The position numbers and the translations under genes are program-made. DNA of 53,874 nucleotides from Prevotella sp. (GTDB lineage Bacteria; Bacteroidota; Bacteroidia; Bacteroidales; Bacteroidaceae): positions 1 through 53,874 of the forward strand of contig JAGCRH010000046.1 of assembly GCA_017964785.1 (NCBI GenBank), in the 5' to 3' direction. The notes under the pieces were generated by a model. It was not told the DNA's origin, ran no database searches, and saw only the letters and a program-made list of their open reading frames with translations. This document shows, piece by piece, positions 1 to 53,874 of the stretch (position 1 is the stretch's first letter; each line of letters begins with the position of its first letter).

Positions 1-1122
1 AATATGGGTTACCGTATCCAGCACAACAACGCCATTGGCCCGTACAAAGGCGGTCTCCGTTATCACAAGAGCGTGAACCTCGGTATCCTGAAGTTCCTCG
101 CCTTCGAGCAGACCTTCAAGAACTCACTGACCACACTGCCAATGGGTGGTGCCAAGGGTGGTTCCGACTTCTCGCCCCGTGGTAAGAGCGACGCTGAGGT
201 GATGCGCTTCTGCCAGGCCTTCATGAATGAACTGTATCGTGTGATCGGTCCCGATGAGGACGTTCCCGCTGGTGATATCGGCGTAGGTGGCCGCGAGGTT
301 GGCTATCTGTTCGGACAGTACAAGAAACTCACCCACCAGTTCCAGGGTGTGCTCACCGGTAAGGGTATCCCCTTCGGTGGTTCACTGATCCGTCCTGAGG
401 CTACAGGTTATGGTACCGTCTACTTCCTCTGCTCGATGCTCGCTACCCGCAACATCGACATCAAGGGTAAGAAGGTGCTGATCTCTGGTGCCGGTAACGT
501 GGCACAGTATGCTGCCGAGAAGTGTCTGCAACTCGGTGCTATACCTATGACGATGTCTGACTCTGACGGTTATATCTACGATCCCGATGGTATCGACCGT
601 GCAAAACTCGACTACATCATGGAGTTGAAGAACGTGGAGCGTGGACGTATCAAGGAGTATGTACAGGAGTATCCCACAGCCAAGTACTTCGAGGGCAAGC
701 GCCCCTGGTACGAGAAGGCCGACATCGCACTGCCTTGCGCTACACAGAACGAGATCAACGGTGACGAGGCTGCTGCTCTGGTGAAGAACGGTGTGATCGC
801 CGTTGCCGAGGGTGCCAACATGCCTTCACTGCCTGAGGCTATCAAGATCTTCCAGGATGCCAAGATCCTCTACTCTCCGGGTAAGGCTTCTAACGCCGGT
901 GGTGTGTCAGTATCTGGTCTGGAGATGAGTCAGAACTCTGAGCGTCTGTCATGGACCGCTGAGGAGGTAGACAACTACCTGAAGCGCATCATGAACGACA
1001 TTCACGAGAACTGCGTGAAGTACGGTACTGAGAAGGATGGCTATATTAACTACGTGAAGGGTGCCAACGTGGCCGGCTTCATGAAGGTTGCCAAGGCCAT
1101 GATGGCTCAGGGCATCGTGTAA
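1..1122 (+). CDS. gdhA: NADP-type glutamate dehydrogenase, 5' partial
   Basis: Interconverts 2-oxoglutarate plus ammonia and glutamate in the cytoplasm, the main ammonia-assimilation step in many Bacteroidales. The reading frame is open from the first base; the Met at base 4 is internal (family sequence reads RGYRIQ.NNAIGPYKGGLR), so roughly 70 N-terminal residues lie outside the window. Visible motifs are the substrate region GGLRYHKSVN, PMGGAKGG with the catalytic-region lysine, the DVPAGDIGVGGREVGYL segment, and the dinucleotide-binding loop SGAGNVAQ near residue 160 of the visible part. Ends at TAA, followed by a strong terminator. Family assignment is firm; coenzyme preference is inferred from the hexameric 450-residue family, not proven. 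Confidence 0.95.
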   Translation, partial: NMGYRIQHNNAIGPYKGGLRYHKSVNLGILKFLAFEQTFKNSLTTLPMGGAKGGSDFSPRGKSDAEVMRFCQAFMNELYRVIGPDEDVPAGDIGVGGREVGYLFGQYKKLTHQFQGVLTGKGIPFGGSLIRPEATGYGTVYFLCSMLATRNIDIKGKKVLISGAGNVAQYAAEKCLQLGAIPMTMSDSDGYIYDPDGIDRAKLDYIMELKNVERGRIKEYVQEYPTAKYFEGKRPWYEKADIALPCATQNEINGDEAAALVKNGVIAVAEGANMPSLPEAIKIFQDAKILYSPGKASNAGGVSVSGLEMSQNSERLSWTAEEVDNYLKRIMNDIHENCVKYGTEKDGYINYVKGANVAGFMKVAKAMMAQGIV

Positions 1123-1225
1123 GCTCGACGAAAGTCAAGGTTATCACGATGATGACCGCAGGGTATTATATAACCAACACAGGAAGTTACATAATGCAAT
1201 AATAACACTATTGTTTCTGAATAGA

Positions 1226-1261
1226 GAGAGGGTAAGTTCGTGAGAATTTGCCCTCTTTTTG
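1226..1261 (+). terminator. Rho-independent terminator after gdhA
   Basis: Stem AGAGGG(T)AAGTTC, loop GTGA, and GAATTT(G)CCCTCT, followed by a run of T. Twelve pairs with one mismatch. It separates gdhA from the rpsA transcription unit. Confidence 0.85.
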
Positions 1262-1325
1262 TTAATCTTTCCTAATATTATTAATAATGTTCAATATTCA
1301 ATGTTCAATACTCAATAAAAATAAC

Positions 1326-1334
1326 TACCTTTGC
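1326..1334 (+). promoter_or_regulatory. Bacteroidetes -7 element for rpsA
   Basis: TACCTTTGC matches the TAnnTTTG consensus read by the Bacteroidetes primary sigma factor. The -33 TTG is not well preserved at the expected spacing. Its position implies an untranslated leader of about 140 bases before the rpsA start. The 1123-1476 gap holds only the gdhA terminator, a GTTCAAT-type simple repeat (about 1288-1318), this promoter and the leader. Confidence 0.6.
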
Positions 1335-1344
1335 ACCCGTTTTT

Positions 1345-1460
1345 GACCCCTAAAGGGGTCGTAGGGGCCGGAACAGGCGCTTGCTCCTATGGATTATTAA
1401 CCCTTTAAAGATGGTCTGATAAACGTCTGTTCAGACCCCGCCCTGACAACAAACGAGGGG
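1345..1460 (+). promoter_or_regulatory. Structured rpsA leader
   Basis: The leader holds three nested complementary pairs: GACCCC/GGGGTC around loop TAAA (1345-1360), GGTCTG/CAGACC (1413-1437), and CCCC/GGGG (1436-1439 with 1457-1460). The second and third share bases, so they could be alternative folds. Ribosomal protein S1 is autoregulated through its own leader in other bacteria; a similar role here is inference. Confidence 0.4.
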
Positions 1461-1476
1461 CAACAGTATTTATTTT

Positions 1477-3261
1477 ATGTCAGATTTAACAAAGAACGTA
1501 CAGCCGTTACAGGACTTCGACTGGGAAGAGTTCGAGAATGGCACCAGTGCAAGCATCAGCAAGGAAGAACTTGACAAGGCGTACGACGAAACCCTGAACA
1601 AGGTAGCCGACCATCAGGTGGTTGACGGTAAGGTCATCAGTTTCGACAAGAAAGAAGTTGTCGTGAACATCGGCTACAAGAGCGATGGTATCATCCCCGC
1701 ATCAGAATTCCGCTACAATCCCGACCTGAAGATCGGTGACACTGTAGAGGTTTACGTTGAGAGCGCAGAGGACAAGAAAGGTCAACTGCTTCTCTCGCAC
1801 AAGAAGGCTCGCATGAGCAAGTCTTGGGACCGTGTGAACGCCGCCCTCGAAGCAGAGGAGGTGGTTCAGGGCTTCATCAAGTGCCGTACCAAGGGTGGTA
1901 TGATTGTTGATGTGTTTGGTATCGAGGCCTTCCTGCCCGGAAGCCAGATTGACGTTCATCCCATACGCGACTACGACCAGTTCGTGGGTAAGACGATGGA
2001 GTTCAAGATCGTGAAGATCAACCAGGAGTTCCGCAATGTCGTTGTCTCTCACAAGGCACTCATCGAACAGGAACTCGAGGCTCAGAAGAAGGAGATTATC
2101 GGTCGCCTGGAGAAGGGACAGATCCTCGAGGGTACCGTGAAGAATATCACAACCTATGGTGTATTCGTCGACCTCGGCGGTGTGGACGGACTGATCCACA
2201 TCACAGACCTCTCTTGGGGCCGCGTAGACGATCCACACAAGGTGGTGGAACTCGACCAGAAGATCAATGTCGTGATCCTCGACTTCGACGACGAGAAGCG
2301 TCGCATCGCCCTCGGTCTGAAGCAACTCACACCGCATCCTTGGGATGCTCTGGATGCCGACCTCAAGGTGGGTGACCACGTGACTGGTAAGGTTGTTGTC
2401 ATCGCTGACTACGGTGCATTCGTTGAGGTTCAGCCCGGTGTTGAGGGTCTGATCCACGTATCAGAGATGTCTTGGAGCCAGCACCTCCGCAGCGCTCAGG
2501 AGTTCCTGAAGGTAGGCGACGATGTTGAGGCTGTCATCCTGACCCTCGACCGCGACGAGCGCAAGATGTCACTGGGTATCAAGCAACTCCGCGAGGATCC
2601 CTGGGAGAATATCGAGGCGAAGTATCCTGTGGGCAGCAAGCACACTGCCAAGGTTCGCAACTTCACCAACTTCGGTGTGTTCGTAGAACTGGAAGAGGGT
2701 GTCGACGGTCTGATCCACATCAGCGACCTCTCTTGGACCAAGAAGGTGAAGCACCCCTCAGAGTTCACACAGGTGGGCGCAGAGATCGAGGTCATCGTAC
2801 TCGACATCGACAAGGAGAACCGTCGTCTCTCACTTGGTCACAAGCAACTGGAGGACAATCCTTGGGATGTGTTCGAGGAGAAGTATACCGTTGGTTCTAT
2901 CCACGAGGGTAAGATCACAGAGTTGCTCGAGAAGGGTGCCGTGATTGCACTTGATGAGAACGTGGAAGGCTTTGCTACGCCGAAGCACCTGCAGAAGGAG
3001 GACGGCTCACAGGCTCAGGCTGGTGAGACACTGCCCTTCAAGGTGATTGAGTTCAACAAGGACAGCAAGCGTATCATCCTCTCTCACAGCCGTACCTTCG
3101 AGGATCCTGCTCGTGAGGAGAAGAAGGCTGCTGCCAAGAAGGCTGCTCCACGTGCAAAGAAGGAAGAGGCTCCAAAGATTGAGAACGTGGCTGCCAGCAC
3201 CACACTGGGCGACATCGACGTACTCGCTGAGTTGAAGGCTAAGATGGAAAAGGGAGAATAA
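1477..3261 (+). CDS. rpsA: 30S ribosomal protein S1
   Basis: RNA-binding ribosomal protein that helps structured mRNAs load onto the 30S subunit. Six S1 (OB-fold) repeats are visible in 594 residues: about 50-115, 135-195, 215-285, 300-370, 390-455 and 470-535. Repeats 3 to 5 are the most regular, each with a GVFVDL/GAFVEV core followed by GLIH(I/V)S(D/E)(L/M)SW. An acidic N-terminal stretch precedes repeat 1 and a Lys/Ala-rich tail rich in EEKKAAAKKAA follows repeat 6, ending in LAELKAKMEKGE. Starts at ATG after an A/T-rich region, as expected where Shine-Dalgarno sequences are weak. Single-gene unit with its own promoter and terminator. Confidence 0.96.
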   Translation: MSDLTKNVQPLQDFDWEEFENGTSASISKEELDKAYDETLNKVADHQVVDGKVISFDKKEVVVNIGYKSDGIIPASEFRYNPDLKIGDTVEVYVESAEDKKGQLLLSHKKARMSKSWDRVNAALEAEEVVQGFIKCRTKGGMIVDVFGIEAFLPGSQIDVHPIRDYDQFVGKTMEFKIVKINQEFRNVVVSHKALIEQELEAQKKEIIGRLEKGQILEGTVKNITTYGVFVDLGGVDGLIHITDLSWGRVDDPHKVVELDQKINVVILDFDDEKRRIALGLKQLTPHPWDALDADLKVGDHVTGKVVVIADYGAFVEVQPGVEGLIHVSEMSWSQHLRSAQEFLKVGDDVEAVILTLDRDERKMSLGIKQLREDPWENIEAKYPVGSKHTAKVRNFTNFGVFVELEEGVDGLIHISDLSWTKKVKHPSEFTQVGAEIEVIVLDIDKENRRLSLGHKQLEDNPWDVFEEKYTVGSIHEGKITELLEKGAVIALDENVEGFATPKHLQKEDGSQAQAGETLPFKVIEFNKDSKRIILSHSRTFEDPAREEKKAAAKKAAPRAKKEEAPKIENVAASTTLGDIDVLAELKAKMEKGE

Positions 3262-3274
3262 TCCCCTACCCTAT

Positions 3275-3313
3275 AAAAAGAATCCCAGCCACGTTTGCGG
3301 CTGGGATTTTTTT
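3275..3313. terminator. Bidirectional terminator between rpsA and the C69 peptidase gene
   Basis: AATCCCAGCC / GGCTGGGATT, a perfect 10-base-pair stem (3281-3290 with 3299-3308), loop ACGTTTGC. A T-run follows on the + strand and AAAAAG precedes it, giving CTTTTT on the minus strand. It can end both convergent units; its right edge touches the stop codon of the minus-strand gene. Confidence 0.9.
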
Positions 3314-5036
3314 ATTCCTTAGGTACTGCTAATCGGTCGGATATGATCTTGCGGGCGTAGCGCTCAGGATAGCCAGGACGCTTGACACGCTCACCAAGAC
3401 CGTACTTGTTACGCTTGAAGGCACCGTTCTCGTCGGTGGGTTTCACCACGCTGTCGTTGAACTTCACGATGAGATGGAAGGCGAGTTGCTGCCAACGGGC
3501 TATCATCTCGTCGCCCTTCTGACAACTGTAGTTGGTGAGGAACCGTACACGTGCATCGCCTTCAAGGGCCAGTGCCTGTACCTCAGTCTGTGCCTGCAAC
3601 TTGTCGTACGAGGCATCGAGGGAGTCTCGGACAGCCTGCAAGGTGGGGAACATCAGCGAATAACGGGGATAGACCATATTCGAGACCCAGTTGCACACCC
3701 AGTAGGCATTGTCCATCGAGAAGGTGATATCATCGGCACCCTCGCCTGAGAAACATTTCGGCAGACGGGTCATACAGTTGTACATCGGGGTGTAGGCCAC
3801 CATGTTACCATCATCGTTGCCAAACCAGAAGCAACCGCCAATCTCACGGGGCAGAGAGGAGCGCATCTGGGAGATAAACGACCAGGCGGTCTGGAAGGTG
3901 CTGGTGGGACGCTCATTGAAATAGTCCTTGCCATCGACCTTGTAGGAAAGGGGCGACAGACGGTAAGGCATCTCGAACATACCACCTCCGATGTCGGAGT
4001 CGAGGGCAAAGGGAGTGCCTTCGTAATGGTCGCGCATGGCCTCACGCAACAGTTTGAGCGTCACCTTCTTGTTGGGGATGATCCACAGGGGCATGGGTTC
4101 AGCGTCCTTCTCAATACCGGCTGCATAGGGCACGTACTTCGAGAAGTCATCGGCAAAACGGTTGAAAAAACTCCACACACGGGCCTCACAATAACGACGT
4201 CCGGAGAAGTCGGGGGCGGCATAGGCGGCATTATAGGAGAAATCGGCATCCTTACCGTCAAACCACCCCATTGTACGTGCGTACCTTATTATATTATCTG
4301 AATAGACCACGAGGTTGGGTACGGGTTTCTTACCGCCTATGGGGAATTTCTTGAGGAGGTCCTTTATCTTGACGGGCGTATAACGACCATCCAGGAACTG
4401 GGTGATACGACTCTGGTTGGCGTGAGCGGCAATGGCATCATCGGGGATGCGGACAGCCACCCAGACAGTACGGCCAACCTCCTTGGTACGGTCAGGTCCA
4501 CAACCCATCATCTCCAACATCCATGCTTCGTCCTTGTCAGCCACAGAGAAGGTCTCACCCTCGGAACAATAGCCGTACTGCTCCACGAGTGAGGTCATGA
4601 TCTGCAACGCCTCGCGCGCTGTCTTGGCCCGTTGGAGGGTGATATAGATGAGTGAACCGTAGTCGATGATGCCTGTGGAATCCACCATTTCCTCGCGTCC
4701 GCCAAAGGTGGTCTCTCCGATGGTGACCTGCCACTCGTTGGTGTTACCAATGACATTCCACGTCTCTAGGGCTTCGGCAATCTCACCTAAGTATTTGTGG
4801 CTGTCCCAATCGTAGACCTGTCGCTTATCACCAGGCTGGTGCTTGGCAGCAGGATAATGGTAGAGGGGCATGAAAGCACCGAAGGAGTCAGCATTATAGG
4901 TGACGAACACACTGCCATCGGCACTGGCCTGCTTACCCACGATGAAGTTGGTACAGGCTTTTAGAGGTGAGAGGTGAGAGGTAAGAGGTAAGAGAATACC
5001 TGTCAGTATCCCTATGATCAATAAACGCTTCTTCAT
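3312..5036 (-). CDS. Secreted C69-family dipeptidase
   Basis: Peptidase family C69 (Ntn-hydrolase fold) enzyme, probably cleaving dipeptides in the periplasm or outside the cell. After a hydrophobic signal peptide (MKKRLLIIGILTGILLPLTS...KA) comes Cys28 in CTNFIVGKQAS, matching the N-terminal nucleophile exposed by processing in this family. SVFVTYNADSFGAFMPLYHYP and the ETTFGGREEM / GSLIYITLQRAKTAREAL blocks are typical of C69. 574 residues is normal for Bacteroidetes members. The stretch TSHLSPLK just before the cleavage site is encoded by a GAGGTGA-type tandem repeat (4964-4994), so part of the signal peptide comes from a simple repeat. It stands alone, 35 bases from nadC across a CTTCAATT repeat. 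Confidence 0.85.
   Translation of the reverse strand: MKKRLLIIGILTGILLPLTSHLSPLKACTNFIVGKQASADGSVFVTYNADSFGAFMPLYHYPAAKHQPGDKRQVYDWDSHKYLGEIAEALETWNVIGNTNEWQVTIGETTFGGREEMVDSTGIIDYGSLIYITLQRAKTAREALQIMTSLVEQYGYCSEGETFSVADKDEAWMLEMMGCGPDRTKEVGRTVWVAVRIPDDAIAAHANQSRITQFLDGRYTPVKIKDLLKKFPIGGKKPVPNLVVYSDNIIRYARTMGWFDGKDADFSYNAAYAAPDFSGRRYCEARVWSFFNRFADDFSKYVPYAAGIEKDAEPMPLWIIPNKKVTLKLLREAMRDHYEGTPFALDSDIGGGMFEMPYRLSPLSYKVDGKDYFNERPTSTFQTAWSFISQMRSSLPREIGGCFWFGNDDGNMVAYTPMYNCMTRLPKCFSGEGADDITFSMDNAYWVCNWVSNMVYPRYSLMFPTLQAVRDSLDASYDKLQAQTEVQALALEGDARVRFLTNYSCQKGDEMIARWQQLAFHLIVKFNDSVVKPTDENGAFKRNKYGLGERVKRPGYPERYARKIISDRLAVPKE
4964..4994 (-). repeat. Heptamer simple repeat inside the peptidase signal peptide
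   Basis: Plus-strand units GAGGTGA, GAGGTGA, GAGGTAA, GAGGTAA in tandem, encoding the SHLSPLK part of the signal peptide. Similar in style to the AAGTGAG repeat at 5936-5982. Confidence 0.7.
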
Positions 5037-5037
5037 A

Positions 5038-5074
5038 ACTTCAATTCTTCAATCTTTCAATTCTTCAATTCTCA
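5038..5074. repeat. CTTCAATT-type simple repeat between genes
   Basis: Four near-copies of TTCAATTC / TTCAATCT in tandem between the C69 peptidase and nadC. The same repeat recurs at 10318-10342 and 41158-41206. Confidence 0.7.
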
Positions 5075-5923
5075 CTCGCAGGCTTTAAATGACATATCAA
5101 GGCCCTTCACAGAGTGCGTCAGGGCACCCACCGACACAAAGTCAACGCCCTGTTCGGCATAGTCACGGATGGTATCGAAGGTAATACCCCCACTCGACTC
5201 GGTCTCATAGCGACCTGCAATGAGTTCCACCGCCTTCTTGGTATCAGGCACACTGAAATTATCGAGCATGATACGGTTCACACCCCCATGATCCAACACC
5301 TGTTGGAGTTCATCGAAGTTGCGCACCTCAATCTCTATCTTCAAGTCGAGACCTTTCTCTTTCAGATACTGATGACAACGGTCGATGGCATTGGTGATGC
5401 CCCCTGCAAAGTCGACGTGGTTGTCCTTCAACAGGATCATATCGAAGAGGCCGATACGATGGTTGCAACCTCCTCCGATCTTCACAGCCTGTTTTTCGAG
5501 CATACGCATGCCGGGAGTGGTCTTACGGGTGTCCAATACACGGGTGTGGGTACCCTTCAAACGCTGCACATACTGATCTGTCATCGTGGCAATACCACTC
5601 ATACGCTGCATAATGTTCAGCATCAGACGCTCCGTCTGCAACAGGGAGCGCACCTTACCAGTGACAATCATGGCGATGTCGCCCTTCTTCACACGGGAAC
5701 CATCACCCATCAATACCTCCACCTGCATGGTGGGGTCGAAACGACGGAACACTTCCTTGGCAATCTCCACACCTGCCAGGATACCGTCTTCCTTGATGAG
5801 CAGGTGCGACTTACCCATCGCATCCTCAGGGATACAACACAACGTGGTGTGGTCACCATCGCCAATATCTTCTGCAAACGACAGATCAATCAGTCTGTCA
5901 ACGAGTTCTTCTACACTTAACAT
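5072..5923 (-). CDS. nadC: Nicotinate-nucleotide pyrophosphorylase (carboxylating)
   Basis: Quinolinate phosphoribosyltransferase: quinolinate plus PRPP gives nicotinate mononucleotide, CO2 and pyrophosphate in de novo NAD synthesis. 283 residues, the usual length. Diagnostic segments are EDIGDGDHTT near residue 18, ERLMLNIMQRMSGIAT, the active-site RVLDTRKTTPGMRMLEKQAVKIGGGCNHRIGL block, ILLKDNHV, EIEVRN, IMLDNFSV and the C-terminal GGI...VDFVSVGALTHS. Starts at ATG. No nadA or nadB lies nearby, so it stands alone. A heptamer repeat separates it from the cstA gene upstream. Confidence 0.95.
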   Translation of the reverse strand: MLSVEELVDRLIDLSFAEDIGDGDHTTLCCIPEDAMGKSHLLIKEDGILAGVEIAKEVFRRFDPTMQVEVLMGDGSRVKKGDIAMIVTGKVRSLLQTERLMLNIMQRMSGIATMTDQYVQRLKGTHTRVLDTRKTTPGMRMLEKQAVKIGGGCNHRIGLFDMILLKDNHVDFAGGITNAIDRCHQYLKEKGLDLKIEIEVRNFDELQQVLDHGGVNRIMLDNFSVPDTKKAVELIAGRYETESSGGITFDTIRDYAEQGVDFVSVGALTHSVKGLDMSFKACE

Positions 5924-5935
5924 ATTATATCACTT

Positions 5936-5982
5936 TTTCACTTTTCACTTCTCACTTTTCACTTCTCACTTCTCACTTCTTT
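5936..5982. repeat. AAGTGAG-type heptamer/octamer repeat
   Basis: Plus-strand copies of CACTTTT, CACTTCT and TCACTTC in tandem between nadC and cstA. The repeat runs into the cstA 3' end: the last codons (KEVRSEK and stop) are made from AAGAAGTGAGAAGTGA units. Confidence 0.75.
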
Positions 5983-7428
5983 ACGGTACCATACGACGAA
6001 CCACGCCAGCGCTACAATCAGGGCAACAGCAGCAATGATGGCAGAGGTGGCGCCGTCAAGTTTGAACAATTGTGCCGAGAAGAGGTAGGTCGTACACACC
6101 ACAGTCATAAACAATGCTGGGATGAGGGTGATGATATAGGGTTTCTTCTGACGTACCAGAAAGACGGTGATGGCCCAAAGCATGAAGACGGAAAGCGTCT
6201 GATTGCTCCAGCCAAACCAACTCCAGATGGTCTTAAATCCATTGGCATCGTTGATTTGCCAAATGAGCAAAGCAATGACTACTGCGAAAAGCGGCACGCA
6301 GACATAGAGGCGCTTGCTGATGCTGCGCTGTTCCAGGTGGATGAAGTCGGCAATGATGAGACGGCATGAGCGCAAAGCGGTATCGCCACTGGTGATTGGT
6401 GCTGCCACAACACCCAGGATAGCGAGGATGCTGCCAAAGAGCCCCAGCCAGTTGTCGCAAATCATGCTCACAATGCTCGGAGCCTTGTTGATAATGTCCT
6501 TACCGCCTTCCATCGTCTCATAGCCCGGTGTAGGCTGGTCATAGAAGAAGTACATGGCAACGGTAGCCCAGATGAGTGCTACGACACCCTCTGTTATCAT
6601 GGCGCCATAGAAGATGGGGTGTCCCTGCTTCTCGCTTTTCATGCAACGGGCCATCAGGGGCGACTGCGTGGCGTGGAAACCGCTAATGGCACCACAGGCG
6701 ATAGTAATGAACAGACAGGGGAAGACGGCATCGGGTGTGAGCGCTGCGCCAGGAAGACTCTCCCACAGTTCCGGAATATTGGGCTGCTTGACAAACAGCA
6801 TCACCAAAAGTGAAGCAGCCATAAAGAGCAAGGAGACGGCAAAGAGCGGATAGACCTTACCGATAATCTTGTCGATAGGCAGCATCGTGGCAATCAGATA
6901 ATAGACAAATATGACAATAATCCAGAATGTGCTGTCACTCAGCAGGTTCACCGACGGAGCATGCTCCGCAAACAATCCCTGCATCAAGGTAGCGGGGCTG
7001 TAGACGAACACCGCACCCACCATCATCAACAGGAAGACGGCAAACACCAGCATCACATTCTTCGTGTTCTTACCCAAATAACTTCCAATGATTTCAGGTT
7101 GGTTAATACCACCGTTACGAACAGAGAGCATACCGCTCATATAGTCGTGTACGGAGCCTGCAAAGATACAGCCAAGCACAATCCACAGATAAGCCACTGG
7201 TCCGAACTGCGCACCCAGAATAGCACCAAAGATAGGCCCCGTTCCTGCTATGTTCAGAAACTGAATCATGAAAATCTTCCAGTTGGGAAGCACGATGTAG
7301 TCAATTCCGTCGGCTTTGGCAACAGCAGGCGTCACACGGTCATCTGGTCCAAAGAAGCGTTCCACAAACCGTCCGTAGAGCAGATAACCCAACACAAGAG
7401 CCACAAGACTCAAAAGAAATGAAATCAT
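5959..7428 (-). CDS. cstA: CstA-family carbon-starvation transporter
   Basis: Inner-membrane carrier of the CstA/YjiY family, linked in enterobacteria to peptide or pyruvate uptake under carbon limitation. The N-terminus (YGRFVERFFGPDDRVTPA, then PNWKIFMIQFLNIAGTGPIFGAILGA) and the SVHDYMSGMLSVRNGG and CGAISGFHATQSPLMARCM motifs are hallmarks. About a dozen hydrophobic helices can be counted. At 489 residues it is the short form, well below the roughly 700 residues of E. coli CstA, which is common in Bacteroidetes. The C-terminal residues KEVRSEK are written by the adjacent simple repeat. Divergent from the glycosidase gene at 7546. The substrate cannot be told from sequence. Confidence 0.88.
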   Translation of the reverse strand: MISFLLSLVALVLGYLLYGRFVERFFGPDDRVTPAVAKADGIDYIVLPNWKIFMIQFLNIAGTGPIFGAILGAQFGPVAYLWIVLGCIFAGSVHDYMSGMLSVRNGGINQPEIIGSYLGKNTKNVMLVFAVFLLMMVGAVFVYSPATLMQGLFAEHAPSVNLLSDSTFWIIVIFVYYLIATMLPIDKIIGKVYPLFAVSLLFMAASLLVMLFVKQPNIPELWESLPGAALTPDAVFPCLFITIACGAISGFHATQSPLMARCMKSEKQGHPIFYGAMITEGVVALIWATVAMYFFYDQPTPGYETMEGGKDIINKAPSIVSMICDNWLGLFGSILAILGVVAAPITSGDTALRSCRLIIADFIHLEQRSISKRLYVCVPLFAVVIALLIWQINDANGFKTIWSWFGWSNQTLSVFMLWAITVFLVRQKKPYIITLIPALFMTVVCTTYLFSAQLFKLDGATSAIIAAVALIVALAWFVVWYRKEVRSEK

Positions 7429-7459
7429 AGTTTTTTATCGTTTTATTCTATTTTCATGG

Positions 7460-7518
7460 CAAAATTACAAATAATCTGCGATAATCTGTGAAATCTGTGG
7501 CTTTTTTTGTATCTTTGC
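7460..7518. promoter_or_regulatory. Divergent promoter region for cstA and the uronate operon
   Basis: Plus strand: TATCTTTGC at 7510-7518 fits the TAnnTTTG -7 element, with a poor -33 match (TGTG) 19 bases upstream. Minus strand: TAATTTTG (7467 down to 7460) is a possible -7 element for cstA. The + element lies downstream of base 7507, so translation of the glycosidase cannot start at that TTG. Confidence 0.5.
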
Positions 7519-7545
7519 ACCAAAATTCATCAAAAAGGCATTATT

Positions 7546-9060
7546 TTGAAAACGATTATACAATTATTTCTCCTATTAATCCTGACGCTACCTACGCAGG
7601 CCAAACCCAAACAATGGCAAACAGCATCGCCGAAATATGAGGTGAGAGCGGTGTGGCTGACCACCATCGGAGGCATCGACTGGCCACGCTCCCATAGCAT
7701 CGCCACGCAGAAACAGGAACTCATCCAGATCCTCGACCAGTTGCAGAAGGCGAACATCAACACCATTCTGTTTCAGGCGCGTGTCAGGGCCACCACGGTC
7801 TTTCCTTCTGAGATGGAGCCTTGGGACGCTTGTATGACCGGTAAGGCTGGCAACTCGCCGGGCTATGATGCCCTGCAGTTCTGTATCGACGAGTGCCATA
7901 AACGGGGCATGGAGTGTCATGCTTGGATTGTGACCATCCCCGTAGGGAAATGGAACACGTACGGTTGTCAGCAACTGCGCAAGAAACTCCCTAAACTCAT
8001 TGTGAAGGTTGGCGATGAGGGTTATATGAATCCGGAAAAGCCGGAGACAGGCGACTATCTGGCGAAGTTCTGCCGGGAGGTGACACGACGCTATGATGTG
8101 GATGGCATCCACCTCGACTATATCCGTTATCCGGAGACCTGGAAACTGAAGGTGTCACGTGCTCAGGGACGACAGTATATCACGGACATCGTACGGAAGA
8201 TCAATCGGGCTGTGAAAGGCGAAAAGCCCTGGGTGAAGGTGTCGTGCTCACCCATCGGCAAGTATGATGACCTGCCCCGTTATAAGAGCAGTGGCTGGAA
8301 TGCGAATACCACTGTCTGTCAGGATGCACAGGGGTGGATGCGCGACGGACTGATGGATATGCTCTTCCCGATGATGTATTTCCAGGGAAATCATTTCTAT
8401 CCCTTTGCCGTCAACTGGAAGGAGTTCTCCTACGGACGTATTGTTGCTCCGGGACTGGCCGTGTATATGCTCCATCCTAAAGAGAAAAACTGGGACCTGA
8501 GTGTTATCCAGCGAGAGATGAATGTGCTTCGTGAACTGGATCTTGGATGCACGTTCTTTCGTAGTAAGTTCTTGACAGATAATACGAAAAACATCTATAC
8601 ATTCACGAAAGACTTTAATACCATCCCTGCCCTCGTGCCGCCGATGACATGGGCCGGCAAACAGGCCCCTATAAGACCCCGACAGTTGGATGTCCAACGC
8701 GGCATGACAGCCGATCGACTGGTATGGCATGGTGCCAAGGATCAGTCTGGAGGCAACTACCTTTTATATCATGTCTATGCCTCAACCGACTATCCGGTCA
8801 ACACGGACAAGGCAGAAAATCTGATAGCCACCCGACTCAGAGACGAGTCCATATCCGTGCCACACAACGGGAGATCACTCAACTATGCCGTCACTGCGGT
8901 TGACCGATTTGGCAATGAGAGCAGTCCCGTCTACACGATAGAGACGGCACACAGTCAGCCGAAGGTGGACTTCCGTGAACTAATCATGGGGAAACCGAAA
9001 CCCAAGGGCAAGGCAACTTCAAAAACGACTTCAAAATCCAAAAAGAGAAATAAACGCTGA
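7546..9060 (+). CDS. Secreted GHL10-type glycoside hydrolase
   Basis: Family-10-like glycosyl hydrolase (GHL10/YngK group), exported. I place the start at TTG 7546, giving KTIIQLFLLLILTLPTQA as signal peptide; an in-frame TTG at 7507 precedes the -7 box and is rejected. Catalytic-domain landmarks are VRAVWLTTIGGIDWP, NINTILFQARVRATTVFPS, GIHLDYIRYP and LFPMMYFQGNHFYPF. A fibronectin-III-like segment (LLYHVYASTDYP...YAVTAVDRFGNESSP) follows the barrel. The last 20 residues are an unusual Lys/Ser/Thr-rich basic tail (KPKGKATSKTTSKSKKRNKR). The stop is 3 bases before uxuA, so the enzyme probably feeds or is co-regulated with hexuronate catabolism; its substrate is not evident. Confidence 0.85.
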   Translation: MKTIIQLFLLLILTLPTQAKPKQWQTASPKYEVRAVWLTTIGGIDWPRSHSIATQKQELIQILDQLQKANINTILFQARVRATTVFPSEMEPWDACMTGKAGNSPGYDALQFCIDECHKRGMECHAWIVTIPVGKWNTYGCQQLRKKLPKLIVKVGDEGYMNPEKPETGDYLAKFCREVTRRYDVDGIHLDYIRYPETWKLKVSRAQGRQYITDIVRKINRAVKGEKPWVKVSCSPIGKYDDLPRYKSSGWNANTTVCQDAQGWMRDGLMDMLFPMMYFQGNHFYPFAVNWKEFSYGRIVAPGLAVYMLHPKEKNWDLSVIQREMNVLRELDLGCTFFRSKFLTDNTKNIYTFTKDFNTIPALVPPMTWAGKQAPIRPRQLDVQRGMTADRLVWHGAKDQSGGNYLLYHVYASTDYPVNTDKAENLIATRLRDESISVPHNGRSLNYAVTAVDRFGNESSPVYTIETAHSQPKVDFRELIMGKPKPKGKATSKTTSKSKKRNKR

Positions 9061-9063
9061 ATT

Positions 9064-10317
9064 ATGGAAAGAACATGGAGATGGTTTGGCAAGAAGGATA
9101 AGATCACCCTTGCCATGTTAAGACAAATTGGTGTCGAGGGCATCGTCACTGCGCTGCATGATGTACCCCTCGGCGAAGTGTGGACACGGGAGAAGATACG
9201 TGACCTGCGCGAGTATATCGAAAGTTACGGTATGCGTTGGAGCGTGGTGGAGAGTCTGCCAGTGGTGGAGACCATCAAATATGGCGGTCCTGACCGTGAC
9301 CACCAGATTGAGGTCTATAAGGAGTCGTTGCGCAACCTCTCGGCAGAGGGTATCCACTGCATCTGCTATAATTTCATGCCTGTACTCGACTGGGCACGCA
9401 CGGACCTGTTGCACGAGAATCCCAATGGCTCTACCAACCTCTATTTCAACTATGCCGAGTTTGCCTATTTCGACATCTATATCCTGAAACGCGAAGGGGC
9501 GCGTGAGGAATGGGCACAGTTCGAGTTCCCTGCTGGTGTGGGTCAGGGTCGCAACGTCCTCGCAGAGTGCGATGAACTGGCCAAGACGATGACACCCGAG
9601 AAGGAGCATAAGTTGGTAGAGAACATCATCATCAAGACACAGGGCTTTGTCTCTGGCAATTTCAGCGAGAACGATGAGGCGCCCATCCAGAAGTTCCGTG
9701 ACTTCCTCGATCTCTATAAGGGCATCGACAAAGCACAACTGCGTGAAAACATGAAGTACTTCCTCGAAGCGATCATGCCCACCTGCGAGGAATACAACAT
9801 GAACATGTGCGTGCATCCGGATGATCCCCCCATCGAGATACTGGGTCTGCCCCGTATCGTACGAACCGAAGAAGATATCCAGTGGTTCCTCGATGCCGTA
9901 CCTAACAAGCACAATGGTCTCACCTTCTGTGCAGGTTCGCTCTCTGCAGGGGCCTATAACAATGTGGTGGAGATGGCTCGTAAGTTTGCTGCTCGCACGC
10001 ACTTCGTCCATCTGCGTTCCTGCCACATCTTCCCCAATGGCGACTTCACCGAGGCTTCGCATCTCGGAGGGCGTGCAGACCTGATCGAACTCTGCAAGAT
10101 CTTCGAAAAAACCAATCCAGCATTACCTATGCGTGTGGATCATGGCATGACCTTCACCGACCAACCCGGTGGTATCATGGATGAGTCTTCTCATGGCCAC
10201 AATGCTGGCTATACGCTCTTAGGTCGTATGTTCGCCCTCGGACAGGTACAGGGCATCCTCGCCACCGTCGATCGTGAACTCGGCATCCCCTACAAACAAC
10301 CCGGATTCTTTGATTAG
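9064..10317 (+). CDS. uxuA: Mannonate dehydratase
   Basis: Dehydrates D-mannonate to 2-keto-3-deoxygluconate in the glucuronate branch of hexuronate catabolism. 417 residues, close to other UxuA proteins. Recognised by WRWFGKKDKITL at the N-terminus, the barrel segments GIHCICYNFMPVLDWARTDL and MNMCVHPDDPP (a metal/substrate-binding motif of the family), HFVHLRSCHIF, PMRVDHG and GHNAGYTLLGRMFALGQVQGI near the C-terminus. Lies 3 bases after the glycosidase and 26 bases before the fructuronate reductase-like gene; the second gap holds an AATTGAAAAATTGAA simple repeat. Confidence 0.95.
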   Translation: MERTWRWFGKKDKITLAMLRQIGVEGIVTALHDVPLGEVWTREKIRDLREYIESYGMRWSVVESLPVVETIKYGGPDRDHQIEVYKESLRNLSAEGIHCICYNFMPVLDWARTDLLHENPNGSTNLYFNYAEFAYFDIYILKREGAREEWAQFEFPAGVGQGRNVLAECDELAKTMTPEKEHKLVENIIIKTQGFVSGNFSENDEAPIQKFRDFLDLYKGIDKAQLRENMKYFLEAIMPTCEEYNMNMCVHPDDPPIEILGLPRIVRTEEDIQWFLDAVPNKHNGLTFCAGSLSAGAYNNVVEMARKFAARTHFVHLRSCHIFPNGDFTEASHLGGRADLIELCKIFEKTNPALPMRVDHGMTFTDQPGGIMDESSHGHNAGYTLLGRMFALGQVQGILATVDRELGIPYKQPGFFD

Positions 10318-10343
10318 AATTGTAAAATTGAAAAATTGAAGTT

Positions 10344-11930
10344 ATGAAACTGAATGATATTATTTCCGGCAAATTCAACGCCGCAGAGTGGGAAGCAAAA
10401 GGCTACTTGCTTCCGAAGTTTGACATCGCAAAGGTACGCGAGAAGACCGCCAAGGAACCCACCTGGGTACACTTCGGTGGTGGCAACATCTTCCGCGCCT
10501 TCCCGGCAGCCATTCTCAACGATGCGCTGAACACTGGGAAATATGACCGTGGTGTCATCGTGGCTGAGACCTTCGACTTCGAGGTCATCGACAAGGCCTA
10601 CACGCCGTATAACAACCTCTCACTATTGGTGAGCCTGCAATCCACTGGCACCATCGAGAAGAAGGTCATCGCCAGTGTCACAGAGGCTTTGAAGGCCGAT
10701 CCGCAGTTCCCCGACTGGAACCGTCTGGTGGAAATCTTCAAGAACCCCTCTTTGCAGATGATCTCCTTCACCATCACGGAAAAGGGTTATACCTATAATG
10801 AGGCAGATCTCGCACGTGGTCTGAAACCGCTCTTTGCGATGGGAAAGGTCTGTGCCCTACTTTATGAGCGTTTCAAGGCCGGACAACTCCCTCTCACCAT
10901 CCAGAGCATGGACAACTGCTCGCACAATGGCGACAAGGTGAAGGCAGGCGTCTTTGCCTATGCAGAACGCTGGGTACAGGATGGTCTGGTGGAAAAGGCC
11001 TTCCTCGACTATCTGAAGGATGAAAAGAAGATCACCTTCCCCTGCTCGATGATCGACAAGATCACCCCTCGTCCCCACGAGAAGGTGAAGGAGATGCTGG
11101 CAGCAGATGGCTTCGAGGATAACGACTATATCGAGACGGAGAAGCACACCTTTACGGCTCCTTTCGTGAATGCAGAGGAAGTGCAGTATCTCGTCATCGA
11201 GGACAACTACACCAATGGTCGTCCCCCACTCGACTTGGGCGGAGCCCTCTACACCACCCGTGAGACCGTTGATAAGGTGGAGACGATGAAGGTGACCACC
11301 TGTCTGAACCCCCTCCACACGGCGATGGCACTCTATGGCTGTATGCTGGGCTACACGCTCATCTCCGCCGAGATGGCCGATGAGGACCTGCGCCCCTTCA
11401 TCCAGAAGATCGGTTATATGGAGGCGATGCCAGTAGTGGTTGACCCGGGAGTACTCAATCCCTATGAGTTCATTGGGGCAGTCATCAACCGTCGTCTGCC
11501 CAATCCCTTCATGCCGGATGCACCCCAACGTATCGCCTGTGACACCAGTCAGAAACTGCCCATCCGCTTCGGTGAGACCTTGAAGAAATACATCGCCCGT
11601 GGTCTGGATAAGTCGAACCTCATCCTCATCCCCCTCACCCTCGCAGGCTATGCCCGTTATCTGAAAGGCATCAAGGACGATGGGACGCCGTTTGACTGCT
11701 CGCCCGATCCTCTGCTCGAAGAACTGCAGGCCATCGTAGCACCTTTGGAAATCGGTAAACCCGATCAGGATTGGAGCCCATTGAAAAAACTCTATTCCCG
11801 CAAGGATATCTTTGCCGTTGATCTTTATGAGGCCGGTCTCGGTGAACAGATTGAGGGCATGGTGAAGGAACTCTATGCCGGTCCTGGTGCCGTGCGTAAG
11901 ACACTCCATAAATATGTTTCAGCAAGATAA
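10344..11930 (+). CDS. uxuB: Mannitol dehydrogenase-family reductase, probable D-fructuronate reductase
   Basis: Long-chain polyol dehydrogenase family; next to uxuA it most likely reduces D-fructuronate to D-mannonate with NADH. The N-terminal Rossmann segment reads WVHFGGGNIFRAFPAAIL, followed by GVIVAETFDFEVID. The family catalytic region includes SMDNCSHNGDK and PCSMIDKITPRP, with Lys and Asn residues typical of these enzymes, and YYLVIEDNYTNGRPPL-like text. 528 residues is slightly longer than E. coli UxuB (about 486). Mannitol dehydrogenase activity cannot be excluded on sequence alone; context favours uronate use. Confidence 0.8.
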   Translation: MKLNDIISGKFNAAEWEAKGYLLPKFDIAKVREKTAKEPTWVHFGGGNIFRAFPAAILNDALNTGKYDRGVIVAETFDFEVIDKAYTPYNNLSLLVSLQSTGTIEKKVIASVTEALKADPQFPDWNRLVEIFKNPSLQMISFTITEKGYTYNEADLARGLKPLFAMGKVCALLYERFKAGQLPLTIQSMDNCSHNGDKVKAGVFAYAERWVQDGLVEKAFLDYLKDEKKITFPCSMIDKITPRPHEKVKEMLAADGFEDNDYIETEKHTFTAPFVNAEEVQYLVIEDNYTNGRPPLDLGGALYTTRETVDKVETMKVTTCLNPLHTAMALYGCMLGYTLISAEMADEDLRPFIQKIGYMEAMPVVVDPGVLNPYEFIGAVINRRLPNPFMPDAPQRIACDTSQKLPIRFGETLKKYIARGLDKSNLILIPLTLAGYARYLKGIKDDGTPFDCSPDPLLEELQAIVAPLEIGKPDQDWSPLKKLYSRKDIFAVDLYEAGLGEQIEGMVKELYAGPGAVRKTLHKYVSAR

Positions 11931-11938
11931 ATAAAGAC

Positions 11939-13378
11939 ATGAAACCACTCAATAAACAGTTTGCGCCGAAGAGCGTGATGCCGGAAAAGGTGATACAGTT
12001 CGGTGAGGGGAATTTCCTCCGCGCTTTCGTGGACTGGATCATCTGGAACATGGACCAGAAGACGGACTTCAACGGCTCTGTGGTCGTGGTACAACCCATT
12101 GAGAAAGGTATGGTGGATATGCTCAATGGCCAGGACTGCCTGTACCACGTCAACCTCCAAGGACGCGAGAACGGCAAGCCCGTCAACACCTTGGAACGCA
12201 TCGATGTCATCAGTCGCGCACTGGACCCCTATACGCAGAACGCCGCCTTTATGGCACTGGCTGACCAACCGGAGATCCGGTTTGTGATCTCAAATACCAC
12301 AGAGGCAGGCATTGCCTTCGACCCCGCCTGTAAACTGGACGATGCGCCGGCCAGCAGTTACCCCGGTAAACTGGTTCAACTGCTCTATCGGCGCTTCCAG
12401 ACATTCAATGGCGACCCCACCAAAGGCCTCATCATCTTCCCCTGTGAACTGATCTTCCTGAATGGTCATGTGTTGAAGGACTGTATCGAGAAATATATCG
12501 ACCTCTGGAACCTTGGGGCCGACTTCAAGAAATGGTTTGAGGACGCCTGTGGGGTGTATGCCACCCTCGTAGACCGTATCGTACCGGGATTTCCACGCAA
12601 CGAGATTGCACAGATCCAGGAGAAGGTCTGCTACCGCGACAACCTCGTGGTACAGGCAGAGAACTTCCACCTCTGGGTCATCGAGGCCCCAAGGGAAATA
12701 GCCAAGGAGTTCCCGGCCGATAAGGCAGGACTGCATGTGTTGTTCGTGCCCTCTGAGGAGCCTTACCACAAACGGAAGGTGACGCTGCTCAATGGCCCCC
12801 ACACGGTACTCTCACCAGTGGCTTTCCTGAGTGGTGTCAATATCGTACGCGATGCCTGTCAACATGAGGTCATCAGCCGATACATCCATAAGGTACAGTT
12901 CGATGAATTGATGCAGACGCTCGACCTGCCGATGGAGGAACTGGAGAAGTTTGCCACCGATGTACTGGAACGCTTCGATAACCCGTATGTGGATCATCAG
13001 GTGACAAGTATCATGCTGAACTCCTTCCCGAAGTTCCAGACACGCGACCTGCCTGGCCTGAAGACCTATCTTCAGCGCAAGGGCGAACTGCCCAAGGGAC
13101 TGGTGTTCGGACTGGCGGCCATCATCACCTACTATAAAGGTGGCAAACGCGCCGATGGCACGGAGATTGTACCCAACGATGACCCGAAGATCATCGCGCT
13201 GTTGAATGGTCTCTGGGCCACAGGTAATACACAGATGGTGGCCGTAGGCGTACTGGGCGCTGAGTTTATCTGGCAGGAAGACCTGAATAAGATTCCCGGT
13301 CTCGCGGACCTGGTACGCCAATACCTCGACCTCATCCAACACGTTGGTATGCTCGAAGCGGTGAAAAGCATCCTATGA
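11939..13378 (+). CDS. uxaB: Tagaturonate reductase (altronate oxidoreductase)
   Basis: Same polyol dehydrogenase superfamily as the previous gene, but of the UxaB type: reduces D-tagaturonate to D-altronate in the galacturonate branch. Landmarks are VIQFGEGNFLRAFVDWIIWNMD, VVVQPIEKG, RFVISNTTEAGIAFDP, LPGKLVQLLYRRF-like text, FPCELIFLNGHVLKDCI, VYATLVDRIVPGFPR and KVTLLNGPHTVLSPVAFLSG. 479 residues matches E. coli UxaB. It starts 8 bases after the uxuB stop and its last codons overlap the uvrA start (ATGA), so translational coupling is likely. No altronate dehydratase or uronate isomerase gene lies in the window. Confidence 0.92.
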   Translation: MKPLNKQFAPKSVMPEKVIQFGEGNFLRAFVDWIIWNMDQKTDFNGSVVVVQPIEKGMVDMLNGQDCLYHVNLQGRENGKPVNTLERIDVISRALDPYTQNAAFMALADQPEIRFVISNTTEAGIAFDPACKLDDAPASSYPGKLVQLLYRRFQTFNGDPTKGLIIFPCELIFLNGHVLKDCIEKYIDLWNLGADFKKWFEDACGVYATLVDRIVPGFPRNEIAQIQEKVCYRDNLVVQAENFHLWVIEAPREIAKEFPADKAGLHVLFVPSEEPYHKRKVTLLNGPHTVLSPVAFLSGVNIVRDACQHEVISRYIHKVQFDELMQTLDLPMEELEKFATDVLERFDNPYVDHQVTSIMLNSFPKFQTRDLPGLKTYLQRKGELPKGLVFGLAAIITYYKGGKRADGTEIVPNDDPKIIALLNGLWATGNTQMVAVGVLGAEFIWQEDLNKIPGLADLVRQYLDLIQHVGMLEAVKSIL

Positions 13379-16254
13379 GCGACGCGATAGAGATCAAGGG
13401 GGCAAGGGTCAATAACCTGAAGAACATCGATGTGACCATCCCCCGTAACCAGTTCGTGGTGATTGCCGGTGTCAGTGGCTCCGGCAAGTCATCGTTGGCC
13501 TTCGATACCCTCTATGCCGAAGGACAACGGCGCTATGTGGAGAGTCTGTCGAGTTATGCCCGACAGTTCTTAGGTCGCATGAACAAACCCGAATGCGACT
13601 TCATCCGGGGCATTCCCCCTGCCATCGCCATCGAACAAAAGGTCATCTCTCGCAATCCGCGAAGCACTGTGGGTACTACCACGGAGATCTACGAGTACCT
13701 GCGCCTGCTCTATGCCCGCATCGGACGTACCTACTCACCTGTCAGTGGCTGCGAAGTCCGGAAACACACCACCGAGGATGTGGTACAGAAAATGCTGGAG
13801 TTCTCGAAAGGCACGCGCTTTGTGGTCATGGCGCCTGTGCATATCCCAGAGGGGCGCTCCTTCGAACAGCAACTCAAAGCCTATATCCTCGAAGGCTACG
13901 CCCGCATCTTCGTCAATGGCGACTTCCAGCGCATCGATGATTACCTCGCCTCCCTCTCCCCATCCACCCCATTAAACCCATCAAACCCATTAGACCCATC
14001 CTCCTCCCTCTTCCTCGTCATCGACCGCCTCTCGGTCGATGATTCCAAAGAAGTCATCGCCCGCCTTGTCGATTCTGCAGAGACAGCCTTCTATGAGGGC
14101 CATGGCGAGTGCCGTCTGATGTTCCAGCCCTCAAACATTACTTACGATTTCTCCACCCGTTTTGAGGCGGATGGCATCACCTTCGAGGAACCCACCGACC
14201 AGATGTTCTCCTTCAATTCGCCCGCAGGGGCCTGTCCGGAGTGTCAGGGTTTCGGGAAGATTATCGGTATCGATGAACGACTGGTCATCCCGAACACGAC
14301 CCTCTCTGTCTACGATGGCTGTGTGGTGTGCTGGCATGGCGAGAAGATGGGCGAATGGAAAGAGTGGTTCTGTCGGCATGCGGCTCAAAACGACTTCCCG
14401 ATCTTTGAACCGTACATGAACCTCACCCAACAACAGAAGGACTGGCTTTGGCACGGACTGCCCTCAGACAAGGGACAGAAGGAAAAGCCTTGCATCGACT
14501 TCTTCTTTGACATGGTGCGTGAGAACCAGTACAAGATACAGTATCGTGTCATGCTGGCCCGCTATCGGGGCAAGACCACCTGTCCGAAGTGCCATGGTAC
14601 CCGTCTGAAACCTGAGGCGGACTACGTGAAAATTGGTGGACACAGCATCACAGACCTGGTACAGATGCCGGTCGTCCGACTGCAGGAGTGGTTCCGTACT
14701 CTGGAACTCACAGCACAGGAGGAAGCCATCGGCAAACGTTTACTCACTGAGATACGGAGTCGACTGCAATTCCTTCTGGACGTGGGACTTGGCTATCTGA
14801 CGCTCAACCGTCTCTCAAACTCGCTCTCAGGCGGTGAGAGCCAACGCATCAACCTCACCACAAGTCTTGGAAGCAGTCTTGTGGGCTCTCTCTATATCCT
14901 CGATGAACCGAGCATCGGCCTCCACGCCAGAGATACCGAACGACTCATCCACGTCCTCAAGGAACTACAAGCCTTAGGCAACACGGTCGTTGTCGTGGAG
15001 CACGACGAAGAGATCATGCGCGCTGCCGATCACCTGATTGACGTAGGCCCGGATGCCGGTCGCCTTGGTGGCGAGATCGTCTTCGATGGCCACCTCTCCG
15101 CCCTCCCCCCATCCAACCCATCCAACCCACAAAACCCATTCGACCCTTCCTCCCTCTCCCGATCCCACACCATCCGATACCTCCTCGGCCAGGAGCAAAT
15201 CCCCGTCCCCTCATCCCGTCGCCCATGGAACCGCCATATCGACATCATGGGTGCCCGCATGAATAACCTCCGGGGCATCGATGTGCAAATCCCCCTGAAC
15301 GTGATGACCGTCATCACGGGGGTCTCCGGCTCAGGCAAGTCGAGTCTCATCAAGGGCATCCTCTACCCTGCCCTGAAACGACGCTTGGGCGAGGTCTGTG
15401 ACCCGCCCGGTGAATACATCGCCCTCGAGGGCGACATCGAGGCCGTCAAACGGGTGGAGTTTGTCGACCAGAACCCTATCGGCAAGTCCACACGCTCCAA
15501 TCCTGCCACATACGTGAAGGCTTACGATGCCATCCGTGACCTCTATGCCGAACAGCCCCTGGCCCAACAGATGGGCTTCACCCCACAGTATTTCTCCTTC
15601 AACACGGAGGGTGGCCGTTGTGAAGAGTGTAAGGGCGCTGGCGTGATTACAGTCGAGATGCAGTTTATGGCGGATCTGGTGCTGGAGTGCGAGGCTTGTC
15701 ACGGTCATCGCTTCAAGCACGACATCCTCGATGTGCGCTACAAGGACAAGAACATCGACGAGGTCCTCAACATGACCATCTCCGAAGCCATCGACTTCTT
15801 TTCCTCCAACCCCTCTGCCCCATCTGACCCATCCAACCCACAAATCGTCCGCCGCCTCAAAACCCTCGAAGATGTGGGCCTCGGCTACATCAAACTCGGC
15901 CAGAACTCCTCCACCCTCTCCGGTGGTGAGAACCAGCGTGTCAAACTGGCTTATTTCATCGGACAGGAGAAAGCAGAACCCACCCTCTTCATCTTCGATG
16001 AACCGACCACTGGCCTCCACTTCCACGACATCCAGAAACTCCTGAACACCTTCGATGCCTTGATCAGCAGGGGACACACCATCTTGGTCATCGAACACAA
16101 CATGGAGGTCATCAAGTGTGCCGACCATGTGATTGACCTGGGACCCGACGGTGGCGACCGTGGTGGTAACCTGGTCTGCGCAGGCACACCTGAACAGGTA
16201 GCCGCCTGCCAGGAAAGCATTACCGGACAATATCTCAAAGAAAAACTAAAATAA
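13375..16254 (+). CDS. uvrA: Excinuclease ABC subunit A
   Basis: Damage-recognition ATPase of nucleotide excision repair. Two ABC modules: Walker A GVSGSGKSSLAFDT near residue 35 and GVSGSGKSSLIKG near 648; signatures LSGGESQR and LSGGENQR; Walker B YILDEPSIGLH and FIFDEPTTGLHFHD; zinc module CEEC...CEAC near 745-770. The first zinc half usually reads CPxCGY before the FSFN(N/S)P block, but here that place holds FSTRFEADGITFEEPTDQMFSFN without cysteines, though CPEC follows. Three Pro/Ser/Asn stretches (PSTPLNPSNPLDPSSS, PPSNPSNPQNPFDPSSLS, PSAPSDPSNPQ) are encoded by CCCATNNNA tandem repeats in frame. Overlaps uxaB by 4 bases. 959 residues. Confidence 0.94.
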   Translation: MSDAIEIKGARVNNLKNIDVTIPRNQFVVIAGVSGSGKSSLAFDTLYAEGQRRYVESLSSYARQFLGRMNKPECDFIRGIPPAIAIEQKVISRNPRSTVGTTTEIYEYLRLLYARIGRTYSPVSGCEVRKHTTEDVVQKMLEFSKGTRFVVMAPVHIPEGRSFEQQLKAYILEGYARIFVNGDFQRIDDYLASLSPSTPLNPSNPLDPSSSLFLVIDRLSVDDSKEVIARLVDSAETAFYEGHGECRLMFQPSNITYDFSTRFEADGITFEEPTDQMFSFNSPAGACPECQGFGKIIGIDERLVIPNTTLSVYDGCVVCWHGEKMGEWKEWFCRHAAQNDFPIFEPYMNLTQQQKDWLWHGLPSDKGQKEKPCIDFFFDMVRENQYKIQYRVMLARYRGKTTCPKCHGTRLKPEADYVKIGGHSITDLVQMPVVRLQEWFRTLELTAQEEAIGKRLLTEIRSRLQFLLDVGLGYLTLNRLSNSLSGGESQRINLTTSLGSSLVGSLYILDEPSIGLHARDTERLIHVLKELQALGNTVVVVEHDEEIMRAADHLIDVGPDAGRLGGEIVFDGHLSALPPSNPSNPQNPFDPSSLSRSHTIRYLLGQEQIPVPSSRRPWNRHIDIMGARMNNLRGIDVQIPLNVMTVITGVSGSGKSSLIKGILYPALKRRLGEVCDPPGEYIALEGDIEAVKRVEFVDQNPIGKSTRSNPATYVKAYDAIRDLYAEQPLAQQMGFTPQYFSFNTEGGRCEECKGAGVITVEMQFMADLVLECEACHGHRFKHDILDVRYKDKNIDEVLNMTISEAIDFFSSNPSAPSDPSNPQIVRRLKTLEDVGLGYIKLGQNSSTLSGGENQRVKLAYFIGQEKAEPTLFIFDEPTTGLHFHDIQKLLNTFDALISRGHTILVIEHNMEVIKCADHVIDLGPDGGDRGGNLVCAGTPEQVAACQESITGQYLKEKLK
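13959..14001 (+). repeat. In-frame CCCATYARA repeat in uvrA, copy 1
   Basis: Nine-base units CCCATTAAA, CCCATCAAA, CCCATTAGA, then CCCATCC. They encode a TPLNPSNPLDPS stretch in the region between the first ABC half and the UvrB-binding part. Confidence 0.8.
15106..15150 (+). repeat. In-frame CCCATCCAA repeat in uvrA, copy 2
   Basis: Units CCCATCCAA, CCCATCCAA, CCCACAAAA, CCCATTCGA, CCC. They encode PPSNPSNPQNPFDPS in the linker before the second ABC module. Confidence 0.8.
15805..15843 (+). repeat. In-frame CCCATCCAA repeat in uvrA, copy 3
   Basis: Degenerate units CCCCATCTGA, CCCATCCAA, CCCACAAAT. They encode NPSAPSDPSNPQ after AIDFFSS, just upstream of the second ABC signature. Confidence 0.75.
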
Positions 16255-16289
16255 TTGTTAAAAAACGAACAACGTATCGATATTTTTAG

Positions 16290-16298
16290 TAACTTTGC
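16290..16298 (+). promoter_or_regulatory. Bacteroidetes -7 element for rpoD
   Basis: TAACTTTGC fits TAnnTTTG and leaves a leader of about 65 bases. No clear -33 TTG at the usual distance. Confidence 0.5.
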
Positions 16299-16368
16299 AT
16301 CCGCTTTCAGGTAAAATTCAGGATATTAGTTTGATAATCAAACAGTTAAAGACGTTTTTAGGAATAGG

Positions 16369-17241
16369 ATGAGACAACTTAAGATTCAGAAAAGTATTAC
16401 AAACCGTTCAAGCGAGGCACTGGATAAATACCTCGTTGAGATTGGTCGTGCCCCATTGATCTCCATCGATGAAGAGATTGAACTCGCTCAGAAGATCCGC
16501 AAAGGCGGTCCTGATGGGGAGAGGGCTAAGGAGAAACTGGTAACTGCCAACCTGCGCTTTGTCGTGTCAGTGGCCAAACAGTACCAGCATCAGGGTCTGA
16601 CCCTGACCGACCTGATCGACGAGGGAAACATCGGACTGATCAAGGCCGCTCAGAAGTTTGATGAGACACGTGGATTTAAGTTCATCTCCTATGCTGTCTG
16701 GTGGATCCGTCAGAGCATCCTTCAGGCCATTGCCGAACAGAGTCGTATCGTGCGTCTCCCACTCAATCAGGTGGGTTCGCTCAATAAGATCAACCACGAG
16801 ATCAATAAGTTTGAGCAGGAGAACCAGCGTCATCCGAGTGTCTCGGAACTGAGCGAGGCCATCAACATCGATGAGGAGAAGATCGGTCAGTCGATGATGG
16901 CCGATGGTCACCATGTCAGTATCGATGCCCCGTTCCAGGATGGTGAGGACAACTGTATGCTCGACGTGATGGCTTCTGGCGATGAGACGCGTACGGATAA
17001 ACTGGTCGACCATGAGTCGATGGCCATGGAACTCAACACCGTCCTCAACAAGGTCTTGAAGGAGCGCGAGATCACGATCATCCGTGAGTGCTTCGGTATT
17101 GGCTGTCATGAGAAGGGCTTGGAGGAGATTGGCGACCAGTTGGGTCTTACCCGTGAACGCGTCCGTCAGATCCGTGAGAAGAGCATTGCCAAACTGCGTG
17201 ACAGCGGCAATGCAAAAATTCTGATGAAATATTTGGGATAA
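16369..17241 (+). CDS. rpoD: Primary RNA polymerase sigma factor, Bacteroidetes type
   Basis: Group 1 sigma factor directing housekeeping transcription from TAnnTTTG promoters. Region 1.2 starts near residue 16 (EALDKYLVEIGRAPLIS). Region 2 carries TANLRFVVSVAKQYQHQGLTLTDLIDEGNIGLIKAAQKFD and the -10-reading helix RGFKFISYAVWWIRQSILQAI. Region 3 is about 140-185, and region 4 holds LKEREITIIRECFGIG...LEEIGDQLGLTRERVRQIREKSIAKLR. 290 residues with no long region 1.1, as expected for Bacteroidetes. The short 27-base gap downstream holds part of a promoter for the next gene. Confidence 0.95.
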   Translation: MRQLKIQKSITNRSSEALDKYLVEIGRAPLISIDEEIELAQKIRKGGPDGERAKEKLVTANLRFVVSVAKQYQHQGLTLTDLIDEGNIGLIKAAQKFDETRGFKFISYAVWWIRQSILQAIAEQSRIVRLPLNQVGSLNKINHEINKFEQENQRHPSVSELSEAINIDEEKIGQSMMADGHHVSIDAPFQDGEDNCMLDVMASGDETRTDKLVDHESMAMELNTVLNKVLKEREITIIRECFGIGCHEKGLEEIGDQLGLTRERVRQIREKSIAKLRDSGNAKILMKYLG

Positions 17242-17263
17242 AAGAAAAAAAAGCGTACTTTTG
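17232..17263 (+). promoter_or_regulatory. Promoter for the DUF5686-like gene
   Basis: TTTG (17232-17235), 20-base spacer, TACTTTTG (17256-17263). The -33 box is inside the last codons of rpoD. Transcription would begin at or just after the GTG start of the next gene, which makes that start doubtful. Confidence 0.7.
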
Positions 17264-17268
17264 CATTC

Positions 17269-19302
17269 GTGAAATGCAGGACGCTGATAAAGATCATGAT
17301 GCTGGGCATACTCACGGGTATGCCCGGTATTGTTTTAGGCAAGGGGAAAAAGGACACCCTGATCCTCCAGCGTATCTATGCCTTTAAGGAGTCGCACCCT
17401 ATCAGTCCGGACAGCATCAAGGATAATGTCTATGCGAAATACCGGTTCAACGTGGAGCGCCGCAACCCTACCCTCTGGCTCATCCCCACGATGTATGTGA
17501 TGGCCAAGGGCGAAAGGGAGTACATCCGTGAGTCGTACAACCTTCTGTCGTATGATGACTACGACCATCATAAGGTTGATGTGAAGAGTCAGGTGCTCTC
17601 AGGAACCATCCGCCACAACCGCAGGGCGATGCCCACACTGAGGGACCTGATGATTCCGAATGTCTATGATGCCACCCTCTATGATGGTCATGTGCTCTCG
17701 CCCTTCAACCGCTATAACCGTCGGCACTATAAGTTCACGCAGAAACTGCTGCCCGATGGTACCACCCGACTGGACTTCCGACCGAAGTTCTACAACACCC
17801 AACTCATCAATGGCTATGCCATCGTGGATACGGAGAGTGGACATATCATCCGCACCGTCATGAACGGGGAGTTCGACATGATCTCTTTCCGGACGGAGAT
17901 CTACCAGAGCGATAAGGAGTGGCCACTGCCCACCCCCAGACGATGTACCACGGCAGCGACATTCAGGTTCTTCGGCAACAGGGTCTCAACGGTCATCGAC
18001 GGCTATTTCAACTGCAAAGAAACCCTCTCGGATACACTCGGCAGGATCACCGACCGTGAGCGGATGGACACCCTGCGCGTGGTACCGCTCTCAGAGACGG
18101 ACAAACGGATCTATGCGGAATACGACCTGAAACGCCAACAGCCGGATACTGTGGAGGTGGACACCACACCGAGGAAACCCAACCTGCTGAAAAAGATTTT
18201 CTGGGACACCATCGGTGAAAACCTGGTCACACCCATCTCAGCGGAGTCGGAACATGCGTCTTTCCGCATGTCTCCCCTGCTGGATCCCCTCCAACTGAGT
18301 TGGAGCGATACGCGTGGCTTCCGCTACAAGATCAACCTGAGGTCGCGCTATACGTTCTCTCCACACCGATACCTCACTTTCAACCCGCGCTTCGGCTATA
18401 ACTTCAAGTTCCGTGAGTTCTACTTCACCCTGCCCCTGCGTATGACCTACAACCCGAAACGAAACGGTTATGCGGAGATTGTCTATGGTAATGGTAACCG
18501 CATCTCCAACAGTCAGGTGGCGGAGACCATCAATCACGAGCATGGCGACTCCCTGAACCTCGATGATATAGACATCGACAAGTTCATGGACTATGAACTG
18601 CGTATGTTCAATAATATCATGGTCTTCGACTGGCTCGATTTCGAGGCTGGCCTCACCATCCACCGGCGTGTAGCCCTCAACAAGGATTTCATGCGCCAGT
18701 ACGGGATGCCCACCGAATACCGCAGTTTCGCCCCGAAGATCGGTCTGAAGATCCGTCCCTGGACCTTAGGACCGCTGATCTCCATCGACTGGGAAAGGGG
18801 CCTCTCAGGGATCTATGACTCGGACATCAAATACGAACGCTGGGAGTTCGATGGCTCGTGGAAACTCAATCTCCCGGGACTGCGGGTGGTGAACATGCGG
18901 GCGGGAGCGGGCTTTTACAGTCACAAGAACCAGAACTACTTCGTCGACTATGCCAACTTCCGTGACAATAACCTGCCGGAAGGCTGGGAAGACGATTGGA
19001 GCGGTAACTTCGAACTGCTCCGGAGCCGTGTCTACAATGAGTCGAACTACTACCTCCGGGCGAATCTGTCTTACGACTCTCCGATGATGATTGGTAGTTG
19101 GGTGCCCTATCTGGGCAAGTATATCGAACGGGAACGCTTCTACTTCAGCACGGCCATTGTAGAACGCTCCAGACCGTATTACGAACTGGGTTACAGTTTC
19201 ACCAACCGCTATGTCTCCTTCGCTGTGTTCGCCGGCTTTAATGGCAGGAAATACAAGGAGGTGGGCTTTGATTTTGACATTGAACTCTTCCGAAGATGGT
19301 AA
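17269..19302 (+). CDS. DUF5686-like outer-membrane beta-barrel protein
   Basis: Probable outer-membrane protein of unknown role. From GTG 17269 it has a good signal peptide (KCRTLIKIMMLGILTGMPGIVLG), but the promoter box ends only 5 bases upstream, so ATG 17296 (MMLGILTG...) may be the real start despite lacking a charged n-region. The central part (KFTQKLLPDGTTRLDFRPKFYNTQLINGYAIVDTESGHIIRT) resembles the DUF5686 family middle domain. From about residue 330 on, alternating aromatic strands (RYKINLRSRYTFSPHRYLTFNPRFGYNFKFREFYFTLPLRM) and the final aromatic segment DFDIELFRRW suggest a barrel with a C-terminal strand. Overlaps addA by 7 bases. Confidence 0.65.
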   Translation: MKCRTLIKIMMLGILTGMPGIVLGKGKKDTLILQRIYAFKESHPISPDSIKDNVYAKYRFNVERRNPTLWLIPTMYVMAKGEREYIRESYNLLSYDDYDHHKVDVKSQVLSGTIRHNRRAMPTLRDLMIPNVYDATLYDGHVLSPFNRYNRRHYKFTQKLLPDGTTRLDFRPKFYNTQLINGYAIVDTESGHIIRTVMNGEFDMISFRTEIYQSDKEWPLPTPRRCTTAATFRFFGNRVSTVIDGYFNCKETLSDTLGRITDRERMDTLRVVPLSETDKRIYAEYDLKRQQPDTVEVDTTPRKPNLLKKIFWDTIGENLVTPISAESEHASFRMSPLLDPLQLSWSDTRGFRYKINLRSRYTFSPHRYLTFNPRFGYNFKFREFYFTLPLRMTYNPKRNGYAEIVYGNGNRISNSQVAETINHEHGDSLNLDDIDIDKFMDYELRMFNNIMVFDWLDFEAGLTIHRRVALNKDFMRQYGMPTEYRSFAPKIGLKIRPWTLGPLISIDWERGLSGIYDSDIKYERWEFDGSWKLNLPGLRVVNMRAGAGFYSHKNQNYFVDYANFRDNNLPEGWEDDWSGNFELLRSRVYNESNYYLRANLSYDSPMMIGSWVPYLGKYIERERFYFSTAIVERSRPYYELGYSFTNRYVSFAVFAGFNGRKYKEVGFDFDIELFRRW

Positions 19303-22079
19303 AACCGCTGACTGTCTATAAGGCGTCCGCAGGAAGCGGAAAGACGTTCACCCTGGCCGTGGAGTATATCCGGTTGGTGGTGGAGAACCCGCTCTGTTTC
19401 AGGAACATCCTTGCTGTGACCTTCACCAACAAGGCCACGGAGGAGATGAAGAGGCGTATCCTCGGTCAACTGTATGGCATCTGGAAGTCCCTGCCTGAGT
19501 CTGACGGCTATCTGGAGAAGATACGCGAGCGTACGGGCTTGTCTGACGAGGTCATCCGTGAACGTGCCGGTATGGCTCTTCACCATCTCATCCATCACTA
19601 CAATGAGTTCCGTGTGATGACCATCGACACCTTCTTCCAGAGTGTCCTGCGTAACCTCGCCCGCGAACTGGATATCTCTGCCACCCTGCGCATCGGACTG
19701 AATGACTATCAGGTGGAGGAGATGGCGGTCGACCGGATGATTGATGACCTGAAAGTCACGGACGTGATGCTCCAGTGGCTCATGCGCTATATCCTCGACA
19801 ATATCTCCGACGATAAGAGTTGGAACGTCATCAGACAGATCAAGCAGTTCGGACGCACCATCTTCAAGGATGAATACAAAGCAGTCAGCACAGAGATCCA
19901 GCAGAAGATGGAGGAACCTGGGTTCTTCGAACAGTACACCACCCGCCTGAAGGAGATCCGCCAGGCAGCCAGTCAACAGATGCAGAACATCGCGGATGAG
20001 TTCTTTGGGATCCTGGAACAAGAGGCTCTCACCGTCGATGATTTCTCTTTTGGCAAATCGGGTGTGGCCGGCGTCTTCCAGAAACTCCGTGAGGGTGCTC
20101 CCTTCGATGAGTCGCTGATAGGGAAACGGGCCTTAGACAGTGTGGGTGACGCGTCCAAATGGTATAAGAAGACGCATCCGCAACGCGAACGTATCCACAT
20201 GTTGGTGGAGTCACAACTGGATCCGTTATTACGCAGACTCATCGAGAACCGTCCGCAACAGTGGTGCCTCTACAAGTCGGCTGACCTCACGCTCCGTCAC
20301 CTCAGTCAACTGCGTCTCTTGGGCAGCATCGAACAGAAGGTGCGCCACCTCAACGAGGAGGCCAATCGTTTCCTGTTGAGCGACACGCAGCAACTGCTCC
20401 AGACGCTCATTGACGGCAGTGACTCTCCGTTTATCTTTGAGAAGATCGGTGCCCAACTGCAACATGTGATGATTGATGAGTTCCAGGACACGTCTGTCGT
20501 CCAGTGGCAGAACTTCAAGATCCTTTTGGCAGAGGCGATAAGTCATCAGCAGTCGGGCAACCTGATTGTGGGGGATGTCAAACAGAGCATCTACCGGTGG
20601 CGCTCTGGCGACTGGCGTTTGCTGAATGATATCGAGACACAGTTCCCGCATCCTGATCAGCAACTCACCGTCCAGACCCTCGATACGAACTATCGCTCTG
20701 CACGTCGCATCATCGAGTTCAACAATGCCTTTTTTACCCATGCCGCCGAACTGGAATACCTTGCTCTCGGGGCCTCTCCCGAAGCCGATCAACTCCGCAA
20801 GGCCTACGCCGATGTCGTCCAGCAGATCCCCTCCAATCGTCCCACCGCCGGCCGTGTAAGCATTACGCTTTTACCTGACTCCCTCAAAGGACAATATAAA
20901 GAGCAAACCCTCCAGGATGTGGTTTCCTGCGTCTCGGGACTTCTCGCAGAAGGCGCTCGCCCCAACGAGATTGCCATTCTGGTACGTTCCAACGCTCTTA
21001 TTCCCCTCATCGCCCAGCATTTCATGCTCCACATGCCGGAGGTGAGCATCATCTCCGACGAGGCCTTCCGACTGGATGCCTCCTCGGCAGTCTGTACCAT
21101 CATCGATGCCCTCCGACTCCTCTCCCGCCCCAACGACCTCCTCACGAAGGCTACCCTCGTCAAACGTTACCAGCGCCAGATCCTCGGCAACAACCTGACC
21201 GATACCCAACTTCTTTTGAATGAAGGCCATAAGAAATTCAACGAACTTTTACCCGAAGAATTTACATCCTCATTTAATGTCCTCCGCTCGATGCCTCTCT
21301 ACGAACTCGTAGAGCGCCTCTACCGCATTTTTGCCCTCGACCGCCTTGAGTCCCAAAGTGCCTATATCTGTACCTTCTTCGACTACCTCACCGAATTTCT
21401 GAAAGAGGAAACGTTTCTTGGAGCGTTTTTGAAGGAATGGGACGAGACCATCTCCGCCAAGACCATTCAGAGCGACGAGATTACCGGTATTCGCCTGATT
21501 TCCATTCATAAGTCGAAGGGCCTTGAATTCCCCCACGTTATCATCCCCTTCTGCGACTGGCCCCTCGAACACCCCGGCATTCTCTGGGCTGCCCCCAACC
21601 AAACAGATCACCTTCCCTTAATCCCGGTCGATTACAGTCAAAAGCAACTGACTGGTACGGTCTTCGAACACGCCTATCAACACGAGCACCTCCAGAACAC
21701 CGTCGACAACCTCAATCTCCTCTATGTGGCCTTCACCCGTGCCTCCCAGACACTCACGGTCCTCGGCAAGCGCAATGCCCCCTCCAACTCCCGTTCATCC
21801 CTCATCGAACAGGTGCTCCCCCTCCTCTCCGACGACCTTCCAGACGCCACCCTCGAAGGCCTCGATGCCGAAGACGTTCCCATCATCTTCCGCCTGAGAG
21901 GAGAAGCAATAACCCAGAACGATCCTGAACCTTGCACCCGGCCTCATAATAATCCCTTTCTACAAGCCCCTATGCCTCTCTTTGTCCCGATTACCTCCTT
22001 CCCCCTCAAGGTCAAGTTCCTCCAGAGCACCCAGGCCCGTGAATTCCTCAAATCCCAGTCAAAAAATCATAGTTCGTAG
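19296..22079 (+). CDS. addA: AddA/RecB-like UvrD-family helicase lacking the C-terminal nuclease domain
   Basis: Superfamily 1A helicase subunit of an AddAB-type double-strand-break resection enzyme. Helicase motifs in order: ASAGSGKTFTL (residues 10-20), AVTFTNKATEEMKRR, TIDTFFQS, HVMIDEFQDTSVVQW, GNLIVGDVKQSIYRWRSGDW, TNYRSARRIIEFNN, ISIHKSKGLEFPHVIIPF and LNLLYVAFTRASQTLTVLG. The family normally continues with a RecB-type nuclease domain after a segment like the one here (KFLQSTQAREF), but the frame ends in LKSQSKNHSS and addB begins 7 bases later, so the domain is absent, not frameshifted. 927 residues. Nuclease action may rest on AddB alone. Confidence 0.85.
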   Translation: MVKPLTVYKASAGSGKTFTLAVEYIRLVVENPLCFRNILAVTFTNKATEEMKRRILGQLYGIWKSLPESDGYLEKIRERTGLSDEVIRERAGMALHHLIHHYNEFRVMTIDTFFQSVLRNLARELDISATLRIGLNDYQVEEMAVDRMIDDLKVTDVMLQWLMRYILDNISDDKSWNVIRQIKQFGRTIFKDEYKAVSTEIQQKMEEPGFFEQYTTRLKEIRQAASQQMQNIADEFFGILEQEALTVDDFSFGKSGVAGVFQKLREGAPFDESLIGKRALDSVGDASKWYKKTHPQRERIHMLVESQLDPLLRRLIENRPQQWCLYKSADLTLRHLSQLRLLGSIEQKVRHLNEEANRFLLSDTQQLLQTLIDGSDSPFIFEKIGAQLQHVMIDEFQDTSVVQWQNFKILLAEAISHQQSGNLIVGDVKQSIYRWRSGDWRLLNDIETQFPHPDQQLTVQTLDTNYRSARRIIEFNNAFFTHAAELEYLALGASPEADQLRKAYADVVQQIPSNRPTAGRVSITLLPDSLKGQYKEQTLQDVVSCVSGLLAEGARPNEIAILVRSNALIPLIAQHFMLHMPEVSIISDEAFRLDASSAVCTIIDALRLLSRPNDLLTKATLVKRYQRQILGNNLTDTQLLLNEGHKKFNELLPEEFTSSFNVLRSMPLYELVERLYRIFALDRLESQSAYICTFFDYLTEFLKEETFLGAFLKEWDETISAKTIQSDEITGIRLISIHKSKGLEFPHVIIPFCDWPLEHPGILWAAPNQTDHLPLIPVDYSQKQLTGTVFEHAYQHEHLQNTVDNLNLLYVAFTRASQTLTVLGKRNAPSNSRSSLIEQVLPLLSDDLPDATLEGLDAEDVPIIFRLRGEAITQNDPEPCTRPHNNPFLQAPMPLFVPITSFPLKVKFLQSTQAREFLKSQSKNHSS

Positions 22080-22086
22080 TTCAAGT

Positions 22087-24600
22087 ATGTCCTTCCTTTC
22101 CACCGTCGCCCAACAACTCATCACCACCTTCGGAACAGATCTCTCGAAGGTTACGGTAGTCTTCCCCAACAAACGGGCATCCCTGTTCCTCAACGAACAT
22201 CTGACCACCCTCGGCGTAAAACCAAAGGATAATCCCACATACACCACTATCAGCGACCTCTTCCTGAGCCTGTCCGACCAGGAACTGGCCGACCCCATCA
22301 AACTCATCTGCGACCTCCATAAGAGTTTCGTCCATTGCACAGGAATGGAAGAGACACTCGATCATTTCTATGGTTGGGGAGAGATCCTTTTGGCCGATTT
22401 CGACGATGTGGACAAACACCTGGCCCCAGCCGACAAGGTCTTTGCCAACCTACGTGACATCCACGAGTTCGATGATGCCTCTTATCTCACCCAACAACAA
22501 CGTGACATCATCCGTAAGTTCTTCAGCAACTTCAAAGAAGACCACAACTCAGAACTCAAGCAACGCTTTCTCTCCCTCTGGAGCCACCTCTACGACATCT
22601 ACCTCGATTTCAACGCCCGCCTCGCCGCCCAAAACCTCGCCTACGAAGGTTCCCTCTACCGCCAAGTCATCGAAAAATCCATGAAAGGAAATGAGGTAGA
22701 GGACTGTGTATTTGTAGGCTTTAATCTCCTCCATCCTGTAGAGCAAGCCCTCATTGACCTTCTTGGCGAGAAGGCTACGGTCATCCAAGATACTGATGAA
22801 GAGACCCCCAAGGCCATCACCTTCATCTCCGCCCCGACAAACAACATCCAGGCCCGTTACATCCCCACCTGGCTGAAGGAAAACGGTCGTATTGCCGCAG
22901 GCAGCAAGACCGCCATCGTCCTGGCCGACGAATCCCTGCTCCAGACCGTCGTCCACTGCCTGCCCCCCGACCTCACCAAGGTCAACATCACCACCGGTTA
23001 TCCCCTCTCCCAAACTGCTGCTGCCCAAGGGGACTGCCCGAAAAGCCCCCTCGAACTCGAGGCCCAATACCGCCTTCAGTTGATCCTCGACCGCCTTCAG
23101 GCATTGATCGACTCCGGCGACCTCCAGGTCAGTGACACAACGCTCCATCAACTCCTTACTCAGATCATCGCCTCCACAAGCATCCCCTTCCACGGAGAAC
23201 CCATCGAAGGCATACAGATCATGGGTGTCCTCGAGACCCGCAACCTCGACTTCGACCACGTGCTCCTGCTCTCCTGCAACGAAGGCAACCTCCCCAAAGG
23301 AGTTAATGATACCTCCTTCATTCCCTACAGCATCCGCAAGGCCTACAACCTCACCACCATAGACCACAAGGTAGCCATCTACCACAATTATTTCCACAGA
23401 CTCCTGCAAAGAGCCAGCGATGTCACCATCCTTTATAACAACGCCACCAACGACGGCAAGACCGGTGAGATGTCACAGTTCATGTTACAGATGATGGTCG
23501 AAGGACGCTATCCCATCACCTTCAAGACCCTTCAGGCTGGCCAACAGCCCATCCTGCACCGCCCCCAGCCTGTCACCAAGACACCAGAGGTGATAGAAGC
23601 CTTGTACCAGAGGTTCTCGGAGAAAGAACTCTCGCCCTCAGCCTTGTCCCTTTATCTCCGTTGTCCCCTACAGTTCTTCTATCGCTATGCCGCCCAACTC
23701 GAGGAATATGAGGATGAAGATGACCGCATCGACAACCGACTCTTCGGCAACATCTTCCACAAAGCCGCCCACCTCCTCTACACAGGTCTAGGGGGCGAGG
23801 GTCTATCCCCTGTCATGCAGGCTGTTGACCAGGCGATTAAACTCGAACTCTTCCATATCGAGGACCCGATGGCGAAGATGCCACTTTTGAACGGCCTCCA
23901 ACTCATCAGTCGTGAGGTCATCATCCGCTATCTCCATCAACTCCTCGAGGTCGACCGCCGCCTCGCCCCCTTCACCATCCTCGCCCTCGAACATCCCATC
24001 TATATAGGAACGAGCCAGCGCGTTTTTGAACCAGAAAGAGGTCAGGACCTTCCTTTAAGAAAACATTCCGCACGAGGATGCAATCCGAGCCAGGACGTTT
24101 TCGAAAGGAAGGCCCTGACCTCAGTTAGAATTGGTGGAGTCGTTGACCGTATTGATTTGATGACGCTCCCCGATGGTTCGGAACGCATCCGTGTGGTCGA
24201 TTACAAAACTGGCAACACCCGTCTGAAGCCCCTGCCCGACGTTGCAGCCATCTTCGACCCTGCCAACATCAAATATCACAGTGACTACTACCTCCAATCC
24301 ATTCTCTACTCTTGCATACTTGAAAGGTCCTGTTCCTCGACGGTCGAAGAACCTGACAAGACGATGCCCCCGGTATCCCCCTGCTTACTCTTCATTCAGC
24401 ACGCTGGAGTCGAAGATTACGACCCGACCCTGATCCTCGCCAAGACCCCCATCACTGACGTTCGCGAGATCAAGGACGAGTTCATGGAACATCTCAATAA
24501 CCTCATTACAGAAATCTTCGATCCTGCCATGCCCTTCACCCCAACTGAAGAAGGGACAAGATGCAAATCCTGTCCCTTCTCCTCCCTCTGCGGAATATAA
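22087..24600 (+). CDS. addB: AddB-like PD-(D/E)XK nuclease/inactive helicase subunit
   Basis: Partner of AddA in end resection. Start ATG 22087 (MSFLSTVAQQLI) is chosen because upstream in-frame sequence lies in addA and reads as low-complexity Ser/Pro. The N-terminal helicase-like part (VVFPNKRASLFLNEHL, TISDLFLSL) lacks a good Walker A. The nuclease domain shows GNIFHKAAH near residue 560, IGGVVDRIDLM and RVVDYKTGNT. A four-cysteine iron-sulphur set is visible: Cys in LRCPLQFFYRY plus CKSCPFSSLC (CX2CX5C) at the very end. A repeated hairpin element (24038-24122) is read through in frame as ERGQDLPLRKHS...FERKALTS, placed between the strands ALEHPIYIG and VRIGGVVDRI. 837 residues. Confidence 0.87.
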   Translation: MSFLSTVAQQLITTFGTDLSKVTVVFPNKRASLFLNEHLTTLGVKPKDNPTYTTISDLFLSLSDQELADPIKLICDLHKSFVHCTGMEETLDHFYGWGEILLADFDDVDKHLAPADKVFANLRDIHEFDDASYLTQQQRDIIRKFFSNFKEDHNSELKQRFLSLWSHLYDIYLDFNARLAAQNLAYEGSLYRQVIEKSMKGNEVEDCVFVGFNLLHPVEQALIDLLGEKATVIQDTDEETPKAITFISAPTNNIQARYIPTWLKENGRIAAGSKTAIVLADESLLQTVVHCLPPDLTKVNITTGYPLSQTAAAQGDCPKSPLELEAQYRLQLILDRLQALIDSGDLQVSDTTLHQLLTQIIASTSIPFHGEPIEGIQIMGVLETRNLDFDHVLLLSCNEGNLPKGVNDTSFIPYSIRKAYNLTTIDHKVAIYHNYFHRLLQRASDVTILYNNATNDGKTGEMSQFMLQMMVEGRYPITFKTLQAGQQPILHRPQPVTKTPEVIEALYQRFSEKELSPSALSLYLRCPLQFFYRYAAQLEEYEDEDDRIDNRLFGNIFHKAAHLLYTGLGGEGLSPVMQAVDQAIKLELFHIEDPMAKMPLLNGLQLISREVIIRYLHQLLEVDRRLAPFTILALEHPIYIGTSQRVFEPERGQDLPLRKHSARGCNPSQDVFERKALTSVRIGGVVDRIDLMTLPDGSERIRVVDYKTGNTRLKPLPDVAAIFDPANIKYHSDYYLQSILYSCILERSCSSTVEEPDKTMPPVSPCLLFIQHAGVEDYDPTLILAKTPITDVREIKDEFMEHLNNLITEIFDPAMPFTPTEEGTRCKSCPFSSLCGI
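24038..24122. repeat. Repeated hairpin element, copy A (inside addB)
   Basis: Outer arms GAGGTCAGG / CCTGACCTC, then CCTTCCTTT / AAAGGAAGG, then GAAAAC / GTTTTC, with loop text ATTCCGCACGAGGA, eight variable bases, GAGCCAGGAC. The inner core is shared with copy B at 31681-31763. Translated in frame as part of AddB. Confidence 0.85.
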
Positions 24601-24604
24601 CCAG

Positions 24605-26584
24605 TTATTTTTTGTCCAATTCCTCGTAAATCGAATTGTTCGACTTGTATTCCGGAACGATCTCCTTCATCTTCCGCACCGTCTCCATATCATCATAGTG
24701 CCTGGATATCTCAACCAAGTCCTCAATATCCTTATTCACCTGATTATAGTCATACTCCCTGACCTCCGCAATACGGATCTTCTCATGGAACGTCGGCTTC
24801 GTACCCTCCAGTTCATTGAGCACCTCCTCATAGAGTTTCTCTCCAGGACGCAGACCCGTGTACTTGATCTCAATGTTCTTCGCTCCAGACAACTTGATCA
24901 TGCGCTTCGCCAAGTCATCAATCTTCACCGGTTTACCCATGTCAAAGACGAATATCTCACCGCCGTTACCCTTTGTACCAGCCTCCAGCACCAATTTACA
25001 AGCCTCCGGTATCAACATGAAGAAACGCACGATGCGCTCATCAGTGACCGTCACAGGACCGCCATGCTTGATCTGTTCACGGAACAACGGGATCACCGAT
25101 CCGTTAGAGCCCAACACATTTCCGAAACGCGTCGTCACAAACTGCGTGCCCGTTTTTCCTTGACTGCTGAGCCACGAACTCGAGTCCATGCTCTTGAACT
25201 TGTTAATCTTGAGCGCCCGGTCGAGCGACTGCACATAGATCTCACAGATACGCTTCGAGCAACCCATCACGTTCGTCGGGTTCACCGCCTTGTCGGTGGA
25301 TACCATCACGAACTTCTTCACCCCGTACTTCACGGAGAGGTCCGCAATGATCTTCGTACCATAGATATTGTTCAGCACCGCCTCCGAGGGATTATCCTCC
25401 ATCATCGGCACATGCTTGTAGGCCGCCGCATGGAAGACATAGTCCGGACGCGTGGCATTGAACAAGGCCTCCATCCTGCGCTGCCGACTGATACTCGTCA
25501 CGATCACCTCTGCATCGATGTCAGGGAAGTCGTTGGCCATCATCAGACGGATATCGTGCTGCGGGGTCTCCGCCTGGTCGATGAGGATCATCTTCGCCGG
25601 CTTATAGACCGCAATCTGTCTCACCATCTCAGAACCGATGCTACCGGCCGATCCTGTGATGAGAACCTTCTTACCCTGTAGCAGTTCACCCACCGACTTC
25701 ATGTCCACACGGATCTCCTGACGGGGCAACAGTTCCTCTACCGACACCTCCCTCAACTGCAGGTTTCCGAAGTCCGCATCGGTCAACTCCTCGTCCTCCG
25801 CGCCCATCTCCTTCGTGCCCTGCGCCATATAGATCTTCGCGCCGGCACTGATGATGATGTCCTGTATCTTCTGGTTGTTACGGAATTCCTTGATGCGATA
25901 AGGCGACACCAGCACACCGTCGATATCGTTCTTCTGGATAATATCCGCTAAATCGTCATCTATCGAATACACCTTCTCACCCATGATCATCTGGTGCTTC
26001 GTCTTCTTGTAATGGGTGATAAAGCCCTTATACACAAACTTTCGCGGCCGTTGGCTCTGGATCATTTTCGCCAGTCCCACGCCGCCCTGCATGGCCCCGT
26101 ATATCAGCACACGTACCGCACGGGTATTCGAGAACGCCACATCGTAGAGCGTCTTCACGAAGACACGCAGGGCCCACATTAGCAGCGTGGCTATCAGAAA
26201 GATCAGGAAGATGCTCGTCGTATTGAAATGCACGAACATATGTCCTGGCAGGAAGTCCATGCCATACTGTGCGATCAGGACCAATACCAGCGACAAGACA
26301 TTGCCATACACCACGCGCATCAGGTCGCTGAAACTTGAATAGCGCATGAATCCGGAATAGGTGTGGAAGATTCTGAACCCTGGGATGCTCAGCACGATAA
26401 AACAGAGCATCGTATTCACCACCTGGAGTGTGTTTTCAAACAGTGTCTCGGCATCCTTGAAGATCCAGTACACCAGCATGCCACTGAACAACATGATCAG
26501 GCAGTCAATCAGGAAGATACACCAATACGGCAGTGAGTTCTTGGTAAAATACCAGTTTAATATCTTATCAAACGGATTTTTCAT
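24605..26584 (-). CDS. Membrane nucleoside-diphosphate-sugar dehydratase, WbpM/CapD type
   Basis: Inner-membrane UDP-N-acetylglucosamine 4,6-dehydratase/epimerase-type enzyme that opens synthesis of deoxy-amino sugars for surface polysaccharide. Start ATG 26584 (MKNPFDKIL) is chosen; the longer frame to 26629 would begin upstream of the -7 box. About four transmembrane helices fill residues 20-130, then a nucleotide-binding domain (VRVLIYGAMQGGVGLAKMI), and the SDR domain from about 290: VLITGSAGSIGSEMVRQ, HAAAYKHVPMMEDNP and STDKAVNPTNVMGCSKR. The last motif has Met in place of the usual SDR catalytic Tyr, as in WbpM-type dehydratases. Tail segment GLRPGEKLYEEVL is typical. The last gene of the polysaccharide group, with its own promoter. 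Confidence 0.87.
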   Translation of the reverse strand: MKNPFDKILNWYFTKNSLPYWCIFLIDCLIMLFSGMLVYWIFKDAETLFENTLQVVNTMLCFIVLSIPGFRIFHTYSGFMRYSSFSDLMRVVYGNVLSLVLVLIAQYGMDFLPGHMFVHFNTTSIFLIFLIATLLMWALRVFVKTLYDVAFSNTRAVRVLIYGAMQGGVGLAKMIQSQRPRKFVYKGFITHYKKTKHQMIMGEKVYSIDDDLADIIQKNDIDGVLVSPYRIKEFRNNQKIQDIIISAGAKIYMAQGTKEMGAEDEELTDADFGNLQLREVSVEELLPRQEIRVDMKSVGELLQGKKVLITGSAGSIGSEMVRQIAVYKPAKMILIDQAETPQHDIRLMMANDFPDIDAEVIVTSISRQRRMEALFNATRPDYVFHAAAYKHVPMMEDNPSEAVLNNIYGTKIIADLSVKYGVKKFVMVSTDKAVNPTNVMGCSKRICEIYVQSLDRALKINKFKSMDSSSWLSSQGKTGTQFVTTRFGNVLGSNGSVIPLFREQIKHGGPVTVTDERIVRFFMLIPEACKLVLEAGTKGNGGEIFVFDMGKPVKIDDLAKRMIKLSGAKNIEIKYTGLRPGEKLYEEVLNELEGTKPTFHEKIRIAEVREYDYNQVNKDIEDLVEISRHYDDMETVRKMKEIVPEYKSNNSIYEELDKK

Positions 26585-26606
26585 ATCAATATCTTCTAAA
26601 CCGCCA

Positions 26607-26638
26607 CAAAAGTACTGCAAATCTTTCAATAAACCAAA
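26607..26638 (-). promoter_or_regulatory. Promoter of the WbpM/CapD-type gene
   Basis: Minus strand: TTTG (26638-26635), 20-base spacer, TACTTTTG (26614-26607). It gives a leader of about 20 bases before ATG 26584. Confidence 0.75.
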
Positions 26639-26665
26639 TTATATTCAATTTTTTTGCATAATCAC

Positions 26666-26695
26666 ACAAAAAATGCAGGGGATTGCCCTGCATTT
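26666..26695 (-). terminator. Terminator of the lipoprotein operon
   Basis: AAATGCAGGG / CCCTGCATTT, a perfect 10-base-pair stem with loop of 5, followed on the minus strand by TTTTTT. Lies 2 bases after the 26698 gene stop. Confidence 0.88.
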
Positions 26696-26697
26696 GA

Positions 26698-27567
26698 TTA
26701 GAAATTGATGTGTGTCTCACCGGCCCAGTCGGTATTGACACTCACATCAGTGACTGTCGACGACGCGCCGGTGCCATTGAAATAGGCACCGGAGACCCAC
26801 GTGATATAGTTCTGTTGCATCGGCACATGAAACTCCCGTTCTTGGAGGATGTTGTCATCGTCATCATACGCTGTCACCGTCAGGTGGATGGTACCCTCCC
26901 TATCGTGCAGGAAGGTATACAGGTCGAACTGTCTCTGACCGGCAGTGACGTCGAAGTAGACATCCTGTTTGCTGTTCACGCACCCGAGACCCGTTGTGGC
27001 GTCAAAGGCTCCAGAGCCACCCGTATAGTAGAACCGCATCTGGGTGACCTCCTCCGGGATGTCATCGGTAATCACAAAACGACAGAGCGACACGATACGG
27101 TCAAGCGACACCTGCAGGTTCACCGGCTCCTCCCCGATGGTGACGTGCCCATAGTAGAGGAAGGTGTCCGTGAAGCCATCCGCGTTCTTAAACTGTATCT
27201 TGTTCAGGTCGGTCATCGTGGGGTTCTTCAGACTACTGTGTCCCACCACCACCAACAGATAGTCTCCCTCGCCCAACTGGAATGAGGCGGTACCGAAACT
27301 CGACGCATCGGACGTCTGGTTGACCTGCTTCACACGCGTACCGTCTGGGGTGTATACCGCGTAGTTCAGTCGCGTGCAGGCCTCTTTCGCTGCCCCGCGG
27401 GTACGACTCGCGAAGGGGGTCTTCTCAATCTCAAACACACGTACTTTCAGATTGCCGTCAACGGATTCCTCCCCATGATTATTCGAAATAGTGGGTTTCT
27501 CACAGCCGCACACAGCCAACATCACACACAGAATAATCCATCCTTTTTTCATAGTTGCTGTTTTCAT
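26698..27567 (-). CDS. Fimbrillin-like (FimB/Mfa2-type) lipoprotein
   Basis: Predicted surface lipoprotein. ATG 27567 or ATG 27552 could be the start; both give a lipoprotein signal, MKKGWIILCVMLAVCGC, with Cys22 (from 27567) as lipid-anchored residue. The mature part alternates beta strands in the pattern of Bacteroidales Mfa2/FimB-like proteins: FQLGEGDYLLVVVGH, VNLQVSLDRIVSLCRFVITDDIPEEVTQMRFYYTGGSGAFD and FHVPMQQNYITWVSGAYF. It shares layout with its upstream neighbour 19 bases away (strand, length, VSLxR/ATLERVV block, ITWVSG/MTFLTG block), so the pair look like diverged duplicates. Exact role, fimbrial anchor or minor subunit, is inference. Confidence 0.6.
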   Translation of the reverse strand: MKTATMKKGWIILCVMLAVCGCEKPTISNNHGEESVDGNLKVRVFEIEKTPFASRTRGAAKEACTRLNYAVYTPDGTRVKQVNQTSDASSFGTASFQLGEGDYLLVVVGHSSLKNPTMTDLNKIQFKNADGFTDTFLYYGHVTIGEEPVNLQVSLDRIVSLCRFVITDDIPEEVTQMRFYYTGGSGAFDATTGLGCVNSKQDVYFDVTAGQRQFDLYTFLHDREGTIHLTVTAYDDDDNILQEREFHVPMQQNYITWVSGAYFNGTGASSTVTDVSVNTDWAGETHINF

Positions 27568-27586
27568 AGTTTGTCCTCCCGAATGA

Positions 27587-28489
27587 TTAGAAATTCGCCG
27601 TATGATTGGTAAGCCAGCCTGTCTCTACCTGAAAGGCGGCGGATGTCAGGGATGTCGCACTGAAGACAGAACCGGTGAGGAAGGTCATGCGGTTACGCTT
27701 GAAAGGCACGTTCGGGATCTGCTTTGTGAAAAGCACATCGTCATTGGCATCCAGTACGTCGATGGTGATGTTGATGTCCTGCTCGTCAGAAGCCAGGAAC
27801 AGGAAACTCTTCACCTCGATGGCGCTGTTCGCGGGCGTTGACGGAGATACCTCCACGGCAAAGCCTGTATTCACCGTCGCCAGACCCGTCGTGGGATTAA
27901 AGGACTTACCGCCTGCAGCATACGTCGTCCGGATCTTTTTCGCATGGTCGGGACGACCGTCAGTAGATATAATCTTCAGGGCACTGACCACACGCTCTAA
28001 GGTGGCACTGAGTTCCACGGCATTCGTGTTGGCGATATGCACTGTCTGCGTGGCTACAAACGTTTCGCGGGCCTTCTCACTGGAATAACCTGCCGCCGTA
28101 GGACTGTCCAACGAGAACGCATCCCCGCTGAAAAGACCATAGCCTACCGCCACCATCGTGTAGTTCCCGACGGGCAGATGACAGGAGAACTCACCAAAGG
28201 TGTTGTAGGTGCTGATGTCGCTTTTCACCTGCGTCACCTTGTAGACCTCGGTCGTGCCATTGTAGAACGCCAGTGTGATAGCCCCTACCTCATCGCAATC
28301 GGCCGGATCCTCCGCAGTCCTGGTCCGTCCCCTGGAATCAGAAAACCCTTCCACCGACATCGAGAAGTCGCGCACCCGCACATGCACTGGTGCTGTCTCA
28401 GTCTCGTTACAAACTGTTACCTCACTCTCATTACTGCAACTTGTTGCAGCCAACAGTCCTACGACTGCCATCACAAAAAACTTTTTCAT
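27587..28489 (-). CDS. Fimbrillin-like (FimB/Mfa2-type) lipoprotein
   Basis: First gene of a two-gene lipoprotein operon. Signal peptide MKKFFVMAVVGLLAATSC with Cys18 in a lipobox, followed by SNESEV. The mature domain holds GEFSCHLPVGNYTMVAVGYG, VELSATLERVVSALKIISTDG, ATYAAGGKSFNPTTG and NVPFKRNRMTFLTGSVFS. The pattern is that of Bacteroidales fimbrillin-like or Mfa2-like proteins. 300 residues. No fimbrial major subunit or tip gene is adjacent, so it may be an isolated surface protein tied to the polysaccharide locus. Confidence 0.6.
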   Translation of the reverse strand: MKKFFVMAVVGLLAATSCSNESEVTVCNETETAPVHVRVRDFSMSVEGFSDSRGRTRTAEDPADCDEVGAITLAFYNGTTEVYKVTQVKSDISTYNTFGEFSCHLPVGNYTMVAVGYGLFSGDAFSLDSPTAAGYSSEKARETFVATQTVHIANTNAVELSATLERVVSALKIISTDGRPDHAKKIRTTYAAGGKSFNPTTGLATVNTGFAVEVSPSTPANSAIEVKSFLFLASDEQDINITIDVLDANDDVLFTKQIPNVPFKRNRMTFLTGSVFSATSLTSAAFQVETGWLTNHTANF

Positions 28490-28552
28490 TTTGTGTATTA
28501 AATTTGTAAGTTGATAAATAATTAATTATGGTGTTTTTCAATTCACCGGCGA

Positions 28553-28583
28553 CAAAGGTATAAAGAAAAATCGAAATACCAAA
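28553..28583 (-). promoter_or_regulatory. Promoter of the lipoprotein operon
   Basis: Minus strand: TTTG (28583-28580), 19-base spacer, TACCTTTG (28560-28553). Ideal Bacteroidetes promoter; leader of about 60 bases. Confidence 0.85.
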
Positions 28584-28649
28584 AGAAAAATACATTTTTT
28601 TTGTATTTCGATCAAAAAAACCGGAAAAGGGCCTGTGTTCAGGATTTCA

Positions 28650-29381
28650 TTATGACCGGTTCATCGACGCGAAGGTGCGCTTGACCTCTTCGTAACTCTG
28701 CAGGTTACCGATGTCATAGCGGCGACCCGGCATCTCCCAGGCATAGACACGTGTCTGTCCACAGAGCCAGGCAATGAAACTGCCCGGTGCATCGGTACCA
28801 CAGCCGCTCTCGATCCCTTTCTGGATCAGTCGGGCATCCTCACGGGTGTAGTAATAGAAGGCCGGTACACACCAGTGACTCTTCGGCTGAGCGGGTTTTT
28901 CCTCCATCGATAGGATCCGCCCCTCACTGTCAATCTCTGCCACACCGGTCTTATGGAGGCGGGCTTCGTCAGCCTCGTAATAGCGCATCACACAGGTGGC
29001 CTGCTTCTCCTTCGCATAGCGGATAAAACCCGCCAGACTGAAGTCCAACAGGTTGTCTCCAGCCATGACCAACAGGTCATCGTCCAACTGCAACTGTTCA
29101 ATGGCGAACTGTATGTCCTTCACTGCCCCGAGACGTGTCTCGTTCGAGGTCGTGCCATCGTCGAGGATGGTGTAACGACCAGCGGACCAATCCTCGAATA
29201 TCTTCGCAAACTTATGGTTGCTGATCACGATATACTCATCGATCAACCCGGTCTGGTTCATATCGTCGATCAACCAGTCTAAAATCGGTTTTCCTGCCAC
29301 TTCCAACAGTGGTTTTGGAAAATTCTCCGTGAGCGGATACAACCTGGTTGCATACCCCGCTGCCAAAAAAACGCACTTCAT
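28650..29381 (-). CDS. Sugar-phosphate nucleotidyltransferase
   Basis: Transfers a nucleotide to a sugar 1-phosphate. N-terminal signature FLAAGYATRLYPLTENFPKPLLEVAGKPILDWLID carries the GxxTRLxPLT...PKP motif; MAGDNLLDFSL holds the metal-binding Asp, and MEEKPAQPKSHW and GRRYDIGNLQSYEEVKR follow the RmlA/GalU-like pattern. Only 243 residues, so it lacks the C-terminal regulatory or beta-helix parts of larger relatives. It starts 11 bases after the galacturonokinase-like gene, which suggests it uses that kinase's product, possibly to make UDP-galacturonate. Substrate is inferred from context only. Confidence 0.82.
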   Translation of the reverse strand: MKCVFLAAGYATRLYPLTENFPKPLLEVAGKPILDWLIDDMNQTGLIDEYIVISNHKFAKIFEDWSAGRYTILDDGTTSNETRLGAVKDIQFAIEQLQLDDDLLVMAGDNLLDFSLAGFIRYAKEKQATCVMRYYEADEARLHKTGVAEIDSEGRILSMEEKPAQPKSHWCVPAFYYYTREDARLIQKGIESGCGTDAPGSFIAWLCGQTRVYAWEMPGRRYDIGNLQSYEEVKRTFASMNRS

Positions 29382-29392
29382 TTCTTTTTTTA

Positions 29393-30565
29393 TTAGATCA
29401 CGACTCCGTCTGCGCTTTCGCAGACGAAAACCTCGTACTTCCCCTTTAGGTGCGGGAACGACGCTAAGTACTTTTCCGTCACCTGCTTTGAGATGGAGTC
29501 TTCGAAAGCAGGATCAATCAGCGCCATGCAACAGCCCTTGAACCCGGCACCGGAAAAACGGCCACCGTAGATCCCCTCCGTCTGCGTCATGATCTCATAG
29601 AGCCGGATCTGTTCCGGCGCCCCACTCTCCCAGTTGTGGATACTGCTCCAGCCAGACTCGAACGACAGTTTCCCGTACGCCTCGATATCCCCGCGGCGCC
29701 AGGCCTCGGCCCCTTTCTCCACACGCTCGAACTCCGTGTACCAGTGCTCACAACGCTTTGCCCAAGGCTCCGGCAGACGGTCCTTATACTGCTCATAGAC
29801 CTCCCGCGGCACGTTCCGCGCATTGGCCTCGTTGAACTTACCATATTCCATACCCGCATACGCCTGTAGGGCATAGACCCCCGATCGCAGTTCGTCCACG
29901 CGCATATTGTACTTCGAGCCCGCCAGACTGTGCTCCAGGCCCGAGAAGAAGATGGCAATCTTATAGGGTTTCATCGCCGGATGCTCCGGGATCAACTCAT
30001 AGTGGTTGTCCTTCGTGTCGAGATACAGCAGGTGGTTTTTCTTGCTCAGTACCTCACAACTCTGGTCGAGTTTGCCGACACTCACACCCACGTAGTTCAA
30101 CTCGGCATCGTAGGCGATATCGATGATCTCCTGTTGACTGAGCGTCAGACCGTTCACCTTGCACAGGGCCGTCAGGAAACTGATGATCACCGCCGCACTC
30201 GATGACAAACCGCCGATGGGCAGGCTTCCTTCGATGACACCACAGAGACCCACATGCAACTGGTGCTGTTTCGCCAACGCCCAGGTCGCGCCCCGCAGGT
30301 AGTCAGCCCAGTCGTTCTGCTTCTGTGTCGGTACCGAGGCGATGTGCCACTGGGCCCGTTTCGGAAACTGCAACGACGCCATCTCCACGACCCCATTCTG
30401 TTTGGGGGCGTAGGCGATATGAATACCCTTGTCGATGGCCAGACCGGTGATCTTACCTAAGTTATGGTCGGAATGGGCACCAATCGGACAGATCCGGTAA
30501 GGACAAAAAGCCATGCCTTCTGCCTCACGCCCGTATATTTGATTAAATCTCTCTTCGCAAAACAT
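29393..30565 (-). CDS. GHMP-family sugar kinase resembling galacturonokinase
   Basis: Anomeric sugar kinase of the galactokinase family. Its substrate-binding motif reads CPYRICPIGAHSDHN, where galactokinases have GEHTDYN: Glu is replaced by Ala. That form, together with the C-terminal FSGAGFKGCCMALIDP, agrees with my memory of plant galacturonokinase. ATP-binding loop PIGGLSSSAAVIISF lies near residue 115, and the catalytic-base region KLDQSCEVLS near 165. 390 residues. Sits 10 bases after the UDP-glucuronate 4-epimerase gene and 11 before the nucleotidyltransferase. The set could salvage free galacturonate to UDP-galacturonate. Galactokinase activity is the alternative. Confidence 0.72.
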   Translation of the reverse strand: MFCEERFNQIYGREAEGMAFCPYRICPIGAHSDHNLGKITGLAIDKGIHIAYAPKQNGVVEMASLQFPKRAQWHIASVPTQKQNDWADYLRGATWALAKQHQLHVGLCGVIEGSLPIGGLSSSAAVIISFLTALCKVNGLTLSQQEIIDIAYDAELNYVGVSVGKLDQSCEVLSKKNHLLYLDTKDNHYELIPEHPAMKPYKIAIFFSGLEHSLAGSKYNMRVDELRSGVYALQAYAGMEYGKFNEANARNVPREVYEQYKDRLPEPWAKRCEHWYTEFERVEKGAEAWRRGDIEAYGKLSFESGWSSIHNWESGAPEQIRLYEIMTQTEGIYGGRFSGAGFKGCCMALIDPAFEDSISKQVTEKYLASFPHLKGKYEVFVCESADGVVI

Positions 30566-30575
30566 AACAATTCGT

Positions 30576-31643
30576 TTAATTCGTTAAATTCGTTGTTGTA
30601 TAGTACGCTTTGTACCACTCCGCAAATTGGCGGAGTCCTTCTCTCAACGTGATCTTCGGTGTAAATCCGAAGTCACGTTCCAAGGCGGTGGCATCCGCGT
30701 ACGTCGTCGGCACGTCGCCAGGCTGCATCGGCACCAGTTGCTTGTGCGCTTCGAAGTCATAGTCCCCAGGGAGCACCTCGGCCCGTACCAGTTCCTCTTG
30801 CAGGATATTTACAAAGTCGAGCAGGTTTTCCGGCTGTCCGCCACCTATATTATAAATCGCGTACGGGGGAATGGGCAGACCGTCCTCTCCTTTCTTGCGT
30901 TCCGGTGCACCCTGCATCACCCGCACGATACCCTCCACGATGTCATCCACGTAGGTAAAGTCCCTGCGACAATTACCGTAGTTATAGATCTGGATGGTAT
31001 CGCCCTTCAGCAGTTTGTTCGTAAACCCGAAGTACGCCATGTCCGGTCGTCCTGCCGGTCCATACACCGTAAAGAAGCGCAGTCCCGTTGTCGGGATATC
31101 GTACAGTTTCGAATAACAGTGCGCCATGAGTTCGTTGCTCTTCTTCGTGGCGGCATACAGACTCACGGGGTTGTCCACCCGGTCGTCTGTGCTAAAGGGA
31201 ACCTTCTTATTTCCACCGTAAACACTTGAACTCGAAGCATATACCAAGTGCTCGACGGGGTGGTTTCGACACGCTTCGAGGATATTGTAGAAGCCGATGA
31301 TATTACTCTGTATATACGCATCTGGGTTCTCTATCGAGTACCTTACGCCCGCCTGCGCCGCCAGATTGACCACCACCTGAGGCTGGTATTGTTCGAAGAT
31401 CTGGTCGATCAAGGCCTTGTCCGCAAGATCGCCCTTCACGAAGGTGTAGTTGACGTCCGAGGGAACGAGGCGTTCGAGTTCTTTCAAACGCCATTCCTTC
31501 AACGAAACGTCATAATAATCATTTAGATTGTCAATATTGACAATCGTCTGATAGGTCTTCTCTCCAAAAAGTCGTTTTATCAGATTGGAACCGATGAACC
31601 CGGCTCCACCAGTTACAAAAACCGTTTTTTTATCACTATCCAT
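30576..31643 (-). CDS. UDP-glucuronate 4-epimerase-like SDR enzyme
   Basis: Extended short-chain dehydrogenase interconverting UDP-glucuronate and UDP-galacturonate. Rossmann motif VFVTGGAGFIGSNLIKRL at residue 8; NLAAQAGVRYSIENPDAY, YASSSSVYGG and the catalytic pair in YAATKKSNE (YxxxK), then TGLRFFTVYGPAGRPDMA and RRDFTYVDDIVEGI. The GVRYSI block and overall order match bacterial CapI/LpsL-type UDP-glucuronate epimerases, and ugd upstream supplies the substrate. 355 residues. First of three tightly spaced genes (epimerase, kinase, nucleotidyltransferase). A hairpin/terminator element separates it from ugd. Confidence 0.85.
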   Translation of the reverse strand: MDSDKKTVFVTGGAGFIGSNLIKRLFGEKTYQTIVNIDNLNDYYDVSLKEWRLKELERLVPSDVNYTFVKGDLADKALIDQIFEQYQPQVVVNLAAQAGVRYSIENPDAYIQSNIIGFYNILEACRNHPVEHLVYASSSSVYGGNKKVPFSTDDRVDNPVSLYAATKKSNELMAHCYSKLYDIPTTGLRFFTVYGPAGRPDMAYFGFTNKLLKGDTIQIYNYGNCRRDFTYVDDIVEGIVRVMQGAPERKKGEDGLPIPPYAIYNIGGGQPENLLDFVNILQEELVRAEVLPGDYDFEAHKQLVPMQPGDVPTTYADATALERDFGFTPKITLREGLRQFAEWYKAYYTTTNLTN

Positions 31644-31673
31644 ACAAATAACTTTTTATGGCATCTTTGTACC

Positions 31674-31763
31674 GAAAAAAGGACAGTGATGTTCCTTTAA
31701 GAAAACATTCCGCACGAGGAGGAACGACGAGCCAGGACGTTTTCGAAAGGAATATCACTGTCC
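31674..31763 (-). terminator. Repeated hairpin element, copy B, acting as ugd terminator
   Basis: Outer arms GGACAGTGAT / ATCACTGTCC (31681-31690 and 31754-31763), inner TTCCTTT / AAAGGAA and GAAAAC / GTTTTC, loop ATTCCGCACGAGGA, eight variable bases, GAGCCAGGAC. On the minus strand the stem is followed by TTTTTT (31680-31675), so it fits a rho-independent terminator for ugd. The core matches copy A in addB while the outer arms differ. Confidence 0.85.
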
Positions 31764-31770
31764 CATACGC

Positions 31771-33084
31771 TTAAAGTTCTCCAATGCGTGTATAGACGAA
31801 GCCCTGTTCTTCGAGTTCGGCGCGGTCGTAGATGTTACGGCCATCGACGACGATGTTACCGACCATGACCTTCTTGATGACATTCCACGACGGCATACGG
31901 AACTGCCTCCACTCCGTCATGAGTGCAAACACATCCGCCCCATCCGCTGCATCATAGATGTCCCGGCAGTAAGTGACCGTATCACCGATGCGACGCTTAC
32001 ACTCCTCCATGGCAATGGGATCGAAGACCTTCACCTTCGCCCCATCGGCCAACAGTTTTTCGATGACCACTAAGGCCGGTGCCTCACGCATGTCATCCGT
32101 CTCCGGCTTGAACGCCAGACCCAGGATGGCCACCGTCTTACCCTTCACAGAGCCAGCCATCTTGATGATCTTATCGTAAACGATAGACTTCTGTTTCTCA
32201 TTGACGCGCTCCACGGCCTCGATCACCTCCATGTGGTAGTCATTGTCGATACCCGTATGCATCAGCGCCTTTACATCCTTCGGGAAACACGAACCGCCAT
32301 AGCCGCAACCCGCATAGAGGAATTTCTTGCCGATACGCGTGTCCGTACCGATACCACGACGCACATTGTCCACATTCGCCCCTACCCGTTCACACAGGTT
32401 GGCGATATCGTTCATAAACGAGATACGCGTGGCCAACATCGCGTTCGCCGCATATTTTGTCATCTCGGCCGATGGGATATCCATGAAGATCACACGGAAG
32501 TTCTGGAGCATCAATGGACGGTACAGACGCGTCATCACCTCCTGAGCCTTCTCACTCTCTGTACCCACCACCACACGGTCGGGCGACATAAAGTCCTTGA
32601 TGGCCGCACCTTCCTTCAAGAACTCCGGGTTCGAAGCCACGTCGAAGGGAACCTTCACCCCACGCTTGTCCAACTCGGCCTGGATGGCGGCCTTCACCTT
32701 CTTCGCCGTACCTACAGGCACCGTCGACTTCGTCACCAGGATCGTGTACTTGTTGATGTGCTGACCAAACTGTTTGGCCACGGCCAACACGTACTTCAGA
32801 TCGGCACTGCCGTCCTCGTCGGGAGGCGTACCCACAGCAGAGAACACCACCTCCACATCGTCGAGCACCTCTGTCAGGTCGGTCGTGAACTGCAGACGCT
32901 CACATTCTACGTTGCGCTTCACCATCTCCTCCAGACCCGGCTCATAGATGGGCATGATGCCGTTTTTCAGTTTCTCAATCTTCTGTGCATCCACATCGAC
33001 GCACGTTACATGAGCTCCCATCTCGGCGAAGCACGTGCCACTTACCAGGCCAACATAGCCCGTTCCTACAATTGCTATATTCAT
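31771..33084 (-). CDS. ugd: UDP-glucose 6-dehydrogenase
   Basis: Oxidises UDP-glucose to UDP-glucuronate with two NAD+, supplying uronic acids for surface polysaccharide. MNIAIVGTGYVGLVSGTCFAEMG gives the NAD-binding fold. The active-site cysteine lies in YAGCGYGGSCFPKDVKAL near residue 260, with the family EFLKEGAAIKDFM block near 150 and the central helix SAEMTKYAANAMLATRISFMNDIANLCE. C-terminal domain: VAILGLAFKPETDDMREAPALV. 437 residues, the usual length. 23 bases after fcl, probably in the gmd-fcl-ugd transcript. Confidence 0.95.
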   Translation of the reverse strand: MNIAIVGTGYVGLVSGTCFAEMGAHVTCVDVDAQKIEKLKNGIMPIYEPGLEEMVKRNVECERLQFTTDLTEVLDDVEVVFSAVGTPPDEDGSADLKYVLAVAKQFGQHINKYTILVTKSTVPVGTAKKVKAAIQAELDKRGVKVPFDVASNPEFLKEGAAIKDFMSPDRVVVGTESEKAQEVMTRLYRPLMLQNFRVIFMDIPSAEMTKYAANAMLATRISFMNDIANLCERVGANVDNVRRGIGTDTRIGKKFLYAGCGYGGSCFPKDVKALMHTGIDNDYHMEVIEAVERVNEKQKSIVYDKIIKMAGSVKGKTVAILGLAFKPETDDMREAPALVVIEKLLADGAKVKVFDPIAMEECKRRIGDTVTYCRDIYDAADGADVFALMTEWRQFRMPSWNVIKKVMVGNIVVDGRNIYDRAELEEQGFVYTRIGEL

Positions 33085-33107
33085 AATCTCACTTGATATG
33101 TTTCATT

Positions 33108-34310
33108 TTATGCCACTAAACTCTGCCGGTACCAGTCGAAGAGTCTGGCCACGCCGTCTTCGATCTCCACCTGGTGCGTCCATCCCAACGCGTGCAACTT
33201 ACTCACATCAATCAATTTCCGCATCGTACCATCCGGTTTCGATGCATCAAACACCACCTCTCCCTCGAAGCCGACGGCCTTCACCACCAACTCCGACAGT
33301 GCGCGGATGGTCAGTTCTTTGCCTGTGCCCACGTTGATATGACAGTTCCGGATCTCTCCCAACGACGGGATGGCACCACCACGACCGGCACTGTGGTTTC
33401 TGTCCACAGCCCCATCCGTCGTAGCGCCGTAATGCACGCTCGAATATTTCTCGATGCCGATGACATCCTTGAAGTCCACATTCAACAGCACATGCACACT
33501 GGCATCTGCCATATCCTCCGACCACAGGAATTCTCTCAGCGGTGTCCCGGTTCCCCAGAGCACCACCTTATTATCATAGATCCCGTACTTGGCCAAAATG
33601 TCGAGGACCTTTTGGGATTGAACATTGAACATGGAACATTGAACATTAAGGCCTTCGCCCGTGACGCCTTCGACGGGACGCTTGTTCAGGTCGATGGCGA
33701 TTTTGTCCCAGGCACCGTCATGGATCAGTTTTGCCAAGTAGATCTTGCGCATCATCGCCGGCATCACATGGGAGTTCTCCAGATGGAAATTATCGTTCGG
33801 TCCATACAGGTTTGTCGGCATCACGGCAATATAGTTCGTGCCGTACTGCAGGTTGTAACTCTCGCACATCTTCAGCCCTGCGATCTTCGCGATGGCATAC
33901 TCCTCGTTGGTGTATTCAAGAGGTGAAGTCAGGAGGCAATCCTCCTTCATCGGCTGCGGTGCGTTCTTCGGATAAATACACGTGCTGCCCAAAAACAACA
34001 GTTTCTTGACCCCGTGCGCATACGCCTCACTGATCACGTTGCACTGGATCTTCATGTTCATCATGATGAAGTCCGCGCGGTAGAGGCTGTTCGCCATGAT
34101 ACCACCGACGAAGGCCGCCGCCAGCACCACGGCCTCCGGCTGTTCCTCGTCGAAGAACTTCCTCACCGCCACCTGGTCGGTCAGATCCAGTTCCTTGTGG
34201 CTGCGACCTACCAGATTGGTATACCCCCTCTTCAGGAGGTTGTTCCATATCGCGGATCCCACCAGTCCCTTGTGCCCCGCCACATATATCTTAGACCTTT
34301 TATCTAACAT
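33108..34310 (-). CDS. fcl: GDP-L-fucose synthase
   Basis: Epimerises and reduces GDP-4-keto-6-deoxymannose to GDP-L-fucose, the step after Gmd. Motifs: YVAGHKGLVGSAIWNNL, LAAAFVGGIMANSLYRADFI, FLGSTCIYPKNAPQPMKEDCLL and the catalytic YAIAK in EYAIAKIAGLKMCESY, then TNLYGPNDNF. At 400 residues it is longer than the usual 310-360. Part of the excess is LNVQCSMFNVQSQ, encoded by a GAACATT tandem repeat (33615-33648) inserted between the EGVTGEG and KVLDILAKYGI segments. A second insertion-like stretch (TDGAVDRNHSAGRGGAIPSLGEI) precedes CHINVGTGKELTI. 29 bases after gmd. Confidence 0.93.
   Translation of the reverse strand: MLDKRSKIYVAGHKGLVGSAIWNNLLKRGYTNLVGRSHKELDLTDQVAVRKFFDEEQPEAVVLAAAFVGGIMANSLYRADFIMMNMKIQCNVISEAYAHGVKKLLFLGSTCIYPKNAPQPMKEDCLLTSPLEYTNEEYAIAKIAGLKMCESYNLQYGTNYIAVMPTNLYGPNDNFHLENSHVMPAMMRKIYLAKLIHDGAWDKIAIDLNKRPVEGVTGEGLNVQCSMFNVQSQKVLDILAKYGIYDNKVVLWGTGTPLREFLWSEDMADASVHVLLNVDFKDVIGIEKYSSVHYGATTDGAVDRNHSAGRGGAIPSLGEIRNCHINVGTGKELTIRALSELVVKAVGFEGEVVFDASKPDGTMRKLIDVSKLHALGWTHQVEIEDGVARLFDWYRQSLVA
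33615..33648. repeat. In-frame GAACATT simple repeat in fcl
   Basis: Plus-strand TTGAACATTGAACATGG then AACATTGAACATTAA. Encodes LNVQCSMFNVQS on the minus strand. Same family as the GTTCAAT repeat upstream of rpsA (about 1288-1318). Confidence 0.8.
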
Positions 34311-34339
34311 TCGTGAAATTCGTTTAATTCGTTGTCGTA

Positions 34340-35419
34340 TTACTCCTCCATCTGTGCTTTAAGGAAGAGTTTCTTCACGAACCGCATGTCGTGCTTCACC
34401 ATGATTCGTACCAGTTCCTCGAACGGTGTCTTGTGCGGGTTCCAGCCCAACTTCGCCTTCGCCTTGGCGGGATTACCCAACAACTGGTCCACCTCCGCCG
34501 GACGGAAATACTTCGGGTCCACCTCGACCAACGGTTTTCCCGTGGCCTTGTCATACCCCTTCTCGTCGATGCCGTCACCCCGCCATTCCAGTTCGATGCC
34601 GGCCTCCTTGAAGGCCAGCGTGGCAAACTCCCGCACAGTGTGATACTCGCCCGTAGCGATCACGAAGTCGTCCGGCTCCGGCTGCTGCAGGATGAGCCAC
34701 ATACACTCGATATAGTCCTTGGCGTAGCCCCAGTCGCGCAGCGAGTTCAGGTTACCCAGATAGAGTTTGTCCTGATAGCCTTGGGCGATACGGGCGGCTG
34801 CCAACGTGATCTTGCGTGTCACGAAGTTCTCACCTCTGCGCTCACTCTCGTGGTTGAACAGGATACCGTTGCAACAATACATCCCGTACGACTCGCGGTA
34901 GTTCTTCATGATCCAGTAGCCGTAGAGTTTGGCCACGGCGTAGGGACTACGCGGATAGAACGGGGTCGTCTCACTCTGTGGCACCTCCTGTACCTTGCCG
35001 TACAGTTCCGAGGTCGAGGCCTGATAGATGCGACAGGTCTTCTCCAGTCCACAGATACGCACGGCCTCCAACAGGCGCAGCACACCGTTGGCATCCACGT
35101 CAGCCGTATATTCCGGCACGTCGAACGAGACCTTCACATGACTCTGCGCGGCGAGGTTGTAGATCTCCGTCGGCTTCGTCTCCCCGATGATCCGGATGAG
35201 TGACGACGAGTCGGTCATGTCCGCCCAGTGCAGGTTCACCAGACGTTTCTTCTTCATGTCCCTCACCCACTCGTCGAGATACAGGTGCTCGATACGTCCC
35301 GTATTAAACGATGACGACCGTCTCAGCAGGCCGTGCACCTCATAGCCTTTCTCTATCAGAAACTCAGCCAGGTACGATCCGTCCTGACCCGTTATACCTG
35401 TAATCAATGCTGTCTTCAT
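34340..35419 (-). CDS. gmd: GDP-mannose 4,6-dehydratase
   Basis: Converts GDP-mannose to GDP-4-keto-6-deoxymannose, first step to GDP-L-fucose. Start ATG 35419 ([21 protein letters not shown]) is chosen because the upstream in-frame text overlaps the promoter. Further motifs: [68 protein letters not shown] (catalytic YxxxK), [21 protein letters not shown] and [18 protein letters not shown]. 359 residues, typical. First gene of the gmd-fcl-ugd unit. Confidence 0.96.
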
Positions 35420-35443
35420 ACGCCAATTCTTGTTTATCGTCTG

Positions 35444-35474
35444 CAAAAGTAACTCTTTTTTTTCACACAAACAA
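35444..35474 (-). promoter_or_regulatory. Promoter of the gmd-fcl-ugd unit
   Basis: Minus strand: TTG (35474-35472), 20-base spacer, TACTTTTG (35451-35444). It supports the gmd start at 35419. Confidence 0.7.
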
Positions 35475-35519
35475 GAAATCTCCCCTTTTTTTTGGTTCTT
35501 CCTCTTACCCAGTGATAGG

Positions 35520-36839
35520 TTACATATCCGTCATGCACAGTCCGGCTATGCCCGTTTCATACTTCCCGTACTCACCAGTCACCTCCTTGAATCGCTGCAC
35601 TTTCTCCTCCAGCACCTTCATATCCAGTTCGTCGCGCTGGCGTTTCACCTCGTAGAAAGTCACTTGTTTCTCCAGGTCGTCAGCCGCAATGATGTCTATT
35701 TCGTTCTCACCCTTGCGATCCCACCAACTGTCTATGTGCGTGTATTGCTCGCTTTCGCGCATCACCTCCTTGAACCAACGTTCCAGCACCTTGCCACTGT
35801 AGGTCTCGTAGTCGCGCGCTACTATCTCAGCCAGTTTCCCGTAAGCATTAGCCTCAATAAAATAGTTATACTTGTATATAAAGCGGAACCAGAACTGCAG
35901 GAACAGGTCGCTCACTGCATACACGATGTTCTTGTTGGCCGACTTCTGGAACATAGGTTTATTCTTGGCTATCAGCCCGTAATCGTTCTCCAGTCTGGTC
36001 ATATAGCCCGACACCTCCACATGTAGAATGCCCTCTATGTCGCCCCTGGTGTTGTGTCCTATGGCTATCAGCTTCAGGATATCGAAATAGCGTCCGTAGT
36101 CACGCCCGAACTCTTCTATCAGCATGTTCTTTCCTTCAGGGATAAAGTAAGAGTTCTTCGCGATGATACGTCCCAGCATTTTCTCGGCCGTGGTAGCATC
36201 GGCATCCATCAACAGTTCCACGTACTTGGCCACACCTCCCGTATAGGTGTATAGCGCTAGCAAGTCCTCCTTCGTATAGTCAGGATTGTAACACCCCAGA
36301 ATCTCCTTTACCACCGAGGGGGCAAAAGGCTCAATCTTCAGGAATTCCGTCTGACGTCCGTACAGAGGCTCTTTCTTGTTGCGAAACAGTTTCGTCATCA
36401 TCGAATACACCGATCCACACACAATCAGGTTTATCTTCGCTTCCCCCTTCTTCTTGTCCCATATCTTCTGTATCTGCGAGAAGATGGCACTATTCACGCG
36501 GTTAAAGTCCTGAAATTCGTCTATCATCAGTGTTAGAGGGCGCGTCTTCGACAGTTCCATCACATAGTCAAAGATGTCAGTAAACCGCTCCACTTTTCCC
36601 AGGATAGGAATTTCCAGTTTCTCTGTCAACTCCTGCTGGAACTCCTCACACAGCACACTCTCCGTACTCCTTGTCACAAAGAAGTACAGTATCGTCTCGT
36701 CCTCGTAAGCCTTCATCACGAGCGATGTTTTACCGATGCGCCTGCGTCCCGTCAGCACGGTAAACTGAGCCGCACGATGCGAGAGATCTCTTATTTCCCG
36801 CAGTTTCTGAATCTCATATTCCCTGTCGAAAAACTTCAT
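35520..36839 (-). CDS. ATPase_2/DUF234-type AAA+ protein
   Basis: Cytoplasmic ATPase of the ATPase_2 family, common in Bacteroidetes and archaea and of unknown cell role. Starts [13 protein letters not shown] (the FxxRExEL N-motif), Walker [16 protein letters not shown] near residue 30, Walker [17 protein letters not shown] near 105, and sensor-like [11 protein letters not shown]. The C-terminal DUF234-like part carries a nuclease-like pattern, [17 protein letters not shown] followed by YEVKR, i.e. Asp...(E)xK of a PD-(D/E)XK fold. Relatives have been suggested to be mobile or defence linked; the sequence here does not decide. Confidence 0.8.
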
Positions 36840-36915
36840 AACTTACTCTATTTGTTTACGTTCCATTTTGGCCGGAGTATCGAAATCATCAGTTCGGAAC
36901 TCGCTGTTTCGGTTG

Positions 36916-36923
36916 CAAATATA
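36916..36923 (-). promoter_or_regulatory. Possible -7 element of the ATPase_2 gene
   Basis: Minus-strand TATATTTG, 77 bases from the start codon. No -33 box at the expected spacing. The rest of the 312-base gap 36840-37151 is AT-rich and holds only the promoter of the next gene. Confidence 0.35.
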
Positions 36924-37091
36924 CGGCTTTTTCTTCAATTAGCCGTAGATTTTGCAATTTTTCTTTCAAAAAACATCAAAAATTAGGGTTACAGCCCCCT
37001 ATTTGTAGATAATAATTGAAAAGTATACCACCATGTTTAGTCTCCGTGCAAACGATTGTACAGACAAATGGTGTGATTTTAACAATAATTC

Positions 37092-37123
37092 TTTGGGGGC
37101 TCACAGAATACATGTACCTTTGC
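37092..37123 (+). promoter_or_regulatory. Promoter of the 37152 gene
   Basis: TTTG (37092-37095), 19-base spacer, TACCTTTGC (37115-37123). Ideal Bacteroidetes promoter; leader of about 20 bases. Confidence 0.85.
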
Positions 37124-37151
37124 AGCCCAATTTTTTAAAAATATCACAAAG

Positions 37152-38405
37152 ATGAATATAATTGACTGTATAACAGATGGTTGTGTAAGAGAATTGCTTC
37201 AGAATGCACAAAAGTATGGAGAGAGAATGAAAGAGGAGTCTCCTTATTCACGTTTAGAAATGGCAGGGCGGTTGATGACTTTGAGTGGTGCTGTGTGTAC
37301 GGCAGCGAATAGTATGTATAAATTGGAGAAAGAGTCGAAAAGAACACTCCTGCTCCCACATGGTTTTGATTTCAGTCGGGATATTGCCAAATTTATTGGA
37401 CTGAATGAAGGTCTAAAGGCAGTGTTTGGCAAGGTACCGTTCTTTCGGGATCGCAACTATGAGGCCTTTCCCCAAGCCACTATTGATGACATCCCCCAAA
37501 TCTGGAATAATTCTCTGGCTTTGATTAGATTACCGCTCTGTGACAAAGGGATGGTCAGTCAAATGTTTTTCGATGCCGTCAAGTTTGCCTATGAAATATT
37601 TGACATGATCTTTCTGGGTCTGGAGGGGATTATCAAGTTGCACCAAAAGTTGCACAACGACCATCTGGAGTTGCAGAAAAGTCCCGAATTGCGTGCAAAA
37701 CGCTGGCAATACATGATGAGCGACTATCAGGAGGGGGAATGGGAGAACGACAAACAGTCTTTCCTGAGACGGTTGGATAATCACATCCGACAGCATGGTT
37801 GCAACAAAGGGTCGCTGACGGCATTGCTGAATCAACTCGACATAGAGGCTACCAACATGATATCATGCGGGATAGTGGGCGAACTCAACCAGCGTTATCT
37901 GAATCAGGACAGACACATTGATTTCATATTTGAAAACCGCGACACGCTGACGAAGGAGCAGATGACCAGCCATCTGCGTTACGTCCATTTCAGAAAACTC
38001 CTGGAGCAGGAAATCGAATTGTGCGTCCTGCGGCTGCCGGCTATCGGGGCCTACGCGGACCTGTTTACGTGTCGTGCCGCCCAGGAAATGGCAGAGTGCC
38101 TCGCCCCGACTATTGCGAAATATGTGGACTTCGAACATGGCTACCAGTATGGTGCCTGGGTAAAGGCCATGATGGACCTGAAACTGATACGTGCTGACAA
38201 ACGCAACGGCACCGCCATCATCCGATTCGTCAACAAGACGTTCGGTGAGCAGATTGACAAGACGACATTGTTCCGATGCCTTAGCAAGGAGAGTGACTTC
38301 GAGAAGATCAGAGACTTGTACGAGACAATCTTGTCCGTCATCCGTCAGGAAATGGAGCGCGATTCGCGGCTAAACGGTTTAAAGAACGCACTAAAGACAG
38401 TGTAA
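37152..38405 (+). CDS. Unrecognised 417-residue protein
   Basis: I do not recognise the family with confidence. Starts ATG, with an ideal promoter just upstream. No signal peptide, membrane segment or nucleotide-binding motif seen. Largely helical, charged, with a possible helical bundle at 120-200 (FFDAVKFAYEIFDMIFLGLEGIIKLHQKLHNDHLELQ) and a C-terminal region (GAWVKAMMDLKLIRADKRNGTAIIRFVNKTFGEQIDKTTLFRCL) like the winged or replication-associated domains of some Bacteroides mobile-element proteins. It lies upstream of the RepA-like ATPase module with a structured gap between, so it may belong to that module. Confidence 0.55.
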   Translation: MNIIDCITDGCVRELLQNAQKYGERMKEESPYSRLEMAGRLMTLSGAVCTAANSMYKLEKESKRTLLLPHGFDFSRDIAKFIGLNEGLKAVFGKVPFFRDRNYEAFPQATIDDIPQIWNNSLALIRLPLCDKGMVSQMFFDAVKFAYEIFDMIFLGLEGIIKLHQKLHNDHLELQKSPELRAKRWQYMMSDYQEGEWENDKQSFLRRLDNHIRQHGCNKGSLTALLNQLDIEATNMISCGIVGELNQRYLNQDRHIDFIFENRDTLTKEQMTSHLRYVHFRKLLEQEIELCVLRLPAIGAYADLFTCRAAQEMAECLAPTIAKYVDFEHGYQYGAWVKAMMDLKLIRADKRNGTAIIRFVNKTFGEQIDKTTLFRCLSKESDFEKIRDLYETILSVIRQEMERDSRLNGLKNALKTV

Positions 38406-38419
38406 TTCCTCTCACTGTC

Positions 38420-38557
38420 TTTTGCAGCATTAAGCCATTTTTTGCTTCCATTTGCTGCAGAAATGGGGTTTTATTAAAGGTTCTTTAACATTCGCATTCC
38501 CGAAAGAGGGCGTTTTTGCAACAAACGCCCCCTTTGTGCCATAATAATGCTGCAAAA
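38420..38557. repeat. Long inverted repeat with nested hairpin
   Basis: Perfect 13-base arms TTTTGCAGCATTA (38420-38432) and TAATGCTGCAAAA (38545-38557). Between them a third TGCTGCA copy (38453-38459) and a hairpin GGGCGTTT / AAACGCCC (38508-38530) extended outward by AAAG/CTTT across one mismatch. No gene is evident in 38406-38623. Could be a regulatory RNA, recombination or replication site. Confidence 0.6.
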
Positions 38558-38623
38558 CCCAGATGCGCTTTGGTATTCTTGGTAACTTCGCAAAAAATTT
38601 GCAACCAAGTAATATCAAAGCCA

Positions 38624-39826
38624 ATGAGTGAACAAGCATTTGATTTAGTGCACCAGTCGGTGGTGAATCATGCCACGACTGACGATGAAAGACTTTTGGA
38701 ACAGTTGCGTATCACCCGCGACAAAGAACTGGCTCAGATGCAGTTCCTGTTCCGTATTTTCGGCAAGCCCTGTTTCCCTCGCGGAGAATTAGTGGCAGTC
38801 ACAGGCAAGGCAAAAAGCGGTAAGACACTGTTTACATCCATGCTCATGGCCTGTTGCGTCTGCGAGGAAGTGCTACAAGTACAGCGTCCCTTCGAAGATC
38901 ATGATGGGACCTGGGAGAGCACGCCCATCCGCTGTCTCTGGTACGACACAGAACAGAGCGAGCAGTCCACCCAGGACATCCTGAAGAATCGCATCCTGCG
39001 ACTCGCAGATGCCCCAGACTTCTACGATATCTTCAATGTCCGAAGTCTCCATTATGAGGAACGTCTGCGCCTGTTCGAGAAAGCCGTAAGGATGTACCAG
39101 CCAGACCTCGTGCTACTCGATGGCGTGCGAGACCTCCTGGCCGACATCAACGATGGTGTGAAGGCGCAGGAGATTGTGGAACACCTCATGAAACTCGCCC
39201 AGGAGACCGGCTGCTGCCTCATCTGCGTGATCCATCAGAACAAAGGCGCCGAAGACCGTAACCTGCGCGGCTGGATTGGTACTGAGTTGATGAACAAGGC
39301 CTTCGAGGTGTATTCATGTGAGAAGGTGAAGCCAGAAAACATCTTCATGGTCGAGCAGACCCATACCCGCAAGTACGACCTCGGTGAACTGATGTTCTTC
39401 CGGATGGACGACGAGACCGGACTGCCCGTCGTCTGCGACGCCCCTACCCGCTTCGCCGTCTCGAATGGCTACGCCACGAACACCCAGACGGGCAGTAAAC
39501 TGCCCTTTATGAACCGTGAATATCTCTGGTTCGACGTGAACAACAAGCCCCATCCCAAGAAAGACGAACTGTTCTATGAGGCGTTGAAGGCCGGTCCACT
39601 GTATTACACCGACCTACAAGTCAAAGTACAGGCATTGCTCAACTGTGGCACGGACATGTGGAACAATATGTTTCGTGACATGCGTGACCGAGGTGCCATC
39701 GTCCGTATCAAGAACAAGGAAGGCAAAGCCGTCTGGCAACTGCCCTCAGCCCAAGCCTCCATGCCCATTCAGACCGAGATGTTCAACCGACCCGCTGCCG
39801 ACTCAGGCGAAAGCCCCTCCTCTTAG
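38624..39826 (+). CDS. RepA/RecA-like AAA ATPase
   Basis: P-loop ATPase related to plasmid RepA helicases and DnaB/RecA-like AAA_25 proteins. Start ATG 38624 (MSEQAFDLVHQ) is chosen over the upstream frame, which runs through the inverted repeat. Walker A VTGKAKSGKTLFTSML near residue 60, Walker B YQPDLVLLDGVRDLLAD near 160, then CLICVIHQNKG, a RecA-like motif-3 segment, and GWIGTELMNKAFEVYSCEK. The C-terminal third (HPKKDELFYEALKAGPLYYTDLQ...MFRDMRDRGAIVRIKNKEGKAVWQL) looks like a winged helix. It precedes the DUF6371-like gene, the usual pairing in this Bacteroidales module. Confidence 0.75.
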   Translation: MSEQAFDLVHQSVVNHATTDDERLLEQLRITRDKELAQMQFLFRIFGKPCFPRGELVAVTGKAKSGKTLFTSMLMACCVCEEVLQVQRPFEDHDGTWESTPIRCLWYDTEQSEQSTQDILKNRILRLADAPDFYDIFNVRSLHYEERLRLFEKAVRMYQPDLVLLDGVRDLLADINDGVKAQEIVEHLMKLAQETGCCLICVIHQNKGAEDRNLRGWIGTELMNKAFEVYSCEKVKPENIFMVEQTHTRKYDLGELMFFRMDDETGLPVVCDAPTRFAVSNGYATNTQTGSKLPFMNREYLWFDVNNKPHPKKDELFYEALKAGPLYYTDLQVKVQALLNCGTDMWNNMFRDMRDRGAIVRIKNKEGKAVWQLPSAQASMPIQTEMFNRPAADSGESPSS

Positions 39827-39827
39827 G

Positions 39828-39860
39828 CCCCTGTAAGGGGGCCCTAGAGGGGGGCTTAGC
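39828..39860. repeat. G/C-rich inverted repeat
   Basis: GGCCCCTGTAAGGGGGCCC then TAGAGGGGGGCTTAGCC: overlapping short inverted repeats after the ATPase stop, without a T-run. Resembles the GACCCCTAAAGGGGTC segment in the rpsA leader. Confidence 0.5.
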
Positions 39861-39874
39861 CACAATCCGTCGCA

Positions 39875-40630
39875 ATGAAAATAAAGGAACTGCTTGCAAA
39901 GACATCGCTGACGTCGATTGGCCGGGAGATCGGCCTGGATGTTCAGATGGTCGAAGGCTACCTGACCTGTACGCCCCTCGACCCGGATGACCCTCGCTAT
40001 TCCACAGACTTCATCCTGCCCTCCATGAAGATGGTAGAGGCCTGTCGGGCCAATAACTTTGATTTCTTCCTGCCATGGATTGAGGCGGGTAAGATCACGG
40101 AGGAGCAGATGCACCACGCTGCTGAACGCTATCACCTCGGCAAGACCAAGAGCGGCCAGCCCATCTTCTGGATGATCGACGATATGCAGGATCCCCTTGA
40201 TGCCCACATCGGTAACGGCTGGATCTCCACACTCCTCAAAAAGCGCGAGCCCCTCCTGCAATCCTGGCACCCCACTCACTGTCTCTTCGGCTTGCATCTC
40301 CTTTCCGAAGAAACCGTCGCTATCGTGGAGTCCGAGGCCTCGGCCGTTGTGCTGAGCGAACTCTTCCCCGAGTCGATCTGGCTTTCATACGCCACGACCG
40401 CTCATCTCAGTCCCGCCCTCTTTGCCCCCTTGGAAGGCCGTACGGTGACTCTCTATCCCCGTACTGACCCAACCCTCTCAACCTATCTCTTCTTCGAGGA
40501 ACTCGCCGACCAGACCCGTCGTCAGTACGACCTCGACCTCACTGTCGACACCACCCTCGAAGACCATGCCACCGACTCTCAGAAAGAGCGCTGCATCGAT
40601 ATTCTCGAATTCCTACTAGATTCACTTTAA
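39875..40630 (+). CDS. DUF6371/TOPRIM-primase-like protein
   Basis: 251-residue protein of the module that follows RepA-like ATPases in Bacteroidales. The N-terminal part (YSTDFILPSMKMVEACRANNFDFFLPWIEA, YHLGKTKSGQPIFWMID) is the zinc-less relative of a primase head, and the central LLSEETVAIVESEASAVVLSELFPESIWLSYATTAHLS block has the EGE...-type TOPRIM layout (VESEASAVVLS) followed by VTLYPRTDP. It may be an inactive or accessory primase. Family naming is from memory of similar Bacteroides proteins. Confidence 0.65.
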   Translation: MKIKELLAKTSLTSIGREIGLDVQMVEGYLTCTPLDPDDPRYSTDFILPSMKMVEACRANNFDFFLPWIEAGKITEEQMHHAAERYHLGKTKSGQPIFWMIDDMQDPLDAHIGNGWISTLLKKREPLLQSWHPTHCLFGLHLLSEETVAIVESEASAVVLSELFPESIWLSYATTAHLSPALFAPLEGRTVTLYPRTDPTLSTYLFFEELADQTRRQYDLDLTVDTTLEDHATDSQKERCIDILEFLLDSL

Positions 40631-40639
40631 ACCCGTTTT

Positions 40640-40906
40640 ATGGTTAACTTTTACGACAAGAACCGTTTCATCAGCAAGAGCACATTGGCTAAGTTGGCCG
40701 ATGTCTCACCCCGTACCTTCCGTCGCTATCTGGCGACCCGTCGTCACATCCTCGATGCCATGGGCATCTCGCCCAAGGCGCAGAAACTGCCTCCCCAGGC
40801 CGTCCGCTACATCTGTGAGGACTACTGCATCGACCTTCCTCCCGAACTCCAGGACCAAGAAGCCCTCTCCCATTCTCCCCTCTACCAGAACTTCCTCCGT
40901 ACTTGA
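40640..40906 (+). CDS. DUF4248-family small protein
   Basis: 88 residues, start ATG 40640, 9 bases after the DUF6371-like gene. Sequence FISKSTLAKLADVSPRTFRRYLATRR is a helix-turn-helix-like segment; the remainder (LPPQAVRYICEDYCIDLP) fits the DUF4248 family found with HU-like and amidase genes near Bacteroidales polysaccharide loci. Probably DNA-binding; role unknown. Confidence 0.75.
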   Translation: MVNFYDKNRFISKSTLAKLADVSPRTFRRYLATRRHILDAMGISPKAQKLPPQAVRYICEDYCIDLPPELQDQEALSHSPLYQNFLRT

Positions 40907-40938
40907 AAATTTACCAAATTTTCTTTGGGTGTCGGTCA

Positions 40939-40975
40939 GAGAGGGCCAACGCCCTCTCCCGATGTTGTACCTTTG
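40939..40975 (+). promoter_or_regulatory. Hairpin and -7 element upstream of the HU-like gene
   Basis: GAGAGGGC / GCCCTCTC with loop CAAC (40939-40958), no T-run after it, then TACCTTTG (40968-40975), a good -7 element. Transcription from here would carry the 22-base repeats and give a leader of over 220 bases. Confidence 0.55.
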
Positions 40976-41029
40976 TACCCGCTAAGGCCAGCGAACCAAA
41001 GGGATGCTTCCCAAGGCCCATTAAGATAA

Positions 41030-41140
41030 TCCGAACGACCCATTCCGATAATCCCTATGGGGGTAAAGGAATGGTCCGAACGACTCAAAGAGATGATCCG
41101 GACACCTCAAAGAGACTATCCGAACGACCCAAAGGAACCC
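41030..41140 (+). repeat. 22-base tandem repeat upstream of the HU-like gene
   Basis: Units beginning TCCGAACGAC or TCCGGACACC at 41030, 41075, 41097 and 41119, with a degenerate unit at 41052. Typical unit: TCCGAACGACTCAAAGAGAT plus two bases. No spacers, so not a CRISPR array. This fills the 302-base gap 40907-41208 together with a CTTCAATT repeat at 41158-41206. Confidence 0.8.
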
Positions 41141-41157
41141 CCTCTGACCGCGCCGCC

Positions 41158-41206
41158 AAAACTTCAATTTTTCAATTTTTCAAAACTTCAATTCTTCAAT
41201 TTTTAA
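41158..41206. repeat. CTTCAATTTTT simple repeat
   Basis: Plus-strand tandem ACTTCAATTTTTCAATTTTT and further TTCAATTC units, ending 3 bases before the HU-like start codon. Same family as 5038-5074. Confidence 0.75.
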
Positions 41207-41208
41207 TT

Positions 41209-41769
41209 ATGAGTCAAAAGTTCATTAAGTCACAAAACAAGAACAGTCACAGCCCCGCCCATGGCAAGTATTTCACGAAGGCCGTCTATGACAACTATTT
41301 CATCGAGACCGAGCAACTGGCCGAGTTCATCCAGACCCAAGCCAGCGTGAAGAAGTCCGACATCAAGGCCGTCCTCGACGAACTCGGCGGTGCCATGAAG
41401 CACTTCTTCGAGTTGGGCCAGAAGATCCGCCTCGACGGCATCGGCATCTTCAAGGTGGGCTTCTCCTCGATCGGTGTCATCAGACTCGAGGACTGCGGCG
41501 CAGCCAACATCACCACCCGTCGCGTCCTGTTCCAGCCCGAGACCACCCGCGTGGTCGTCGGTCAGGAGAAGAAGTCCGACGGCTCTGTGAAACGGAAGTA
41601 CGTCAATGCCATCACCCTCTTGAAGGACGTGGTCTTCGAAGAGACCCACGAAAACGCGATGAGAGCCACCGTCTCTTCGGGTTCTAACGCCGGCTCATCC
41701 ACAGGCGGAAACAACACCGGCGGCGGTTCTAACACCGGAGGCGACAATCCCGGTGGCGGCGATCAGTAA
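41209..41769 (+). CDS. HU-like DNA-binding protein (Bacteroidales cassette type)
   Basis: 186-residue HU-family protein. Start ATG 41209 (MSQKFIKSQNKNS). The HU fold runs about 15-125: LAEFIQTQASVKKSDIKAVLDELGGAMKHFFELGQKIRLDGIGIFKVGF is the dimerisation half and NITTRRVLFQPETTRVV the DNA-arm region. The tail is Gly/Asn/Thr/Ser-rich (SSGSNAGSSTGGNNTGGGSNTGG...). Such long HU-like proteins sit between DUF4248 and smalltalk genes at Bacteroidales capsule loci. Confidence 0.85.
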   Translation: MSQKFIKSQNKNSHSPAHGKYFTKAVYDNYFIETEQLAEFIQTQASVKKSDIKAVLDELGGAMKHFFELGQKIRLDGIGIFKVGFSSIGVIRLEDCGAANITTRRVLFQPETTRVVVGQEKKSDGSVKRKYVNAITLLKDVVFEETHENAMRATVSSGSNAGSSTGGNNTGGGSNTGGDNPGGGDQ

Positions 41770-41789
41770 TTAACCATTAAACAATAACC

Positions 41790-41906
41790 ATGATGATTAG
41801 AGTAAATTGGACCAAGATCGCCAAGATACTGAAGTTCTTGGCAACCGTGATAACCACAGTAGCCGGTACGCTGGCCGTACAGTCCTGCGTCCCACATTGG
41901 TTCTGA
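41790..41906 (+). CDS. Smalltalk-type small protein
   Basis: 38 residues: MMIRVNWTKIAKILKFLATVITTV followed by AGTLAVQSCVPHWF. One hydrophobic helix with a Cys near the end, typical of the smalltalk family encoded between HU-like and amidase genes in Bacteroidales. Starts 20 bases after the HU-like stop, ends 5 bases before the amidase start. Confidence 0.75.
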   Translation: MMIRVNWTKIAKILKFLATVITTVAGTLAVQSCVPHWF

Positions 41907-41911
41907 CCGCC

Positions 41912-42346
41912 ATGCGCCGAATAAATCTGATTGTGATTCACTGCTCTGCGACGCGAGTCACCCAAGAGTTCTCCGTCAAAGACTTGGAAGCCTGTCACCT
42001 GGCACGCGGCTACAAGACCATCGGGTATCACTACTACATCACGAAGGACGGCAAGGTACACCGTTGTCGCCCTGAAGAGATGGCAGGTGCCCACGCCCGT
42101 CGCTACAATGCCCATTCGATAGGCATCTGCTACGAGGGCGGCCTTGATGCCAACGGCGAAACCGACGATACGCGCACCCCGGCCCAGAAGCGGACTCTTG
42201 TGGCTCTGCTCCGCAGTCTGAAGGTGGATTATCCCGACGCACAGATCCTAGGTCACCGCGACCTCCCATGGGTAAAGAAAAGATGCCCATGTTTTGACGC
42301 GCGCTCGGAATATCACTCCCTTCAGCCCCTCGTGCTGGAACAGTAA
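41912..42346 (+). CDS. N-acetylmuramoyl-L-alanine amidase (Amidase_2/PGRP type)
   Basis: Zinc amidase cutting the bond between MurNAc and L-Ala in peptidoglycan. Start ATG 41912 (MRRINLIVIHCSATR) is chosen; the longer frame runs through the smalltalk gene. Zinc ligands fit His10 of VIHCSATR and His near 108 of ILGHRDLPWVKKRCPCF, with GYHYYITKDGKVHRCRP and GAHARRYNAHSIGICYEGG between. 144 residues, no signal peptide, like the phage-type amidases in this cassette. Followed by a strong terminator. Confidence 0.9.
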   Translation: MRRINLIVIHCSATRVTQEFSVKDLEACHLARGYKTIGYHYYITKDGKVHRCRPEEMAGAHARRYNAHSIGICYEGGLDANGETDDTRTPAQKRTLVALLRSLKVDYPDAQILGHRDLPWVKKRCPCFDARSEYHSLQPLVLEQ

Positions 42347-42350
42347 CATT

Positions 42351-42392
42351 AAAAAACCTATCACCGGGCCAGGCCCAAGTGATAGGTTTTTT
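42351..42392 (+). terminator. Terminator of the amidase module
   Basis: AAAAAACCTATCAC / GTGATAGGTTTTTT, a perfect 14-base stem with GGGCC-GGCCC inside the loop. Symmetrical A and T runs make it usable from both sides. Confidence 0.92.
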
Positions 42393-42447
42393 CTCAAAGA
42401 TTACACTTTCCGGCTCCAAGGCCTCAATCGTATTCCACACGCCCTTT

Positions 42448-42542
42448 GTCATCTCGACTAAGCATCCTCTCCTTCCCGTCATCTCGACTAAGCGCAGCGC
42501 ATGGAGAGATCTCTGAGATTTCTCGACTACGCTCGAAATGAC
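42448..42542. repeat. Bacteroidetes dispersed palindromic repeat
   Basis: GTCATCTCGACTAAGC appears at 42448-42463 and again at 42478, where it continues through GCAGCGCATGGAGAGATCTC to TTTCTCGACTACGCTCGAAA and TGAC. This is the familiar CGAGCGNAGTCGAGAAATC palindrome family of Bacteroidetes intergenic regions. Confidence 0.75.
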
Positions 42543-42603
42543 AAGGGGCGCCGCTCGCCTTGATCTCCCCATAACACTAATCGATGGTGGGGGCAAATTT
42601 TTA

Positions 42604-43035
42604 TTATTCAAATAAATCCTTGATCCTACCCTGTACCTCAGGACTCAACTTCACACCTTTGGCAATAAGTTGTAATCCAAACTCGTCAATCTGTCCTTCA
42701 AGACGATGTACTTTACCCTCCTTAATCAACTTGCCAAATTCAGAATCGCTGATTTCGATTACGTTGTTACAATTGATATATGTCTGTTCTTTAGTAAACT
42801 TATTGACCTCGTTCCGAGGAAACACTGGGAATGTATTCAAATCAAGACCTTTCAACTTTGCCAGACGAAAAGCCGTATCAGTTTGTGAAGAACATGTTGA
42901 AAAAAGGAGAATTTTGTTTTTCCTTTTGATACAGATATGAATATGCTCTTGGACACCGATTGGACAATCTACGGTAAAGAAATATTTATCTCCTTCTCCG
43001 ACAACTGCCCCCATCAATTCTATGGGTATATCCAT
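42604..43035 (-). CDS. Candidate toxin partner of a Panacea-domain protein
   Basis: 143 residues, unrecognised with certainty. The pattern GVQEHIHICIKRKNKILLFSTCSS...FPRNEVNKFTKEQTYINCNNVIEIS then FGKLIKEGKV...SPEVQGRIKDLF resembles MazF/PemK-like SH3-barrel toxins (short beta strands, then a C-terminal helix pair). It follows the Panacea-domain gene by 5 bases. Panacea-domain proteins neutralise many unrelated toxins encoded next to them, so this is a toxin candidate by position and weak fold resemblance. Confidence 0.55.
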   Translation of the reverse strand: MDIPIELMGAVVGEGDKYFFTVDCPIGVQEHIHICIKRKNKILLFSTCSSQTDTAFRLAKLKGLDLNTFPVFPRNEVNKFTKEQTYINCNNVIEISDSEFGKLIKEGKVHRLEGQIDEFGLQLIAKGVKLSPEVQGRIKDLFE

Positions 43036-43040
43036 ATCAA

Positions 43041-43622
43041 TTATACTCGATTATATTGATGATACAAATCCTGAGTTAACTCCAGAAGTTCATGACTATC
43101 ATCAAACAACCGACGTTCGTCCTCAGGAGCATCCTCAAAGAAATGGTCAAAGTCTATCTTATAGGAGTTTTTAGCGTCCTTATTTTCCAACATCTCCTTA
43201 TAGAAAGTCCATTCAGGGAACTTATGAGAAATTTCGGAGAGTTTCATGGCATCATATTGATTATACACTGCAAGAACTTTATCCAATGCTTCTAAATCTG
43301 ATTCTGAGAATTCCTTTAAATCGGGTTCTGCAATAGCTTTATATTGGTGATCGTCTAAGATCAGATACTTATTTTTGTATCCTTTTGGCTCCTTCAGTTT
43401 CGTTTTGGCATTCTCCAGAAGACACTTGGCATCAGATGGAACGATACCAAAAGGCATCGCATAATAGGCATCGCCAGTTATTGTTCTACCAGTCTGCCTC
43501 AAATGGTAACGGTCTGCCAACCATAAAAGCTTGTAGGCCTTCATGTTATCCAACATCTTATCGGGCTGATAGTTAGCCAGATAAACCAATGCTTGTACAA
43601 TTTTTCTAATATCCTTAGCCAT
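43041..43622 (-). CDS. Panacea-domain (DUF4065/SocA-like) antitoxin candidate
   Basis: 193 residues. Start ATG 43622 (MAKDIRKIVQALVYLANYQ) is chosen; an upstream TTG at 43634 sits on the -7 box. The Panacea pattern is clear: LDNMKAYKLLWLADRYHLRQTGRTITGDAYYAMPFGIVPSDAKCLL, in which (K)LLxLxDxxHL...G.T(I)xGxxYxAxxxGPVP is the family core. The middle and C-terminal helices (SDLEALDKVLAVYNQYDAMKLSEISHKFPEW) match the usual second half. First gene of a two-gene unit with its own promoter. Confidence 0.8.
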   Translation of the reverse strand: MAKDIRKIVQALVYLANYQPDKMLDNMKAYKLLWLADRYHLRQTGRTITGDAYYAMPFGIVPSDAKCLLENAKTKLKEPKGYKNKYLILDDHQYKAIAEPDLKEFSESDLEALDKVLAVYNQYDAMKLSEISHKFPEWTFYKEMLENKDAKNSYKIDFDHFFEDAPEDERRLFDDSHELLELTQDLYHQYNRV

Positions 43623-43631
43623 ATTCCGCTG

Positions 43632-43662
43632 CAAAGATACGATTAATTATCGAGATTACCAA
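43632..43662 (-). promoter_or_regulatory. Promoter of the Panacea toxin-antitoxin pair
   Basis: Minus strand: TTG (43662-43660), 20-base spacer, TATCTTTG (43639-43632). It decides the start at 43622 and indicates that the pair is transcribed separately from the large defence operon. Confidence 0.75.
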
Positions 43663-43694
43663 GTTTTTACCTTAAAAAAAGCATCTCTAAACTC

Positions 43695-43904
43695 CTATTG
43701 GTACTGATTCTTCCTCCTATACTGTTCCGTCAATTCCAAAAGTTTTCTAAACTTCTCTACCCTCTCCGGTTTCAACGTCCCAGCATTCATTACCTTTCTG
43801 TTTGCCTTCAGCCAGGTATAATAGGCACCTCTTTCCTCTGCATCATATTTAGAAGGATTCCGCTTATTGGTCTCAATAAACGTTACCACTTCATTATATC
43901 TCAT
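43695..43904 (-). CDS. Stand-alone helicase-associated-domain protein
   Basis: 69 residues: IETNKRNPSKYDAEERGAYY, then TWLKANRKVMNAGTLKPERVEKFRKLLEL. It matches the helicase-associated (HA) repeat usually found in several copies at the C-terminus of large Bacteroidetes helicases, here as a single unit (a basic NKRNPSK turn, WLKxNRKxMNxGxLxxERVEKFxxLLEL). Starts 34 bases after the gajB-like stop on the same strand, so it is probably the last gene of the defence operon. Could be a DNA-binding accessory to the helicase or a remnant. Confidence 0.6.
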   Translation of the reverse strand: MRYNEVVTFIETNKRNPSKYDAEERGAYYTWLKANRKVMNAGTLKPERVEKFRKLLELTEQYRRKNQYQ

Positions 43905-43938
43905 TTCTCATCTTTCATCCTGCGTCATACTATCACTT

Positions 43939-45651
43939 CTAATCAAAGCTTATAACATCTCCGAACCTATTCGTCAACATTGCCTTCTCTTTTTCTTCAA
44001 GTTCTGGTATATTGATAAACAATCTATTCCTTGCACGACTAGAGGCCACATAATAAAGCCTGTGGTCATCATCAACCTGTGCTAAATCCGTATTCAACAG
44101 GAAGCCTAATCCGACTTCTTTCTCTGGAAACACCAACAGCACATTATCAAACCCCAAACCTTTCGATTTATGAATGGTAATAAAGTACGTATTGTCATCC
44201 GTGTAATTCACACTCTTTGCATAATCTGCGTATGGTTTTTGATATGCTTCCAGTACACCACCTCTCGAAACCTTTGGGATATTTTCATCTATCTCTCTCA
44301 GTTTGTTTAGGAAATCAAGCAAAGTCCCATTACAGTATTCATCGTATGCCTTCAGCAAGGCATACATATTAACGATTGCTTTCTTTTTCTGATTGATGTG
44401 CTTCGTGTCCAGACGAAAACCTTTGGCAGTGTATTTGACAGCCTCGTCCATTATCAACTGGCGGGCATTCTCTATGCCAGTAATAACATTTACCACCATT
44501 CTTCGTCTGTCAGAATTAGAGTCAAATCCCGACAGATGACCAAGTAGATCCTCCTTTTTGCCATTTGCCTCTAACCCCAACTTCATCACATTGGCATCCT
44601 CATTTTTCCACGTCAGAGCATAAAGTTCTTCATCACCACAATGGTCCAAAGCCTTCTTGTACGCATCTACACTATTACCGCACACTATTGTAACCTTCTC
44701 AAACCGCTCTTCCCTCAAAGACTTTTGTTCCAAATCAGTTCTCAGTATGTTCAAGAAGTCAATAATGTTCTGTGTGCTTCTGTGGTTATCAGCAATTGTA
44801 AACGTCTTGATTCCCGGTGCCGTGAAATTGTCGATATTCGCAATGTCTGCCCCAGCAAAGGTATATATTGACTGTGCCTTATCGCCTATTAGCGTTATCT
44901 TACATCCTGCTTCTGCCAGTTTTGTAAACAGCCAGTGCTGGATGGAGGAGGAATCCTGATATTCATCTATTAACAGATAAGGGAACCTTGATACAAGGAG
45001 CCTTAAAATCCTTGGCTCTTTCTCTATTAGTTTATAGGTGAAATACAGCACGTCATCATGATGCATAATCCCTTTCTCGCTCCACACCTTTTTCTTGTAT
45101 GCCAGCACATATTTCTCACCAATGCCGTTTATTCTGGGATAATTGATTGCCTTCTGCAACTCAATGCCTTTCTTCGTCAATACCCATCTGTAGTCCTCGA
45201 CGGTTTGTTTCAGCTTATATGATTCATTAGCATACTTCAAAAGCATCCCCATCCTGTTAGCCTTCATCAAATCAGAAACGAAACCGTAACTTGAGATTAT
45301 CGTCTCGTCGTGTCCGTCCAATAGATCAATGGCAAACCCCTCTTCCTTTGCAATCAGATGGAAATAAGGTTTAATGATGTTCTTATAGAGAAAGCCGTGT
45401 ATAGTAGAAACCTCCAACCGGTTATTGTTTGCACCCACATGACTCAGTATATTTTCTGTAGCCTTGTTGGTATATGTAATGCATCCCACCTTTCTACTGA
45501 GTCCCAGGTCTTTGGCATTCGATAAGATATGCTTTATTTGACCGATAAGCCAATGTGTCTTACCCGCACCAGGACCGGCCAACACCTTTATACAAGTGTC
45601 GAAAGGCTGAACATCCTCGGAATGTATGGTTCCGTCTAACTTAACGCCCAT
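43939..45651 (-). CDS. gajB: GajB-like UvrD/Rep-type helicase
   Basis: Superfamily 1 helicase, the second subunit of Gabija-type anti-phage systems. Motifs: Walker A VLAGPGAGKTHWLI (residues 23-36), Ia GCITYTNKATENI, TIHGFLY, II YLLIDEYQDSSSIQHW, III ITLIGDKAQSIYTFAGADI, IV DNHRSTQNIIDFLN, V TIHKSKGLGFDNVLLVFPE and VI LYYVASSRARNRLFI. 570 residues, near the GajB length. Its first 16 bases overlap the end of the OLD nuclease gene, the order and coupling expected for gajA-gajB. It sits in a longer operon behind a retron. Confidence 0.82.
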   Translation of the reverse strand: MGVKLDGTIHSEDVQPFDTCIKVLAGPGAGKTHWLIGQIKHILSNAKDLGLSRKVGCITYTNKATENILSHVGANNNRLEVSTIHGFLYKNIIKPYFHLIAKEEGFAIDLLDGHDETIISSYGFVSDLMKANRMGMLLKYANESYKLKQTVEDYRWVLTKKGIELQKAINYPRINGIGEKYVLAYKKKVWSEKGIMHHDDVLYFTYKLIEKEPRILRLLVSRFPYLLIDEYQDSSSIQHWLFTKLAEAGCKITLIGDKAQSIYTFAGADIANIDNFTAPGIKTFTIADNHRSTQNIIDFLNILRTDLEQKSLREERFEKVTIVCGNSVDAYKKALDHCGDEELYALTWKNEDANVMKLGLEANGKKEDLLGHLSGFDSNSDRRRMVVNVITGIENARQLIMDEAVKYTAKGFRLDTKHINQKKKAIVNMYALLKAYDEYCNGTLLDFLNKLREIDENIPKVSRGGVLEAYQKPYADYAKSVNYTDDNTYFITIHKSKGLGFDNVLLVFPEKEVGLGFLLNTDLAQVDDDHRLYYVASSRARNRLFINIPELEEKEKAMLTNRFGDVISFD

Positions 45652-47564
45652 TCTATAGCTTTTTTGATGTAAGGAGGCACATTGAACTTTTCTCTTTCTG
45701 CTTCCGGCAAATCCATAATGGCATTCGATAGCTCCAACGCATTCACACCTTTTGAAACCGACTCCAGATAGCGACTTGCAATTGAAACCTTATCAGCATT
45801 TTCAGCTTCCATCATCTTTTTCAACTCATCCGTATTCCTCAATGATGGAACACGAAGAACCTTATTGGTGGGATTATTCAAAGCTATCTCATACTCCAGG
45901 GTACAACCGTCCTCGTTCTGGCTGAAATAACGGATATTCTTATGAGCCTCATACTTCTTAACCAACGACTCCGAATTATTACTATACTCATACTTGGCGG
46001 TATCAGCATTATATTCACTTGGCGTGCATGACTCAAACCGTGCGTTAGCCTTTCCCTTTTCTTTTCTCACAGGATCTCTATCAGTAATACAAGCCACTTT
46101 CAAAGTCAATGCATCCGGGTTGGTACTATCGTATATCTTAAGGAAGTTATCAAAATAGCGGCCTCCAATGTTGATCACAACGATATGCTTCTTCAACCAC
46201 TTGTCATACATTCCCAAAAGTCTGGCAAAGACAGGTAGCAATACCTGCTCTGCAATACCCTCCACAAAAATGACTCCACCCGCAAACAACATATCTGCAC
46301 GAGTAGCATCCAAATAGCGTTGGATAAATTTCTTGGCGGGTTCATCTTTCGCAAACACCTTTTTTGGAGAATACACCTTTACTGCGCCATCCTCCAATCT
46401 ATGCAGACAGCATAGTTCATCCAGTTTCACACTTGCAACCAAACTGGGTGAGTGTGAAGTAACGAACACCTGTTTGACATGTTTGTCCACTATGTTGTTT
46501 CTGAGAAACTCCAAAAACTGATACTGCATTTGCGGATGCAAATGCGCCTCCGGCTCTTCTATGGCCAATACAGAGAATGCTTTTACATTCGAACTTCCCA
46601 TAAAGTCAACCTTGGCGTTCGACTGCATCTTGGCCAGCAATAGGGATATATAGATAAGATTGTTATACCCAAGTCCATTCAATGCCACAGGTAATTTTTC
46701 ACCTTTACCGTCGCCAACCAACAAATCCAGAACAGCAAGCAAATCTCCTTCCGTGACATCACCTTCCAGATTGAGTTTGTTGTTCGAGAATAAAGCACCC
46801 GTTCTGTTGGCATATTCAACGATGTTGTCCTTTCCAGCATTGATTCTCTTGACGAGTTTCTCAATAACATCGTGTGTGTCTGTCATAAACGTCTGATGCC
46901 TTTCTGCGACTTTATCTTCCCTATCCTTATCCTCATTTAAGTCGTAGTCCAAGAAATAGCGTAAGACATCTTTCAAGAGCGCTGCTCGCCCGCCATATAT
47001 TTCGTCCTCCACGTTGCGCAATGCATTCACAAACTCAAAATCTATCTTTTTGAGGTCTTCTCCCTGTGCCTGGTTTTGAGCAGAAACAGGACCACCATAG
47101 ATTGTATGCGTGTACTTACGAATATACTTGTCTTCAACAACTTTAAAGAGCGAGTATTTGTCCGTTACATCCGCTACGTCCTTTTTGTATTTATCTACCT
47201 CCGTCTGAGGCAAACCATACACGTATGTCAAGCAAGATTCAAGCAGGGGTGATGTTTGAACCGCATAGTTAGTAAACAGTGCCACATCATCAGACATTCC
47301 TTCTTCCTTCTGCTCCTTGATAAACACAGACACCTTCACAGAAGGAGGATTATCTTTTAGCCCTTGCTGGTCTTCCTTCTGGCAAAAGTCCCATGCGCTG
47401 AGGTTTTTCTGCGAGCCATATTCCAATACCAGCCTAAGAGCATCCATAATTGTACTCTTGCCACCATTGTTATGCCCAATTATGACATTCAATCCTTCCT
47501 GAAATTCTATTTCAGAATGCTTGAATCCCCGAAATCCATCTATGATAATTCTCGAAATATACAT
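45636..47564 (-). CDS. gajA: GajA-like OLD-family ATPase/TOPRIM endonuclease
   Basis: OLD-family nuclease. ABC-type ATPase domain: GLNVIIGHNNGGKSTIMDALRLVLEYG (Walker A at residues 30-38) and FSVLAIEEPEAHLHPQMQYQFLEFLR (Walker B), with HSPSLVASVKLDELC as H-loop. The TOPRIM domain follows: GGVIFVEGIAEQVLLPVFARLLG gives the conserved Glu, and VACITDRDPVRKE the DxD pair. 642 residues. In Gabija, GajA nicks or cuts DNA when nucleotides fall, with GajB downstream; this pair has the same order. Starts 12 bases after the reverse transcriptase stop. Confidence 0.83.
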   Translation of the reverse strand: MYISRIIIDGFRGFKHSEIEFQEGLNVIIGHNNGGKSTIMDALRLVLEYGSQKNLSAWDFCQKEDQQGLKDNPPSVKVSVFIKEQKEEGMSDDVALFTNYAVQTSPLLESCLTYVYGLPQTEVDKYKKDVADVTDKYSLFKVVEDKYIRKYTHTIYGGPVSAQNQAQGEDLKKIDFEFVNALRNVEDEIYGGRAALLKDVLRYFLDYDLNEDKDREDKVAERHQTFMTDTHDVIEKLVKRINAGKDNIVEYANRTGALFSNNKLNLEGDVTEGDLLAVLDLLVGDGKGEKLPVALNGLGYNNLIYISLLLAKMQSNAKVDFMGSSNVKAFSVLAIEEPEAHLHPQMQYQFLEFLRNNIVDKHVKQVFVTSHSPSLVASVKLDELCCLHRLEDGAVKVYSPKKVFAKDEPAKKFIQRYLDATRADMLFAGGVIFVEGIAEQVLLPVFARLLGMYDKWLKKHIVVINIGGRYFDNFLKIYDSTNPDALTLKVACITDRDPVRKEKGKANARFESCTPSEYNADTAKYEYSNNSESLVKKYEAHKNIRYFSQNEDGCTLEYEIALNNPTNKVLRVPSLRNTDELKKMMEAENADKVSIASRYLESVSKGVNALELSNAIMDLPEAEREKFNVPPYIKKAIEWALS

Positions 47565-47576
47565 ATCTTCAATCTG

Positions 47577-48620
47577 TTACACCAACCAATTTAATTCATT
47601 AAACTGCTCCAGCATCTTGTTTCCACAAGCAGGATCAATCTGTCTGATAAACATAATCCGCCCTCTCAGCCAGTCTTTATACAGTCCCTTGTCTGTTCCC
47701 ATATTGTGATAATGCTCATAAACACCAAACCTCTTACAAAAGTATAGTTCCCTCCACACTTCTTTCCTGTATTTCTTCGGCACATGCACACCATCAGTTA
47801 CAGTCAGTCCCGTCACTTCTTTCTTGTAACCCCTGCCACGAACTTTGGTCTTTTGTCGGTTGACAATAAACCCATGCTTGAATACAATGGCATACAATTC
47901 CTTCAACGGCGGCATTTCCACATCCAGATTAGCCGAGAATGTTAAATCATCAGCATACCTTGTGTAGGTAATCCCGCGCTCCTTGCAGTACTCCAGCATC
48001 GCCTTATCCATCTTGGCAGCTATAAGGTTCGACAGCATCGGGCTTGTCGGAGCCCCCTGCGGCAGTCTCGATTTCAACGTACACAATGCAGTAAGTGTTT
48101 TTGTCACCTCTTCTTCATAGCCCAACGAATCAAAATAGTCCTTCACCATATCCAAGGTCACGGCATGAAAGAAGTTCTTTAAATCCAAATTGATAATCCA
48201 GTCGTGTCCGGAATGAGGCATTGCATTCGTCAATATGCCTCGGGCCCTGTCGTTTTCAGTTAGCACTGGTACAAAGCCATGCACACAATTTTGCAGTGAC
48301 TTATCCCTACAGAGTATATTCACGTATATCCACCGCTGTACATTCTTCAGCAGATAGTCTGGCGCCTCTATCCTTCTTTTCCCACCCGATTTCTTTTTGA
48401 TATCGTATTCTTGATAATGGCTTTCCACATTGGCTACGATGCCCTGGAGTTGTTTGGCCAGGCATTTCAAGTAAGAAGCCAAATGTAGGAAGTCAAAGAT
48501 CACAGGCATATTACGCTCATGCAGCTTTCCTGCATATTCCAGACACTGCACAATGTATTCATCAGAGTGTTTCTCCTCCAATGCTTGTTCTTTGAAAAGA
48601 GACTCCCAGGTTTCTGTCAT
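47577..48620 (-). CDS. Retron reverse transcriptase
   Basis: Group of bacterial retron RTs. Motifs in order: KKKSGGKRRIEAP near residue 80, region X as NAMPH (132-136, the NAxxH signature of retrons), INLDLKNFFHAV (motif A, 143-153), LPQGAPTSPMLSNLI (186-200), RYADDLTFSA (catalytic YADD 222-225), KHGFIVNRQKTKV (motif D), and VTG (269-271, the region Y triplet). 347 residues. No fused effector domain. A foldable msr-msd lies immediately upstream and its a2 arm overlaps the ATG. It would copy that RNA to msDNA. Not a diversity-generating or group II intron RT: no maturase or target-repeat features seen. Confidence 0.92.
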   Translation of the reverse strand: MTETWESLFKEQALEEKHSDEYIVQCLEYAGKLHERNMPVIFDFLHLASYLKCLAKQLQGIVANVESHYQEYDIKKKSGGKRRIEAPDYLLKNVQRWIYVNILCRDKSLQNCVHGFVPVLTENDRARGILTNAMPHSGHDWIINLDLKNFFHAVTLDMVKDYFDSLGYEEEVTKTLTALCTLKSRLPQGAPTSPMLSNLIAAKMDKAMLEYCKERGITYTRYADDLTFSANLDVEMPPLKELYAIVFKHGFIVNRQKTKVRGRGYKKEVTGLTVTDGVHVPKKYRKEVWRELYFCKRFGVYEHYHNMGTDKGLYKDWLRGRIMFIRQIDPACGNKMLEQFNELNWLV

Positions 48621-48773
48621 AGCCTTTTACGTTCTTGTCACTTTAGTGACGAGTCGGAACAAACTTGTTTTGTTTCGACCCATCAGTGTAATGGTGTTTT
48701 AATTTCAGTATAGTCCACGAGACATACCGGCAAAGAGTGTTTCATCTTCACTGTAAGCTAAAATTCTATGACA
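48615..48773 (-). ncRNA. Retron msr-msd RNA
   Basis: Between the phosphoribosyltransferase and RT genes. Arms a1 TGTCATAG-AA-TTTTA (48773-48759) and a2 TAAAA-GG-CTATGACA (48629-48615) pair over 13 bases with one AA/GG internal mismatch. Guanosine 48758, directly after a1 in the TTAGC context, fits the branch residue. The msr part carries a hairpin GTAT-GTC, loop TCGTG, GAC-t-ATAC (48727-48708) and a weaker AGTG/CACT pair before it. The msd is a long stem: TGATGGGTCGAAACAAA (48685-48669), loop ACAAG, TTTGTTCCGACTCGTCA (48663-48647), 16 of 17 positions paired counting two G-T. a1 covers the upstream stop codon and a2 the RT start codon. Confidence 0.85.
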
Positions 48774-50073
48774 TTCCCCTGAAAGTCTCTGGTATATACA
48801 TATAGTCTCTGTCATCGACCACTTTAACTTCAAGATCTTCTTTATTCTCTATTCTGAATATCTTGACCGCCTCTTCCAGTGCCTTGCTTGCATCGGCAGT
48901 CGGCTTGTGCTTGTCATCCCATAAACCCAACTTTTCTCCTTCTTCAAACAGAACCGACATATCATCGTGAGTCAGTCCCATGTCGTTTGCAATGACCGTC
49001 TCCGGCAAATGGCTCTCAAGGCATCTCAACAGGTAGGTCAGTTTCACATTCTTGTCTTCTATTACGCTTTTCCAGTCAGGGTCATCAAGATCCACACCAA
49101 AGTACTGCGACAGTTTGAACACCCACCTGTTATTATCCATGCGTTTGATGAATGCCATGTTCTGCTTCTTCATCTGGTTCCTCGCTATCAGCGGCTGCCA
49201 GTACTTCGTCACCCCTTCTTCTTCATACTCATCCACCCAGACAATTGGCAGTGTATTGTTCGGAATGGCATGGGCAAACATCAGCAAAGCTTGCGAGTTT
49301 GAATATCCAAGTTCTCTTCCCTTACAAATCCTTGCTCCATACTTATAGCAGAATTCCCTTACCTGCCTCATCTTAAGGTAGCCCCCAAATAGTGATTTCC
49401 CCTTATCAAAAGCATGATGCCGTTCTTCCCCATAAATGGCCATAAAAGGATAAGCCTTTTCCAGCCTTGCTTTCCCCTTGTCCATCAAGAAACAACTTAG
49501 CAACACCGTTTTATACGATGTCCCATCTTTTACTATATGACCTATAGTCCATTCGTTAGGTTTTTCTTCCTTTGCCCCGTCCTTCTTAATTTTTGTTATA
49601 GTTGGACTGACCGCCGACATGAATGTATCCCCCGAGCCAATGATGTCATCCAGAAATATCAGCACATCCGTCACCCCCAAGTCTGCCACCTTCACCTCTT
49701 TCGGATGCCCGTAATAGACAATCTTCCCTATGTGAGGATACGATGGCTGTTTAAACAAGTTCTTAACAAGATATTGTATCACATATCCGCTCTTCCCTGG
49801 ACGGCCTAACGGCACAAAGTGCAGATTAACTCCCTTATTTACCGCTTCCCAAGCATCCTGTATAATATCATGCAATTTGCTTGCAAGTATCCCTAATAAA
49901 TCCTCTTCCCTATAGTATTCCAACCGTTCGAATACAGACACGGCCAACTCCAACTCGTCATCATCAAAGTTGTCGAGCCATCGGTACACATCATACAGAT
50001 CCAGTCTATCATAAAACCGGTATCTTATGGTATCCATTATCCGTTTCTGCAGTTCTTCAGATGGAATTCTCAT
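48766..50073 (-). CDS. Retron-associated phosphoribosyltransferase-like protein with winged helix
   Basis: 435 residues. N-terminal helical part (KRIMDTIRYRFYDRLDLYDVYRWLDNFDDDELELAVSVFERLEYY) of the kind seen in PRTase/winged-helix retron proteins. The PRTase core has HFVPLGRPGKSG near residue 86 and the PRPP-binding signature DVLIFLDDIIGSGDTF (136-151). The C-terminus (LRCLESHLPETVIANDMGLTHDDMSVLFEEGEKLGLWDD) looks like a winged helix. PRTase-winged-helix proteins mark type III retrons. Starts by overlapping the HNH gene (4 bases, ATGA); the stop codon lies inside the msr a1 arm. Catalysis on PRPP is not certain; members may act as nucleotide-binding effectors. Confidence 0.75.
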   Translation of the reverse strand: MRIPSEELQKRIMDTIRYRFYDRLDLYDVYRWLDNFDDDELELAVSVFERLEYYREEDLLGILASKLHDIIQDAWEAVNKGVNLHFVPLGRPGKSGYVIQYLVKNLFKQPSYPHIGKIVYYGHPKEVKVADLGVTDVLIFLDDIIGSGDTFMSAVSPTITKIKKDGAKEEKPNEWTIGHIVKDGTSYKTVLLSCFLMDKGKARLEKAYPFMAIYGEERHHAFDKGKSLFGGYLKMRQVREFCYKYGARICKGRELGYSNSQALLMFAHAIPNNTLPIVWVDEYEEEGVTKYWQPLIARNQMKKQNMAFIKRMDNNRWVFKLSQYFGVDLDDPDWKSVIEDKNVKLTYLLRCLESHLPETVIANDMGLTHDDMSVLFEEGEKLGLWDDKHKPTADASKALEEAVKIFRIENKEDLEVKVVDDRDYMYIPETFRGMS

Positions 50074-51029
50074 TTATAATCCTCCCTTATCTTCCTCATC
50101 ACATCACTCTTGAACTTCGACATCGGCCTCTTCAGGTAATTCTCTTCTTCTACCTCCATACCAAACAGTATCCTGTAGGCATCTGCCTCGTTCACGCCCA
50201 GCTTTGCCATCACGTCGTTCACCAGCGTTGTGATGTAATCCGGATGATTCTCCGCAGCCAAATCCAATAGTTCTTTTAGTTCCAGTCCAGAATGTGCACC
50301 GTATATCTGTGGCAGCTTAAACAGTCCCAGCGTATTCTCCACCTTCCTGTAATAGGCATCGTCCACCCCCTTCTCCCGCTCTATGTCCACGGCATATCCA
50401 TCCGAGGTTGGTACATACGAGAATCGAAAACCCGTCCTTCTGTCAATATACGGATGAACATAATGCTCCAAATCCATCTCCTGTCTGTTCTTCAGGTTCG
50501 AGTTGCAGGTATGGCACGCTGGTATCAGGTTGTAATACGATAATGCCAAGTCTGGGTAGTCCATCTGCGAGAGCCAGTGGTCAAACTCAGGCCGTATCAA
50601 ATGCTCCACAACCGTTCCGTTCACATCTACGTCATCCACCGTCAGCGTATATTGCCGATTGCAGTAGGTGCAGGTGTTCACGTCCATCAGATGTGCCAAG
50701 GCATAACTCATCTCCTGATTCTGCTTGATATAGTAGTCGTAGTTGAACACATGTACTACGAACTGACGTATATCATCATTTAACTCACCGTTAGCAGTTC
50801 CCAGCGTCCGTACCATTTCTTCGTGAAGCTCCAACAGTCTCTCTGGTCTGGCCGTCATATACTCCTCCACCTTTTCCTTTGTGAAATGTTGGTGGGCAGC
50901 ACTGTTCTTCATCGTTCTGCTTACGTTCTTCTTCAGCCGCGTCCGCTCGTCAAAGGCCAAGCCGGTATGCTGATATATCAAATGTTTGAAGGTTTCAGCC
51001 TTCTTGTCGTCAGCTTTCAGTATCCACAT
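50070..51029 (-). CDS. PtuB-like HNH endonuclease
   Basis: 319 residues. HNH/beta-beta-alpha-metal domain around 118-180: CTYCNRQYT (first Cys pair, 120-123), RPEFDHWLSQ (catalytic His151), SYYNLIPACHTCNSNLKN (Asn and second Cys pair 172/175). Helical N-terminal and C-terminal extensions. HNH proteins paired with an ABC-like ATPase form the Septu (PtuAB) module and the effector of type I-A retrons. Overlaps the ATPase gene by 20 bases and the PRTase gene by 4. Confidence 0.82.
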   Translation of the reverse strand: MWILKADDKKAETFKHLIYQHTGLAFDERTRLKKNVSRTMKNSAAHQHFTKEKVEEYMTARPERLLELHEEMVRTLGTANGELNDDIRQFVVHVFNYDYYIKQNQEMSYALAHLMDVNTCTYCNRQYTLTVDDVDVNGTVVEHLIRPEFDHWLSQMDYPDLALSYYNLIPACHTCNSNLKNRQEMDLEHYVHPYIDRRTGFRFSYVPTSDGYAVDIEREKGVDDAYYRKVENTLGLFKLPQIYGAHSGLELKELLDLAAENHPDYITTLVNDVMAKLGVNEADAYRILFGMEVEEENYLKRPMSKFKSDVMRKIREDYK

Positions 51030-53310
51030 AGTCTTTCCTCCATTCCAGCACTTCCTTCAGCCGCCTTCTGATGATGGGTTCCTGTATTACGTCAGACATC
51101 TTCCTGATAAACTGCCAGTCGATATACTCTGTCAAAAAAACTTTCTTCAGCTGTTCTTGATACGTCTCTGGCAACGACCTGTATATCTGATAATTCTCTT
51201 CTATCACCCGATTCACATCGCCTTGGCTAAGCTCAAGTTTCCGACTCAAGTATGCGGCATTCACTTGGTCTATCATCCTCACGATGGTCTCTTTGGCAAA
51301 CTGCCCCATCGCACCGCCTTTCAAGAAGAAACTATTCACCAGCATCGTGTGAATATTGGCGCCAAACGATGCCACCTCACTTTTGTCTGCCTTGTGACCG
51401 CCCTTCTCCAGAAACAGGATATTCTGTGCGGGTATGTCCGAGAGTACAAACGGCGAGTGCGTCACTATCATAAAGTGCAGACTCCTGATGCCTTCCAACG
51501 GCAACTGTTGCAGTCCGTGCAGCAGTGTGCTGATGAAGTTTCGCTGCATCTCAGGATGGAAGTACAGCTCAATCTCGTCGAATATCACGTTGATGTGTTT
51601 ATACACTATCTGCTCCCTGTCGTTATCCGGAGTGTGCCAGAAATCTCTTGCTGAGTCCAGGCATATCATATAGTAGAACAGCGAGCAAAGTATATAGGTT
51701 ATCTGCTTCTCGCCCGAACTCAGTGTACTGAACTTTATTCTATGCCGTTTCTTTGTTTCGTCAATGTCGTAAAGATGGAAGTCCACCTTGAACAGCGGGG
51801 GTGGCAGCATCTCGTTCGTGTTCCTCGGAGGATAGTCCAGCATAATATCAGGCACATCGTCAGGTATATGCTCGAAAATCTCGTTTATCCTGTCTGCTAA
51901 CTGATACGTCTGGAACGAGGTATGCTTGTCAATATGGTCGTACCGCAGGTAATTCAAGGTGCGCCACAGTTTCGTGGTGATATGGCTGTGGTCTTGCCAC
52001 AAGTTCTTCAAATCCTTTGTTAATCCTTCTTTGTCTTCTTCCCTCAGTTTAACCTTCTTTTTGGCAAGGAAAATTCTCGTTTTCTCATACCGGGGATAGG
52101 TCATAAATATCTTAATTGTCTTTGCCACCAGATAATTAATGGCCGCCTCTTTGTGGAACCTTTCAAACTGCGACAGGTGAAAGGCACTTTCATACTTTTC
52201 TCTGATAAAGTCCCTTACGTCTGCATAAAACTCTGTACTATACTCTGGCAGATCTGGATGACTGTCTGGCGCTTCCTTGTATTTTTCTATCAGGTCGTAG
52301 TTTGCCTGTAGCGTGAATCCTTCGATCCGTAACTTGTCGTTGATTTCACTGAAGGGGAAACGTTTCCCGCTCTTTCTGTTTTCGCGCTTGTCCTCCACAA
52401 ACAACAGCGAGAGCAAACGCTCTTCCGAGAGGTCGTTCTCGTTGTTGATGTCAATCATACCGTAGTCTCTCTTTGGTGATATTACTATCGGTGTTTGGAA
52501 TCCGTCGTTTTTGTGGAACACGCCGCTCAACCATGAGTATCCTTCCGAGAAGTTTTTATCAAGCAGTGATTTTGTCAGTTTCCTCACCTTACCGGTTCTG
52601 TCAAACATATAGCGTGGCCTATATAGTCCTTCTTTGAATCCCGTTTTTCTGATGCGAATTTCCTTCGCTGCCCAGGTATTCTCATCGCTGTATGCTACCG
52701 AATTATAGCTGTGCATCGAATAGTTCAGAACGGTGTTATAGCACATACCAGCCAGCAACTCGATATGTTTCGAGTGCGGTTTGCACGTCTCACCTTTCTT
52801 CAGCACGTCGGCAATCTTGTGAGGGCTCTGCCATTCATACCTCCGTTCGTTCTTGTTCAGACGGTACTCAACCACCTCTATTCCCAAATCAAAGCAGCGT
52901 ACACAGTATATCGTCTCTTCTATCTCGATATACACCTCTGCAAACACGCCCGGTATGAAATGAAGATGTTCCGCTTTAGGAAACAGGAACTCCTCTCCAA
53001 AGATGTAGGCCGCCAAGTTATTGATTACGCGTATGTATATATCCACCAGTGTACTCTTTCCAGCACCGTTCTCGCCCACGACGGCACAGATGTCCACATT
53101 GAATCCAGACTCCGTCTTCCCTGCTGCATATCTTCTGGGATTGTAGAGGTCGTCAGGCACATTCCTCTCCGTCTTCTGGATATAGTCATCCTTGATGTCA
53201 TACCCGTCGTAGAGGTAGTAGAACTCATCCTCCCTCAATCCCTTCAATACCGACCATTTACCAGTGTTGTTAAGGTCTCTCTTCAGTGGTCTTATACAAA
53301 TTACACGCAT
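51010..53310 (-). CDS. PtuA-like ABC/SMC-type ATPase
   Basis: 766 residues, partner of the HNH nuclease. Walker A AVVGENGAGKSTLV near 76-89, ABC signature LSSGEKQ (530-536), Walker B NVIFDEIELYFHPE near 574-587, H-loop MIVTHSPFVLSD near 614-625. The long middle part (about 150-500) is mainly helical and charged, consistent with a coiled-coil or lid region, and contains no nuclease motif that I can see. The gene comes first in the defence operon. No TAnnTTTG promoter is visible in the 86 bases upstream, so the unit may start further upstream or use another sigma. Confidence 0.82.
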   Translation of the reverse strand: MRVICIRPLKRDLNNTGKWSVLKGLREDEFYYLYDGYDIKDDYIQKTERNVPDDLYNPRRYAAGKTESGFNVDICAVVGENGAGKSTLVDIYIRVINNLAAYIFGEEFLFPKAEHLHFIPGVFAEVYIEIEETIYCVRCFDLGIEVVEYRLNKNERRYEWQSPHKIADVLKKGETCKPHSKHIELLAGMCYNTVLNYSMHSYNSVAYSDENTWAAKEIRIRKTGFKEGLYRPRYMFDRTGKVRKLTKSLLDKNFSEGYSWLSGVFHKNDGFQTPIVISPKRDYGMIDINNENDLSEERLLSLLFVEDKRENRKSGKRFPFSEINDKLRIEGFTLQANYDLIEKYKEAPDSHPDLPEYSTEFYADVRDFIREKYESAFHLSQFERFHKEAAINYLVAKTIKIFMTYPRYEKTRIFLAKKKVKLREEDKEGLTKDLKNLWQDHSHITTKLWRTLNYLRYDHIDKHTSFQTYQLADRINEIFEHIPDDVPDIMLDYPPRNTNEMLPPPLFKVDFHLYDIDETKKRHRIKFSTLSSGEKQITYILCSLFYYMICLDSARDFWHTPDNDREQIVYKHINVIFDEIELYFHPEMQRNFISTLLHGLQQLPLEGIRSLHFMIVTHSPFVLSDIPAQNILFLEKGGHKADKSEVASFGANIHTMLVNSFFLKGGAMGQFAKETIVRMIDQVNAAYLSRKLELSQGDVNRVIEENYQIYRSLPETYQEQLKKVFLTEYIDWQFIRKMSDVIQEPIIRRRLKEVLEWRKDYVDTES

Positions 53311-53372
53311 CTCAGTCTTTTCCTTTCGTCCCTTGCTCAGCGATTCTATCGCGCTTTTCTTTAGCCACCGCT

Positions 53373-53392
53373 CCCTACGGTTTTCCGTAGGG
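53373..53392. repeat. Perfect hairpin between the 109-residue gene and the defence operon
   Basis: CCCTACGG, loop TTTT, CCGTAGGG. Eight perfect pairs, no T-run on either side, so not a standard terminator. Could be a processing or attenuator site at the operon head. Confidence 0.6.
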
Positions 53393-53396
53393 CCAG

Positions 53397-53726
53397 TTAT
53401 CTTCTCATCCCCTCCATCTCACTCTCCACCATCTTCATCAACTGTGGCATCATCATTTCGATCTTCCGACACTTCACCTTATTGAAATGGTAATCCATAT
53501 CGTCCAAGAGTTCATTAGCCAACTCTTCGGGCATATCACCGGCATAGCCAGCGGCAAAGAGGGCGATGGCGGCAAGTTTTCGGGCATCCTTATTCGCTCT
53601 TAAATGTGAAGCACTCAGGATAGTGGGAAGCATCTCATATAGGATATTGCAATAGTGTAGAAGTTCTGAGAAATAATCGTCATCCTGAAGGAAGGCATCG
53701 AGCATCTCTTCTTCATACTGTCTCAA
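53397..53726 (-). CDS. Unrecognised 109-residue helical protein
   Basis: Begins with TTG 53726 (or ATG 53705) because no ATG lies in frame upstream before a stop. Charged helices (YEEEMLDAFLQDDDYFSELLHYCNILYEMLPTIL, then SASHLRANKDARKLAAIALFAAGYAGDM and a Met-rich C-terminus). No domain recognised. It is on the same strand as the defence operon, 86 bases ahead, with a hairpin between. The upstream 148 bases to the window end show only AT-rich sequence with repeated AGATTCT/AGGATT motifs and no gene. Confidence 0.5.
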   Translation of the reverse strand: MRQYEEEMLDAFLQDDDYFSELLHYCNILYEMLPTILSASHLRANKDARKLAAIALFAAGYAGDMPEELANELLDDMDYHFNKVKCRKIEMMMPQLMKMVESEMEGMRR

Positions 53727-53874
53727 CAGCAGGGTAAGCCATCAGTAAACCCCGTATTGCAGGGTTCCTCCTAAATTGTTAGAGAAATCTTCAAAATCTT
53801 ATAGGATTCTCCAAGATTCTTGGAATAAGTCTGAGACTCTAGGAGGATTTTCAAAGTGTGTCATAGGATACCCT

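Follow-up and report, generated by a model that had tools for sequence, protein, structure and literature searches.

A type III-A retron between Septu-like and Gabija gene pairs in Prevotella: a likely stack of defence modules

Genes and RNA of the locus

The window analysed here is positions 1 to 53,874 of contig JAGCRH010000046.1 of Prevotella sp. (GCA_017964785.1). ORF calls place six genes on its minus strand in one head-to-tail series, encoding an ATPase, an HNH nuclease, a PRTase-wHTH protein, a reverse transcriptase (RT), GajA and GajB, with an msr-msd RNA on the same strand between the PRTase-wHTH and RT genes. The features, with the evidence for each, are as follows.

51010..53310, minus strand: SMC/ABC-like AAA ATPase, PDC-M62A (Septu-like, PtuA-type), 766 aa (PADLOC, Pfam, motifs)
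50070..51029, minus strand: HNH nuclease, PDC-M62B, 319 aa (PADLOC, Pfam below cutoff, residues)
48766..50073, minus strand: PRTase-wHTH, candidate effector of a III-A retron, 435 aa (PADLOC, Pfam, loop motifs)
48598..48790, minus strand: msr-msd RNA (fold, covariation, codon conservation)
47577..48620, minus strand: retron reverse transcriptase, type III-A, 347 aa (PADLOC, motifs)
45636..47564, minus strand: GajA, OLD-family ATPase with TOPRIM, 642 aa (PADLOC, Pfam)
43939..45651, minus strand: GajB, UvrD-like helicase, 570 aa (PADLOC, Pfam)

The genes are tightly packed, the ATPase and HNH frames overlapping by 20 bases, the HNH and PRTase frames by 4, and those of GajA and GajB by 16, while GajA starts 12 nt past the RT stop. 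A promoter and terminator scan, in which the promoter pattern was sigma-70 only, found no minus-strand terminator-like sites between the genes and two weak ones inside the ATPase and GajA genes; all six genes probably lie on one transcript. The earlier note had described the series from ATPase to RT with its 20- and 4-base overlaps, which the ORF calls and the protein models confirm. The interval it gave, 48615..53310, stops at the RT start codon, so that the RT gene (47577-48620) falls outside it, and its five elements are not the complete set, the Gabija pair downstream of the RT having been overlooked.

A 197-nt RNA folds at -69.4 kcal/mol; shuffled versions average -41.1 (z -6.4), and none of 200 reached so low a value. 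In an alignment of six loci 98.6% of the 348 cells are paired, and double changes occur at 7 of the 58 pairs, a number reached by 1 of 500 shuffles. The outer stems overlap codons of both flanking genes, as had been proposed from the window's sequence, and codon conservation bears this out: among degenerate codons whose residue is invariant, 7 of the 8 at the 3' end of the PRTase gene are identical in all six loci (versus 31 of 226 elsewhere in the gene), as are 4 of 8 at the 5' end of the RT gene (versus 18 of 193). The parts of the RNA, whose a1/a2, msd and branch-G labels are putative and follow general retron anatomy, are listed below.

48790-48778/48610-48598, minus strand: outer stem (fold and alignment)
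48772-48766/48622-48616, minus strand: a1/a2-like stem, containing the stop TAG of the PRTase gene and the start ATG of the RT gene (fold and alignment)
48685-48671/48661-48647, minus strand: msd-like hairpin (fold and alignment)
48758, minus strand: possible branch G (general retron anatomy)

No Rfam family matched the RNA at gathering scores. A structured RNA closed by an a1/a2-like stem thus lies upstream of the RT, as in type III-A, judged by fold and covariation rather than against a III-A RNA model.

Identity of the three modules

The RT scores best with the PADLOC model RT_III-A (366 bits; next best type II-A, 267) and matches the Ec86 RT at 147 bits, and the RT motifs NAxxH, QGAPTSP, YADD and VTG are invariant across seven aligned RTs. 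The adjoining PRTase matches PRTase_III-A at 336 bits over nearly its full length, Pfam PRTase-CE at 131 bits, and wHTH-PRTase_assc at 25.9 bits, just below the cutoff of 27. Its open frame is intact, and its GKSG and DD..GSG loops are conserved in ten aligned III-A PRTases, save for one GKSS and one GTG; a profile search with the PRTase among solved structures gave no matching chain up to an E value of 1. The earlier assignment of both proteins to type III therefore holds, III-A models being the best for each, and model scores give a III-A-clade RT adjoined by a PRTase with a winged helix, the usual gene pair flanking an RNA. An RT with a PRTase/winged-helix protein is the typical III-A set in PMC12548924. 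What sets the window apart from that type is that its core is firmly joined to a Septu-like pair and a Gabija pair within a single cassette. According to the same paper, Retron-Sda1, a III-A1-like RT with HipA/DUF3037 (PDC-M66), is likewise a III-A-type retron joined to a PADLOC candidate system; there, however, the PRTase is gone, whereas the window keeps it with an intact frame.

The upstream pair proved to be of the PDC-M62 kind, an SMC-like ATPase adjoining an HNH protein. The ATPase scores 149 bits with PDC-M62A, 59 with ATPase_I-A and 56 with PtuA, matches Pfam AAA_21, and carries GENGAGKS, SSGEK and FDEIE as its Walker A, signature and Walker B motifs. The HNH protein scores 165.5 bits with PDC-M62B and 18.9 bits with Pfam HNH (cutoff 21.4), and carries CTYC...DHW...CHTC residues; in solved structures a single, unrelated-looking chain matched its profile, at E 0.7. 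Both proteins thus score best with PDC-M62A/B, and the pair differs from Septu in its weak matches to the PtuA and PtuB models (56 and 31 bits) and in being joined to a retron. In a survey of the Bacillus cereus group, PDC-M62 and Septu calls duplicate one another, PDC-M62 making up 203 of 244 Septu duplicates (PMC11811056). The earlier note had taken ATPase plus HNH as the pair of type I-A retrons. The resemblance to that type (Ec78/Ec83, with a PtuA-type ATPase) lies in an RT beside an ATPase-HNH pair, but membership is ruled out by the model scores: PDC-M62A far exceeds ATPase_I-A, HNH_I-A is absent from the best 25 of the 47 PADLOC families matching the HNH protein, and the RT is III-A, with a PRTase effector besides.

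Downstream, GajA (PADLOC GajA, 769 bits; Pfam OLD-like_TOPRIM, 44.9 bits) adjoins GajB (PADLOC GajB, 601 bits; Pfam UvrD-helicase, 127 bits). An OLD ATPase-TOPRIM beside a UvrD-like helicase makes this a Gabija pair; its peculiarity is its place in the same apparent operon as the RT.

Recurrence of the modules, together and apart

All six genes recur in Prevotella sp. SIG146 (L047), in unchanged order and with the same 20- and 4-base overlaps, at 74-91% protein identity. The homology forms one 9.77-kb block that ends about 250 bases or less from both cassette edges, and given this, together with the recurrence itself, we regard the six genes as a conserved unit rather than a random juxtaposition. 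dN/dS ranges from 0.06 to 0.10 across the five genes that allow its computation, the PRTase being left out because its synonymous sites are saturated. Between the two species the ATPase is 91% identical (dS 0.45) and the PRTase 73.6%; the SIG146 PRTase is nearer to those of L049 and L050 (80.5-81.1%), which have no ATPase-HNH pair, than to the window's. On these sequence comparisons the modules do not co-diverge: the PRTase allele diverges and the ATPase does not.

The retron core also occurs apart from the ATPase-HNH pair. Four of six close loci have the PRTase-RT pair without an adjoining ATPase-HNH pair; L048 and L006 share a 2.53-kb block consisting of PRTase, RNA and RT only, and the window's homology with L049 and L050 begins at the PRTase ATG and ends about 8 nt beyond the RT stop. 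Elsewhere in these genomes, those of L049 and L050 gave no HNH match at 1e-6, that of L048 gave a weak one on another contig (2.4e-10), and that of L006 none at 1e-10. We counted 14 distinct III-A PRTase-RT loci, or 13 after dropping L051 (a 4.5-kb contig with 183 bp upstream). By ORF calls, 8 of the 13 have, on the same strand and at most 32 nt away or overlapping, a gene that belongs to another defence system; the partners are as follows.

Window and L047: ATPase-HNH and Gabija
L049 and L050: another Gabija lineage
L009: HsdS and HsdM of type I restriction, overlapping by 11 bases each
L052: HsdS
L065 (by model scan) and L063 (by similar ORFs): core abuts the NA37 gene of a Lamassu-like set

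L054 and L055 have no defence-like neighbours, as judged from translations rather than by model scan. Since the core overlaps HsdS and HsdM in one locus and abuts NA37 in two others, start/stop overlap is not special to ATPase-HNH. Nor is linkage to that pair constant: it adjoins the core in 2 of the 13 loci, through one shared joint, and in L065, which came from a different search than the order's HNH loci, an ATPase-HNH pair (by the PDC-M62 models) lies 4.7 kb upstream of PRTase-RT on the same strand, not adjoining. From these sequence junctions the III-A retron core is best read as a plug-in cassette that attaches, at stop and start codons, to operons of other defence systems.

The ATPase-HNH family likewise occurs apart from the core. 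A search of 393 genomes from the order, with a threshold of E 1e-10, gave the PRTase in 5 and the HNH protein in 18, with both only in the window's own genome. None of the 18 other HNH loci from the order, identified through their resemblance to the window's HNH and ATPase proteins, holds a PRTase-RT pair (RT search by tblastn, E 1e-3), although the side after the HNH gene is cut by a contig end within about 0.5 kb at three (L032, L034, L045). Seventeen have an ATPase relative, and the eighteenth begins inside the HNH gene. One genome (G340) has a weaker PRTase relative, without an RT, about 5 kb from its HNH locus, and L036 holds an ATPase-HNH relative some 0.7 kb upstream of a type VI-like RT. 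ATPase-HNH-type pairs and retrons therefore meet more than once, in L065 and in L036. Beyond the window's pair, the PDC-M62 models were run on L059 and L065 only. In the HNH tree the window groups with L029, L030 and L059 at 100/99, without L065, a placement that a long branch underlies; no retron lies within the stretches examined around those three, and the ATPase tree leaves the position of L065 open.

A Gabija-type pair adjoins the RT in five of the six close loci (four same-strand, one convergent), but of differing lineages: GajA of L048 and of L049 are 29% identical, and the window's aligns with that of L049 as two pieces, at 25 and 46% identity. Within the stretches examined, none of eight distant III-A loci had a GajA/GajB match, all being tested with the window's proteins and six also with those of other lineages. 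Among viral contigs we found no relatives of the PRTase or the ATPase, each searched singly and in a way that finds close relatives only; plasmids gave distant and partial PRTase matches in 5 records, and 25 records with ATPase relatives.

Readings of the arrangement

We consider it likely that the locus is a three-system defence operon of stacked modules, a III-A retron standing between a Septu-like ATPase-HNH (PDC-M62) pair and a Gabija pair. Because the retron part is also found apart from the nuclease pair, stacking is favoured over a new two-armed retron. The RT would make msDNA, and RT-bound msDNA would keep the PRTase-wHTH toxin inactive until disturbed by phage; the ATPase-HNH and Gabija pairs would act separately as nuclease systems, each with a trigger of its own; and stacking would provide joint transfer and joint expression rather than a single machine. 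Against this stand the persistence of the six-gene set in two species despite synonymous divergence of 0.45 up to saturation, with homology that ends close to both cassette edges, as a single machine would show, the ATPase-HNH pairs near a III-A core in L065 and near a type VI-like RT in L036, and the repeated adjacency of Gabija-type pairs to the RT. The reading is also slightly weakened by Retron-Bpu1 of type III-A, which produced RT-DNA in E. coli but did not protect against any of the phages used (PMC12548924). Retron-Ppe1, also III-A, could not be transformed according to that paper. In titles and abstract openings, with subscription papers largely out of scope, we met no III-A retron described with both ATPase-HNH and Gabija.

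The modules may be functionally coupled. Such coupling could take the form of an integrated two- or three-armed retron, akin to the PRTase sensor over PtuAB suggested in the earlier note, in which msDNA-RT and PRTase act as sensor or antitoxin that also restrains ATPase-HNH, and perhaps GajAB, one trigger releasing several nucleases. The overlap joints maintained in two species, the low dN/dS and the second pairing in L065 are consistent with this, as are retron I-A complexes with PtuA-type ATPases, by PDB entry names, and effector exchange reported in PMC12548924, where Septu takes the place of the NDT effector in types II-A1/I-A, and PDC-M66 that of the III-A1 PRTase in Retron-Sda1. We nevertheless find it unlikely, given the four close loci whose core has no adjoining ATPase-HNH, the 18 HNH relatives without PRTase-RT, a PRTase that is retained rather than replaced beside a pair that is not the I-A pair, and the PRTase allele that diverges while the ATPase does not.

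Separate mechanisms could instead be co-selected because they cover one another's escape routes, for instance if Gabija and some retrons both react to interference with RecBCD, with the retron as back-up suicide arm. The adjacency of Gabija-type pairs of different lineages to the RT would fit, and PMC12407980 and PMC12904381 tie Gabija and OLD/Retron Ec48 to RecBCD inhibition; this too seems improbable to us, since the eight distant III-A loci have no GajA/GajB match in the stretches examined and such systems may cluster in islands anyway. A six-gene single machine, with msDNA, RT and PRTase-wHTH as the sole sensor checking HNH-ATPase and GajAB so that one phage trigger would release three effectors, or in weaker form Bacteroidota III-A retrons as a general plug-in placing other defence operons under retron control, is in our view quite doubtful. 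Chance neighbourhood with no shared unit, although each part is found without the others and the two patterns that the earlier note would have taken as its mark (PRTase-RT without ATPase-HNH, at four of the six close loci, and ATPase-HNH elsewhere, at 18 of 18 HNH loci) were largely observed, is very improbable, being contradicted by SIG146 with its identical order, overlaps and 9.77-kb block.

All components are of known kinds, and it is their arrangement that shows the way in which retrons travel: across the Bacteroidota loci examined, a 2.5-kb PRTase-RNA-RT core sits repeatedly inside unrelated defence operons, often at stop and start codons. Should transfer and expression be all that links the modules, proximity of genes, or even overlap of their codons, would be a weak basis for naming new subtypes of retron; with a mechanistic link, the retron could be a common switch for several nucleases.

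Make-up of the cassette

Six genes lie head to tail on the minus strand of the window according to the ORF calls, and PADLOC assigns each of them to a known defence family, with Pfam giving the same kinds (the HNH and wHTH scores fall slightly under the curated cutoffs).

Genes of the cassette, with PADLOC assignments
53310-51010, minus strand: ATPase, PDC-M62A, 149 bits
51029-50070, minus strand: HNH, PDC-M62B, 165.5 bits
50073-48766, minus strand: PRTase-wHTH, PRTase_III-A, 336 bits
48620-47577, minus strand: RT, RT_III-A, 366 bits
47564-45636, minus strand: GajA, 769 bits
45651-43939, minus strand: GajB, 601 bits

The PRTase loops GKSG and DD..GSG are mostly intact. ORF coordinates confirm the overlaps of 20 bases (ATPase/HNH) and 4 bases (HNH/PRTase) in the earlier note; its genes also stand, while its interval, 48615-53310, reaches only as far as the start codon of the RT and leaves out Gabija, which follows the RT after 12 nt and whose two genes overlap by 16. 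Directly downstream on the same strand, beyond the block shared with another locus (L047), is a SocA/Panacea antitoxin-like gene (43041-43634). Between the upstream gene and the ATPase we noted by eye a perfect inverted repeat at 53373-53392, CCCTACGG-TTTT-CCGTAGGG, a possible terminator or operon boundary that is absent from the list of the promoter/terminator scan.

PRTase and RT are 145 nt apart, and this gap, taken with its coding edges, folds far better than shuffles do (z -6.4, 0 of 200 as low). Over six loci the RNA structure comprises 58 pairs with 98.6% of cells paired and double changes in 7 pairs, and sliding the partners by 1-3 columns lowers pairing to 37-47%. An a1/a2-like stem joins GTCATAG, which contains the PRTase stop codon, to CTATGAC, which contains the RT start codon, and an outer stem of 13 pairs lies within the coding sequence of both flanking genes. 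Neither stem has double changes across the six loci, and their support is therefore conservation: among degenerate codons for invariant residues, 7 of 8 at the PRTase 3' end are identical in the six loci versus 31 of 226 elsewhere, and 4 of 8 at the RT start versus 18 of 193. The RNA thus does share flanking codons, as had been proposed. No Rfam family matched it at gathering scores.

Conservation as a block and the histories of its parts

A profile search of genome contigs with a three-member PRTase alignment gave 9 loci. At L047 (Prevotella sp. SIG146) all six genes occur in the same order with identical 20- and 4-base overlaps, at 91% (ATPase), 87% (HNH), 74% (PRTase), 83% (RT), 85% (GajA) and 87% (GajB) identity. 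Over the cassette the DNA aligns as a single block, window 43695-53439, whose edges lie 244 nt beyond GajB and 129 nt ahead of the ATPase; outside it the two have one further match, of 0.84 kb (window 30610-31442), and some short repeats in common. Values of dN/dS are 0.06-0.10 in the five computable genes, synonymous sites of the PRTase being saturated (pS 0.83, pN 0.18). It follows that the cassette is conserved as a block and has been kept or passed on in one piece.

Within it, DNA identity to L047 is 83-94% along the ATPase but falls to 60-66% in the central PRTase (window 49301-49900), where the cassette is least conserved. PRTase residues 81-200 are 50-65% identical between the window and L047, L049 or L048, as against 92% for residues 1-40, and the remaining comparisons also give low values for the middle (62-80%). 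The L047 PRTase is 80.5-81.1% identical to those of L049 and L050, both of which are without ATPase-HNH, versus 73.6% to that of the window. This pattern fits a possible exchange of retron alleles within a fixed frame, which would be easier if the parts need not be matched to one another; a higher rate of change in the PRTase would contribute further to its divergence.

In the HNH tree the window protein groups with those of L029, L030 and L059 (100/99), outside L065, which suggests that ATPase-HNH pairs may have come together with III-A retrons on more than one occasion; in that tree L065 has a long branch, and the ATPase tree gives it no firm place.

The III-A core and the ATPase-HNH pair apart

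Six loci count as close, with PRTase identity of 69% or more (the window itself, L047, L048, L049, L050 and L006), and in 2 of them ATPase-HNH lies upstream of the core. In L049 and L050 a Gabija pair from a different lineage comes after PRTase-RT, in L048 such a pair is convergent to the core, and L006 has neither ATPase-HNH nor a Gabija pair; what L048 and L006 have in common is limited to one block of 2.53 kb, the PRTase-RNA-RT core. The L048 retron is 84-88% identical to that of G259, a genome of the window's order, and its record is titled a Pseudobutyrivibrio MAG, a Firmicute label; mis-binning or transfer may account for it.

More distant cores sit in other defence sets. A type I restriction operon contains the core at L009 (L009:5312-10742) in the order HsdS-PRTase-RT-HsdM, and by ORF calls the core overlaps each of its two neighbours there by 11 bases; at L052 the core begins 2 nt after HsdS. 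The PRTase directly follows an NA37 gene of a Lamassu-like set at L065 (after its stop, as scanned; L065:52-10784) and, by similar ORFs, at L063 (L063:3267-10953). Upstream on the same strand, L065 has PDC-M62 as well. A similar 234-aa gene stands right after the RT at L063 and L065; that of L065 has no Pfam match. Translations of L054 and L055 revealed no defence-looking neighbour.

Counting L007 and L053 once, as the same locus, and leaving out L008 (no RT, and in-frame stops in its PRTase relative) and L051 (too short to judge), the core is tightly joined, on the same strand, to another defence set at 8 of 13 III-A loci. ATPase-HNH adjoins it at 2 of the 13 and lies upstream on the same strand at one more, L065. 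With adjacency in only 2/6 close and 2/13 III-A loci, a retron with two effector arms, as the earlier note had suggested, is not borne out.

The pair likewise occurs apart from the core. Among 393 Bacteroidales genomes HNH was found in 18 and PRTase in 5 (E 1e-10), both together only in the window's genome, and the III-A PRTase-RT pair was present at 0 of 18 other HNH loci within the stretches examined. At L036 (5605-10097), ATPase-HNH relatives are followed by a 108-aa ORF and, about 0.7 kb on from the pair, by an RT whose best match is retron type VI (238 bits) and whose translation reads FVDD in place of YADD. At L041 a PRTase_III-A relative (125 bits; L041:14184-15134) lies about 5 kb on from the HNH locus, with no RT match within the 17 kb examined; it directly follows a gene whose translation reads like a DNA methyltransferase. 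L030 (L030:4326-11746) is another stack: an HsdS-like gene, judged by its translation, flanks the pair on one side, and on the other is a Piwi-domain protein, itself followed by one more ORF. On a Segatella copri plasmid (L059:1576-16390) Qat, so annotated in the record, stands in one series with PDC-M62, a 290-aa gene of unfamiliar type and Gabija, and no retron is present within the 17.9 kb read. At E 1e-20 PRTase was found in 2 of 399 genomes of the window's family (the window's and G459) and in 2 of 248 of L047's genus (L047's and G944), and the III-A core is therefore rare here.

Proposed working and meaning

In studied retrons the RT, RNA and RT-DNA restrain a toxic effector until a trigger comes, according to an excerpt of PMC12548924. 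By analogy, the RT would copy the msd part of the RNA, the resulting complex would silence the PRTase-wHTH, and disturbance by phage would free it; ATPase-HNH and GajAB would act as separate nuclease systems. The same excerpt describes III-A Retron-Bpu1 as making RT-DNA and giving no defence in E. coli, and stand-alone III-A defence is therefore not established. Given that Gabija and some retrons are tied to RecBCD interference in published work (excerpts of PMC12407980 and PMC12904381), stacking could provide layered cover.

We read the cassette as three known systems in a conserved stack whose movable middle piece is the retron, and the general pattern, III-A cores welded into unrelated defence operons, tells more than the single locus.
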